A stretch of DNA of 64,000 bases from Cinnamomum chago (taxonomy: Eukaryota; Streptophyta; Magnoliopsida; Laurales; Lauraceae), in NCBI GenBank assembly GCA_038049695.1, contig CP142452.1:91147501-91211500 (forward strand). Reading direction: 5' to 3'. The notes below the pieces were generated by a model that searched no databases, was not told the DNA's origin, and saw nothing but the letters and a program-made list of their open reading frames with translations. Within the stretch, counting starts at the first letter, position 1. Every line of letters begins with the position of its first letter. The position numbers and the translations under genes are program-made. This document shows positions 1 to 64,000 of this stretch, in pieces.

Positions 1-1149
1 AAAAAGAAAGGAAACCCAAAAAACATTAAAAAATTACCAAAAAGAACCATAACAAAGCCAAATCTTAAACAGAAACAATCCTCAAAGAAAAAATTAATCC
101 CATTCAGCGGGAAAAAATGGAAAAAAAAAGCTTTTTATAGAATAAAACAAGATGCACAACAAGAAGTTCATATTAAAGTGCATCATCTATAACACAAAAT
201 AAAAAAGAGGGTGTTTTGCCTGAGAAATGGTAGAGAAAACTTTTCACAATACAAATGTGAAGAACCGTTAACAGTTTTATTTGCCTTTGCTCCACATCTA
301 GTCAGCCCCAAGGAGTTCTGAGTTTTTGCCAAAACAGTTAGTCCTCCAATTCACTATGTTTGAAAGTTCAGAAATTGTTGACAGCATTAGTCCAGAGTAC
401 GCGTTAAAAAATTTGGTATTCTTGATACACGATTTTCCAAATTTTTTTCCGCGCATGACAACTACAATCAACTATTCTCCCAAAACATTACAAGTAATTT
501 CAATATGGGGCACATTCAACACAAATGTACATTTTTAATAAACACTTGCGACCACTCAAATCTAGGTGCAAATACACATAATGTGAGTCACATCAGTCAC
601 TCGATTCACCACAAACAAGATCAACCAGTAGATAGGACAAGAATCATGCAAAGGGAGGCACGGCGTGTAAGATCCACAATCTTGGATTTAAAGCAGCAAC
701 ATCATGGTTATTCCAATGTAACGTCGGGCCACAGAATGATCAAAACATCGAGTACTTAATATTCTTTTCAACTCCTCACTATTATTACCCGACAATACTA
801 AGTATTTTAAGGTTGAAAAAAAAATTCATTTCATGAAATAATATTGTCTTCTGCACAAGGAGAAAAAATATCTCAACGCGTTGGAGCTTTGGTTCTAGAA
901 TTGGAATATTGCAACTCTGGAAATATGCTTGCTTTATTCTTTTGTTTTATTGTGAATGTGTCTTTTGTTTATTTATTTTTACACATGTCCGAGCTTCATC
1001 AAACTCTATTTACACCTCACCTAAAGAATAAAACATCTGAAAAAAATATAATGATCAAATTAGCAACAAAAAGAATGACTCAAAAGTTTACTAATTAATA
1101 AATTTAATAAAAATAATTCGTATTAGTCCGTACATTTGGTGGTTCCGTG
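1..1149. other. AT-rich stretch, no gene recognised; possible Helitron body
   Basis: No open reading frame here resembles a known protein; the frames at 326-538, 505-759 and 844-1098 have no domain I recognise. Because a Helitron-like 3' terminus lies at 1151-1177 on the plus strand, part or all of this stretch may be the body of a non-autonomous Helitron whose 5' end I could not find or which lies left of the window. This is inference from position only. Confidence 0.35.
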
Positions 1150-1150
1150 G

Positions 1151-1177
1151 TCCGTGCATAGCACGAGGTTTTGCTAG
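1151..1177 (+). mobile_element. Helitron-like 3' terminus (hairpin + CTAG^T)
   Basis: A short palindrome (CGTGC-ATA-GCACG, about 1153-1165) is followed after 8 bases by CTAG at 1174-1177 and then a T. Plant Helitrons end in a small GC hairpin a few bases before CTRR and insert between A and T. A related terminus in the opposite orientation is present at 60311-60340. The 5' TC end was not located, so element length is unknown. Confidence 0.45.
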
Positions 1178-3425
1178 TTCACTATAATGGAATGATACGT
1201 ATCGGATCATCTCTTGTTTATTAAATCAGATGGTTAAAGAGGGCCTGAGTAGGAGATATGAGAGCAGTTATGGGAAGTTGGTTTCTTTTTGAGGAAGTTA
1301 TAGGTCAGTTTGTTTAGAGAGGATAGTGGAGAGAAAGGAGAGTGGAGATTTACTTGAGGAAGTTATGCGTAGGTTAGTGGAGGGACATATGGCTTGATGA
1401 AGGAGAACATGTGTCTTCATATGAAGGGGGACAAGTGTCAGCATACCAAGGGAGACTACATTCCCTTAGTATAATAGATACACGTGAGCCCAAACAAGCC
1501 CAAGCTCGAGACCCTGTTTCTTACTTTAGCGTGTAAGACTCGTTACAGTCCTCCTTATAGTCAACAGTAGAAAAATAAATAAAAAGCGTGAAAGGAAATT
1601 CAGAGCAGGTAGGGTCGGATATTTGCTAACTAGCTTGAGGACCCATTCCGTAATTTAGCAAGATTTCTACTAGAAAATTGTAATCATTGTGATTTCTGAT
1701 TGCCTTCTTCTTGGCCTTTTTAAATTTAATTTTTAAGCCTATAAATTTAATTTTTTAGCTAAATTCTAAATTTCAACCACATGAAAAATCACTTTTATCT
1801 TTGCAATCCTAGCCTCTTTAAGCATTTTTTGGATACTCCAACTAAAACAACTTTTGGAGAATTAACTCTCTGGAAATGAATTCTTTGATCCTAATGATTC
1901 AGAATCAAAAGCTCTACATCACACCTCCAAATTTGTCAATGTATTACCATTTGTATACACACAGAGTCACCCTTTCCTACTTATATGATGAAAGTAAATC
2001 ATTATATCACCAAAGATCTTTGTGACCTATAAGCTATAACCTCTTCTTATCAAAGAAAAAACATAAAGAGGGAAGACTCCCTGCACCTTCGAACGCTATA
2101 AAAAGATAGGGAACTCAGCAAATTGACTCTTGACTTAGCTAAATTATCTCATTTTAATGGAAGACATGGTCAAATTAACATAGGAGAAACTCAGTGGAGT
2201 CACCTAATTTTGGTAAATTATATGCATTTTGAACCATTTTATAAGTAAGTTTGATTTTAAAGAATTGATGATTGTTTTTAAGCAAATAATGTTTGAGTTT
2301 TGGGGTTAGCAATTAAAACATCATCGATTGAATATAATTTGAGATTTATACTTGATCTTCTATATTCAATGTTTAATCTCAACATTATTTAATATGTACG
2401 CAGGATTATTTTTTTCCTTACACTTTTCTTATTATAATATTTTCTGGCATATGTAAATTAAGTAATTTGACTTTATTATTAATACATGTAAATATATGTA
2501 TATCTAAAATTTACAAGTGTTTCATCTATTTTTAAAATACTTTCTTTTGAAAACATGACTCTTCCCAATGTCCTTACTAACTATATCCAAGTCAATTTTC
2601 TATTTATATTTCTCTCATTTATCTTCTTAAAAGATGGCCTCAAATTAAATGTATCTTTTTTGGCCCGGGCCTCTGTTGCTTGTTTGTATATATATATTTA
2701 TATTAAGTGAAGGGCAATTTACTCTAAATCTTGCAAACTTTGCAATCGATTTTAGTTTTGATCAGAGTCCAATTAATTTTATATTCTTTAAAAATCCCTA
2801 AAATTAAGGGAAGAAGCAAATCTTGAGACTTGAAAATCCTTATCTCAGTGTTTTACTTATCAGCAAAACCTTCCAAATTAAATGCCTTACCAATACTGTT
2901 CTCACTTCTTTTTCCTTTATATTATTTGGCACTTATTTTTTTACTTTTAATTTTTAAATCCATACTAATTCTTATTTCACATAAATCTTATCTTGTTTTA
3001 TTATGTTTTAAACATTGAAGCCAATAAAAATATAATTATGCTTAATTCATAATAATACTAATATATACTCTTTTAAAGTAATTTAATCCTATTAATACCT
3101 ATTTTTTAATTTATTTTTTTATGCAAATAGGGTGGTCAAGCCAGTACACACCAATTTTACAGTGAGACTATATCTAATCTAAAATATTATTCAGACCTAA
3201 AATAAATGAAAAGTCCACTGGGACCGACGAGGGGACAGATCCAACTCTGGGATCCAACGGTCCTGGGAGGACCGGGCCAGGCCAGGATTCGGTCCCCAGT
3301 CGGTACACACAGAACGACTGTAAAATAAAATAGAGAAGGGACAACCCTTTCGGATGGTTTAGATCTTTTTTAGTTTGGTGGGCCCACTATATGACTTTGG
3401 AATTGTTTGCGTAGAAAAGTCATAC
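1178..3425. other. Gene-free AT-rich spacer
   Basis: No coding region recognised. The only local structure is an 11-base repeat GAGGAAGTTAT at about 1291 and 1356 within a purine-rich patch (1230-1440). From 3230 the sequence becomes GC-richer and may be the promoter side of the small gene at 3569. Confidence 0.5.
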
Positions 3426-3469
3426 TCATACACCAACGAAAGCTTTTCTTGACTTTCGTTGGTGTATGA
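3426..3469. repeat. Perfect 17-bp inverted repeat with 10-nt loop
   Basis: TCATACACCAACGAAAG at 3426-3442 is exactly complementary to 3453-3469, with loop 3443-3452. The hairpin ends 100 bases before the candidate start codon at 3569, so it would sit in the 5'UTR or core promoter of that gene if it is expressed. No transposon ends or duplications were seen around it. Confidence 0.8.
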
Positions 3470-3568
3470 TCCATGTTCTTCCTTTGTAGATTTGGCGGTA
3501 TACATCACACGTCTTTTCCCGCTCTCTCAGTTTTCTTCTGCAAGTCGACAGGCCCGAAGTCGAAGAAC

Positions 3569-3736
3569 ATGGATCATCTTCCCAAGTATGATCCCCATTC
3601 CCATGTCGCCAAGAGAAAGACCTCGAGAGTAAAAGCGGCTCTGAACTCTGTTCATATCATACCCATCATCGTCGTTCTCTGCTCCATCATCCTATGGTTC
3701 TTCTCCGATTCAAGTATAATCCCAATCTCCCAATGA
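3569..3736 (+). CDS. Candidate 55-aa single-pass membrane protein, or first exon of a longer one
   Basis: I do not recognise the family. The ATG at 3569 (context AACATGG, favourable for plants) opens a frame of 55 codons ending in TGA at 3734-3736. Residues 1-28 are hydrophilic with a basic patch (KRKTSR, 15-20); residues about 29-46 are strongly hydrophobic (HIIPIIVVLCSIILWFF), as expected for a signal anchor with a cytosolic basic N-terminus. The local sequence is GC-richer than its surroundings. A GTATAA that could serve as a splice donor lies right after the hydrophobic segment, near 3715, so this may be exon 1 of a type II membrane protein whose later exons I could not identify between 3.8 and 8.5 kb. 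An upstream in-frame ATG at 3473 would add 32 residues but has poorer context. Function unknown. Confidence 0.4.
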   Translation: MDHLPKYDPHSHVAKRKTSRVKAALNSVHIIPIIVVLCSIILWFFSDSSIIPISQ

Positions 3737-6700
3737 CCCATTTTCTTGTTTGATTGTTTCTTTTTATTTATTTTTTTCACACACACACACACACACTCTC
3801 TCTCTCTGTGTTTACTATTTTAAATGGGATGGAAAGAGAAGTGCAAAATAGTATGTTTCTTTTATTCTATGCATTGTTGGGATTTGGGTTGATTGCAACA
3901 ATGGGTTGTAACGGAAAGTGAAAAAGATCTTAGTTACTGTTTTCTTTTTCTTTTTTTAGGCCGAGGGTTTAGATGCATACACCCAGTTGTATGTCTAAGA
4001 TACTGAATAGAGAATTAAATATCTGGTAGTTTCTTTTGATCGAAATTGACAAAGCCCAAATCTTTGGTGTTTTTTTTTTTTTTGCTAGAAAACCCAATTC
4101 TTTACTATTCTTGTTGGACCTTTTCATTTTTTATTTTTTTGTGTCATTTCTTTTGGATGAAGCATGGTAGGAAGAAGAGTTATTAGAACAATAAAATGGT
4201 ACTTTTTATTTTTTATTTATCTTGATTTTCCCATTCAGTTCATCTACTTGGTATTGAATTGTTAGGAACTCAAGGTAAAGGGGTTTCATTGTAGGAGTCA
4301 CTTTCTTAGGAATTAATATTACCCTTTGATAGAAAGGCTGCAATCATAAGAATTCAATAGGACATGTTTGCCTGCCTCCTATTGAATTTAAAGAAGTTCA
4401 TAGTACGCCGCGGGGGGGGGGGGGGGGGGGGGGGGGGGGGTGTTTGGAGTATTAAAGAGGTGAGGAGTGAAGGGTCTTAGTGGGCCAGGGTTATAGATGA
4501 GGCCATCACTTTTCTCAAAATATGATTTACTGGCATGATTGGTGGGTAATCATTATAAAATATAAAAATCGAGAGATTATTTGATGGTCCACTGCGGATC
4601 TTTACTTTAATCCTTTACCTGTAGCTTCAATTCCTATTAAATCATTCTCTATGCAATGCAGTTCTCTGTTTGCAATACCTCTTTAGTCTTTCCTATTACT
4701 CTTGAATTTTAAGCCAATTGCAATTGATGTATCAGCAAAAATATCTGTACTCTTTTTTCTTCTTATTTTTTCATTTTATGGTTTTTTAAGTTTGAAGCAC
4801 TTTCTTAGTATTGGGAATTTTAAGTTGATGATGAGTATAACATGTGATATTACTGATAAGAAAAATGAAAAAATGACTTATATCCTTTTGGAGAATTTGA
4901 TGTAAGGTGATAGACTCCATACTGCCCCCACCTCATGTGCAACTTACCTGGATGCTTGACAATCAAGGAAAAAGGGGGATGGATAGATTTGGATGCAGAT
5001 AAGTGGTAGCCCATTAGGCACTAGCTGTGTGGTAACCCTAGTTCAAAGGCCTCAAAGTTCAATAGCTATATAGTTCAAATTTCTTTTGATCAGATGGTAC
5101 ATAATGATTAAAATAGTGACAAATTGGAGTGCTAATCCATGGGGAATAGGTGTGTGTGAAGGGATTTTTTTTTTGCTTAAGGTGTGTGAAGGGAGTTGAT
5201 TAATCTTAGATGAGCTCCCCTCCATGAAAACAAAAAGGGACGTTAGGTGGGTTGGGCAGAGTTGAATGCACTTAGAACTCTGAGGGAAAAAAATGGTCTG
5301 TATTGTACATCTCTTTTTTCATAACTGTGATGATTTGCATTTACAATTGGAATTGAATTTGTCTTTTAGAAAAAAAAGAAAGTATGATCTTTTAGTGTTA
5401 GGAGTTCTCCTGTTGGGGATCTACAATGTAATGGATGAGTGGAATCACCAAAGGGTCTGCTAGAATTCAGGATGGTGCTACTGCCATGCAGTTTTTAAGA
5501 GATTGTTGGTTCAGTGTGTTCGGTTGGCGAGCACAAGTTGGTTTAGACAGATAAATATTCCATGTTTCTAGCATTTGCATGAGCTAAGCCATCTTACCTG
5601 TACATAAGTAGTTCTTCCAACTGAGGTCAACTGTGAAGCTTTTCATTTGACGATTCGTTCAACAGTTGAAATACAGATTCTATAAAATTGTTTTTTGGTC
5701 ATATTGAATGTGAATTTAAATGTATTTTTTATTTAAAATATTCCAGAGTGCCCTTATTTAAGAAGGGCTTTGCATTCAGAATCTAAAACTTATCATATGA
5801 GGAAATTAAAATCCATACATTAGTACTTTTAATTTTAGAAGCTCCTATGGAATTATTTGGAGCTATAAACTATATATTTGAAGAGGGCATGCCTCTAATG
5901 TTCCTATGAATTAGTGGCATTGGTTGAAGCCATATGAATTGGATGAAAGTAGACAGAACTAGAAGATTGAATTCATTTATCGGATTTGGTCAACTTGAAT
6001 ACTTGACTATGGATTAGTTCACCCAAAAACCAAACCAAGTGAACATATTTGGGATTGATAGAAAGCACTGAATTCCTATTGGTGAGCTTGAATATGAGTT
6101 GAGTTAACATGTGAGAAAGTGAACAGAGTAACTAATCACATTGCTAGCTGTCAAAGAAAACTTGGCCTGGTTGTACATCATCACGTTTGAATGCTATCAA
6201 AATTTCTTTTCTAACTTTTGAGCAGTAGATTCCCAGCCGGAGGACTCACTTCCATCTGTCTAAATATCATATAATTACTCACCTTTTTGAAGAAGAAATG
6301 ATGAACAAACATTGCATTTTTAGTTCTAACTGACAAGAACAATAAGGATGATAAAGTAACTTTTTTCCTCCAAATTTTAACTTGACTTTATCTTGAGTGG
6401 TTGTATGAAATATCTAACTACATCTACAGTACTATGATTTAGATGGGTAAACTCTTATCATGTCCATTTTTGCTAATGTAAAATTTATACTTCTTTTAAT
6501 CATATACAGCAGAAAGTGAATAAGGCCAATTCGATTGTTGCCAAAATAATGACAAGAATCAATTGCCTTGAAACCGGCCTTATAAATGGACAACCTGGCT
6601 TCAGGGCAAATAGGAAAATGGGATGTTTTACATTCAGTACCAACATGGATAATTTCCATAGCTGAAGTTTGGATGGATATAGTCCATGGAAAACAAATAT

Positions 6701-6942
6701 TTTACTTGCAGTTGCAAATAGAATCGCCTTCTCATCTTTCTTCTCTTCTTAAATGGAATTGGCTCACATCCAGTTTTTTAGAGTTATTGTTGGTGCTCTC
6801 TATTGAGATTTTTGGCGTTTACTGTGTCAACACTAGGTGGTTCTTTTTCTTCCTTTTTTATGTGCTCTGGTACATGCTTAAACACCCCCACATGCTCAGG
6901 CCATCCCTAGTTGTATCTGTGCATAGGGAGATACCTCACCAC
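3737..6942. other. No gene recognised; AT-rich, intron-like
   Basis: T-rich sequence with a CA/CT run at 3779-3806 and several T homopolymers. It could be intronic if the 3569 frame is a first exon. The frames at 4702-4905 and 6586-6960 look like chance readings, with no domains. Confidence 0.45.
4412..4440 (+). repeat. 29-base homopolymer G run
   Basis: An uninterrupted run of G follows CGCCGC. A G tract of this length in AT-rich plant DNA is rare. It can form G-quadruplexes, and its length in an assembly is unreliable. It is either a genuine mononucleotide expansion or a sequencing or gap-filling artefact. Confidence 0.9.
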
Positions 6943-6965
6943 TGCATTATCCATGGATAAAATAA
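6943..6965 (+). repeat. 23-bp direct repeat, copy 1
   Basis: A 23-base word starting TGCATTATCCATGG is identical to 7466-7488, 523 bases downstream. It contains the palindrome TATCCATGGATA. See the second copy. Confidence 0.85.
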
Positions 6966-7465
6966 GACTAGATCTAATCATCAGCTGTCTTCATTGAACT
7001 TTCATCATGCTCTCTCTCTTAACTTCTTTTGAGCAATAAAACTCAAGAAAACAATGACATTGGTACCGATGGGGGTACCAGTTGTTTATTTGTTTATTTT
7101 TTCTTTTAACACAGATCTCTCTTGGAAAGAAAAGTAACTCATCTAGGTTCATGGTGTGGAAAGAGAGCTACACCATGGGTCTGACCCTGGCCAGTTTCAT
7201 GATTATTCTAATCAAACTGAAATATGGGGTTTCATGATTCCATGGGGTAGAATTTATTTCATTTAAGAATGGTGAACCATGATGAGACGGGAGTGGCCTA
7301 CGAGCGCTGGTTGCCCCAACTGGCAGATGCATGCTTATTTCTGGGTGAAAAGAAGGCAGAAGAGCTAATTTACTATTTGATTGATGATAGGTGGAGAACT
7401 GAAGTTTCTAGCTCACCTTTCTTCTACTATTCATGCATCTGTGATTAATCTTCTTATTTGGACTT

Positions 7466-7488
7466 TGCATTATCCATGGATAAAATAA
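7466..7488 (+). repeat. 23-bp direct repeat, copy 2
   Basis: Identical to 6943-6965, with weaker similarity continuing a few bases beyond (AATAARACTA). The length is far beyond chance. It could be the target duplication of an inserted 500-bp segment or the remains of a tandem duplication. The interval lacks a poly(A) tail or recognisable transposon ends. Confidence 0.85.
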
Positions 7489-9200
7489 AACTACAGCACT
7501 ATTTGCATTATCAAAGTGGAAATTTATATTTCTGTTCTCAACCATTGAGAAAATACTTTTATGTCTTATCTTCTCTTTCTCCATTCGCTCTACTTTTGCA
7601 GTTATGGTATAAATTAGAAAATGATCGTCTCTTTCTACATTGTAGGGCCTATAAGGGAGCAGCATGCTATGGATGGAAAGGTAGATATGTCAATGATAAT
7701 GGAATTCTATTGAAGCCTTCTTCATCAGTATGAGACGTCAGTCATGTTACCTTTTCATTGTTAGCCTGTTTTCTACATAAGAGAGTAGAGTATGAATGTG
7801 GCTTGACTTGAAAGTAGTTAATATGATTATTTTCAATAATTTGATGATCTGCATTAGTTGGAGAATAATATCATATGCTATATTTTAAGCGGTAGTGGTA
7901 GTATGGCTTTATTGGTAAATAGAAGTTTCTCCCTGAAAGGGAGCAATTCCTGTAATGCAATGTGAGTCTTTTGTGTGAGAGATCATTGTCATGAATAAGT
8001 TTGGCATGTACAGAGCAAATCTCTTTTTCCTTCTTCATACCCTCAAAGATTGTCTTCCTCTTCGCTCTTGATCTAGCTATTATAATTGAACTATGTAAAT
8101 CATCTTCTTCTTCTTCTTGTTTTTTCCTTTTTGCGTCTCATATGCATGGTGCTTCTTTGGATTTTGTTTTATGCTTGATTGAACACTTCTCTACATCTAC
8201 ATCCACATCAAAACAACAACCTGGTAATATATCTTTGGTTCCAACTGCACATCTTTGGCTTTTATTTGACTTTTATTTTCTGCCTACAATTTTTATACTG
8301 TCCTTGTTGGCATGTAGTTCATATGTGCATTTTAGTTCTAGGATTAATGCAAGGATGTTGAATACAATGACTCATATGGGGAGAAGTTTATTTGGAAAAA
8401 CACTTCAATTCAACGATTACGCACCCTGCACAAGGTTCATTTGGAGGGTTCAAAGGTGAAATGAAATTCTACGAAAATGGGGATAGTGGAAATTTGTCTT
8501 AAAATCTTTTTATCAGAAAAGAGTTGAATTAGGTTTTGTTTCGTTCCATAAATATGTTTTTAATATATGGTTATGACCTGACTTGAACATTAAGATTTTT
8601 TTTGTGCATGTGAGTGTTTGTGAATTTCATAAAAAATGGCTTCAAGTATGTAGAGCCCCTGAATGCCACAGGCATCTTGTTTTTTACACGGATCTGAATG
8701 GGACTCACAGTTGGATTGAAATAAATAAAAATCTTTGATTCCTTTTAAAACTGTTTAACATGAGGGCTATGGATTGGATATAGGAGTTATGATTATCATC
8801 TTTGAGATCTTAGGATTTATTAGTTCAATACATATTAAACGGTTTGGAGTACAAATATTGGGCCCATGTGAATGAAAAAAAATAAAGGTCTTTGGTGGGG
8901 CCTACAAGTGGGGTTGTGAATCACTTTCACACTATTGTGGGTGTGAAAATGACTTTATTTACATGCCATTTTCACCTCGTTCATGCACCACATGTAAATA
9001 AGTGCAAACAAACATGACTATGCATAATCACTATGCATGTGAACCATTTACCTATATAAATGAGTGCAAACATAAATGAGTGTAAGCATAAGATCCCTCG
9101 GGCCATGTTTGTGTGGTGTCTTTGAAAATAGAAGTCCTCAAGACATTTGCTTTTCCATGGAATATTCAGCTCTTCCTATGTGGAGCAAGTCAAAATAGAC
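7489..9200. other. No gene recognised
   Basis: The 152-codon frame at 8001-8459 is low-complexity (Ser/Leu/Phe-rich) and matches no family I know. A short inverted repeat (TATTTACATG / CATGTAAATA, about 8957-9001) is present. From about 9100 the sequence probably belongs to the inverted-repeat element described next. Confidence 0.45.
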
Positions 9201-9550
9201 AGCTGCTAATGCCACATACCAAACTTCTCCTTCCACATCCCTTTTCTTTCCAAAATTCTTCTCTACACACTCTATTATTCCCAGAATACCCAAATCCCCT
9301 TCACCCTCATTTTCTCTTTCCACGTCCCTTCTTCTCCCTCTTTCTCTCTCCCTGCCTCCGCCCGCTCCCTCTCCCTGCCGCCGCCTCTCTCCCTCCGACG
9401 GTGCTCTGCTGGAGGGGACGGTGGTGGCTAGGTGAGTGTAGAAAGAAGTCGAGAAAAGAGAGAGTTTCGATAGATGTCCTTTTAGATAATTTCACACAGA
9501 AATACATTAGTCATGTGGAAGGAGAAACTTGGTACGTGGCATTAGCCGCT
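9201..9550. mobile_element. Non-autonomous inverted-repeat element with CT/GC-rich interior
   Basis: About 38 bases at 9201-9238 (core GCTAATGCCACATACC) recur inverted at 9513-9550 with a handful of mismatches. Because of this, opposite-strand frames read nearly the same peptide (VEGE-WYVALAA) at the two ends. Weaker inverted similarity continues outwards towards about 9104 and 9605. Between the arms lies a pyrimidine-rich, GC-rich stretch (9300-9410) unlike the surrounding AT-rich DNA and resembling a gene 5' end. Class (MULE, hAT or other) is undecided because I could not find a clean target duplication. Confidence 0.5.
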
Positions 9551-9824
9551 CTAAAAAAATAATGCATTTTCTATAAAAAGAAAAATGTTCACACGAAGCC
9601 ATGGTAAATAAAGTCCATGGAAAACCGGAATATTTTTTCATTCCCTTTTCGCCCAAAATGCGTTAAACAAATAAACCATTGAACAAATGTAATCAACAGG
9701 ACTTAATCATTTTTTTTCTTTCAATGTACAAGCCAATCCGACAAGTTGGAATATGCAATTCTTGGCATCAATTATAGGTGGGGGATATTAACCAATTTTA
9801 GGTAATGTTGAGTATTTTTTATAA

Positions 9825-10071
9825 CAAGGGCATGTTTGTTTGTAGAAATTCTGAAATTTTCTAACTTGGAGGTATCTGAATTTCCCAAATACTATCCCAT
9901 TCCCCAGCGCCTCAGCATTTTGAAAGCTTTTGCAATCCAAAAGTGCTGTATATTTGGATATTTACAAATCAAACAGAGAATTTTAAAGACTTAGGAGCCA
10001 CCTGTTGACATGTTGTTAGAAATCCCAACAAGAAGATATCCTCCCAAAAAGCCTTGCAAACAAATGCCACC
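9825..10071. mobile_element. Tourist-like (PIF/Harbinger) MITE
   Basis: A 247-bp segment starts with CAAGGGCATGTTTGTTTG and ends with the near-complement CAAACAAATGCCACC. It is bounded by TAA at 9822-9824 and 10072-10074. A 3-bp TWA target duplication with GGGCNTGTTTG-like ends is typical of Tourist-type MITEs. The ends are imperfect and the duplication is short, so confidence is moderate. Confidence 0.5.
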
Positions 10072-10074
10072 TAA

Positions 10075-11096
10075 AGCATTAGCGGTAACACACACACACA
10101 CAATGCATGTTTGTCCACTTAACGTGCTCTTGCTTTTTAACATCAAAATTAGAGGGAAAATCATCATTGAATTGATTAATCTATAATATATATAAGTAAT
10201 TCTAATAAAATAAATTGTATTTTACTTGCAGGAGATAGTAATTATTACGAACAATCACAAATCGCGATTAATTGAGATTTTTTTTTATCTTATGGTTATT
10301 ATAAGGATGGCTCATGTTAGATTAAGGTTACATTAGATTTGTATCCTAATCTATAAATAACATAATGTTCAATGATATGTAACTTGGTAATTTTTGGGAA
10401 TTCAACAATATGTAATCCATGCAAAGATAGATGCTAAATCACATGATTAACTGTACAATGCCCACATTCAAGAAAGAAAAAATAATAATAAAGATGAAAG
10501 GGAAGAAGACAGTTTTCACCCACAAATTTAACCACCCTTAAACTTCTTTTTCCCCTTGAAATAGCTACATTGAATTGAATGACTTGTTACAATGCATGCA
10601 TGTGTTGCAATGCATGATACCCAAATATGGATACTCAACGAAAACCCTAGGCTTGAGAACAGACACTTATTTTACTGGTAAATAGTGATCGTTTTCATCT
10701 GACTGTTCATGATTCGAACTTTATTGAACGCACGTTACTTCTCTCCTGTTTTGATGTATGGTAAATTGAAGTATAGTGAGGTGAAGCATCAAATTAAAAT
10801 AGAATAAAATATAAGGTGTTATGATGATTTTTTGTTTTAAGTTTTTTGGAATAGAATCTTTTTGACTTTTTGTATAGAAAAGTGGAGTTTTTATGTCTTT
10901 TAGTAAAAAAATAAGGTTGCTTTTTTGAACTTTTTAAAAAGAAAAATTTAAAGAAAATTTTAAAATTGTGTACTTTTGATATGACCTATTATCAATTCTT
11001 GTTTGTATTCACTTCACTTCACTTTAACTAGTTAAGTGCCAAATACGCCTTAATGGCTTCATCACTATACCCGAGGTCTCTCAAGTAGTAAAAAAA
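10075..11096. other. Gene-free upstream spacer of the Agenet/ENT gene
   Basis: AT-rich with a (CA)n run at 10088-10101 and T/A homopolymers. No coding region recognised. Confidence 0.5.
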
Positions 11097-11105
11097 ATAT
11101 ATATG
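11097..11105 (+). promoter_or_regulatory. Possible TATA box of the Agenet/ENT gene
   Basis: TATATATGG lies about 290-360 bases upstream of an AG-rich, 5'UTR-like segment (11390-11480) that ends in a good splice donor at 11465. The transcription start would be near 11130. Inferred from position and composition only. Confidence 0.3.
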
Positions 11106-11464
11106 GAAACCCTAGGGCTAGGGTGCAAGTTGGCATTTTCTAAAATTAAGAGAGAAAAACTTGAGTCCTCCTTGTATCGAATTCGAAGGTCCGTAGAAAT
11201 TAGAAAGAGAAAAGCATATTCCTTGTTTTCATGAGAGAAAAGTCGGGACTTGAAAACCACGTCAAGCCCGACTCACTCAATCATTTCCTCCAACAACAAT
11301 TACCCAAACACCACACTTACGATTCTAATAAAACTCTCATTTCGTATCTTCTACTTTCGTTGTATTCTTTTACAATTCCTCAAAAACTTCTAACGAGAGA
11401 CAGAGAGACAGAGCGAGCTTTTCCTGCAATCGAACGTCGAAATCCCCAAACATCTCGTCAAAAG

Positions 11465-12734
11465 GTGAGAGAGAGAGGGAAAAAAAGAAGATTTCTTTCT
11501 TCTGCTTTTCTTGTTCGATTGCTGCTTGTGTTTGGTTCATTGATATTTGAGTCTCGATTTTTGGTTATTGTAATCATTTTAGATCTTGATTTATGTGCAT
11601 GGGAAGGATTCACTTTTCTTCAAGACTTTAATTTTTTTTCCCTGCTGTGTGTGGGGTTGATTTGTTTGTTTTTGAACAATGTTACGTTGTTTAGATTTTT
11701 AATTCGACGCGAGTGATCGTTAGGGTTGTGATTCTTGTCTGTTCTAGGGTTTTTACTTTGTTGATTCCGTTTTTATTGCTATTGCTAGGGTTGGATTTCT
11801 TATTGCAAAGGGTCGGTTAGCAGTTACAGTAGAGTCGTCTTTTCTTTCTTTCTTTTTTCTATAGAATATTTTTCTAGGGTTTTGATTTCTTCTATTTCGA
11901 TCTATAGCTTTATTTCCTTCCCCTTTTGGTTGATTTTTCCAAGGGGTTGTTGTTCCGCGTTTAAAGTTGTAAGTTTTTTTTTTTTTTTTGGAATTTTAGT
12001 TGTATTCTTCAAAAAATTTCCTTGAATTCTTGTTTTTGAATGTCTGTGTTAGGTGGTGCATTGTGTTTTGATTAGTGATTCTCATATTCAGTACTAGTAA
12101 TCAAGACTTCCTTTTTGTACTACATTGATTGTTTGGATTATGGGTTCGTGAATTCTTAATTCTTGAAATCCTGATTGTTGAGGAAGTGCTTGGAATTATC
12201 TCTTTGAAGATGGATTGATAGATAGATAGAGTTTTTGCGCTTAATTTTAATTCTTTTGATGGTGGTTTGTATGGCTGTACCTATATTATTAGTGTCAAAT
12301 TGAATCCTTGTAGTTTGAGTGATATGATTTCTTGATTGTTTCAGAAAGAATGATCTGATGCTATTGCACCCTTGAGGTTGTGGGTTCAAGTCACGTTACT
12401 CGGAAAAAAAAAAGGAAAAAAAAGAATGATCTTATGCAATTTTTAGGGTGAAATCAGTGAGATTCTGCCCGAAATCTTTACCATTACTCTTGTTTTAATT
12501 AGAAAGACATCTGTTAGCATAAGTTTTTATTAGGATATCAGTGAAAGCAAATATGCTTGGATGCATCTAGATGAAGGCTTATGTGTAGTCACTTTCTGTT
12601 TTGTTGGATTTCAAACAGTTCTACTTTGGGCTGTTTTACTTCATGGATTCTTCATTTTGTTTGTTCAATCATATGATTTATTATACTTACTGGTGTGGGA
12701 TTTGGTTTCTAATCTGTAACTTATGCTCTTCCAG
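11465..12734 (+). other. Probable 5'UTR intron of the Agenet/ENT gene
   Basis: AAAAG|GTGAGA (donor at 11465) and GCTCTTCCAG| (acceptor ending at 12734) bracket T-rich sequence typical of plant leader introns. The next exon would begin at 12735 and reach the ATG at 12770 after 35 bases. A second possible acceptor (TTATAG) ends at 12764. The 161-codon frame at 11231-11716 runs through this leader and intron and is not considered coding. A small SINE insertion lies inside at 12362-12420. Confidence 0.5.
12362..12420 (+). mobile_element. 5'-truncated SINE insertion with 17-bp target duplication
   Basis: A 59-base insert contains a Pol III B-box-like GTGGGTTCAAGTCA and ends in an A-rich tail. It is flanked by AAAGAATGATCTGATGC (12345-12361) and the same 17-mer with one mismatch (12421-12437). 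This is the signature of LINE-machinery retroposition. The same B-box region occurs inverted at 61385-61397, also followed by an A-rich tail, so this is a small family. Position: within the inferred 5'UTR intron of the Agenet/ENT gene. Confidence 0.7.
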
Positions 12735-12769
12735 GTTCGAATTTTGGTTGTTTTTATATTATAGCTATC

Positions 12770-14732
12770 ATGAGATTCATGAAAGGTAGTAAGGTGGAGG
12801 TTTTAAGCAATAGGGAGGTGCCCTCTGGTGCCTGGAGGAAGGCTGAAATCTTATTGGGGAATGGACATTACTACAGAGTGAAGTATGATCAACCATTCAC
12901 TGACAGTGATGATGCAATCGTTGAAAGAGTGTCCAGAAAGGTGATCAGGCCATGTCCTCCTGCAAGATATATAGAAAATTGGGTTGCTAGAGATATTGTT
13001 GAGGTGTTTGATAACAACTCATGGAAAATCTCAAAAGTCTTGGAGGCAGTGGGAGGGGATTGCTTCTTTGTTAGACTGCTTGGATCCTCCTTGGAAATCA
13101 AAGTCCACAAATCTGGTATTAGGGCACGGCAATCATGGAAGGATGATCAATGGGTTGTGATTGGGAAGGTAACTCCATTTGACTCTGTTTCTTAATTTGT
13201 AATGTGTGATCTGTAGGATGGCTTGCCTTTACATGCTTAGGTTATCTTTGGCAATTACAAAAAATGCCAGTTGGTGATACACTTTTCAGCCCAATTTTTT
13301 GTATCCAAACAGCATCAGGATGGGCCCGAAATGTTTAGGGCATTGGATTTTGGTGAAAAAACGCAGAAAGATTGGTTCTTGCCTAATTCTGTTTCAGTTT
13401 TGTTAGCAGCCCAAATGCTTGGCATAACTCATTGACCTATGGTTATCCATTTTGTCAGATTATCCAATCTTTCAGGGTATTGGTACAACTAGATATGCAT
13501 TGAGATTTTTAGGAGTTGCATTATCCCCATCTTTATTTCCACAATGTAGTTTCAACTGGTTCGAATCTGTAGAACAGTCAGGAGGTACTTGTTGTCTCAA
13601 CCAGGAAGTTGCAGGCTCAAGTCATGTTAGACTGCATGCACGCGCGGCCTCATATCTGTTTATTTAATGGCATTATGGCATAGCTTGTTTTCATCAATGT
13701 TTTAACATTTGAAAGCTCAGTTGGTCTCTGAGTTGAATTTACTAGCTTGTGTTTTCACGTCCTTTGATCAAATGGAAGTAATATTGATTTTTTTTTTTTG
13801 AATAATTTTGGGCTCCTCATATGTCCTAGTATGATGATATTATTAAGAAATGATCCTTCCTAGCTTAGGCATTGGTTACAGTGACTGATGCTTTTTGCAT
13901 GCACATGTAGGTATCCAGATGCTGTGAAGATGGAGAAGCAGAGAAACTGCCAACAGAAAAGTATTATCAGAAGCCAAATTGTCAAGTGCTGGACCAAGGT
14001 GTGAGCGTGAAAGCTCATGGTGTGAATGATCATTTTCCCATTGATGATGTCCCAAGTTTTCAGGTGCCCCGAAAGGCTTCCTCTGGAAGAATGAAGAGAG
14101 GGTTGGAGTTTTCCTCAGCGCATGTTGAAACACTCATGGAAGCTGGCTGGAAAAAAAGAGCAATTGAGAAAGAGAGTAGATGCTCACAACTTGTTTTAGA
14201 GCATCCACTACGAGAAAAGGTAGATGCTGTTGCTTCCCGACAATCAATGTTGGGTGAAAACTTGCATGCTTCCTTTAACAACAGAATGGCTGCATTTTCT
14301 GAAATTGGTTCTGGGACAGGCAAACCAAATGTCAACAGAAGATATTTTGTTCCAACAAGCTTAGAACCCAATTATGCTGAGAGTAGTGCATTCTGCTCTG
14401 TGGCTAGTTGTGGTAGTAGTGATCGTGCTCCCATTTTATCATCCCATCATTCTGTAACAGAGCGTAACCTAGATACAGATAGTCAGTCTGATGATGCTGA
14501 ATCATCTAGTGGGAGGGAATATGGAACATGCGCTTTTCCTACAAAAGAGGGATTGGTGGTTGAAATCCATAAACTAGAGCTGCATGCCTACCGATCCACT
14601 ATGGTGGCATTATATGCTTCTGGATCCCTGAATTGGGAACAAGAAGTGATGTTGACAAATCTTCGCCTTACTCTTCACATTTCAAATGATGAACATTTGT
14701 CAGAGTTAAGGCGCTTACTTTCTATGAAATAG
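12770..14732 (+). CDS. Agenet (Tudor-like) and ENT domain protein
   Basis: Two exons, 12770-13168 and 13911-14732, joined in phase 0 (AAG|GTAACT donor, ACATGTAG| acceptor), give 406 residues ending in TAG. Residues about 5-64 (FMKGSKVEVLSN...WRKAEIL...YYRVKYD) and 70-122 (NWVARDIVEVFDNNSWKISKV...) are tandem Agenet/plant-Tudor repeats. Residues about 347-406 (EIHKLELHAYRSTMVALYAS, WEQE, NLRLTLHISNDEHLSELRRLL) form a C-terminal ENT (EMSY N-terminal) domain. The middle, 134-346, is polar with basic patches (KKRAIEKESR) and Ser-rich acidic sequence, probably disordered. The order Agenet-then-ENT matches the plant Tudor-like protein group rather than the EMSY-LIKE proteins, where ENT comes first. 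Family knowledge suggests a nuclear reader of modified histones; the ligand is unknown. MRFMKGSK gives two near starts; the first is used. The intron (13169-13910) holds a divergent tRNA-like repeat near 13560-13630. Confidence 0.9.
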
Positions 14733-16623
14733 CCTATTGATGAACTGGAACATAGCTCTAGGTTACCAACTTACCATAGGTTTGTTTTATTCTATTTTTC
14801 AATATTTACACCAGTAGAATTTGAGTCATTTGCTTTTTGTTCTTTCTGCAATGTAAGAAGAGGAATGGATTCTTATCATAGGGAGCATTTGTGGATCCAA
14901 TCTCTGGGTGGGTCTGGGCAGGGGATTATTGGGAGCATAAAATGCTTGTACCATAAACTCTTTCAAAGAAATGAAGTACTCTGGTGTCCTTAATGGCTTC
15001 CTGGTGTCATGGTGGTGTTCTTTTTCTGCTGTCTTTTATGGCTCATTGTGGTGTTGTTTTTCTTGTGTACATAATTCCTATTGTAGATGGTCGAGTATCT
15101 TCTCATTTAAAGAAAGGATCCTTCTAAGAATATAAATAGATTTATCACAAGCTAAATCAAATCTCAGCCATTTCTCTGAGCCAGAAATCATGTATTGTGA
15201 GAGAATGTATATATAACTTCTATGGAACATAATTGCAACAAAATACCAGGGCATCTATCAATTGCATTGCTCTGCTGCATAAGTTCTGCCAATTGCCCAT
15301 ATTTTGTGCAAACATCCATAATAGTGTGCATTATCATTGCCAACCATGAGCAAGGCTTATTATTTTTATTTTGTATCAGTATGGAGATTGGGGAACACTA
15401 ATGAAGAAGAGTGTACACCAATCCTTGAACCCTTGACCACTTTTGCATGCTTCCAACTATGCAACCATAGGGACATAAGGAAGATTGGTTATGGGGAGCA
15501 CTAATGGAACCTTGATGTTGTTTTTATTATTTCGTCTTACGTGAAATTTAGCATTTCGCAGTGTTACTTGATTTTGGTATCCCTTGAATAATGAGCAATT
15601 TCTTCATGGTCTTTAATTCACTATAAATGTACTGTGCTGGATCCCTTTTCAAATAATATTATTCTATTACTGTTCGAACCATCTGGCAATGTGAGGGAAT
15701 TTCATTTTGAGCATATTATTGATGCATTCCCTGCATTTTCCAGGGCTGAAGTTGCAGGCTTAAGACACCTTGGTTCCAAAGGCCTAATGATGATGGTGGG
15801 GCTTGCCACTTGTAAAACTTGTTTGATGTAGGCATTATGGCAGCATTGTCGACGAGTGTCCTTCAAATATATCGATCTAAGGTGATCAATTGCTGTTATT
15901 GATTTCTTTAGCGCATGCCTTCTATCTCAAGGCCAGCTGTGTGCCTGCAACACATGCTCCATTGAATGCAATAAATTCAGAACCTCATAAAATATCTATG
16001 ATGGAATGCTTTGATATGTAGCTTGAAAGGTTTTATTTTGAAACTACTACTCAGCTACTGCAATCTGTACATTCCATCACTTGCCGGCATTCATTTTTAT
16101 TATCTCTGTGCTATTATGCTTGAGATGGTTTTTATCATGTATCCATTATTTTGATATTTATTGGTTTCAGCAAATGTTGAAATAGTCTATTTCAGTACTG
16201 CTTGATAACAGGTTAATTTATTATATTAACCATCACATCTAAGACAAATTGGTTGGTTCATATCCAAATCTAGAACGAAAGGAAGCACCTTAGTGAGTGT
16301 TATATTGGTGCATTTTGAACTGTATTAGTAGATTGAGGGGTTTTCATACACATGAATGAGAATGAATAAACCATTTATAAAAAAAAAAAGGAATGATGGT
16401 GAAATATTGCAACAGCCTATAAACAACTTAATTCCGATTAAGGTTTCTTTGGACTTTGAAGGGTTATGACTTTGCATGTCACGTTGAATAAGTTAATATT
16501 TAATAAAAAAAAGATGGAATTAATGAAGATCTGAAACAATTTAAATCTCCTTGATCATTTTCTTAAAAAATAAAGAAAGAGGGGCAACTCTCCTGGAGTG
16601 TTTCTAAATGGCAGATGCATGAC
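14733..16623. other. 3' flank of the Agenet/ENT gene, no further gene
   Basis: The 3'UTR presumably occupies the first few hundred bases; no single clear poly(A) signal stands out. The remainder is AT-rich with no domain-bearing frame (15634-15831 is a chance reading). Confidence 0.45.
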
Positions 16624-17152
16624 CTAGGAAGCATGGACACCTCTCCGGGGCCGTCGTGTCCGTGTCGGACACGCTAAAAAGAGTATCCTATTTATTGTTT
16701 TATATTTTATATTCTGGACACGTTGGGGACACGCTTGGGACACACTAGGACACGTTAGGGACACGCTGACCTCTTTTAATTGGAAAAAAATATTAAAATT
16801 AGAGTAAAAAAGAAAAGAAAACGGGGTTGTTTGTAAAAAGTCATAACTTAGAGAAAATGGGGCTCTTTTAATTTGTCCATCCAACTCCAGCCCTAAACGA
16901 AAGAGAAAAAAAACCTCATTCGTCCGTCCAGCCCTAAACGAAAGAGAAAAAACCCCATTCGTTCGTCTAGTCCTAACGAAAGAAGAAGAAAAAGAAGATA
17001 TGCTATGTCGGCGTGTCCGTGTCCATATATATGATTAGATTTTTATTATTATTATTATTAAATATTAACGTGTCCCTGACGTGTCCGTGTCCTACTTTTT
17101 TGAGAAATGCCGTGTCGGCGTGTCTATGTCGTGTCGTGTCCGTGCTTCTTAG
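16624..17152. mobile_element. hAT-like non-autonomous transposon rich in GTGTCC repeats
   Basis: Ends CTAGGAAGCATGGACAC and, inverted, CTAAGAAGCACGGACAC match at 15 of 17 positions. Flanking TGCATGAC (16616-16623) and TGCATGAT (17153-17160) form an 8-bp target duplication with one mismatch, the hAT hallmark. Subterminal regions are packed with GTGTCC/GGACAC motifs on both strands. The interior has an imperfect 46-bp tandem repeat (about 16888-16985) and an (ATT)n run. There is no transposase frame, so the element depends on an autonomous partner. Confidence 0.7.
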
Positions 17153-17199
17153 TGCATGATTGATAAAAGAGGCAATTTAGAAGGGGAGAAACCAACACT

Positions 17200-17672
17200 T
17201 AGTCCAAAGGTTGAGGATGTGTGCTAGAATGAGGATGTGAAGGCCTTCTGAAGTAACTCAAGGTCTATGATGCCCAGATACGGTACGGATATGACAGGGA
17301 CACGCCATAGACATGTCAGGGACACAGATTTTACATGTAAAAAGTAAAGTATTGGATACGATACGACACGATACGTTGTCCATTTTGAAGTATCCATGCA
17401 TCATAGCTCAAGGTCGTTGTTTATAATACTGGTCTTGCTCTTTATATTTATAATTTATATTTGGTTCAAGTCCAAAATAGTAAAATCTATCACAAACCCA
17501 ATTTTGAGAGACGAAATGACCATGATCTAAATCAAGGACTTCATGTTTGCAACAAACTAATTGATTGATAATTTAGTTGACCGCATGGGAAAAAAGGATT
17601 TCCTTTAGTCGAGAATATTCTGAGGATATGCGTGCGAGAAGAAGGATGTGAAGATCTTCTGAAGTAACTCAG
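17200..17672 (+). repeat. Imperfect direct duplication around the MITE
   Basis: About 65 bases at 17200-17264 (ending CTTCTGAAGTAACTCAAGGT) recur diverged at about 17605-17672 (CTTCTGAAGTAACTCAGGCG). The second copy lacks the MITE and so resembles a paralogous empty site. It suggests a local duplication older than, or independent of, the MITE insertion. Confidence 0.5.
17265..17406. mobile_element. 142-bp hAT-like MITE, related to the neighbour
   Basis: It starts CTATGATGCCCAGATAC and ends with the inverse of CTATGATGCATGGATAC. It is bracketed by a perfect 8-bp duplication CTCAAGGT (17257-17264 and 17407-17414). The interior carries GGGACACG and GATACGACACG words similar to the 16624-17152 element, so they probably belong to one superfamily lineage. 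Confidence 0.75.
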
Positions 17673-17899
17673 GCGCCAAGGTATTAGAAGGAATCTATTT
17701 GTTTGTTGCATCTCTTGAGCTTCAATGCTCACAAGAGTTTTATCCCTTTGCATATCCCTACTGATTTGCAATTAATATATTCTGTCTTAATATGATTTAT
17801 TTCTAAGGCCCTTGGATTCTAAAGCCCCCGCCATCTCTTAGGTTTCATATTCACAGATTTTTAAATTCATCCTCCAACATTATATAATAAAAAAACAAC

Positions 17900-18330
17900 A
17901 TATACCAAGGTATTTCTTTGAGTGAGTAGGTAACTCATTCATACTTAATGAAAAATATAAGGGCTTAAGGGTGACCCACCCTGATGCAAGTCTATAGTCG
18001 TTGGAAACTCACTTTAGCTCCATAGGTAGTTCTCATATTATTTAGCTCTCCTCATATAAGTCTTTAATGATGTCAATATAACCTCTTGAGAAACTCCTTT
18101 TATCCAAAATTTTCTAAATCTAATCTCTAGTTACCCTGTCGTAGGCTTCCTCTATATTGATGAAGACCATATGGTGATTTTTCTTGTTCTCTTGGTATTT
18201 TAAAATTAATTGTCGAAGTGAGAAGATGACTTCCTTGGTTGACCTCTCCCTAACATGAAACCAAATTGATTTTTGGATATTTTGGTATCTCGTCTAAGTC
18301 TTTGCTCCAGCGCTCTCTCTCATAATAAAA
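17900..18330 (-). mobile_element. Degenerate RTE-type LINE reverse-transcriptase fragment
   Basis: Read on the minus strand from 18330 downward, broken frames give fingers/palm signatures of plant RTE-clade non-LTR reverse transcriptase: RLRRDTKISKNQFGFM, then after a +1 shift a region matching STKEVIFSLRQLI, then HMVFINIEEAYDRV, IDIIKDLYEE, then LHQG..LSP and LSMNELPTH. The frame is interrupted by at least two shifts and a stop, and the catalytic FADD segment is missing because the fragment ends first. It is a dead, truncated copy. Confidence 0.75.
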
Positions 18331-18410
18331 AAAATAACAATAGAAAAAGAATACAAGACGAAACTCATACGCACAATCGAACTCTCTAGTTAAATACCTA
18401 TTTCTTATTG

Positions 18411-18500
18411 TTCTCTAAAACCTCTCCATCGTCGTCATCGTCGTCGTCGTCATGGCCTTTGTCTAGTTATCCTAACTATGTTGGGTCAGCTACATGAATT
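18411..18500 (-). mobile_element. RTE LINE 3'-tail remnant with (GAC/GAT)n tail
   Basis: On the minus strand, TTCATGTAGCTGACCCAACA is followed by a trinucleotide tail (18431-18453). This matches the terminal ATGTAGCCGACCCCA-type sequence common at plant RTE LINE 3' ends. It lies upstream of the reverse-transcriptase fragment in LINE orientation, so it belongs to a different insertion. Confidence 0.45.
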
Positions 18501-18572
18501 GTGTTTCTCTATTTGAGTTTGTCCTAGGCCAGATCGTTGGATAAAGTCGCACTTTTTAAGATCTTTCCTTAC

Positions 18573-19006
18573 CATAGTTGTCATTTCCATTCCGTTCTTG
18601 CCCATTTCAGCTTGAACATTCCATAATTGGCCTAGGGTAGAACATAATCCCCCTAAAAGTTTCCAGGCCCAATTCCAGTCGTTTTGGTCCATTCCGGTCA
18701 TTCAGGTCCCCATTCCAATTTTGGTCCAATTCCGCTCGATTCTAGCCCATGTTTCATACTTCCATTCATATATAGTGAAAACTAGAAAATGGTCAATTGT
18801 AAAATGATGTTTAATTTAAGTGATATAAGTATGGATTTTTAGTATTATTTTAGCTTTCAATTATTTTTTAAAAATTTTAGGCATTCCTTTTTTTTTTTTT
18901 CAATCCCACCTTTTCTTGAACGAAATACCGGAATCAACCGGAATGTTGAAACATTCCACTACAGGTCAAAACTGAATTGGGGACTGGAACGAAATTGATA
19001 ACCATG
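18573..19006. mobile_element. Candidate TIR element (MITE-like)
   Basis: CATAGTTGTCATTTCCATTCC at the left matches the inverse of the right end (CATGGTTATCAATTTCGTTCC) at 16 of 21 positions. The interior repeats CATTCCG/GGTCC-type words. Flanks TTCCTTAC and ATCCTCAA match only partly as an 8-bp duplication, so boundaries and class are uncertain. Confidence 0.4.
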
Positions 19007-20126
19007 ATCCTCAATTCTTCCATCCATGTCCTCAAAAACAAACTGGCGGAGTTTCTCTAAAACCTCCCTAGATCACATAAATTATTGAGAGTTTTTTTTA
19101 TTAATCATTAGATAAAAAAGGCCATCACCCAGTGTGGTCCTACCGAAGCAGGGTCCTGGGAGGTTTTTTTTTTTATATTAATCATCAGATAACTTCTTCA
19201 AAATAGAGACACTAACAAAAGAAATTATAAAAGTTATTAATATTAGCTATTCGGTTGTGGCCATTCCTACCCATGCGAATCAAATCAATTGAAATTTATC
19301 ACATCAGAATCCTAAAATTCACCTATAAATGAGATTCGATGCATAGATACAAATCTTTTTCCTTAGGATTTGATACAAATCATGGAGTCCAAGATTCAAT
19401 GAGTAGGGTTTTAACAACAATGAGTACCACTACTGCTACTATTTCTAATCTTTTTAATTAGACTTCAAAATGGTAAAAGCTTTTACAAACTTGATTTTGT
19501 TACAAGAAATAGCATGATGCAATGCTTATGTTGACCAATTGTTGAATGCGTTACTTTCAGAGTGTTGGCAATGAGAATTCCACATTAGATTGACCAATTA
19601 TTATAGAGTTTTCCTGGGAAGAAAAATAAAAATTTAGCAAAGTGAACAAAGGGTTTGATGACTTGATGTAACTAAAGCTCTTAGGAATGAATTTAATTGT
19701 CTAGTTGATGTTTTCTAGACAAGGCATGGTAAGTCTCAAAGCATGGATCATAAGCCTCATGAGCACAACTTTTTTTTTTTTTTAAGCAAATAATTTACAT
19801 TTAAATATGTTAATAAAAATAGAAATAGTAACGCTTAACTTTTATTCCTTTTAATGTGTTAACTAGGGTTGGATTAAGTTAAATCTAGTTACAATAATCA
19901 TAACTGAAAAAAAGAAGAAGCGCATGCTTCACTTGGGATGCATGCCACAAATATGCGTCATATGATGAGACATATGCCTTGACTGCAACCAACGTCTCAG
20001 ATTTTCGGCAAGGGGCGTTTTTGGGATGGCCCCCAAAAAGGCTCGCCTCGAGGTGCTTCTAAAAACGCTACTAAGCTATTTTGTTCATTGGATTGGCTTC
20101 TCATTTCATTGATAGTTTTGAAAAGT
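19007..20126. other. Gene-free spacer
   Basis: AT-rich with no coding signal. A duplicated TTATATTAATCAT(C/T)AGATAA word occurs at about 19090 and 19170, flanking a GC-richer segment (CACCCAGTGTGGTCCTACC) of the kind found in dispersed plant repeats. Confidence 0.45.
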
Positions 20127-20303
20127 CTAATGAAATCAATGAACATCTAAAAAGTTTGATTCACTGGTCCATTTCAGTTAGCTCACTAATGAAATCAATG
20201 AACATCAGAAAAACTTGATTCACTGGTCCATTTCAGTCAGCTCCCTAATGAAATCAATGAACATCTGAAAATTTTGATTCACTGGTCCATTTCAATTAGC
20301 TGG
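20127..20303 (+). repeat. Minisatellite, 3 x 59 bp
   Basis: Three consecutive 59-bp units start at 20127, 20186 and 20245, each beginning CTAATGAAATCAATGAACAT and containing GATTCACTGGTCCATTTCA. They differ at only a few positions. The reading is non-coding, with no spacer variability. Confidence 0.9.
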
Positions 20304-23300
20304 CATGCCATGCTAATCATTGTTTTGTTCACCACAAGCTAGTTGAATTGAAGTCCTGACTCATGAAAGGGAACTAAACAAGTTATTGTAATGGAGGGAA
20401 CTTTAAAACAGAAACAATGTTCACTTGTGATATGTGTGATTCTTTGTTGCACTATTTTGTAAATGTATGCCTTTAATATACTTACAGACACTATTAAACA
20501 ACGATAACTCTTATGTAATAGGTACCCAATGATGCGAATAATCTACTCTATTTGGTTACTAATAATCTACCTCAAATGTTTATGAACTGACAAAAAAGTT
20601 TGATGCTATCACTACCGACATTTTTTGTTATTAATGTCCATCATAACTTGCGAGTTCTTCAAATGAAATTCAACAGATGCACTTGTGTTAGATGGTGAAA
20701 CTTGCCGGAATTTTTTCTTTTCTGACTTGTTTAGATAATTAGTTTGAGCAATTAGGTTCTAGTCCTGCCTGATCATTACCTGAGTCCATAATCATTAGGA
20801 TTTCAAGGTCTGTCAGCAATTCATTCATGTGAACCAGTTCATGATCACCTTTTTCATGCAAGGGACAGATTGAGTTTTTGGTTTGTTTTCATCTGCATTG
20901 AGTCATTGAATTTGTTTATATTAATTGGGTTGTCTATTGAGAACTCTTTGACAATTAGGAATGGAGTTGGTGATATTTGCTATGAAATTCGATTGTTTTG
21001 GTCTCTGCCAACATGATTTGCTGAGTGTCTGGTGTGGAGTAAGGAGTGCAAAGTTCCTACCTTTGCTTGCATCAGTCGCATTCCATTGCTATAAGCCAGG
21101 AGGGAAGGCACTAGGTGAATGCTTCTCAACTTGTTTCTAACTAAAAAACTGAAGAGAAGACAAGCTAGTGATTAAGAGATTTACTAACTCTGATAAGTCC
21201 TTGCCATTTTCTCCATGTTACCCTAAATAGACTCTTCCTGAACTTTTTCCACTACTGTAATTCTGTGATGAGCTTGTAGTGACTTCATTTTGGGTGCTTG
21301 TTCTACAGCAACAAATTGGGAAGATATGCTTGTTGTGAGATTTTTTGTTGCAAAGTGAACTTTCTAGATGAAAGTGCTTATGGTTAGTGATACTAGTGAG
21401 ACCAAGAGAACTTAGCAAAGACTACTGGTGCTCTGATTGAATTCTTTTTCAAGAAAAAAAAAAAAGTGATAAAAGAATGTTAAAACGGAACCATTCTGAC
21501 CTGAATAATCAAAAGTTTAGTTAAGGGGGAAGTGCTAAAACAAAGGAAATATTTCATAGACCATCTCGACACTCTGCATAGAATGTACATTTTACCAATT
21601 CATAATGGGTAATTTGACCTCTTTTTCCCACTTTTCTTTTTTGATGGTGTTTTTGGTTGAACTATTTATAAAAAAAAAAAAAAAAAAAGAAAAGAAAGGA
21701 AACGAGAAGCATACAAGTTGGTGCCGATGAGAAATTAGCATCCGAAGCCAAGAGGGGAAAAGGAAAGATGAGTGCTGAATTGAGGAAGTTATGGCAAAGA
21801 GAATTAGTGCTTGAACTTCTTCCTAAATGATTAAAAGGGGAAGTTGAATTGAAGCTTTTTAAATCTTGGGCTAGCTGAACTGAGGGTGCGGGGAGCAAAA
21901 GGAAAAATGAGGAAACACTTGCTGCAACCTTTTATATACTAAATTTCTAATGGGTTCGCTCATCCTCTTGATTGAGGTCTATTTCTTTGCATACTATAGT
22001 ACTAATTTAGTTTATTCTAAAAAGACAATCCTAATGTTGAATTACAATTGATTACATATTCACGAAGAAAAGTCTTTACTGTAAGGGGAAAGGGGAAACT
22101 GAGGAAAAGAAAATGTCACAAACTGTGGGTTGTAAAACACCCTTGGAAATCATACCTAATATCTGTATCGTATTGTAGAGGGTTGCGTGGCTCATATCTG
22201 CACTCATTGGCAGTTGAATGACCGCCTTGAGGCTTGAGGGTTATAACCTAAGGTTGGAAGCTGTTGTTTTCTGTTGGGGCAGTTACAACTACAGGAGACT
22301 CCTCTGTGCAAACATGGTTAAAATGTGAGTAAACCAAACATGTTCCCTTATGGCTTACGGATTAAAGTATAATACCTGGATACTTAAGGATAGGTAGATC
22401 CTTATGTTGCTTAATACTTTGGCTTGTGGAAGCCATTGTGTCAAATTTGTGAAATCATCATTTTAAGCATTTTGAATTAGTCTGGATCTTTTCTTACTGC
22501 TAAGGAAAAAAGTAAGTAATTGCGAGTGGGAGGCACCAATAAAAGAGGTAGTATACTTTGGGAGGGGTTATGTGGTCCATTTGGAAAGAAAGAAATGATG
22601 ACGTTTCAATAACCAAGAAAGAACAGTCAAACAAGTCTTGGGGGTGTATCTAAGGTGCAGTTGGCGAGTTTAAAGGAATTGCAAAATGGCAGATAGCTAG
22701 AAACTGGATGGAGGTTATGATGAGTGGCCAAAAAAGTAACAAGATAGTAATAAAAAGTGGAGCCCACTCATACAGTCATGAAATATGATTTTGATAGGGT
22801 GGCAAAATGGAAACTAGGTTAACAAGTACCAGCAAGGTGCTCCATGATGACAAGTCGGCACTTTTGCCATTTGCCAGTGTCCAGAGAGAATCAAATGTGT
22901 GCGTGTGTGGTGTATGTGTCTTGGTGTGTGCATGTGCACTTTGTGGTGGGTGGGTGCGTGGGTGGGTGTTCAATGTGTATGTGTGTGTGTGGTTGTGACT
23001 TGTGAAAGTGCGCGTATGTGCATGTGTGAGTGAGTTTTTCAATACATGCAGGTCATTATAGATGGTGATTCTTTTGCCTTTATCATTTTATGGCTTTTGG
23101 TATGTATTTATTTATTTATTTTCCTGATTGTACGTATCTTGTGAGATTTGAGTCCATTTCTGTGGCCTAAAGTGAAGTCTTCTGTTACATTGGATTGTTG
23201 AACTTGTAAAGATTATGGCACCTTTGAAGGTTTGATCATCTTGTCAATTACTACTCTTAAGTCAGAGGCTCCCTTACTTTAGTGGTGGCCAATTATGTGT

Positions 23301-25454
23301 TATTGCGGGAGTAGCAGTACTGCCACTGGTTATAATGCCTCTCACTCAGTGCCAATTAATAGATTTGATGACTGCATATTTTTCTCAGTGTTTACCATGT
23401 TTTATTATTAATGCTTGAAAAAATATGGTTTTTTTTTAGTCATATTAAGGCACTTGATCAGAGTAAACTTCTGCAATAGTGCGGGTGAGAGCCACCGTAG
23501 AATTGGCCGTGCCTCTATATCCGTATGTAATGGTTTTGATCACTGATGAAAGTGAACAATCACGAGTGATACAAATGAAATGGGAACCAATCAGACAGCT
23601 GGAATTATCCTCTGTTGGTGGTTGTTGTGGTATACTGGGTCCTCCATGGATTCTATCATTTGAATTACTGGATCACTATAAGGTCGACCCTACACGTGCG
23701 TTTTTTAATGGGCCAAGTGCTGTTCATTGTGCCAAGCAAATGCTCAAGATCAAATTTTGTGTTCATCTTAATTTCTAGTCTTGCTACTGTTTGTTGACTT
23801 AGAAGATGATAGTCTTGTAATGTCTTGATAATGGAAAGTTTAGTCCATGAACTCTTGCTACAATGACGTATCAAGTTTTTATTCTTTAATACTATCCACT
23901 AACCTTTTATTTTAATTGTCAAGTTTAAAACCATTAAAGCATGCGGATACCTAGTGCTAGTGCCTATTTATGTGGGTTATTTGCTCAACTGTTGTTAATT
24001 TCTTTTTTCTTTTTTCTTTTTTGCCAGTGCTGGTGTTTCCATAGGCCTCCTAGATTTCATTTCTTCCTATTAACTACAACTCTGATTGTGCAGAATCATC
24101 AAGATTATTATATCCTAAATTAAATCAAGAGATGATGGCAATGTTATTGGTTGCTAGAATCATTAGTGTTTAAATTGAACCAGGCATTCTGTTTGACACT
24201 TTCTTCAGCTATAAAAATTAGGTCTTTACTTTGAAAAGGGAGCTTTGATTCTCTCCATTGTAGGCCAAACTCTGTTGAATCTTATGAATGTGTTTTTAAG
24301 GGTTTGCATTATTATTTTCATGTTGTGATTTCCTGTTCATTTGCCTGATCTTGGTTCTTGGTGGTTCAGGATTTTCAAGTCATTGGTGGGAAATATGGCT
24401 GAAGATGAGAGTTGGCACCTGTTGTCCATGTTACATGGAAGTGCATCTCCTAATTTGGCAAAATATAGTCATGGTTATTGTCAGAGATTTGAGCTGATGG
24501 ATTGTGTAGACACCAACTGCTTCTATATTGGCCTTTCCCTTGCCAGTAGTAGTTGCAATTCCACTGTGCACCTTGAGATGGAGGTTTTGAAGGTGGTGCA
24601 AGTTCTGATCCTGGATCAATTTGCATGTAAGTAGGTTTTTTCTCCTACCCTCACTTGCAGATGCATCTAGTTGGTACTGCATGATTACTTTTGTCACCTT
24701 ACGGGTTATTGAATTATCATGCATAGATGCATTTAGATGACCAGGTCCTTTCACTCTTCTTCTGAATGCTAACCCATGTCATTCATGAAAATAAGGTTTG
24801 GTACGTTGGGATGAGCTCTTGTTTGGAAACTGAGTTTTAGGGAGTCCACAGCAATGCAATAAGAAAGCTAGAACTGTCACTGTGGTGGCTGACTGGTGCT
24901 AGCATGCACTGCTTGGTTTATTTGCTAAATGTACATGTGGATGCCCAGCTATTGTTATGTGGTTACCAAACCCATTCTAAGATTTTCAGTTTCAGAACAT
25001 GGTTGACCGTGAGCCTGTCTGGTGCTGTTGTTTTCTTTGCTGTACCAAATGCTTATCAACTGAGTTATGCTAGGTCAATGATGGCTATTTGCTAGAATGC
25101 AATTGAGTTAAAAAAAAAAAAAATTTATTTGGTAGATAGCTATTTATGAAAATACATCATCAGTGAAAGTTGCTAGCCTTCATTGATAAAGTATTAGAAA
25201 CTGTTAGCAGTTCGCAGTTACTATCAGCTAGCTATCAATGTCTAGTGAGGTTGATATTTTATAAATATATAATCCAGCAAGCCTGCCCTTGTGATTGTGA
25301 TGGGCGCTACTTACCTGCTACATATATTTTATTCAACCTTTTGTTTTGGTGATAAAAATTTCATTCAAGTTTGCTTTTTAATTATCATATGCTGAGGACC
25401 AGCTGTCTGAATTACAGCTATAAAATCAACATGCCTGAGCCATGCAGCTCCAAA
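20304..25454. other. 5-kb gene-free region
   Basis: No recognised coding region. Frames at 23479-23778 and 24341-24634 (about 100 codons each) have no domain I know and no convincing splice partners. A GT-rich patch lies at 22895-23031, and long A/T runs occur at 21670-21688 and 25110-25122. Confidence 0.45.
22895..23031 (+). repeat. GT-rich low-complexity tract
   Basis: Interrupted GTGTGT/GTGTGC/GGTGGG words extend for about 135 bases. The opposite-strand frame (His/Thr-rich) at 22776-23042 is an artefact of the CA repeat. Confidence 0.75.
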
Positions 25455-25630
25455 GAGCAAGGGAAGAAACTGGAAACAGAAACAGCTAATACAGATCTTA
25501 ACACTAGTGAAGAACAAGAAAAGGAACAGGAAACATAAATAGCTAAATACAGATCTTTACATTACCGAAGAACAAGAAAAGAAACAGGAAACAGAAATAG
25601 CTAATACAGATCTTAAATCTTAACATTACC
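25455..25630 (+). repeat. Minisatellite, about 3 x 58-64 bp
   Basis: Units starting near 25455, 25509 and 25567 share GAAGAACAAGAAAAG(G/A)AACA and AATACAGATCTT. A partial fourth unit follows at 25631. They differ by small indels. Confidence 0.75.
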
Positions 25631-26725
25631 GAATGACAAAACAATTGACAAACATCTGGAAGAATGGGGTAGTGAATGAACTACCATTAGAGGGCAAATG
25701 AATGGGCTCCAAATTTAGTAGGATATCATTCTTGATCTAATACACTTGCAAGCAGGGACATGTTTTTTTTTTAACATCCATTTAGACATCTTTTTTTTTG
25801 GTACCCCCTCATCCAGGAAGTAGGTAGCATAAGCAAGTGAAGAAAAAATATCTACAGTATAAATGTGGACGGTTTTCTCTACCTTTCTCATCCAGTGGGG
25901 CCCTAGGGGTAGAATGGATGTGGTGTTGGGAAAATTTATGACTTCTATCCCTCTGTTTAGGACCTTGAGCATTGAAAGCATGTACACAAATTTATTTGAA
26001 AACAACCCATACAATGCACCGAATGCTATACAAGGAAGAGGTTATTTGATGATGGATAAGTTGGGGTGGCTCCAAAAAGATGGAAGTATGACTTCTTTCA
26101 AGATAGAAGTATCATACACCAACTTGTGAAATATAGCTATGATAAAACTCACCTACTGATGTTAAATATGGCGGGGTCACTTGTAGTTGGAACTTTATGG
26201 CCCAATGAAGTAAATAAAATCTCGATGGGCCCATCTAATGATGAAATTATTGTGGAAATGATAAATGATGAACAAGTTTTAGTGGTTCGTTCACTTTGTT
26301 TTCTTCATTGGATTGGATTCATCATCAACCTCGGTTTCCATCATCTAGGTGATTCCAATGTGATTTTCATCCAGTGAGCTTATCATGATTGAATTGTTGA
26401 TGAGCCCTTATTGTCTTTGTTTGCTTTTTACTGTTAAGGATTTCTCTACATATTGTAAAATGGTTGTTGAGAAGGGAGAATTTTGGTCATAAGAAAAAGC
26501 TAACACCGCAATTTTGGAATGGTATATGTAGATAAATTAGGTTAGCATGCTGAACACTGGGTGGAATTTCAGCCGAACCTTCCTCCATTTCAAATATCTA
26601 CTTAGAATTTGGGGGCTTTTGAATGTGGAGAAAAAGCAAGTGGAGAACAATGTGAATGCTTAAAAATTTGGACCCTTGATTCAGAAAATCTCAGTGAAAC
26701 ATTTTTGGCAAATGGTTTGAAATTA

Positions 26726-27015
26726 GGGCCTGTTTGTTTGATTGCTATTGAATTTCTGGGAGTTTTCAGCATTGCCCATCATCATAAGGGCAAGAATTGG
26801 AGCAGTTAAGGTGAAGGTCAACAGAAGGGCCATCAAATAGTGTCTTTCCTTGGTAGGAGATGCTTACCTAGCTCACCTTGGTAAACCAATTTCTGAAAAT
26901 GTTAAGGTCACTTCATTCATCCCTCTCGGTGAGAACTCACTTTACTATATATTCTGAGGAATTACCAAAAAAAAAGTGTTCCAAGCAATTTAATACAAAG
27001 CAGGCAAACAAGCCC
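26726..27015. mobile_element. Candidate Tourist-like MITE
   Basis: GGGCCTGTTTGTTTGATTGC at the left corresponds to the inverse of GGCAAACAAGCCC at the right, with several mismatches, enclosing 290 bp. These ends resemble Tourist or hAT MITE ends. The immediate flanks (TTA and ATT) do not form a matching duplication, so the call is tentative. Confidence 0.4.
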
Positions 27016-30000
27016 ATTGTACAATGAAGGTAGAAATATGGGGTGCTAGTTTTGATCAATTATGAAGGTGTGAGATTAAAATAACTTAAAACTACAATGT
27101 AACATATCCGGAAATTTAAATTCAAATGGGAGGTCGGAGTGAAGACATGGCAAATAGAATTGCAGCGTTGTGTGTGGGCAAGGTTGACATATATAGATTA
27201 GATTAGTGAATTGTTTCGTGATCGTCAAATACCTCCTCAATTAAAACAATCATCTTATAAGATGACAGATATAGATTTGCATGATTTATGAAGCTAAACA
27301 AAAAGTATACACAGATAAGATGCATCTGGGAATTTTGAGTTTATAATTAAGCGGTAGAGTAAACGTGTGGTAGTCTGGCTATCACTATCATCATCATCAT
27401 CATTATCTCCATCATTATCATAATCAGAAGATGCTTATTCCATTAACCCGTATTGGCTGAAAGAGTTTTTCTAAAAAAAAAAAAAATTCTTCTTCTTTTA
27501 GATGGTCTGTTGTACTTCTCCATCTCTGTTCCATTATTTTAAGCTCATTTTATGGAAAGCACATTTTCTAGAAAATCTGAATATGCCGTATGTGATTAAT
27601 TGGCAGATGAACCCCATAATTGATGCTGACTCTTATCGGCCGATTGTTTGCATCCAACAAAGAATTATTAAAGAGGTGAGGATTGAAGGACTTAAGGTGT
27701 AGACCTTGTCTTTCTTGGGTTTTGAAATGGGTGTTTCTTTTTTTTTTAATCTCTCCTTAATTTATTTTTCATTAAAGGAGAGATTATGTGATAACCATTT
27801 ATGAACATTCACCCTTGTTTCTTAAATTTCAACCACTTTTAGAAGTACATTTCTTGTAATTCTTAAAAATTCAATTCCATGCAAACATAAAAGATTACTG
27901 AATTGAAGAATTTTTTTTTTTTTTTTTTAACACGATGATGATGATGATGATCATCAAAGTTTTATCCCATTTTTTGTGGAATTGTATTAGCAACTGAGAA
28001 CAAAATACAAGGGTCACGAAAGGACGAATAGGTCAAGATAACACCAATATTTTCTTTGAGCTCCCCATCGACGGTGGGCCATGAGTTCATGCCTTTAGTC
28101 CACCTATAAAATTTGCTTGGTTGAGATTGTCTGAGGTGTGTCCTACCAATGAATGCATCAGGTGCATGTGTGCAGGCCCGCAGTTTTCTACTTAGCCTCA
28201 TGTAGATCATGTTTTCATACATGGGAAAATATCAATCATCTAACTACTCAGTTACAATGATGAGCTTGAATGGGGCATGGAAACCGGAAACTCCTTTCCT
28301 TATCTAGGGTTGATTATCCTCTCAACATCCAGATGGTTTGGTAATTTGCAGGTCATTGTATGAGTTGTACATTTAATGTCACTTCCATCAATTCAACTAA
28401 CTCCATTTGTCTTATTAGGGGTCTGATGATGACTCAAACTTCCCATGTGATCATCTTACCTTAAAATACGACCTATCACGTGATACTCACGTGCTAGAAA
28501 GAGACCCCCATCCATCTGTCATTCCCAATTCTCATCTCAAACAATGTAAGAACAATTAAACTTTATCGAAAGAGAAAGTATAGATAGAGGGATGTTTTCA
28601 TGTGAAAACATTCAGTTAAGAGGGGTCCAAAAGAAAGAAATCTGAGAAGGGAAGTTGTAAAACATGAGGGTGAGGGTGGAGTTGACCCTCTTTAATAATT
28701 AAGTTAGACAATACCAAATAGTTTCCTTACAAAAGAGTCGAATTGAAAAGGCTCTATGAGGCTCCACTCTATTTTAATTAGATCATATTTACCAAACAGG
28801 TGCTGAGTATAGATCTTTTCCTACTACAACTGGGAGTTGGAGGGGGTCTTATTACCAACTTGAGTCTTGCACCAAAGTTCTTCTGCGGGTCAAGTTTGGT
28901 TGGGATCCATGGTGTACCCTATTCAGGGATGGAATTGGAACCCGACCCGGAATCTAGGTTTGACGTGGATCGGATCCGTTTGATTAAACTAAAGAGCTCG
29001 ATCAGGCCACTACTGTTATACAGCTAAGCTCATTTAGATGTTCAAGTGATCAATCACATGCAAATGGTAATCATATCAAATGGCAAGTGAGGATAGAAAA
29101 TTCGATGCTCGTGTGACATGCAATATCCAATCATATGGAGAAGAAGGTCATGCCTGTATGTTTATTACATTACATAAAATCCGACAGATTGGCATGAATC
29201 AAGGGCACACCATACTATGGGCCTAGGCACTTGAACAATATAATAAGAAGACATGATAGGATTAAAATAAAGAAATTGATTAGAGAGTACTCAGCTAAAA
29301 CCACGGATCTAAGGAATTACTTGGGATTTGGAATTTGGGTATTGATGTGGCAACCCATGTAGGGTTACAGTATTATTGTTGTTATCTAAGAAGTTAGACC
29401 CTAGGTTTTTGTCATTGTCGCTGTTAGGCTACAGGTATAGTGTCAAATTTAAAGGACTGATTTTGACTCTCTTCCACCAAAATTTGCCGCTGATAAATCC
29501 TTAGAACAGGGGTCTCATTTATTTATTTTTCCGCTCTAGTAAATACTCAACCCATGCACGCATACAGATTACATAAGTCTGTAACCAACAAAGCAACAAT
29601 TGGGATAACAATCCGGGCTCATTCCTTTGAAAGAAAGTCTTCTTACCTCTGAACCATCTTGGGTTGGCATATTGCAGTCTTGTTGAATGGTTGAATTATT
29701 GATTCAATTTATTTATTTATTTTCTATGATGGGACATCATAATCACCATTATTATTAGCATGTTTACAGGTTCTTGTCAATATCTAATATTGCTGCTGTT
29801 GCTGTTGCTGTTGTTGTTGTTTTTTTCTTTCTTTCTTTTTGTGTCAATGCTTGAGTGTGGGTCAGGTCCATCCTCATGGTGTTAGTGCCTGTTGGGTTTG
29901 CTCTCTAGACCTTAATACACACATCGTCATCATAATCATCTTTCAAGGTTTTTTTTTTTTTTGTAACAACCATTGCATTCATATAGGATTTTGTCCTTTT

Positions 30001-30400
30001 ATTTATTTGAGACGACAAGTCTGGGAAACTTCAATTTAAACTAGCTTTTCTTGTGGCCGGGGTGTTGAAGATAAGCAGCACAGAGATGGGACAGGTTGTT
30101 ATATTAAAAATGGAGGAGTATATTAGGGATTGTGATATTTTCAAGATTATTGAGTTTACTAATAAAGTAACAGAAGGGGTCCACTCTACTCCTACAAGCA
30201 GACAAGGATGCTAACCTCTACAATCCAACCAACGATTTTACTTAAACCATTTTGTTGTTTTTCGTTTCCATTGGTGTCTTCTGATCACCTTCCATGGTCA
30301 TCATCTGAGCTCCTCATTTTCATGTGCTTGTTGTGTCTTTTTAGCCATGATCACATTATTCTTCAACTTATTTCTTCATCTGTTTAGAATAATAATTTCA

Positions 30401-30404
<4 letters not shown>
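27016..30404. other. Gene-free repeat-rich region
   Basis: No recognised gene. It holds (CAT)n tracts at 27388-27404 and 27936-27950, a 14-15-bp hairpin at 27748-27785 (AATCTCTCCTTAAT arms), and a (TTG)-rich tract followed by (TTTC)n at 29793-29840 that may be a LINE or SINE tail. Confidence 0.45.
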
Positions 30405-30455
<51 letters not shown>

Positions 30456-30468
30456 GTCTCTCTCTCTA
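30405..30468 (+). repeat. Compound microsatellite (TC)n(TA)n(TC)n
   Basis: About 13 TC units, then about 12 TA units to 30455, then a short TC run. It lies 130 bases upstream of the TRIM array. Confidence 0.95.
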
Positions 30469-30599
30469 GAAGCTCATAGGGACAAGAATGTTAAAGAAAG
30501 AAATTATACCAGCCACTCCCCTTAGTTGATAATATCAGATAAATATAATTAGAGTATTTGATGCAATCATAAATTTGTCATTGTATTGATAAGTATTAG

Positions 30600-31995
30600 T
30601 GTAAGATCCCACACTGCCTATGTGGCTGCCTAGAGACTGGGCTAGAAGTTATGACCCCCTTCTATTGCAGCATGAGGGCTTTTGGGACACCTACGGGCCA
30701 ACCCAGAAACAAAACCGTGCGGGTCAAAGGCCCAAAGCGGACAATATCAGGCTGGTGGGATGAGTCTATGATAGAATGGTATCAGACGACTCTCCTATAA
30801 GTGGTGGGATTTCTCACACGAAACCTTTTAAGATCCCCTCCTATTGTAGCATGAGGCCTTTTGAGATGCTTGCGAGCCAGCTCAGAAATAAAATCGTGCG
30901 GGTCAAAGGCCCAAAGCGGACAATATCACTATATCAGGCTGGTGGGACGGGTCTATAACAGAATGGTATCAGAGCTGAGGGCGGCTCTCCTCTAAGTGAT
31001 GGGGATTGTAAGATCCCACATCGCCCATGGGCTGCCTAGAGACTGGGCTATAAGTTAGGATCCCTTCCTATTGCAACATGAGGCCTTCTGGGACGCTCAC
31101 GGGCCAGCCCAGAAACAAAACCGTGTGGGTCAAAGGCCCAAAGCGGACAATATCAGGCTGGTGGGACGGGTTTGTGACGGAATATTGTAAGATCCCATTT
31201 CGCCCATGGGGCTGCCCAGAGACTGGGCTATAAGTTAGGACCCCCTTCTATTGCAGCATGAGGCCTTTTGGGACGCCTACGGGCCGGTCCAGAAACAAAA
31301 CCGTGCGGGTCAAAGGCCCAAAAATGACAATATCAGGCTGGTGGGATGGGTCTGTAACAGAATGGTATCAGAGCCAATGGCAGCTCTCCTCTGAGTGGTG
31401 GGGATTGTAAGATCCCACATCGCCCATGGGGCTGCCCAGAGATTGAGCTATAAGTTAGGACCCCCTTCCATTGCAGCATGAGGCCTTTTGGGACACCTGC
31501 GGGCTAGCTCAGAAACAAAATCGTGCAGGTCAAAGGCCCAAAGCGGACATTATCAGGCTGGTGGGACGGGTCTGTGACAAAATGGTATTAGAGCCAATGG
31601 CGGCTCTCCTCTGAGTGGTGAGGATTGTAAGATCCCACATCGCCCATGAGACTGCCCTCCTATTGCAGCATGAGGCATTTTGGGAGGCCTGCGCGCCAAC
31701 TCAGAAACAAAACCGTGTGGGTCAAAGGCCCAAAGCGAACAATATCATGCTGGTGGGACAGATCTGTGACATAATGGTATCAGTAATGGTATCAGTCCGG
31801 AGGGCGGCTCTCCTCTGAGTGGTTACAATCCCACATTGCCCATGGGGCTGCCCAGAGACTGAGCTATAAGTTAAGACCCCCTTCTATTGCAGCATGAGGC
31901 CTTTTGGGACGCTTGCGGGCCAGCCCAAAAACAAAACCATATGGGTCAACGGCCCAAAGCGGACAATATCCGGCTAGTGGGACGGGTCTGTGACA
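30600..31995 (+). mobile_element. Tandem TRIM retrotransposon array (7 LTRs, 6 internal segments)
   Basis: A 220-bp unit repeats. LTRs of about 174 bp begin TGTAAGATCCCACATCG and end GGTCTGTGACA (TG...CA). They are followed by a 46-bp internal region with TGGTATCAGAGC, the primer-binding site for plant initiator tRNA-Met, and a purine-rich GAGTGGTGGGGAT just before the next LTR. LTRs: 30600-30773, 30811-30960 (5' damaged), 31007-31179, 31186-31359, 31406-31579, 31626-31771 (28-bp deletion) and 31824-31995. The internal segment after LTR3 has collapsed to 6 bp (31180-31185). The one after LTR6 has a duplicated primer site. There is no gag-pol coding, so this is a terminal-repeat retrotransposon in miniature. 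The whole array is bracketed by one perfect 5-bp duplication, ATTAG (30595-30599 and 31996-32000). Confidence 0.88.
30777..30788 (+). promoter_or_regulatory. TRIM primer-binding site (first of the array)
   Basis: TGGTATCAGA begins three bases after the LTR end (30773), as expected for minus-strand priming by initiator tRNA-Met. Other copies start near 30963, 31362 and 31582, with a doubled copy near 31773-31795. Confidence 0.7.
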
Positions 31996-33119
31996 ATTAG
32001 TTAATTAAAATGTCTACCATAGGGTGAAAATAAATTGATCGTAGAGTTGAAAGAGATTAGAAGAGTTATTCGCGCTTGAGTTCAAAAAATAAATTTATCG
32101 CAAAAATCAGTTTGGCATTCACGGTGGGTGATCCATTCTTTCTATTTTTAAACATCAACCTCCATTTAATGATAAAATTAATCCTATCTATTTACCCAAG
32201 GATCTGTCTTCCGTCATCCTTATCAAAGTCTTCGCCCAACTATGTTGGGGTTGCTTGCCATCATTCAGGTCCATCTTTAGTTAAATTCTTGATAGATTGT
32301 ACTTCTTTAAATCTATATTGAATATTTCCATTCAGATTCTTTTCGGTCTACCCCTTTACTTTAAGGGGCCATGGACTAAGTATCGCTAACTACCATAAAT
32401 TGGCCTCTGATGATTGAACACTTGAATATAGCTCCCAATCTTCAACGATAAAATATGATCATGCTAGTATCATTTGATGTTTAATTTAATGTTAATATGT
32501 TGATCTAGCTAGGTGATGTATAGACGTCTCCTGACTGGCTTCATCTTCTCCTTAGACCTTAATCTGTCTTCAATCAGCCGTCTTTCATTATCAACTCATC
32601 TTCCAGCCTAGAATATTAAGATATAGGCTTTCCTTTGGTGAATCTTACATTGTAGCTATTTGAAAACTAATCTCTCTTTATGATAGAATCTTCATATGAT
32701 AGGCAATAGGAAACAAATGGACATATCTTTAATCTGAGGTTGTCTCTTGTAGACCATTCATTGCATTGCTGTATGTTTATCTACAGGCTAGAGAGTTTGT
32801 TGAAAACTTTTGGTTTGTCCTAGCCCCTGTTGTTGTTGTTGTTTTAAATCTTAACTCACAACATAATAGATCGGTTTAAAAGCTTTGTACAACGACCCAT
32901 TCCAACTACGGTCAAATTGGAGCTATGGAAATTGGCAGGGCACCTCTTTATTGATAAAAAAAAATGGATCAAAATAAGGAGGAAACAATAATAATAATAA
33001 TAAAGTTGCTCGTGGCTTCAAAAGCTATCAACAATTCTTGTTATGCTTTTACCAAAAAAAAAAAAAACGATTCTTGTTATGCAATTTTCGAGATTAGTCT
33101 GCCTAAAAAGAGAGACAAA

Positions 33120-33250
33120 AGCAGGTAACATGTCTCACTTCGTAGGAAGGGGACCTGGACATTCTTGCAACCCTATTGCTATAAAAACATCAGTGGGATC
33201 ACGCGTTTGAACTCCAAACTTCTTCAATGAATGACCCACTTTGCTATATC
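33120..33250 (-). mobile_element. Possible tRNA-derived SINE
   Basis: On the minus strand TAGCAAAGTGGG (33246-33235) fits a Pol III A box. GGAGTTCAAACGC (33215-33203), about 20-30 bases on, resembles a B box. No poly(A) tail or target duplication was found, so it may be an old fragment. Confidence 0.3.
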
Positions 33251-33609
33251 AACAAAGAAAATTTAAACCCAATTTGAGTTATTCGCAACATCAAATTGAT
33301 CACATTTAAAAACAATTAAAATAAGACAACAGACAAAGTCAAATCATTTGTTTAAATACGATTGATCTACATAGGAAATGAAAATGATTGGATAAGAAAA
33401 TCATTAATGATGAAAAGGCGAAGCAATGATTCCGATCAATTTGGATTTCAAATTTTGGCCCCTTCCCCCCAGAAAAAATCTGGACCAGCAAGTGATAATC
33501 ACCATTAATGTGTCCCCAACTGTCTTCAAATGAGTGATACAGGGATTTTCAATGGCCAAAGTGGTTGTTAAGCATTAGATGCTTCGGTCTTAGAGTAATT
33601 AGTTTGCAA

Positions 33610-33612
<3 letters not shown>

Positions 33613-33659
<47 letters not shown>
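33613..33659 (+). repeat. (GA)n microsatellite
   Basis: About 23 uninterrupted GA units. Confidence 0.97.
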
Positions 33660-33662
<3 letters not shown>

Positions 33663-36646
33663 ATGAGATTTGAGACCCTCTGGCATGCTTGGTTTTAGTT
33701 TAATTGATATAAGAATATTTCAAAGAATCCCCACCACATGCTTCTTGGGACCATCCTCCCAGGAACCTATAAGGAGATCCCTCCAGCTCCATGAGTGTTT
33801 TGAAAATGGTGAAGGCATGAAGTCGTCTTCTTCGACTCCACTTCTTCACAACGTTTTAAAGCCCTATACCCGAGAAAGAAAGTAGAGGATAATATATACA
33901 AGAACAATAATTTAATTTGCATGTTGGATTACAACCATCTTGCTTTAAAAAGGATGGAAGGATTGGGAGTAGAAAACTACTTCCAAAGAACATTACTTTC
34001 CTTGGGTAGTGGAAATGTCTTTGCTCAGTTTGAGGTTAGAAAAAAGTAAAGATATCCATGTCTTCTGATGCTGGAGTCCTTTCCAACATTTTGTGTTATG
34101 AATAGTAGTGGTGTCACAATTCTAATTTTTGGCTAAATCTTCATTTTATAAAGACCATGTAGAGATTTTATAAATTTAGTAGTGTTTGAGGTTATGGCTG
34201 ACTTAGCACGCACTGGAGGAGTTGAGCCTGTGGTACTACATAGATATATGGATATTACAAGGATTATTCCTTTCTTAGTTTGGTCATTATTGTTTTCATA
34301 TTTTATTAGCACTCTTATTTTGCAAGTATGCTCTTTTGTTATATACATGAGTTACGCTACAAAACTCCCCGACCATTTTTTTCACAAAAAACCGCCCATC
34401 TTTTAGCAATGAAAGTGTGACACATGTAATCAATAATAAACATTTCCGATTCTCTATCTTAAACATTCTCATACAACGGTTGATCTTTTTAGATTTTCTT
34501 AAAATACTACTAACAAATCATTCACTATTAGATAGAGGTGGAAACTCCGGCCCTTTTGAGTTAGGAGAGTTTTTGAGAATTTCTCTCTCTTCTCTCTCTC
34601 TCTCTATATATATATATTGGTGAGTGTAGTTTAGTAGAACACTTAAAATATAATATGCAGAGTTTATTTGTATTCCCACTTTCCCCTCTTCATTTCTCCC
34701 TCAACAAGTAGATTTTCTCAAGACACAGTCAGGAAAGTCACATAAAGTGTATTAGGTTTCATGAGTTTATCAATAATTTGTAAAAGAATAATTTTAAAAT
34801 AGGAAATGGCATAAAATTTTCATGAGATTGTGTATGGAATTTAGGCTCAAGGAACGTGAATAGTAGCCTCGTGCATCAATGCATGTAGTTTGTACATTTT
34901 TCTTTTGTAGAAGTGTAGCTTCTACTGTAAATCTTCATTTTATATGCTTCCAAAGGTTGTACCTTTGGACAATTCTTATTGGAGAATTCCAAATACTTCC
35001 AACACAAATTTTACCAATAGAATTCATCAAGGTGAAATTGTGCATGAAAAGGATTTCTATTTTCATAAACGAGGAATCATACATTCCTACCCTTTATATA
35101 GAAAATCATCCTTTTTATCGAGAAAAAAACAATGAATTTTTTTCTTTTGTGTGAGGAAAACTTGTTGTAACAAATGACCGAAAAAAGAGTTGCAAAGAAA
35201 ATTCAAACAATTTTTCTCTCGACCATGGATTCATCTCGTTGCATAAATGCACTTTAAAATTTAAATGCAGATTTCGAAGGGCCTATTTATTTGCATTAAT
35301 TACATATCAATTTGATAATATAAAGTTATGGTAAAAGGAACTCCAATGAACAATTATTAAAGAGGTGAGGGGCGAAATATACGAAGCAAGTAGATGGGAT
35401 TTTGACTTTTTTAGGGTTTGAATTATTAGGTTAATTGAATATTACAAATTATATTGCATGTACTGACCATCATTAACCACAAGTTATTTTGAGCGGTTTG
35501 GATATTAAATTGATGGCCCACTAAGGATTTCAAAACGCTCATGGGAAGCATGAGTGAGGCAATTAGAGAGTCTATACTATCTGCATCATTATATCATCAA
35601 CACCTTCACCGTGTACTTTCATGACTTGATGAGTGGATCCCAAAGATGTTCTCTCAACCATCCATGTGTAACTGCAACATTGTGGCCATCAAAGGATCAT
35701 ACCTAACCAATCAATGGGCATTCATTAGTTAATTATAGGTTCATTGGCTTAGATTTGATTAATCTCATAGGATAGGAGCTCATCTTTGATTGGAGGGAGA
35801 TATAGTTCTCAATGTTAAAATAAGGAGAAAAAGATTATTTTGAGCAATTCCACTTCATTATAGTGAACTCTAGGATTTTTTTATTTTCATTGCGCTCAGA
35901 AAGTTGTTGGAAATTGTATCATGAAAAATGTTAGGGTATTCAAAATTTATGGTTTCTTTGAATATTATTGAGAAAATACACAAATACTGAATTAATTTTT
36001 AAGTAATTATAATAAATTCTCAATAAAAATAAAATATTATAACTGGACCATCGTATGCCCCTGCGAGAAAATCTTGGCTCTGCCGCTGCTTATGATGGTA
36101 AAAGGAAGGATGAAGTTGTAACCGGTTGGATTCATAGCCCACAGTAAGTAGTGAAATTTTAGGATTGATGTCAATCGAGCCAATATTTTGTAGTTGACCC
36201 GTGGTTTAATTGGTAGAATTCAATATATCATATGCTTATTGGACCTTTTCTCGACTATCAAAATTTCAAATTCTCCAGGCCATCGGCTATAGTAGAATAA
36301 CAAAAGAAATTGGTTTCTAACTATGGCTTAGCTGGTTGGTCGCATCAAACACCCCAATTTAATTATAAATAACGGTGCATGAGTTGGAGTTTAAAAAAAT
36401 TAAATAATAAAATCTGCATAAAATAACTAAAATAGTGTATAAAAAACCCAACTTCTGAAAGGTCAAATATTTTTTTGAAATAGACATTTGAGGAATTCTA
36501 ATAATGGAGTTTCTCACAAGAATTTTAGAGAATCTTTAAATTCTTCAAACATAAATACTTTAAAGTACTGCTACCAAATAGACTCTTAGGGCACATTTGC
36601 CCAAGCAAGTTTCAAAAGAAAGGGAAGGTATGTATGTTCTATGTGT

Positions 36647-36675
36647 TTCTTCTTCTTCTTCTTCTTCTTCTTCTT
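36647..36675 (+). repeat. (TTC)n microsatellite
   Basis: About nine TTC units in AT-rich sequence. Confidence 0.9.
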
Positions 36676-37202
36676 TTTATATGTTCTATAATAATGGACT
36701 TTTCATGGAAAATCTTTATTTTGTTGGATCTAATTTTCGGTGCTAGATAAGAAACCACTTGCATTGCATTTCCAGTGAACTTTCCTCTTCTTCTGCGGTG
36801 TCACAGACAAGCCCATTAAAGCCCATTTTTCAAACATTTGAAATGCAGATTTCATTTGTTGAGAGTTCCGATAAGGCACTACTACTTAATTACCCATATC
36901 ATTGATTCAACCCCAAATGACACAAAAGGGCTACTTTGAGCCATCAAAATTCTCCAAGTCATACCTGACAGTACTGTAGCACTTTAGAATCTAGAAGAGA
37001 AAGCAATTAAATAATTAGAATTCCTCCCACATGAATTTCTAAATCACATCAATTTCTTCTAATCAAACAACAAGCCATTATACACAATTTCAAACTGTTC
37101 ACCCTAATCCAAATGTTATAGAGCTGCAATTGTAGCAATTTTTAGATACCCCATGATCAGATCCATTGTGATCCATTTGCCCAAAAACATCAGGCTGCTT
37201 CA

Positions 37203-37226
37203 GAGAGAGAGAGAGAGAGAGAGAGA
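37203..37226 (+). repeat. (GA)n microsatellite
   Basis: About 12 GA units, 360 bases beyond the P450 stop codon and possibly in its 3'UTR or terminator region. Confidence 0.9.
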
Positions 37227-37469
37227 TGCATAACGGTCAAACAGTGGTACGAAGTGAATGTGTAGAGTAACAAAATTGTATACTAAGAGGGGCACCGCAC
37301 CGGTATACCTTACATACATCAATCATATTTTAAATGAAATGTCTGGGGTACCTGAAACATTTTATGTAACATCATCTTCTCCACTGTAACCCAGATTGGG
37401 CCACTGGGCCCCATAGCCCCTCTTACCATTTCTTTGGCTTTGCTGGCAACACCAAAAAAGCAGAGACTA

Positions 37470-37495
37470 GGGGACTAGGGGACTGGGGACTAGGG
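37470..37495 (+). other. G-quadruplex motif beyond the P450 stop
   Basis: Four G runs (4, 4, 4 and 3 bases) separated by ACTA, ACT and ACTA loops satisfy the canonical G3+N1-7 pattern. It lies about 90 bases downstream of the CYP734A stop, on the strand opposite to the transcript, so the mRNA would carry the C-rich version while the DNA non-transcript strand could fold. Confidence 0.75.
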
Positions 37496-37584
37496 AATTA
37501 GGTCTCTATTGGTTCTCACTTCTCAGGCCTAATTTTTGGGTCCACCAACAAACAAACCATATCCCATAGCCAGGTGGGCCCAAC

Positions 37585-40515
37585 TCACCTTCGGCTGAAG
37601 ATGATGGGTGCACCATACTGTGGGTAGAGAAGCATCAGGACCGTTGGTGCGTGTCGGTAGGTGGGGGCCAGCCGAAACGAGAACCGCTGCAGGAGGATCG
37701 CGACCGTCAGTTTCGCATGCATCAGGGCCAGGTTCTGACCGATGCACGTGCGTGGCCCCACCCCGAACGGTATGAACCCCATCGGGTGCCGGCTCGGGTC
37801 GCGGAACCGGGACGGGTTGAACTCGGCAGCGTCTCGCCCCCAGATCTTCGTGTCGTGATGGACGGCCAGGATTGGTATCAGCAGCTCGGTCCCACATGGG
37901 ATCTTGTAGCCTCCGACCTCCACGTCAGCTTTCGCTCGCCTTATGGTGGCCACCACGGGCGGGTACAGTCGCAGTGACTCGTTCACGATCCTGCCCAGCT
38001 GCAAAACGGCAAACCACCGTCCTCGATCAGTTTCTATAATAAAATTGCAACTCAGTCACAGTCACACCCTTTGACTATCGGTCAAAATGGGCCATTTTTA
38101 TCCTTCCTGATTGAAGCTTCTTCTTTTATTTTGAATTTTAATATTAATTGGGATCATTCTGGTTCACCAAATTAATCCAATTAATCTTTGGTAGATCAAA
38201 GAGTGGTTGATGGCAAGAAATAGCTAGAATTGGAATCTTTTGTTTAAAGAGTTTCAAAACCCCTCCCCTCAAGTCCAACTTTTTCATAGTGGTTATGTGG
38301 AAAATGCTCCCCTGTTTTGAGGAAAAAAATGAAAACAAGTTGTATAACCTGCTGGATCCTCTCTTTTTTCCATGAAAAAGGTGTGGAGTGGAGTGGAGTG
38401 GAGGGGGAAGGGAGATTGAGAATATCTTCTTTAAAGAACTCTTTCAATGAAATTCCTCAGATGCTAATGATCATGTCAAAGATGGAATACAGAAGATTTT
38501 AGAATTCCAAGCAAAAAAAAAAAATCACTTACTATCTCAAAATTTTAATGTCATGAGTAAAAAAAAAAAAAAAAAGAACAAAAGTTTCAACTTCTTTTAG
38601 CAATATATATATATATATATATATCAAATCTTATTGGTTGGTTGAAATTATGTCCTTGATCAATATTTCCTCATGGAGTTACCCAAATTTTGATTTTGAT
38701 TTTGATTTTGATTTTTTGTTCATCTAGTCATGATCCTTTTCTCCTTAATAAAAGACAAGCAAGGAGAGTATTTTGGTGCAACTTGTGTCAAAATAAAAAT
38801 AAGAAAGGAAAAAAAGGGAGAAGGAAAAGCCAAAGAGAAGTAGGAAAAAAAGGTGGTGGTGGGCTACTGCTTCTTACCGTCTTAAGCTTAGCAATGTCGT
38901 CTTTAGTGGGGATGTCACGTGATCCGCACACCTCCAACACCTCCTCACGCGCCAGCTCTTGCCACTCTGGATTCATCGCCAACAGAACCGTCGTCCACGT
39001 CAGCAAGTTCGACGTCGACTGCTTCCCGGCGAAGAAGAAAGTCTTGCACTCCTCCACCATCTCCTCCACGCTGAACGTCTTCTTCGTCCTCGCCGCCAAT
39101 GGAGATGTCGCCGACCGCCCATGATTGACATGACAAGAAGAACAATCCAAACAACTCGAACAAGTCTCCATTTTCTCACTCGTCTTCTTCTTCACCCCCC
39201 CAGCATTGATCATCAGCCCCAACAAGTCCTTGGCTCGCTCTCCTGTCGTCTTTCTATCGTCCTTGTCTTCGTCGGAGTTCTCCCTTCTTAAACCAATCAG
39301 TCTCACTAGAGAATTTCTAATCTCCTTATCCAATTTCCATGAAATTGTGTTCTTTTTTGTGGGGAGGAACCTGAAATTAGTCCAAACAACCCAAGAATAA
39401 TAAACAAAAAAAAAAAAAAAAAAGCATTGATTGATTAGTGTATGTATATTAACATAATAATTACTTAATTAACAAGAGATGGGTGCTTGATTATTGAACC
39501 AATTAAGTATCCAATCATGAAAGTGGTGTGTATTTCTAGTTGAAATTTGCTTTAATTACCTGACAAACATCAGAGAATATTTGGCGCTTTGATAATGTTA
39601 CTACCATTAGAACTAGGTTTTAATTTCTTGTACGTCTTGAAATTGAATTTTGTGATACCATTAAAAGAAAGATATGAAGAAATGGGATGGATGGGGTGAT
39701 AGTGATTGTTACCTATAGCCAGGGATAAGAACCTTTCCAAAAGCCTCAGCTGCAAAAACCATCTGTTGAGCTTGCAATCGGAAAACCGGTTTACCCTCGT
39801 CGTAGTTGCTACCGAAGGCAGTCCGGGTGATGACGTCCTCCGTCAAGCTGTGGAACCAGTCGGAAACTTCAATCTCAACCTCTCCGCTCTCCGCCATGCT
39901 CCACCATTTCTCCACCATCTCCACCACGCTCTTTCCGATGACCGGTGCCAACAACTAGTCCAAAGTTTGTAATTTAGAACTATGAACATCACCAAGTATA
40001 AAAATGGAGAATCAAAGATAATAGCTTGGTGTTTCTTTTTACATCATATATAGTATAGATAAAAATATATACATATATAGAAGAAGGATTTTGCCTTGCA
40101 ACGTTTGGAAGGAAAAATAAGGGAATTTTGGTCTAGAATATAGAAATTTGAAATGATTAATAATGGGGTGTTGAATGAAAGAAAGAAAGAAAGTAATACA
40201 GATGTAAATGATGTGTTGTGTATTTGGAGCTTACTTTGAGGTTTTCCATGTGGAAGGTAGGGGTGATGATCTTCCTATGGTGAGCCCATTTCTCTCCCTT
40301 GAGGCTCAATAGGCCGTCACCTTCGAGTTGCCGAACCACCGGGTGCGACTCATATTTCTCAAAGAATTCGGCTTTAGAAACAAACACTTCACGGATGATT
40401 TCAGGGTCTGCCACAGTAAGACGAGCCGTGGGTCCGAACCATATGAGGTAGGTCGAACCTGAAACGAGACAGCCACGAACCCATATCAACACCAGCTCAA
40501 ACATGCATATCAGGT

Positions 40516-40574
<59 letters not shown>

Positions 40575-40865
40575 AGGGAGAATCCTACCATAGATTTTCT
40601 TCCAGTGGTGGTAGAAGGAGAGGACTCTTGGAAGGATGTTGTGGGTTAGAGGCATTGGGTGAGAAGAGGCCTTGAGCATCAACCCCACAATCTCTCTCAC
40701 ATTTCCAATGAAGAAATGATAAGGGGGGCCTCTTATTCCTTGCTTGGAGAAGTGCTGTTGGATCTTCCTTGGTCTCCACCAGAGGAAAACAATCGCCTTC
40801 AAAGAGAAGAAGGAGAGGAGAAGTAGGAAGAAGAGGAAGAAGCAGTTGTAGAGGTCTCCTCCCAT
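37585..40865 (-). CDS. CYP734A: Cytochrome P450, CYP734A type (BAS1-like brassinosteroid hydroxylase)
   Basis: Five exons on the minus strand: 40865-40589, 40458-40235, 39954-39713, 39370-38878 and 37998-37585. All have GT-AG borders, totalling 1650 nt and 549 residues. Residues 8-30 are a hydrophobic ER anchor, followed by WWRPRKI and GIRGPP (43-48). The I-helix motif is FFFAGKQSTSN (359-369), K-helix ESLR 419-422, FNPSRF 472-477, and heme loop FGVGPRTCIG with the ligand Cys497. KASSHPMP, LEGDGLLSLKGEKWAHHRKI and NESLRLYPP closely match CYP734A (CYP72 clan). Members 26-hydroxylate brassinolide and castasterone, inactivating them, in the ER membrane. It is longer than the roughly 520-residue Arabidopsis protein because exon 4 carries an extra stretch (about 306-347) with a CSSCLDCSSCH cysteine cluster. 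The ATG at 40865 is used; the frame extends upstream only to a GTG. Exon 5 is notably GC-rich. All key residues are present, so it appears functional. Confidence 0.94.
38578..38717. repeat. Simple repeats inside P450 intron 4
   Basis: A (TA)n run (38604-38624) and a (GATTTT)n run (about 38690-38716) lie in the 879-bp intron 4 (38877-37999), with A homopolymers at 38511-38523 and 38560-38575 beside them. Confidence 0.85.
40520..40569 (+). repeat. (GA)n microsatellite filling intron 1 of the P450
   Basis: About 25 GA units, (CT)n on the gene's strand, occupy over a third of the 130-bp intron 1 (40588-40459), beginning some 20 bases after the donor. Length polymorphism here would change intron size without touching coding sequence. 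Confidence 0.95.
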
Positions 40866-41020
40866 GCTACCACTTGCCACTGGAGGTTTTGATGCCGTCT
40901 ATTTTTTTCACTGCCTCTTGTCTCTTTTTGTAGTGTGTATTTGGTTGCTGCTGCCTGTATGCAATGGATGTGTGTTGTGTTTAAAACAGATGGGGAGAGA
41001 GAGAGAATGAGAGAGATTGG

Positions 41021-41028
41021 ATTTTATA
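41021..41028 (-). promoter_or_regulatory. TATA box of the CYP734A gene
   Basis: On the minus strand TATAAAAT ends at 41021, about 156 bases before the ATG, giving a transcription start near 40990. The following leader has CT-rich then CA/AC-rich sequence typical of plant 5'UTRs. Confidence 0.6.
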
Positions 41029-41675
41029 GCGAAGCCGGCGCCGTTGGGGCCGCCATCGAGAGGGTCAACGAAGAGGGGTTTTCTGTTTGTTCTTTTATGA
41101 CTAAGATACCCCTCCTTAATCTTGTTTATGGCAATTACAACCCATGAATGAAGATAAGCCTTAAAAGGTTGTGTCAATGTCAACCCCTGTGTGGGCCCCA
41201 TAGGGAGGAGGATTCAATTTGATTATTCGATTCAATCACGTACTTCTGACTCTTAATTTAAAGTCTCAGAATTTTAAATAAACTTTTTAAGGTTTTGTTT
41301 AGTTTTGGGATTGAATTCAGTGGTGATGAATGGTTGGAGGATAGTTGTCAATTCATAAAGAGCAGAGCAAGTGAGTCAGTGTGAATGGTTTATGGCTTGT
41401 TTGATTGTAACAATTCTCGGTTGAAACTTTTGCCGTTGAAGATTTTTCACATCATATTAGCAGTACTTGTCTCTGAAAATGTATGTTTAATTTGCAAGTT
41501 TTTAGTGGTTTAGGGCTTACAAAGTTTCTCAAATTCTTCAGATTCAGCTTTTAAAATGATTAGCAGGAAAATCCAACTGGGTGACGGCATTATGCAATTT
41601 TAGACATCACTGTATGTACAGATGTCTTCTAACCAAACAGTGTCACCCCTCGATGCAAAAAAAAAAAAAAAAAAG
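41029..41675. other. Upstream region of the P450, no gene
   Basis: A short GC-richer patch (41030-41060) sits next to the TATA box. Beyond it the DNA is AT-rich with no recognised element until the MULE at 41676. Confidence 0.5.
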
Positions 41676-42188
41676 GAAGATTTTCAAATAAGGCCTTAAG
41701 TTTTTGCCTTATTTCAAAAAAGGACACAAGTTTCAAAAAATTTCAAATTAGTCCTTAAGTTTTTCAATAAAACTTCAATTAAGGTCATCTGGTCATATAA
41801 ATGTGTTTTTATAGTATTTTCTCTCAATTTTTTAAAAATACCCAAAGTACCTTCATTTAAAGTCATGTCATGGTTCTAACAACCACTACATTTAACTGAT
41901 CTCTATGAAAATGCTAGTTTTTCTAGATCACTGTAACTGTAAGGCTGCTAGTGAAAAAAAAATTAGGAAAATATAAAGGAAGTGAAGGAGTGTTTTATTT
42001 CATTGAAGGATAATTTGAGTAGTTTAAAAAAATTGAAGAAAAAAGTTACTGGAAAATAGCTTTAAATGAATGAATATCCTTAATTAAAATCTTCATGAAA
42101 ACTTATGGACCAATTTGAAAAGTTTTAAAACTTGTGTCATTTTTTGAAATAAGGCAAAAACTTAAGGACTAATTTGAAGTTTTCTCAT
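41676..42188. mobile_element. Non-autonomous MULE with TIRs of about 115 bp
   Basis: 41676-41790 is inverted at 42072-42188; shared blocks include CCTTAAGTTTTTGCCTTATT, GACACAAGTTT and TTCAAATT. The flanks AAAAAAAAG (41667-41675) and AAAACAAAG (42189-42197) form a 9-bp duplication with one mismatch. Long TIRs with a 9-bp duplication identify a Mutator-like element. The 280-bp interior is AT-rich and non-coding. The A-rich left flank weakens the duplication evidence, but the TIRs are unmistakable. Confidence 0.8.
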
Positions 42189-43228
42189 AAAACAAAGAGG
42201 GAGAAAAAGGTGCGTAAAGGGAAGTAAGCTGATTCAACAAGAACTCCACTTGATTCTTTCTTCTTCTCTTTTTGTTCCTTTTCTTTCTTTTTTTGGCTTA
42301 ATCTTCCAGTTCATTTCTAGAGAAAGTTTTGGTTAAAATTGTAAATATCTCTCTTATAGGAGCATCTCCCTATATATATATATGATTGTTGCCTAGTTAT
42401 TAGGGACATAATGTAGTGTCTGTGGTATGTGGGAATATAAGTCTAGTTTGTTATAAAGATAGTAGGAAAAAACATCACTATCATCCAATGATCTATACCA
42501 TTCATTCCAAGCCCCAAGTTTGTTGAAACAATAGCTATGATCAACAGATCATAACAGATCTAACACAATCATAGTCCACATTGGTATCTTTCAATATCAA
42601 GCCCAAGCCATGGTTCAAAATAACAGCTGCTACATAGCGTAGTAGCCGCATTATCGGCCGTAGCGATGGAGACCGCTACATTATTTTGAAAATAACGGTA
42701 CTACAGTAAAAAAAACCCTAGTAAAGTCATACAATTTCAATTTAAAATATTATTTTTCCTATATCTTCTCTTTAGTAGCATTTTTCAAAGTTATCTATAC
42801 CCTTTCATGGTTTCAAATCATTAAAACAATACAAGATTGGCTACTACACAAGATTTGGCCATTGGCCGCTACACCTACCAGAACCGCCGTAACCCCTTTT
42901 TTTTATCCTTGCCCCAGGCCCCTATCAGCCTTTCGATTAACATGCATGGAGGTGGACCCATATTAGGAATGTAAGTAAGTCATCAATCACAATTTTTTTG
43001 GGCCATATTAGGAATGTAAGCCACTCAAATCATAATAAATCTCCTTTTCTTTTCCTTCTTTTAACTCTCCTAAAAACTCTACCGCTAATAAAAACTTGTA
43101 GAAATTGGAAAACTACTCGGGCATTTCAAATCGTAAGTCACACTACCCTATTACTCATTCAATTCGGTCTTCTTCTTAGTCTGGCCTCACAACTGATACT
43201 ACGTAGGATTTTGAAAACAAGATATTTA
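42189..43228. other. Gene-free spacer with repeat fragments
   Basis: 42609-42900 has TAGCGTAGTAGCCGC and GGCCGCTACAC-type words, probably a degraded dispersed repeat. An 18-base word CCATATTAGGAATGTAAG occurs twice, at 42958 and 43003. Confidence 0.4.
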
Positions 43229-44487
43229 GAGTGCGTTTGGCATCGTGCCATTTGGATGTTCCTTGTTCCCACAAGATAAGGGCGTAGAAAACATGTTTGG
43301 TATGTGTAAATGATTGTTTCAAATTTTGTTCTCATGACCCGCCAGCATAAGAAAGTTGGAACAAAAAACCTTTGTTTTTTTGAAGAAACAACTTGCGGAC
43401 ATAATTGTTCATTTCTTATCTCTTGCCTTTTAAAGAATATCATTTGAAGATTCTAAATCCTATCACTTATCCTAAATGTAGGCCCCACATTCACAATCCT
43501 AAAAGAGGTAGCCTCACTTTATAATTCCTAGAGGTGGGTTGCATGGTTACAATTATAAAAGATGGGCCCCTCTTATAATTTTATAATGATGTGACTATAT
43601 TATAAATCGTTTATAAAGGTAGGCATCACGTTGTAATTTCTCTAGGTGGGTCTTGTGTCCACAATCACATTTTAATGGTGGCCCCATGTTCGGATTTCTA
43701 AATGTGGATACCACATTGTAATTTTTTAAATGTGGGTCCCATGTTCGCAATTAACAAAAAGTATGGCTCCACATTTTAATGATGACCCTATGTTCGGATT
43801 TCTAAATGTGGATACCACTTTATAATTTCTTAAAGGCGGGTCCCTAGTTCACAATTAACAAAAAGTATGGCCCCATATTATAACTCCTATAAGGTGGGCT
43901 CACATTGTCGATTTTATTAATGTACTACCCCCATTTTCTAATTTCTAAAGGTGGGCCCCGTGTCTATAATTACAAAAAATGTGGCTCCACTTTGTAATTC
44001 ATAAATATGGGTCACATGGTCTCGTTTATAAATGATGGACCCACATTGTAAATCCTATGAATTTGAGCCCATATTCTAATTCTAAAGGTGGATCCTATAT
44101 TTACATTTACAAAAAGTTGGCCCACATTATAATTCATATAAAGGTGGTCTCACATTATAAATTCAATGGATATGGGTTCTATGGTCTAATTTTTAAAGGT
44201 GGGTACCATATTGTAACTTCTACAGGTGAGTTTCACATATGATAATAATAGTACGGCAAACAATAGAAGGTGAGGTCCCACATTGTAAATCCTATGTTTG
44301 CTCATTGTAGTTTAAACTATTATAATGTAACCAAACAAGTTATGTACAACATATTTTTAGTAGAGGCATTTAATATAATGTTGTCAAACAAGTTCTGCAG
44401 AGTATAGACTCAGCACAACCTGATCTCAATACAACCTAATCCGAGCACAAAATTGGGAACAACACGAGAACGATGCCAAACAAGCCC
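43229..44487. mobile_element. Candidate TIR element containing a degenerate tandem array
   Basis: GAGTGCGTTTGGCATCGTGCC at the left corresponds to the inverse of the right end (GGGCTTGTTTGGCATCGTTC), sharing the 13-base core GTTTGGCATCGT with surrounding matches. Such ends are common on plant MITEs. The flanks (TTA / AAA) do not give a clean duplication. Nearly all of the interior is the tandem array at 43471-44232. Confidence 0.5.
43471..44232 (+). repeat. Degenerate tandem repeat with GTGGGYCCCA motifs
   Basis: Alternating blocks of about 28-30 bases (AAAGGTGGGTCCCATGTTC / ACAAAAAGTATGGCYCCACA / TTATAATTTCT) recur some 25 times. They fall into roughly 110-bp higher-order units, clearest from 43725 to 44210. 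Units are strongly diverged, so the array is old. It has no coding potential. Confidence 0.7.
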
Positions 44488-44835
44488 AAAGCACGTGTAG
44501 CTCTAATTAAAAAAAATGCTCATTTTCTTATAAAAATTATATTTTTCCATTTTTGTATTTTCAATTTACTCTTTCTTCATAGATAACTCCCAAAGAATTA
44601 TCCTCTTCAAAGGAATAGTATTTTTTTTATTTTTTAGAACCTTCAATTCGTTGATACTATTTTCTCTCTTTTTTTATTATTCTTTTGGCTTTCCTGATCT
44701 TATATAGGTTATGTGACTGCAACTAATTTTTGTTAATACAATTATTTTCTTATGTTTTTTAAAGAGCTCAATCATAATCTTTTATTGATGAAATTATAAT
44801 GTTCATGGGATTCTGTCGATTTTTTTTCGTATTAA

Positions 44836-44952
44836 CCTCTTGTGGGTTTGTCTTCTTTTTCTTTTTTTTTTAACTTTTGATCACCTCTTGTGGGTTTTTC
44901 TTCTTCTTCTTCTTCCTCTTTTCTCTTTATCTCTTTTTAAACTTTTGATCAC
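44836..44952 (+). repeat. Two-copy tandem duplication
   Basis: CCTCTTGTGGGTTT plus a T/TTC-rich stretch ending AACTTTTGATCA occurs at 44836-44883 and again at 44884-44952. Confidence 0.7.
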
Positions 44953-47900
44953 CTTCTCTTTTGGAAGCGCAGATAACTTGTTCTTATACGGGATGAAAGC
45001 TAGTAAAGAAAAACTCTATAAAGATGTAGATTTTGACTTGATCCAAGTCCAAGAAATAAACTGAGAAAGTAGGGTCGTCTAAATTCAAATGATACCTATT
45101 TATCGAAATAAAAATTGTGACTTTACTTGGTCCTTTTTTTAAGGATATATTACCTAACTAAAGAAATAGTATAGAATATATTCTGACCTAGATATAGGAG
45201 TGCATATAAGTTGAAGTTGTAGGATATGTTGAACCACCATTGCCTTTTAATAAATAAAAGTCTGAACTCGACTTATTAAGTATATAATTAAATTTTGTAA
45301 TTAATAGTAAAGAGAGATTCTCTTTTTAAAATCAAAGTTTCTAGCTATTGCAAAATTTATCACTAAAACAAGAACTAATATGTAGTATTTATAAATAAAA
45401 ACTGTAGAACAATTTAATAAAACATTGTGTTTACTGATTAAGTCAATAATAATCTGATCTTTTCTTAAAATACAGCTCTGGCGGCATTGGCCTCAACGTG
45501 TTCTTATCAAGTTTCAAACTAATTTTTTATCTTTAACAAAATAATCTTTATTTATTAAAATCTATTATATTTTTTAACTAAATTTTCCATAAAGCTTAAA
45601 TAATTTTAGTTTTTTTTCCTAACCAATCAAATGAGATTGAAATTTGAAATAAGTGATAATCACGGGCCTTTGGTGCCCGTTTTAGACAATTGTTGTTCCT
45701 TATCAAGATGTGAATTGAATGAGCTAGTAGGGTCCATCCTCTTAGTCTTCTTTCTCATATAATTGTGACCATGTATCCATAACTATAAAAATAGGAGGCA
45801 TGAATGGCCGTAGACTCCCTTTAACTTGACACCATTGACAAGATGTGACATTAATCTAGATCATTCACTGATGGGTCCCACAATCATGCAAGCTAAGTCT
45901 AAATCTTCTAGGTCCTTGTGTAGGGATTTTCTCTGTAACCAAATAAAGTGGGCCACTTGGGGGTCCTACAAAGAAGGTAGGGGGTGGGATGCGTTTTGGG
46001 ACCTTGGAGTTGGGTTAGGTAGTGGGTGAAATGTCACCACCATGTGACTCCACAGTTGGATTTTCACAAAAAAAAAAAAGCCCATCACCTTCAAAATTGG
46101 TATTAAGCCATCAAAATCACCCATCTTAACTGTCTTGACTTGACTTTTGAAAATCAAATCCAATTCAATATCTACCTCTTTGTTTTTATTCTGCTTGAAA
46201 CAGGGGGTTTTGGGCTTTCCATGGACATAACATCCATAAAATCAGAGCATTAGTACTATAGACATACCATTGAAAAAGCCTGTCCCTGTTCTCAATACAT
46301 CCCCCCTGCCTTTTCACCTGTAGGGCCCCAATTTCAGTCTATCCTCCTGCATATTTGCATTGCATGAGTCCCACCCCAAATTTATAAATTACAAAAAAAG
46401 AAAAAAAAAATGAAAGTGAGGTGATAGAACCTAAAGCTGTGATCTTATACAACTGAACTCATCTGACCAGCCAGACCTCCAGATTAGTGTAAGTGTGAAA
46501 CATGCATAAATGAGGAACTTACACATTTCGGTAAGGGATGGAGCCCATTGAGCAGGCTTGGACTTATTTGCAGTTTCATGTATAGAGGAATAACATTTGT
46601 CAGTGTAGAATCATTTACCTTTTTTCCCAAATGAATGGTAGAAAGTTTCATGAAAAAATACCAGGAAACTTTTTTTTTCCCCATTCATTCAGATGGTATA
46701 AAACCTGTTGCAAACATGACTACTGACTGGCACGTACAAATGTGGGAGAGCGATGCATACCTGGTCCACTAGTACCAACATCTTGTGTTGCTGCATAGCC
46801 ATTTTCATCAAACCATGTGCATGTGTTACATGGCATGTGCCATGTGTGTTGGATGGTGTTGTGGTACAGTTTCATGTGAGAACTGGTCCCCACTTTTTAA
46901 ATTTTGATAACTAATTTGTGGGCCCACTTAAATGCATGTCAATAGTGGGCTAGTATAGTTATTAGAATCTTAATGTCCTCTTTGAAGGGAAGTAATCCAT
47001 GAAGTGAAATGCATGAATATATATCAAATGTCAAAGAGTTGGCTTAAATGGCAGTACCCTCAAACCTTTTTTTAGATATTTTTATCTAAGGGTTACTGTT
47101 GGATTGATTAACACTCAAAACACATTACTAATTCAATTGAAGAAATCGTGTTTTATGTATGATCCGTTCAATAGTGGGTAAACTTCAATTCAAATAAATT
47201 TGGCCGAGTAGCATACACGAACAAATCATATTTACAACAGAACTTTTACCTAGAAAGCCCTGCACAAGAATGGTTTAGGATTTTTAATCTCTCTATCCAC
47301 AAAATGAAAAACCCCCCAGAATTAATCATAGGGATTAAAAAAAAAATTACACATGACAGCTGCGTGGGGTCTCTGAAAGGAAAGAATTCCCTAAGTATTT
47401 TTTACAAGCTAAAGCCCATTGCATACTTTTTTAGAAAACTAGAGCATGATAAAAATTCTGTTCATAAATTTGCTTCTCACTTACTACAAGGAGCCATGGG
47501 TGTCAAAGTGCCATGTACTCTCTCACTCCGAACATTCTTAGGCAGGCAGAGGACATTTTGGCCATTTAACACTTACAATCCCAAAACAGAAATGATTGAG
47601 GATAACAGAGGAGCATGAGGTGGCCATGTTTTATTATTTATACAACTCCTATTTCCAATAAACGGAGATTTCAAGTAAACTACTACTTTTAAATAATCAC
47701 CCATAAATATATGCTGACAATACCTTCTGCATAAATGACAAAAATGCCAATTGCCATTTCTAACAGGACCCCTATTAGGCTCTTACCTCCTACAGTGACA
47801 GTAGATATCTGTCACCAGTAACAGATGAGATTATTCTAATCAATCAGGATAATCTATCATCATTATCAAAAGTTCATTGAAGATCATATGACTTACAGAC

Positions 47901-50900
47901 AGTCTCCAATATTGTTTGTGTAGGGTGTATACACAAAAGGGTTATGTGTGTAAACTCCATACTTACTGTGATCCCAACACATCTTACCTCATCTCAACTT
48001 TCCAATCATGCCCCACCGTGGGTCCTACATCCATGAATTCTGATGTGCTGATTTCTTCTGAAAATGGGACCGGCCATGAAATAGTTGGAAGGGGAATGTT
48101 TGGTCGAGCTTGGTTCCACAGATGCTTTATTCAAGTGAAACCACGGAATCACCGTCATATTAAGAAGATAAAGGCTACTAAAAAGTAGAAGACAATATTA
48201 TTGTTAAGAAGTGAGTTCCAATTTAGAGGGAGTATAAAAAAAAAAAAAGCATTCATGGTGTTTCTACATTTTAGTAAAAATGACTAGCTAAGGAAATTTA
48301 CTATGGTATAATCGTTAATAAATCGTGAGTTGAGATCTCATGAGGAATGACTCGGAACTGAAAAAATTATATTTGTAACCAAAAGTGGGCTGACTGAATT
48401 TCACATGAGAGGGGAGTATTGAGAAGTGGATTCCATCTAAGGAATAACGGTAAATAGTAGAAATGATTAGCTAAGAAAACTTAACAATAATAATAATAAA
48501 TGAATGATTTGATGTTTTAAAAAGTTAGGTTTTTTAAAGTTTCATAGATGAAACTGGTATTCATATGAAGTCTTAAATTTACTCATTGGTCCCATTCTTA
48601 GTGGGTTTTGAACGGTTCAACTCAATGGTTGAACCGGACGGCTTAGTCACTTCAATTTAAGGATGAGTAGTTCAGGTTCAACCCTACTGAAATCAACTAT
48701 ATAACTAACTAGAAAGATTTTAAGAGGTTAGATTGCACCAAAGTCTTATCTACACAGAGTTTGGATGTACAGTGGAACTGGAAATAGACATTGACATGGA
48801 AAGAAAGATACATAGATAACAATAAATGGAAGATAATAAAGGCATGAATAAATGAGGAAATGGGAGAGAGGAGAGGTGGGGGGCACAAAGGAGTAGTTGG
48901 TGCTATGGAAGGTTGCTCTTGCTCTTAAATTTGTGCACATGGGAACAAGGCTGTCTTGCTTAGAGGCGCTTTCTCCGCATTTGGCGGGGCGATGCATGTC
49001 AGAAAACGTGCCATTGTCCACCCTACAAGAGGTGTCCCACATGAGGGCCACCTTCCCTAGCCATGTCCTAATATGCCAAAGACATGGGTGCCCCATGTTC
49101 CCCTTTAGGGACCTACTCCATCACACTGCCAAAACTAGGCCTCTTCCCTTCTTCTATTCAATCCTCGTCTAAACAAAGCTAAGGTAAAGGGTTTCACTTT
49201 CATCTCATGGCATGCCTGGACTGATAGCCACTTCAAATATAAACCCTTTTCGTTTTTTTCTTCTTCTTTTTTGGTTATGGTAAAGATGAAGTATAGGCCA
49301 GGTAGACCCCTGAAGTTATTGCTCAGGAAGGATCATCTTGTTTGATAGGTATGAATTTGCCAGATCAAGTTCTAGTATAATCAAAGTCACATACACAGTT
49401 AAGTTAATTATGTTTTAGATGCAGTCATGCCATTTCTTTAAATCATACTAGCAGATGTGAAATTTGAGTCAATCTTTGTCAGAGTGAGTGAATGGGTTTG
49501 ATCAACTTAAAGTGGGCTCAACAGCGGTCAAACGTAAGTAAATAATGTTGCACCACACGAAATGTAAGACCAAGTTTATGAATAGTATTGTTGCATAACT
49601 TGGGCTTAATGATCATATAAAATTTATTTTGGACGCCCTTGATCATAAGTTAAACAATACGAGTTTTTAAGTATTTGGAATCTATGAACAGTCTCCAACG
49701 TAGAGGAATGCGGGTCTGTCGCTTTTCCTCTCCATCTGTTGTCTGTTTCTTACAGACACTTCACAGGAACTACTTTTACATGTGAAGCAACCATCATTTC
49801 TATCACCATCCCAAATGGATTGGGTTTCGCAGCCCAAATTTAAACAAGTTCCCCAACACAATTCATTAAGCTTATATTCCACTTGTTAGGCCGAAATGAT
49901 GTGGATGTCATAAGTCTATTAGCACACAATTTAAATAAAGATGTCCCACTGTAATTGGTCATCCATTTAAATACACCATGCTAAGAGTAACTTTAGTCAT
50001 TGAATCAAATGCAAGAAAGAAGTTATAAAGCTTAGAATGAAGAAGAAACTCAAGCTTAGATCCCATTCTGATCCAATGGCTTATTTGAACCCAAAATTAT
50101 GTGTTTTCTTGGATACTATTTACAATCAGATTTATATGCTACATTTTCGTTTTATATAACGAAAAACAGAGCTCCATTTATCCAAAGGACACAGACAATT
50201 CCAAACAAAACTATAACCGGTTGCTGTAGATTTCATTAGTGCACACTTCAATGAAGATTCGATTTGGCCTCACATGTCAGTGCCCGGTAACTTTAGCTTT
50301 AGCTGCAGAGAATGAAGTCACCAGATATTCATTTCACACCCTTGTTGTTAATAGACATAAGCCCACCAGCCCCCACTTAGTCTGGAGTCTGGACTATTAC
50401 AACATCAAGTAATAGAAACAAATTGAGTGTACCCACCCACATACTAATCTGCTATGAAAATAATGGAACATTTTCCTTCCCATAACATGACAAAGCAAGA
50501 GAGATGCTATTTAATATGAAGGCGTGGATTTTACGAACATGACTAGAGAAACAACCAAGAAATTCGAAAAGATGACCATTTTCCCATTATTTTACTACCT
50601 TCTTTCCTTTTCCCCTCTCTTTTCTTTTCATCCAAGTGTCAGAAAAGCTGCTTCAATATTGCAGTTTGGATGGAGCAAGGGACGTCCTTTGTTTCTTTCT
50701 ATAAAAAGATGAATGGCAGCATTTATGTAAGTGGGTTCTTGTCTTGCTTTTTATGGGTAGAGTACAAAAATCAAAATACAATTTTCTTCCTTCTCTTTCT
50801 TTTCTTTCTTTTTTTTCTTTTTTTTGTTGGGCAAGGCTGACAGATTCTAACCTACAACTGCATAGCTTTGTTATGGTGGAGGGAAATTCTTAGGAGTTGT

Positions 50901-52125
50901 TTATATGGGAACTGCAAAAGGAAAAAGTGAAGGTGAAGAAAATCCTGCCAAGGATAGCCTAATTTAAGGGTGAATGACATATCAAAAAGTATATTTAAAA
51001 TCAATCATCATTGAAGCATTGTCCAGTCTTATCAGAATATATTTAAATTATTGGGATGCAATCTCTATTAAGCACTTTGAATGACTTGGGGTCAGGGCAA
51101 TTAGTTGGGAAATTCCATTTTGACTCTATGTCCAGCTTAGTTGTTTGACTTTGGCATTCAATAGCTAGCTAGCTTGAAGACTCTAGTAGGTTCTCAGATA
51201 ATCGTGTGGACAGGCATGTGTATGCACATAACAGATCAATCACGTTGGCTGGCAACTTTGGAAGGGGATTAGTTTTGAGTATGAATGAGCTTGGGCTAAG
51301 CAGTCAAATTTTGAAGCCCAAGTGAGATTTGAAATTTGCTAAGGTTCAATTCTTGGGTACCCAATTGGACCTTGTACATAAAGGCCAACCATGTACTGTG
51401 GCAGAGTAATGTTAAATCATTTTCTCATATATGAGATTCAGCTTCCAAAGGTCCTAGCTAGCCTTCAAGTTTCGCCTCCATCCTATTTATCTAAACGGGG
51501 CTTAAGCTATTTAACAAGGAAAGTGACATCACTTATTTGATTTGAGAAAAACATGACTTAAGGTCTTAATTAAAAATGATTTACTAACTTGCTAATGTAT
51601 TTTCTACTATTGACCCACAATTTGGTCACAAAGCGATCCATAAGATGCACAATTCCAACACCACCTCACTGCAATTGGATGAAATTGTTGTCCAGTTGGA
51701 GTAATAATAGACACTATTGTTTTGGACTAACACAATTTAGCTACATGATTTTCACCTGTTAGATCCCATGCTTAGACTGGTTTGAAATTTGAGGTGTGTA
51801 CGTTGCATGGAAGGAGGACTGGATTGGCGGTTTGGATCCATCTTAAGAATCTATGTTGCATGAAATTCTTCATTTTACTAAAAAAAATTAATTGATATGT
51901 GACTTAACTGAATTTATTTTACTTCACTAAGTGAACCAGCAGAGATGTACATAATTAATTCAATCTAATTACTTGACCACATGGTAGAGTCTACCTTAAG
52001 TAATCTCAAGATTGTGTGCGTGCATTGCTTGCATTATAACCCATTGTGTGACTCAAACTTACCTACGTGAAATTGGGGCTAGAGTTAAGCTTAGATGATA
52101 GTATGATACCCATTGTGGCCAGCAC
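44953..52125. other. 7-kb gene desert
   Basis: I see no gene, transposon ends or strong repeat. The longest frames (47304-47618, 48746-49096 minus, 48897-49172) lack recognisable domains and overlap each other on both strands. Minor features are A/T homopolymers and a short hairpin CGGGCCTTTGGTGCCCG near 45664. Confidence 0.4.
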
Positions 52126-52134
52126 TAGATTGAT

Positions 52135-52507
52135 GGAAAACTTTCTCCTGTACACAGTGCACATGAGAACTCAACAATCCCCACTCACGATTAGCGCTCC
52201 TGCAACACGAACCCGTGACCTGAAGTTCTGATACCACTTGTAAAATCTTATGCACCCATTAAGCTACCATTCCTTCCAAAATCAATTGATGATGGAAGAT
52301 GCACAATTCAATACTTTATACTGCATTTGACATCGCGTCCGTGGGCCTGTTTCTAGAGTGGTCGCAGGAAGCGACATTGTAGCACACCTCTGCCCAAAAG
52401 AACCGCGGATCCAGACGGTTGCATAAGTGGGCCCACCTTTAAAACTTAAGTTTTACAGTTGCGAGTGCAGGTTCTCATATGCACCGTGTGCATAATGATA
52501 TTTTGCC
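52135..52507. mobile_element. MULE-type MITE with perfect 9-bp duplication
   Basis: The 36-37-bp ends (52135-52170 and 52471-52507, shared core GTGCAYATGAGAAC) are inverted repeats. The element is flanked by TAGATTGAT at 52126-52134 and 52508-52516, a perfect 9-bp duplication typical of Mutator-like elements. Its minus strand contains TAGCTTAATGGGTGC, AGTGGTATCAGA and GGTCACGGGTTCG in order, which look like a tRNA A box, an initiator-Met primer site and a B box. A SINE or TRIM fragment may therefore be embedded. There is no transposase. Confidence 0.8.
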
Positions 52508-52516
52508 TAGATTGAT

Positions 52517-53651
52517 TCATCAAATCATGACCTGAGGATAAGTTAATTTCTTAAATGCTGGGGTGTTAGGAATAATTAATTTGAAAACAAATATAACTAT
52601 ATGTGGTTTCTTTTTTTGCTAAGAGGTGCATTTCCCGGATAACCTTTTTAGCACCATATACGACCTTCATGATATATATCCAAACCTCTGGCTCACTGTC
52701 CATGAATTTATGGATTATCCACACTCTTGAATTGAGTTTCATAAAACTTTTTAGTTAACTAATCATTAAATTTTAAGGTTTCAAAGTCAATGGTTGTGAT
52801 GACCTGATTGAGATGGTTTTTTTTTTTTTTTTTTTTTTTTTGTAAATCTTGTTTACTATGAGGCCTTCATATCAAACTATCCTGGCATCCATCCCAATGA
52901 GTCCCACAAGGAACTTAAAGCTTTATCATTCATGCAATTAGTGCTAAAAACCTCTTAGCAAATTACAATCCTTCATATAGAGGCAAAACTGTCCTAAATT
53001 AATTAGTTCTAAATGTAAATTATAAGGCTTTAATGATGATTGTGATTGAGATACCAATGACTTTGATGTACTTTGTGAAGGGAATAGAAAACGTGTTAAA
53101 GGATACAAAAGATGTGGGACAGAGCTCGAGAGATACATTGGAGGAAAAAGAGGAGGGGTGTGATTCCCCTAACTTCCTAACAAGACCTAACACGATCTGA
53201 TATCTTCCAAACTGGAACCAATGCCAGAATCAATCCAAAATAAACTATTCCCATTTGCTTGAGTCATCCATCTGCACAAGCTTGAGAAAGACAGGCATTT
53301 GAGGGAAAAAGAGGATACATTTCTTGCAAGTGTAATGTTTGTCTCGTTTTTTCATGACCATGACAAGTGCCAAAAACCATAACCGAACAACTCTGCACAA
53401 AATGGACAAATCCCTTGAGGCCAAAGCTACCAACGTTTGGTATGTTTCAACTCTAACAACCTGTCATTCTATACAAAAACAGACGCAACCCAAGCTGAAA
53501 GGGTCCCATAAGATTACTTCTATTATTTATTTATTATGGTCTATGGGAATTGAGACCTGAGGGTTCAATATTGTTTACTTGGGAGTTGGGACAACAGTTT
53601 CTGAACTCATAGTTTGAAAATTCTTAGACCCCACATTAGTTGTTCTATTAT

Positions 53652-53696
<45 letters not shown>

Positions 53697-53792
53697 AAAC
53701 TCTGGACTAGATTCAAACAAAATATAATAGATGAAGTCAACAAGATTTTTTAGCAACTCCATGCTGATATTCTAAGACCCAAAACATAGTAA
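52517..53792. other. Gene-free spacer
   Basis: Contains a T homopolymer (52819-52841) and the (TA)n tract listed separately. No coding region recognised. Confidence 0.45.
53654..53693 (+). repeat. (TA)n microsatellite
   Basis: About 20 TA units following GTATA. Confidence 0.95.
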
Positions 53793-54045
53793 GATCACGT
53801 TTGGTAACCAAATCTTTAGGGAAAAGTTTTTTTTTTTCAGATTCGACCATCCCCAAAAGATTTGAAAATCACCACTTAAGTGGATTTGCGCACCAAACTC
53901 TATTTTTCTCAGCCATATGCATTAATACACAACAATATTAATGTGAGATCCTCAACTATACAAATCCCCAACAATGAATCTTTGTTTCAATGGTAGTGAA
54001 GAATCATTAGATCTATGGATTTTTTGCCTGTTACCAAACATACCA
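53793..54045. mobile_element. Candidate short TIR element
   Basis: CACGTTTGGTAACCAAATC at the left corresponds to the inverse of the right end TATGTTTGGTAAC, about 250 bp apart. Only about 11 bases match strongly and no duplication is clear, so this is tentative. Confidence 0.3.
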
Positions 54046-57000
54046 TAATCTTCTCATTAGAAAGATCGGCCAATGTCTATAAATCATTTTCTATTGTCAG
54101 AATTAAAGCTAGGAAATGAATTTCTTCAAACTTCACTCATTTGCATAGTTTATTGAACGATACATTGATGGAACTGTGGGCCCAATATTAGTATGATCAT
54201 GGGGTTTGGAGATTTTACTTTGTTTCCAATCCTTAGGCACTTTTGGTATATATAGGTGAGGAATCCGTAAGGAATCCACCAATTGAGGATTTCCCAATGC
54301 CACCAGATTAAGGAATCCACCAATTGAGTGTTTCACATTGATCTCAATACGTATAGCTAATTAAGAAAAATATGTATCAATCTGTAAATCAGCCAAAATG
54401 AGGATTTCGAAAATGTTATGGGCGAGAGCGAACCTGGAAAATCGTCAATGATGACGATCTCTACTGGTCAAAATCATTGTAGGTTTACAATCGCGACACA
54501 TGGGTTTTTATGACTTTGTAGAAAATCGACTAAGAATCCCTGATGACTTGATTGCCAAATATGGCCTTAAAGGTCCATTTGTTTACATGGAAACATGAAA
54601 GTTTAAGGTTAAATGAGCTCTACCTTAAGCTTATCCCAACTGCCAAAATTTGATTTGGTATGTTTTTATGACCCACATCCCACCGCCAAAATTGATGTTA
54701 GCCGGTCATCTCTCGTTTTTTCCGCGGGGTGGGGTGGCTCAGGATAAACACTTGATTTTGAAGTCAATCTGGCCTAATGTAGCTCACGGACTGAAGTTTT
54801 TGTCAAGGTATGTATGTTCACAATGCATGTGATGGTAATGTAAAGTATCCATAGTCAAAAAAGCAGGCACATCAGTTTCAAGCATATCAGGATTTTAGAG
54901 TACCCAAAACTCCTACAGAGACGTTTTGGGCCTTCCACATCATACATGTATAACGTGGTCATGATTCAAGAACATGTGTTATGGCCGAAAAGACTTGAAT
55001 CTAATCATCGTCAACTCTTGCAAATTTTTCTTTTTGAACTACAGTTTAGGACAGATTACATTCAGTTACTTTCTACCATTTCTACCTAACAATTGACCAT
55101 TTAAAAGTCAAATTTGAAAATCTCTGTATTAGTACTAGTGTATGGCCTAAAACAACCCCCGTTTTAAGATTAAAAGAGTCTTGAGTTCCCACATGAACCA
55201 TGAAAATGATTAAAGAAGCTACTACTTTGGAGTTCCTCCCATGGAGAATTTCCTGAATTATAACTACTTTTCTTGTTGGAATGGGTTTAGAATTTTCATG
55301 GTCAATTGAAAGAAATAAAACATCACACATAACTATCAAATTAAGGTAAACGATAAGCAAGAGAAAAGAAAAATCATCATCTTTTTTTAAAATATACATA
55401 TAAAAATTGAATACATAAGAGTTTAAAATCAAATGAGCTCCACCAAAACATTATCCAAGACATGAGAGATGAAAATATACAAGATGAGGATATGATGCAC
55501 CAATGGACCCCTAGCGTTTTTAGGACTTTAATACTAAGATGATTGCTGGGTAATAATTTCTTATCAAATTCAATTTTCTTGTAGTTTTTTTTTTTTTTTT
55601 TTTATGATTATGGTAGGAACAATCTTAGCTTTGATGAAAACATTTCTTTTACCCATGGGATTTTTTTTTTTTTTTTGGTGTTTTGAGTTTCAAAATAAAG
55701 TAGGAAATAATATTCGAAAATATGGAAAATTGTGAGTCCTTTGTTTGGCAGTGTCCTCGAATGGTAACATCAGCCTGCAGGATGCCAATGTTATGCAGCC
55801 AGAGAATCATGGGAAAAAAAGCTGTACCTGAGGAGCATCTTAATCTCTCGACTCAGTTCCCAGGAGCCATGCTCTGCTAGATTTTTAAATTTGATCAAAG
55901 GCACAGGGGCCAGCGCTAGCCAGGAGCATACGATTTCAGGTGCTCCCGGATTGCACCTGCATCATGTGGCGTACTTGGACAGAGTTGTAAGAGTGCGTAC
56001 GGAGTAAAAAAGAGAGATAACGAGATTTCGTCCACGCAATCAGCGGTGAGAGGAGTCGTGATCTGCGTTCTGGCAGCATCCACGTAGAAACGACAAGCCA
56101 CGTGGCGTGTCGTTATGTACGCTTTGTATCTGTCGTCCATACAAAAAAAAAAGCTCTTCCGTTATTTCAACTCCAAGTCAGTTCCTGCTTTTGTCTGCTC
56201 CCAAGAGTCCCGGCTTCATTATACTTTTCTCTTTTCTTTTTTTTTTTTGTATGTTCTCTCTCACAGTCACTGCTGTAATAACAACAGAGCATAAGATTAG
56301 CTGGAGATATGTTGGGATCACAAAATTACAAGATGAAATCAAGCTCCCCAGCTGTTGCAGACAGACCTTACTGTTCTCTCCTCACTCCTTGTTCCCAAGT
56401 TCTTATAAAGTGGTGATTGGGATCAATGAAAATCACTCTCCTCCTCTTTCCCTCACATCCACCCAAACTCACGCCGTCCGCGGCGGCAATAAATCTAGTA
56501 ATTGATTTTTGTTGTTTTTATGAAAGGGAGGTGCCTCACTACTGTTTCTATTTCTGTTTCAATAGAAGGGATTGATCTCTATTAATTGTTTCAGTGGTTT
56601 GAATTTAAGTATGAAGTCAAACAATTCTTTCCTTTTGGAGTTGATCTTACAAGATCCAAACTCGAGTCTTTAAAATGCAATCGACATTGCAAGTGAATGA
56701 CCAAAATTCTCCCCAAACATATTAATCTCAGCCATCATGAGCATGGAGTGGTGGTGAATGGAATACACAGAAAATTACAAGGCTGATACCACTTGGGGCT
56801 TTTTCACATGCAGAACTCCCACATTTGTGCAGTACAGAGAATTTATAATCCCCGCCGTCCAAGCAATAGGAGCCCCTGCGTGGGGACCAAAAATCCCTCA
56901 CGACATTCATGTGGGGCTTGGCTTCTATAGGGGAAAAGTAAAAAAAAAAAAAAAGGAAGAACTGCCAAGTCAAGGACCACTTCCCCTGCTAAAGCTTGAA

Positions 57001-59591
57001 GGGGCTGATGGGCCCACTAGCATCCCAAGTGGGTTATAATTTATTGACGGTTAACCACATTACGACTTAGTACAATGTTTAGAGTTTAAAAATATTATTG
57101 GTCTCACTTGTGAGTTGTGATTATACAGACTGTTTGAACATAATCTCACTCATTAATAAGAGTTGGCTGGAAATTAGGTAGATAGTAAGTATACTTAAAG
57201 ACTTCTTATTATTACGGTTCCCTCCCCCAGGCAAGTGTTTTCAATTTAATATTGACATATCTCCTATTATTGCTTTAATGTCATCCAATTGCTAAGGTGA
57301 CAGCATTGTAAGAGTTGTTCTTGCTTGAGGTTGAGTTCATGAGGATATTCTAATATTTTGTGTTGCATCCAAACGCAGCCAATTAAGTTTCTATGTATAT
57401 ATAATTTTGTTACAAAGTTCACAGATTCTGCAATAGACATTTAACGTGATTGGTACTCTTTCTTCCTCTTCTTGTTGCTTGTGAATGGAGGGTCGTTTTT
57501 TCACCTTTGGATTTGGCCTTGTGGAGATAGTAGTGAAGATCCTGTCAAGGCTTTGATGAATTTCTCCACTCTACTTATTATTAGGGGGGCTAGATTATGA
57601 AAAAAAAACTGAAGTACTCAAATAGAAGTTAAGTTAAGCCCACTGTCAATCTAATCATTTTTAAAACACATGAATAAAACACTATAATAAAAATTCAAAT
57701 TCTTAATAATGATCAATCTAGCAGTGACCCAAATAGTATTATAGTGAGATTCCATGAGATTCAATAAAACTGGGGTATTTCTTTCCAGGGGTTCAAATTT
57801 TCTTAAGTGGGGCCCAGTGAGGAGCCTAATTGCTTGGTTCTCCTGAACGTGTGTCTCTTGTAATGACTACAGAAATCTAGGAAGATAAAAGAATTGTAGA
57901 CACGTGATACAGACCATGCGTGCCACATGCATTGAAAGAAAAGTGCTGCCTGGGCCGGGCCTTGGCTAAGCCCAACGTACTTTGGGCTCAGTTTTAGGGC
58001 AGTTCTAAAGCTCGGATAGATTGGGTAAAACTTGGGCCACTCTATGAGGTAAAAATTATCACAAATTTGGTTTTGACTCCTCTACTCAATCAGAACTCAG
58101 CCCAATAGCTTTATTAGCAGAGTCAAGTTCCTCTTGTTTTTCAACAATTTTTCTAGCTCTAATACTTGGGACTGGGCTTGATCTCTGGAATGGACAATCA
58201 CACAGGCTATAGTCAAAAGAGAAAAACTTCTTTTGACTTGTTCAAGTAAGGAATAGACCACACCAAGTTGGGTGAGTATGCCATTACTCTCTCCCAGTTA
58301 CTCTAGTTGATGACCTTACAAGTCAAGCAGAATTTCTTATAATTAGTATTTACCCACAGCACATATCACGTAGCCCATGGGCTCTACCTCAATAAGAAGC
58401 CCCTTTCAATATCAATCACAGAGTTATGTTAGCCAGCCCTACGTGGGGTCCTCATGATCGGGGGCTTTAAAGACTATTGAATGGAACCCAGACCCCTAGG
58501 CCCACCCATGTCACCAAAGATCAAAGAGACCAGCTATGATGATGGTTGTGTTGCAGGTGATGTTTTGTGGGCTGTACACAGCACATCACATGGTGCCCAG
58601 GACCAACGACATATGGGTCTACAGGATGTCATCTCAGGCAACACTCTTCAATGTAGGTACCCCCAGTGTTACTCTACAGGAAAAACTCATGGACGCTCAA
58701 GCAATCTTTGATGTAGAAATAGTTGATGGACTTGTATCAGCAGTCAGACCAGAGAAGGTAAAAAAAAAAAGTGCAAAATACCTGTGGAGCCAGCCTTTGA
58801 TTGATCAAACACTTGTATGTTCAAGGAAACTGTCCAAATTTCACTCCTACTGAAGTGATTGTAACTGGGATTCACCAATGTGGCACAGACTAAATCAACC
58901 CTGTTGTGAGTTGTGACCCTAAAAGATGCAAGTGGGTGGGGTCCAATTTGGGGGGCAATTGAAGAGGGTGAGTTGTTAATGTAGGCAAGAATGTCGTTGG
59001 TGAGAGAGACTTGACGATTTAGATGAAGACATGGACAAAAAGAGGTGTATGACTATTGATTGAAGTTGATGAACCTTCTACATGTCATTTAATATTATAT
59101 CCACCTACTATCAGACATTCATGTGACTATGGAGAAAAAAGGCATGAGCCGCCAAGTCAGCAAAACGTTTTTACTAGTTATTACTGCAAAATTCTAGTAT
59201 GATCATTCACATATATATCTAAGGTGGATCTAATTTGTTTTAAACATTAGAAATAATGAAGACTGAAAGAGCCTCCAACATCTTACCAAAAAAGAAAGAG
59301 CCTCCTTCAAAGAGCTTATAATTGTGAGGGAGCAAGGCAGTGTGACTTGAGAGCAAATTTAGGTCCATTTGAGTATGGGCTGGTATTAGGTTGAGGATTA
59401 AAGCACAAAGTTAAGGTTCATCTTAATCACCAAAAGGAGGTATGCCAAACTGATTTTCAATAACTTTTCTTTTACAAGTAGACTGGATATATATATGTAT
59501 CCTCTAGGAAGAATGCATGATTTGATATTCATCTGGGCTTCACCCTCATGTTGAATCTCGAAAAGAAAGTTTTCTGCTTTTTTGTTTTTTT
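54046..59591. other. 5.5-kb region without a recognised gene
   Basis: The word AAGGAATCCACCAATTGAG is repeated near 54269 and 54310. 55780-56500 is GC-richer and holds a perfect G-box palindrome (listed separately), so an unrecognised promoter or non-coding transcript is possible. Frames at 56107-56505, 56758-57039 and 58481-58853 carry no known domain. Confidence 0.4.
56097..56106. promoter_or_regulatory. Perfect G-box / ABRE palindrome
   Basis: GCCACGTGGC is a 10-base palindrome containing the CACGTG core bound by plant bZIP and bHLH factors. It lies within a GC-richer segment (55900-56110). No gene is recognised on either side, so its target is unknown. Confidence 0.4.
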
Positions 59592-59745
59592 GTCTTTTTT
59601 TTTTTTTTTTTACCTCGTTGAGAGAGGAAAGTAGACCTCGGGAGAAGTGTCAAAGTCCTCTAGTGAAGGAAGGTGTCATGTCCAAGGTTCGAACCTGATA
59701 GCCAAGTGAGAACTGCCAGCCACTTACCATGAGATGAATGGCCGT
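59592..59745 (-). mobile_element. tRNA-derived SINE with poly(A) tail
   Basis: On the minus strand a TGGTAAGTGG A-box-like word (59729-59720) and AGGTTCGAACCT B box (59696-59685) are spaced as in tRNA-derived SINEs. The unit ends in a 20-base A tail (T run 59592-59611 on the plus strand). The 5' boundary is estimated. No clear target duplication was found. Confidence 0.5.
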
Positions 59746-60310
59746 GAAGCGTTGCAGCTGATAATTCAACATTAGAATAATCTGATGAAGCTGACTTTCG
59801 GGCTTACCCTCACGAGACCTTTCTAATGGCCTGCTCGTAGGTAAAATCCCCTCCCTACCCCATGCCACAAATACATCAGGAAATAAATAAATGAGTAAAA
59901 CAGTTTAAACATGTGGGCCCAGATTCAATCCGAGATTGCACGAGATTAATTGGGCAGTGACTAGGAATTTCAAAAGGCCAAAGCTAGCTTGCAAGCCAAC
60001 TCAGCTCAGCTCGATCATGGTCATACTCCAGCCCAGCTCGTTGTCTCACAAGCCTAGCTAAATGTATAGGGTCTTCTCAGCTTGATTCAAATCCAAATTG
60101 CCTCATTAAGGAGCTGGAACTGACACGTGTTTAAATATAAATCGAATACAGAAGTTAATTCGATAATATATCAGATTAATACAGTTTTTCAAAAAAAAAA
60201 TTCGATACAGTATTGCATATATTGAAATATAGTAAACAAATGTTAGCTTTAGAAATGTTCATATCTTCACTCTTCAAGAGTAAAACCTATATTTTCGGCT
60301 TTATTATATA

Positions 60311-61338
60311 CTAGCAACAACGCCCCGTGCTTAGCCCGGGGCAAAAAGTAAGATACTAAAATTTGAATTTATGAGATATCAAAATTAATTATAAACATAT
60401 AAGTTTATATTCATGCATATTTATATAAAAATAGTCAACATATATATCTTCAATCACAAATACAAGTGGTCAACATCAACAATAAACTATTACAAAGATA
60501 AAGCTAAAAAAAATCCATTCAACAACGGCATAAAAATAATAATTATAACAACAATAATTACTAAAGAAGATATAGAAAAGTGAATTTTGTTAGAACTGAT
60601 CAAACCATTTTTTAGCTCTAGATTTAAAAAAAAATGTATAGACATCTTAACTTTAAAAGCCATAAATTATGAGACTTTAAAACCACGGGTTAGTGTTATT
60701 TGATCCCAGTAATAATTGGCCCACCTTGGATCAATGTATATATCTCTTAATTATGAGTCCATGTGGGCCCACAGAAGTATAATTTATTGTGGGCCAAACC
60801 TGGGGTCATATATCTATATAATCAGATCAGAAAAGGATGCCTATAACATTTAACAAAAACACTTCAACCTCAAAACATTTTTATCACAAACCCATCAATG
60901 AGGTGGTCTACCAGAAGGTCGGGTCTAACTTTCATTCACATGCGACAATCTTTGAATAGAGTAGAGCTGTATTTGGAAACTAAAAGAAAATGATATTTTT
61001 AATAAACAATTTATCAGTATGAATTGTAGAAAGGTGGGCCCCAAATATTAAAATAAAAAGATGATAATCTTAAGAGGATGGAAGATAGATGGTGTTGAGA
61101 GAGAGAATAATTGTAGCAAAATAAAGAGATTTTAGGGGATATTGATTGAGAGACTTTATGAGATAGAAGATATGGATAAAGAGATTTTTTTAGAGAAAAA
61201 ATTGTGACATGTGATGACATGGTACCTTAAAGCACTCTATGTTTTGTCTCCATATTTATTTGAAAGGAGAATAATTGGGTGCTGAGGTGGCACATTCCAC
61301 AACTCACCTCCCTCTTTGCTTTAATATATATAATTCGA
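60311..61338 (-). mobile_element. Helitron-like non-autonomous element
   Basis: On the minus strand the 3' end shows an imperfect GC hairpin (GCCCCGGGCTAAGCACGGGGC region) followed by seven bases and CTAG at 60314-60311, then T. The putative 5' end (TCGAATTATATATATTAAAG at 61338 downward, followed by GTGCCACCTCAGCACC) resembles plant Helitron 5' ends. The base before TC is T rather than A, so that boundary is uncertain. No Rep/helicase coding. Confidence 0.5.
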
Positions 61339-61347
61339 ACTACCAAA

Positions 61348-61440
61348 TTTTTTTTTTCATTCTTTCTTTTTTTATCGGTGCCATGACTTGAACCCACAAC
61401 ATCAAGGTTATATAGTGATCACATTGTGCCACTCTTCTGT
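61348..61440 (-). mobile_element. SINE, same family as 12362-12420
   Basis: On the minus strand TGGCACAATGTG (61431-61420) fits an A box. GTGGGTTCAAGTC (61397-61385) is the B box shared with the 12.36-kb insertion. The sequence ends in an A-rich tail (61375-61348). It abuts the Helitron-like 5' end. Confidence 0.55.
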
Positions 61441-61669
61441 TAATAGGTCAGGCCTTAAAAGTCCACACCTAAGTATTATAGTGTTCTTTACTTTAGTGAG
61501 TTTGAACTGGTTGGGCTACCACAGGAGTTCATTAAGGTTAGTTACCATTATTCCTTGTATTAATTTGTTTGAGAGATGTATTTGTCTCTTAAATTTGAAA
61601 TTATGTGTTGGACTATTCTATTTGTTTATTCATATTCGTACATTTTAGTTTGTATGTTTTTATTAAAAA

Positions 61670-62930
61670 GAGGATTTTACCGGAAAAAATCCCTTTAGAC
61701 TCATTGAAGATCAAAAGGGGCTTAGAAAGTCTCCATGCACTACAGTGATTCTACAGGCCTGATTTGGTATAATTTTTTTCAGTTTTCCCTGAGAGGGGAT
61801 ATCGCCGCTCATCTTGCCCCTTTACGGTCGATCAAAACTCATTTTCCCCATTGTTTATCTTCTTCATTTCCCTCACCTCCTCCATCGATCTAAACTCAAC
61901 TGATAACAGGCGTTGCTCATCGATTCCAATGCTTTCTCTTCCACATCTTTTCACCTTCTAGAAAGCACGCAAAGATCCTAGTTGTATTTTTCATCTTCGT
62001 GACCTACAACTCGTCGGAGATCAATGAGTGTAGAACATGAAACCCTACCCTCTTCCACTATTGTGACGTTTAATATGTGAGGTTTGGGTTTGAGATGGAG
62101 TTGGAGGAAGGAGGAGGAAGATGAAAAACAAGCAGCTGAGGAAAGAAGAAGATGAAAAATGGGTGGAGGAAGGAAGTGGAGGAGGAAGAAGAAGAAATAA
62201 GAGCGGGGACAATCGCGGGTGAGCGGCGATATCCTCGCTCATGACAGGTGCAGCTCTCAGATAAGTGTGTTCATCCTTTAGAAAAATTCTGTCATGGGTG
62301 GGGATATCGCCGCCTATCATTTATAAACTTCATATATTGAGCGGGGATATCCCCTCACATGAAAGGTTAAGCTCTCATATAAGTGTGTTCATCATTGGAA
62401 AAAAAGTCTGTCATGAGCGGGGATATCTCCGCTCACCCGCGATTGTCCCTGCTCTTATTTCTTCTTCTTCCTCCACCCATTTTTCATTTTCTTCCTTCCT
62501 CAGTTGCTTGTTTTTCATCTTCCTCCTCCTTCCTCCAACTCCATCTCAAACCCAAACCTCACATATTAAACGTCACAATAGTGGAAGAGGGTAGGGTTTC
62601 ATGTTCTACACTCATTGATCTCCAACGAGTTGTAGGTCACGAAGATGAAAAATACAACTAGGATCTTTGCGTGCTTGCTAGAAGGTGAAAAGATGTGGAA
62701 GAGAAAGCATTGGAATCGATGAGCAACGCCTGTTATCAGTTGAGTTTAGATCGATGGAGGAGGTGAGGGAAAGGTAAAAGGGCAAGATGAGCGGCGATAT
62801 CTCCTCTCAGAGAAAACTGAAAAAAATTATACCAAATCAGGCATGTAGGATCACTGCAGTGTGCATGGAGACTTTCTAAGCCTCTTTTGATTTTCAATGA
62901 GTCTAAGGAGATTTTTTCGGTAAAATCCTC
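61670..62930. mobile_element. Foldback MULE, 1261 bp, arms above 500 bp, perfect 9-bp duplication
   Basis: The left arm 61670-62247 is inverted at 62408-62930 with high identity (for example GAGGATTTTACCG at both ends and ATCGATCTAAACTCAACTGA inside). A spacer of about 160 bp (62248-62407) holds direct repeats of AGCTCTCATATAAGTGTGTT. The flanks TATTAAAAA at 61661-61669 and 62931-62939 are identical, the 9-bp duplication of a Mutator-like element. The arms differ by small indels, the left being about 55 bp longer. Matching peptides from opposite-strand frames (62045-62320 minus and 62265-62594 plus) are just the two arms. There is no transposase. Confidence 0.88.
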
Positions 62931-62939
62931 TATTAAAAA

Positions 62940-64000
62940 CTAGCGAAATTTACTTGCTAGTGGGCCGGGCTTGGACAGGCTGGGCCTATTCTGCTCATTG
63001 CCACTCTCATTTTGGCCGGGCTTTAAAACCATTATCCATGCCTAGCCAGCCGGGCTCAAGTTTTTTTAAAAGCCCTGTATTTTCGAGCTTGGGATGGGTC
63101 GGAACGGGCCAATTATCCATTTTAAGAGGCTCAATTGACAGGCCAACTAAGTACCAAATTTGTTACTTTCTTCTCATCCATGGATGAGGATGCTCCACGG
63201 TCGATCCGACAGAGTAGCGTCTGGTTAGTAACCAAGGTGCTCGGATAAGTGCTGCCAAGGACTAGCTCGACTTTAATTCAAGCAAAAGCACAAGCTGGGC
63301 TAAGCTCATCCTGGCACAGCTAGCCAGGGTAGCTTGTTCAGTGTTCAGGCAACGCTAAACTCAACTTGTATACATCCTTATCACATTTACCTCAGACAAC
63401 ATCAATTAATTTAATCCGAAGGAATAGCTAAGTTTGCCTAGGATGTGGGTTCACAGCTGCACTACCACACTGGGGCTACAAGGAAAGTTAACCCGACTTC
63501 TCTCTAGGACCGGAGGACTTAGTCCATACCAAAGGGTTGAAAACCCTCCGATAGCAAAAAAAAAAACCATCAATTAAGGGGCAGCACTTCTTAAATGTTT
63601 CTTGGGGTTTTATATGCTTACATTATAAAATAATACTTTTATCTTAATTTAAAATAACACATACTGTAGGATTTGGGCTGTCCAGAGACTATAGAAACCT
63701 ATTCTCATTGAGGGTAGGTTTTGCATTAAGCCTATATGGTGACCAAAAGCTGGGCTATGACAGAAAGACTGTTAACGCCTAATCCCATCAGACGAGTATA
63801 CCGAACAATATTTACATAATTTGTATATTGCATTGAATGTGCACATTTGATAGGTATATTACAAAACATAATTACAACTAATAATAACATTTCCCATCAT
63901 AAATGATTTAAAGCATTACTCCTTGTTTGTTCACTATAAAACTTTAAAATGAGCACAGGCTCTTATCATTATTTTAAGGGTGCTTCATGGAAAGACCAGA
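62940..64000. other. Repeat-like GC-richer end of window, no gene
   Basis: 62950-63130 is rich in GGCCGGGCTT/GGGCCGGGC words. 63190-63360 has AGCTGGGCTAAGCTC and similar words, found also near 57950-58010 and 59980-60060 and typical of dispersed low-copy transposons in plants. No ends were defined. Confidence 0.4.

Follow-up and report, generated by a model that had tools for sequence, protein, structure and literature searches.

TRIMs whose consecutive units share LTRs are known from plants as tandemly arrayed TRIMs (TA-TRIMs). In the accessible part of the survey by Gao et al. (2016, PMC4717578), the maize examples range from L3I2 to L5I4 and carry one 5-bp target duplication (TSD), like the array described here, and an inverted case is also reported. 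No analysis of joints between cDNA ends was seen in that part, and the terms "TATA", "promoter" and "polymerase III" are absent from the text of the survey. Wukong of maize (PMC4528315) is, like the TRIM of this study, short. The available portion of that paper gives two 230-bp LTRs, a 72-bp internal region, up to seven LTRs and a 5-bp TSD, ascribes the arrays to recombination between elements, and does not address the promoter type. Other partly accessible sources report a bivalve TRIM that reaches 58 LTRs and, in a 2025 paper, leave open how tandem LTR elements arise.

Cassandra (PMC7215508) and the TRIMp3 elements, with Helenus and Ajax (PMC10886601), are short and non-autonomous and carry a Pol III promoter in the LTR, as we propose for the present TRIMs. 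According to the accessible sections of these papers, their promoters are derived from 5S or tRNA genes, whereas the signals found here are an upstream USE and a TATA-like box as in U6 genes. Further traits of Cassandra, again as given in those sections, are a short R (18 bp; 11–14 nt is predicted here), long tandem arrays (up to 13 LTRs) and multi-unit transcripts. The word "snRNA" is absent from the accessible part of the TRIMp3 paper.

LTR–LTR junctions like those described below occur in plant 2-LTR circles (PMC9324142, PMC10959353), where the accessible text ascribes them to end joining of linear cDNA and, for carrot eccDNA, takes small indels at the junctions as its mark. Those circles are extrachromosomal, whereas the TRIM junctions here lie inside integrated arrays. 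The template-switching complexes of Triticeae (PMC1950507) likewise have an extra internal LTR under one TSD; unlike the present array, they are large, they contain three LTRs, and the outer two are highly similar.

We analysed a window of 64,000 nucleotides from Cinnamomum chago (contig CP142452.1, positions 91,147,501 to 91,211,500). The seven-LTR array found in it is itself of a known plant kind, and what it adds to the described systems are the scars at LTR joints and the U6-type promoter signals. Joints that can be read as scars allow the origin of tandem LTR elements to be tested by sequencing. Should the LTRs be U6-type promoters, these TRIMs would use a transcription mode undescribed in the open-licence Pol III TRIM papers searched. 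The TRIMs would then stand beside Cassandra, Helenus and Ajax as a type-3-promoter branch of Pol III TRIMs, with an upstream promoter where those have a 5S or tRNA body, and there would be a mechanistic reason for tandem TRIMs. The TRIMs would also form a scattered reservoir of U6-like promoters in the genome, in which a few U6 copies would be TRIM by-products.

Architecture of the array

Seven LTR copies, all on the same strand, occupy positions 30600–31995 of the window, as an earlier note made from the letters alone had described. With LTR4 as the query, the main-match E-values for the six other LTRs ranged from 1.6e-62 (LTR5) to 1.8e-30 (LTR2). A 25-base pattern of the LTR start matched four times in the window versus none in 100 shuffles. 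The features are as follows.

30595..30599, no strand, left TSD ATTAG, from the sequence
30600..30773, plus strand, LTR1, 174 bp, end decayed to TA, from the LTR alignment
30774..30819, plus strand, internal segment 1, PBS-like TGGTATCAGA, 3' part rearranged, right border approximate
30820..30960, plus strand, LTR2, 5' part including the USE deleted, left border approximate
30961..31006, plus strand, internal segment 2, 46 bp
31007..31179, plus strand, LTR3, terminal CA decayed to CG
31013..31023, plus strand, perfect snRNA USE ATCCCACATCG in LTR3, with TATAAG 25 nt downstream at 31049
31180..31185, plus strand, GAATAT, joint of LTR3 and LTR4 without internal region, read as a GAAT+AT cDNA-end (2-LTR-type) scar
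31186..31359, plus strand, LTR4, 174 bp
31360..31405, plus strand, internal segment 4, 46 bp, PBS TGGTATCAGAGC at 31363
31406..31579, plus strand, LTR5, 174 bp
31412..31422, plus strand, perfect USE in LTR5
31449..31454, plus strand, TATA-like box TATAAG in LTR5, 26 nt after the USE
31477..31489, plus strand, predicted R of LTR5, from USE start + 65 to TTTT (31486–31489)
31580..31625, plus strand, internal segment 5, 46 bp
31626..31771, plus strand, LTR6, 28-bp deletion that removes the TATA-like box, perfect USE at 31632–31642
31772..31821, plus strand, internal segment 6, duplicated TAATGGTATCAG, right border approximate
31822..31995, plus strand, LTR7, initial TG decayed, one-mismatch USE at 31828
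31996..32000, no strand, right TSD ATTAG, from the sequence

The LTR length of about 174 bp, the TG...CA termini and the LTR starts at 31186, 31406 and 31626 agree with the earlier description. The complete 174-bp LTRs are LTR4 and LTR5, and LTR6 keeps both ends, minus 28 bp. The 220-bp period, which had been called strict, is exact from LTR4 to LTR6; the other steps are about 179–227 bp, with approximate starts for LTR2 and LTR7. The 46-bp internal region with its PBS (exact at 31363) and G-rich tract was likewise recovered. Internal segment 6 contains a 12-bp duplication. The array has five internal-like segments instead of the six claimed, because nothing but GAATAT lies between LTR3 and LTR4. 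K2P distances among the window LTR pairs are 0.12–0.22, with 0.177 for the outer pair LTR1/LTR7 and no clearly younger pair.

The proposal that a single ATTAG duplication brackets the whole array held. Perfect 5-bp TSDs were found in 27 of 48 loci with complete ends, versus 4 of 2256 mismatched flank pairs. The array has three or more LTRs with internal regions under one TSD, by which tandemly arrayed TRIMs are recognised, and it is a TA-TRIM in every tested feature. Its reading as a tandem TRIM with shared LTRs was thus correct, and multi-LTR arrays with one TSD are published. Its internal region had also been thought unusually small, which may hold: among the accessible published descriptions, the lowest value compared is 72 bp, for Wukong, against 46 bp here.

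No stop-to-stop ORF of at least 130 aa overlapping the array was found in the ORF scan of the window. An Rfam scan of 30400–32200, up to an E-value of 5, gave no 5S or tRNA match in the array, hence none of the 5S rRNA-like LTR sequence that characterises Cassandra, and no hammerhead ribozyme, which characterises Retrozymes. A functional RNA in the array was rejected, all five Rfam matches being far below their gathering scores. TC and TA microsatellites lie at 30401–30455, about 150 bp upstream of the array. Its neighbours in the window include Agenet and ENT domains (about 12.7–14.7 kb) and cytochrome P450 stretches (about 37.6–40.6 kb).

Related TRIMs in the genome

The genome (1.06 Gb in 14 contigs) was searched with the 220-bp unit, as the earlier note had suggested, and single LTRs, two-LTR elements and composites were all found. 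At least 79 matches were obtained with this query among the best 40 of 241 candidates; another search scored the best 40 of 656, and copy numbers given here are lower bounds. The annotation set comprised 79 TRIM-bearing loci and the window and used 14 LTR reference copies, one per type. The references show 49–88% mutual identity, all types being related; for short 3' fragments (L034, L048, window LTR2 and LTR6), C and C2 denote the best match only. Among the two-LTR loci of types A and B, the seven in which neither outer end is truncated measure 387–413 bp. The PBS was exact in 50 and within two mismatches in 80 of the 84 internal regions of 42–69 bp, and a G-rich tract precedes the TG of the next LTR.

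The largest composites are L053 (8 LTR hits), L084 (16) and L054 (19, of four types). Therefore, seven LTRs, which had been considered unusual, are not exceptional in this genome, and a seven-LTR Wukong and a 13-LTR Cassandra are on record in the accessible parts of the papers cited above. Hits in the TSD analysis include LTR fragments (L047, L034, L027), so that the LTR counts there are upper bounds. The L084 composite (268–4208 of the locus, C4 25.19 Mb) has inversions and two non-TRIM spacers; its host sequence resembles a copia reverse transcriptase by eye, and its flanks share GATT without a perfect 5-bp TSD. In L048, a 251-bp non-TRIM spacer (1411–1661) with similar inverted ends, as judged by eye, lies between inverted TRIM parts.

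Tandem units of 6.1–6.3 kb with 99–100% identity occur at L057–L062 (C4 5.36–5.40 Mb, C4 77.74–77.77 Mb and C1 62.89–62.91 Mb) and carry the same PBS as the TRIMs, beside GTGACA. As candidates for an autonomous partner, these elements on C4 and C1 could not be substantiated. The similarity above chance is confined to a 27-base stretch at the LTR end and the PBS, no perfect USE was present in the seven fetched pieces (63,207 bp), and one ORF of at least 150 aa was seen, in L063.

Promoter-like signals in the LTRs

Close to the LTR start lies the upstream sequence element (USE) of plant snRNA genes, RTCCCACATCG, which is perfect in 106 and has at most two mismatches in 162 of 164 copies. Perfect copies exist in all 14 types (3–20 per type). 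The USE and a TATA-like box are described in partly accessible sources as required in plant U6 promoters. At 26 nt after the USE, eight reference types (A, B, D, E1, F, F2, H and K2) have TATAAG or TATATG, and the six others have A/T-rich variants (TTTAAG, TGTAAA, TTAAAT, TTAAAC, TAATAT), type G being one base off. The box is degenerate: TATAWA is exact in 0 of 164 copies, with one mismatch in 120 and two in 44. In an automatic count, the best TATAWA match fell at 25–27 nt in 103 of 162 copies versus 4.3% in shuffles; it fell at 24 nt in 22 copies and at 2 nt in 23, mostly reflecting another register or an earlier TATG.

In 147 of 162 copies, 35–38 nt separate the 26-nt point from the first TTTT, and 11 copies have none there. 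Thirteen of the 14 references have a lone TTTT about 36 nt past the box, and type G has none. TTTT is not depleted as such (13 in the 14 reference LTRs versus 5.2 in shuffles), and all 13 are at one site; over all copies, 160 of 166 TTTT runs share one 10-nt bin. Inside internal regions, TTTT was found in 2 of 84.

Within the TRIM loci, 117 perfect USEs lie inside annotated LTRs (35,179 bp) and three outside (157,601 bp), one of the three being the unannotated start of LTR6. Loci L053–L056 and L064–L083 were found with a pattern containing the USE (L068 with one containing most of it). For the types reached without such a pattern (C, C2, E1, E3, K2 and F), the USE was perfect in 39 of 66 copies and had at most one mismatch in 64.

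The U6 and U2 genes of the same genome served as a control. Plant Pol III snRNA genes have a shorter USE–TATA spacing. Nine of the ten best host U6 loci have a USE within one mismatch, and L095 has none. The TATA box follows the USE by 26 nt in seven of these nine, by 27 nt in one and by 28 nt in one, and the U6 RNA starts 26–29 nt from the TATA box and 65–66 nt from the USE start. In the one strong U2 (Pol II) gene (145 bits), an AATAAA/TAAA box lies 33–35 nt after a one-mismatch USE, and the RNA starts 76 nt from the USE start; no USE is present in a second, weaker U2-like piece, and the U2 comparison is thus with one gene. The LTR spacing equals that of the host U6 genes and differs from that of the host U2 gene. 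Therefore, the LTRs have U6 geometry. U6 genes as targets of TRIM insertion were rejected, as no TRIM LTR matched at an E-value of 0.001 in the ten best U6 loci.

The LTRs appear to contain Pol III promoter signals of the kind that defines TRIMp3, with a TATA box that is degenerate in part of the types, and judged by these signals the TRIMs look to be driven by a U6-type Pol III promoter. Alternatively, the USE, TATA and TTTT may have been passed down with the LTR without acting as a promoter, or they may act as a Pol II promoter of the snRNA type; we consider this alternative rather unlikely though a serious competitor (this estimate concerns a separate question and is not part of the sum for the origin of the array). 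In its favour, the LTR types are related, so that part of the conservation of the three elements comes from common ancestry. The TATA box is also degenerate, and a TTTT placed 11–14 nt past the predicted start suits Pol III poorly. This alternative is countered by ungapped identities among the 14 references of 0.88 for the USE, a value inflated by placing the USE by best match, and 0.61 for the TATA segment, against 0.42 and 0.39 for the two spacers. It is also countered by the distances: LTR start to USE varies over 6–41 nt and TTTT to LTR end over 88–127 nt, while TATA to TTTT stays at 35–38 nt. The U6-like spacing speaks against it as well. The U6-type reading, which we prefer, was not found for TRIM LTRs in the open-licence literature searched and could be described elsewhere; a search of that literature for the USE sequence TCCCACATCG with retrotransposon gave no TRIM paper by title.

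Joints between LTRs and origin of the array

Among 126 neighbouring LTR pairs in the same orientation, both facing ends are complete in 95. The gaps in these pairs are 42–69 bp in 84, 138–160 bp in three (types K1 and K2) and short in eight. Seven of the eight short gaps, at five loci, resemble joined cDNA ends: GAATAT in the window (type A; scored as a gap of 7, with the decayed last base of LTR3 left unaligned), GAAAT in L034, AAAAT three times in L053 (type B), GAATAT in L084 (type H), and GAATAATAT in L048, which joins to type D with three extra bases. The 3–4 bases at the 5' side of the scars match the interval between LTR and PBS, in some scars extended by the first of the bases that face the tRNA end; the two bases at the 3' side match those between the G-run and TG. 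These scars match what two joined TRIM cDNA ends should leave; a slip between two AT copies would probably have retained only one AT. The eighth short joint, of 18 bp in L083, is an ordinary deletion with different endpoints. A nested insertion as the source of the LTR3–LTR4 joint was rejected, as the far ends do not, by eye, repeat the bases flanking the joint.

Perfect TSDs were present in 12 of 16 composites with at least three LTR hits and complete outer ends, the window included; the exceptions are L020, L034, L071 and L084. Three of these 12 (L047, L054 and L083) are inverted so that both outer ends are U5, and several of the 12 combine different LTR types (L048, L054, L064, L073 and L075). 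Mixed-type or U5/U5 composites under one TSD would hardly come from growth in place, which argues for joining before integration. For the mixed and inverted composites, assembly probably preceded integration; the same reading is favoured for the window array, whose LTR distances, with no young pair, are compatible with a joint origin.

The earlier note had named two origins, a multimeric cDNA and expansion in place. Both are correct candidates, and the evidence favours the former. In the latter, a two-LTR TRIM would have grown by unequal LTR recombination, and the LTR3–LTR4 joint would be a later deletion of an internal region. Such growth would likewise keep one TSD, shared-LTR joints are its natural product and the other five joints of the window are of the LTR–internal–LTR form; recombination is also what the Wukong authors propose for multi-LTR elements in the accessible part of their paper (PMC4528315). 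The LTR tree suggested as a check does not discriminate: the seven window LTRs as one clade are neither supported nor rejected (AU test, p = 0.40 for all seven and 0.35 for five LTRs), and the 81-tip and 40-tip LTR trees do not place their origin. In L053, no base differs between LTR2, 4 and 6, and two bases are common to LTR3 and LTR5 but absent from the others; therefore, a joined 399-bp unit was probably amplified afterwards, which illustrates that later growth can occur. We nevertheless judge growth in place to be an unlikely source of the window array. The breakpoints at its LTR3–LTR4 joint coincide with cDNA ends, as they do at four other loci and in several LTR types, while the sole other short joint with complete ends, that of L083, is a deletion with other endpoints. 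The window LTR distances contain no young pairs, and the mixed-type or U5/U5 composites with one TSD elsewhere in the genome are hard to produce in this way.

It is also conceivable, with a still smaller probability, that tandem RNA or template switching made all joints without end joining, and that the GAATAT scar arose by chance. Template-switch complexes with a TSD (PMC1950507) and multi-unit Cassandra transcripts (accessible part of PMC7215508) are published. Chance is, however, difficult to reconcile with seven of eight short joints ending at or beside cDNA-end positions. Recombination between adjacent insertions explains most complex elements in one published survey (20 versus 2; PMC1950507). 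It should not leave matching TSDs, though, and those of the window match. An assembly artefact, by collapse or false expansion, is unlikely because the array units differ by 12–22% (K2P). We give separate neighbouring insertions and an assembly artefact, taken together, hardly any weight.

In our reading, which we regard as reasonably probable, the array goes back to a single integration of a TRIM concatemer, is old and has decayed, and its route of formation includes a U6-type promoter. A point against this reading is that a published template-switching model (PMC1950507) expects the outer LTRs to be highly similar, but LTR1 and LTR7 are no closer than other pairs. In this concatemer route, a U3 with the USE RTCCCACATCG, a spacing of 26 nt, a TATA-like box and a TTTT about 36 nt further on, an anatomy that is present in the LTRs, would direct Pol III to start 26–29 nt after the TATA box and to end at the TTTT of the downstream LTR, giving an R of about 11–14 nt. 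The terminator would be leaky because the TTTT lies so close after the predicted start; as it must be passed in the 5' LTR, read-through in the 3' LTR may be common, and some transcripts would span several LTRs. The reverse transcriptase of a helper element, primed with initiator tRNA-Met, would then make cDNA. The cDNAs may have been linked before integration, at the shared-LTR joints by template switching or LTR recombination and at LTR3/LTR4 by end joining, which would have kept 3–4 nt beyond U5 (GAAT) and 2 nt before U3 (AT), as in the observed scar. Integrase would have inserted the multimer in a single event, leaving the ATTAG seen on both sides. Point changes and small deletions, visible in the LTRs, have eroded the array after that. 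There is about an even chance, in our estimate, that this extends to a plant TRIM group, with fourteen LTR types here, in which a U6-type external Pol III U3 and a leaky T4 give multi-unit RNAs and, with end joining and occasional template switching to U6, once-integrated concatemers.

Copies of U6 were found by Rfam inside three TRIM composites: L001 (977–1079, 74 bits), L032 (1307–1415, 88.7 bits) and L054 (4716–4816, 68 bits). They sit between LTR pieces of opposite orientation and are all among the 48 U6 hits listed genome-wide, 47 of which are above the cut-off. In L032 and L054, the 3' end of U6 lies a few A-rich bases from an LTR start, and in L054 GTACC brackets the whole composite, U6 included. 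These composites fit template switching onto U6 RNA during reverse transcription, as far as can be told from their structure. Within the same GTACC duplication, L054 (572–5295, C8 45.394–45.399 Mb) also includes an inverted two-LTR element, and its E1-E3-E2 set recurs every 730 bp.
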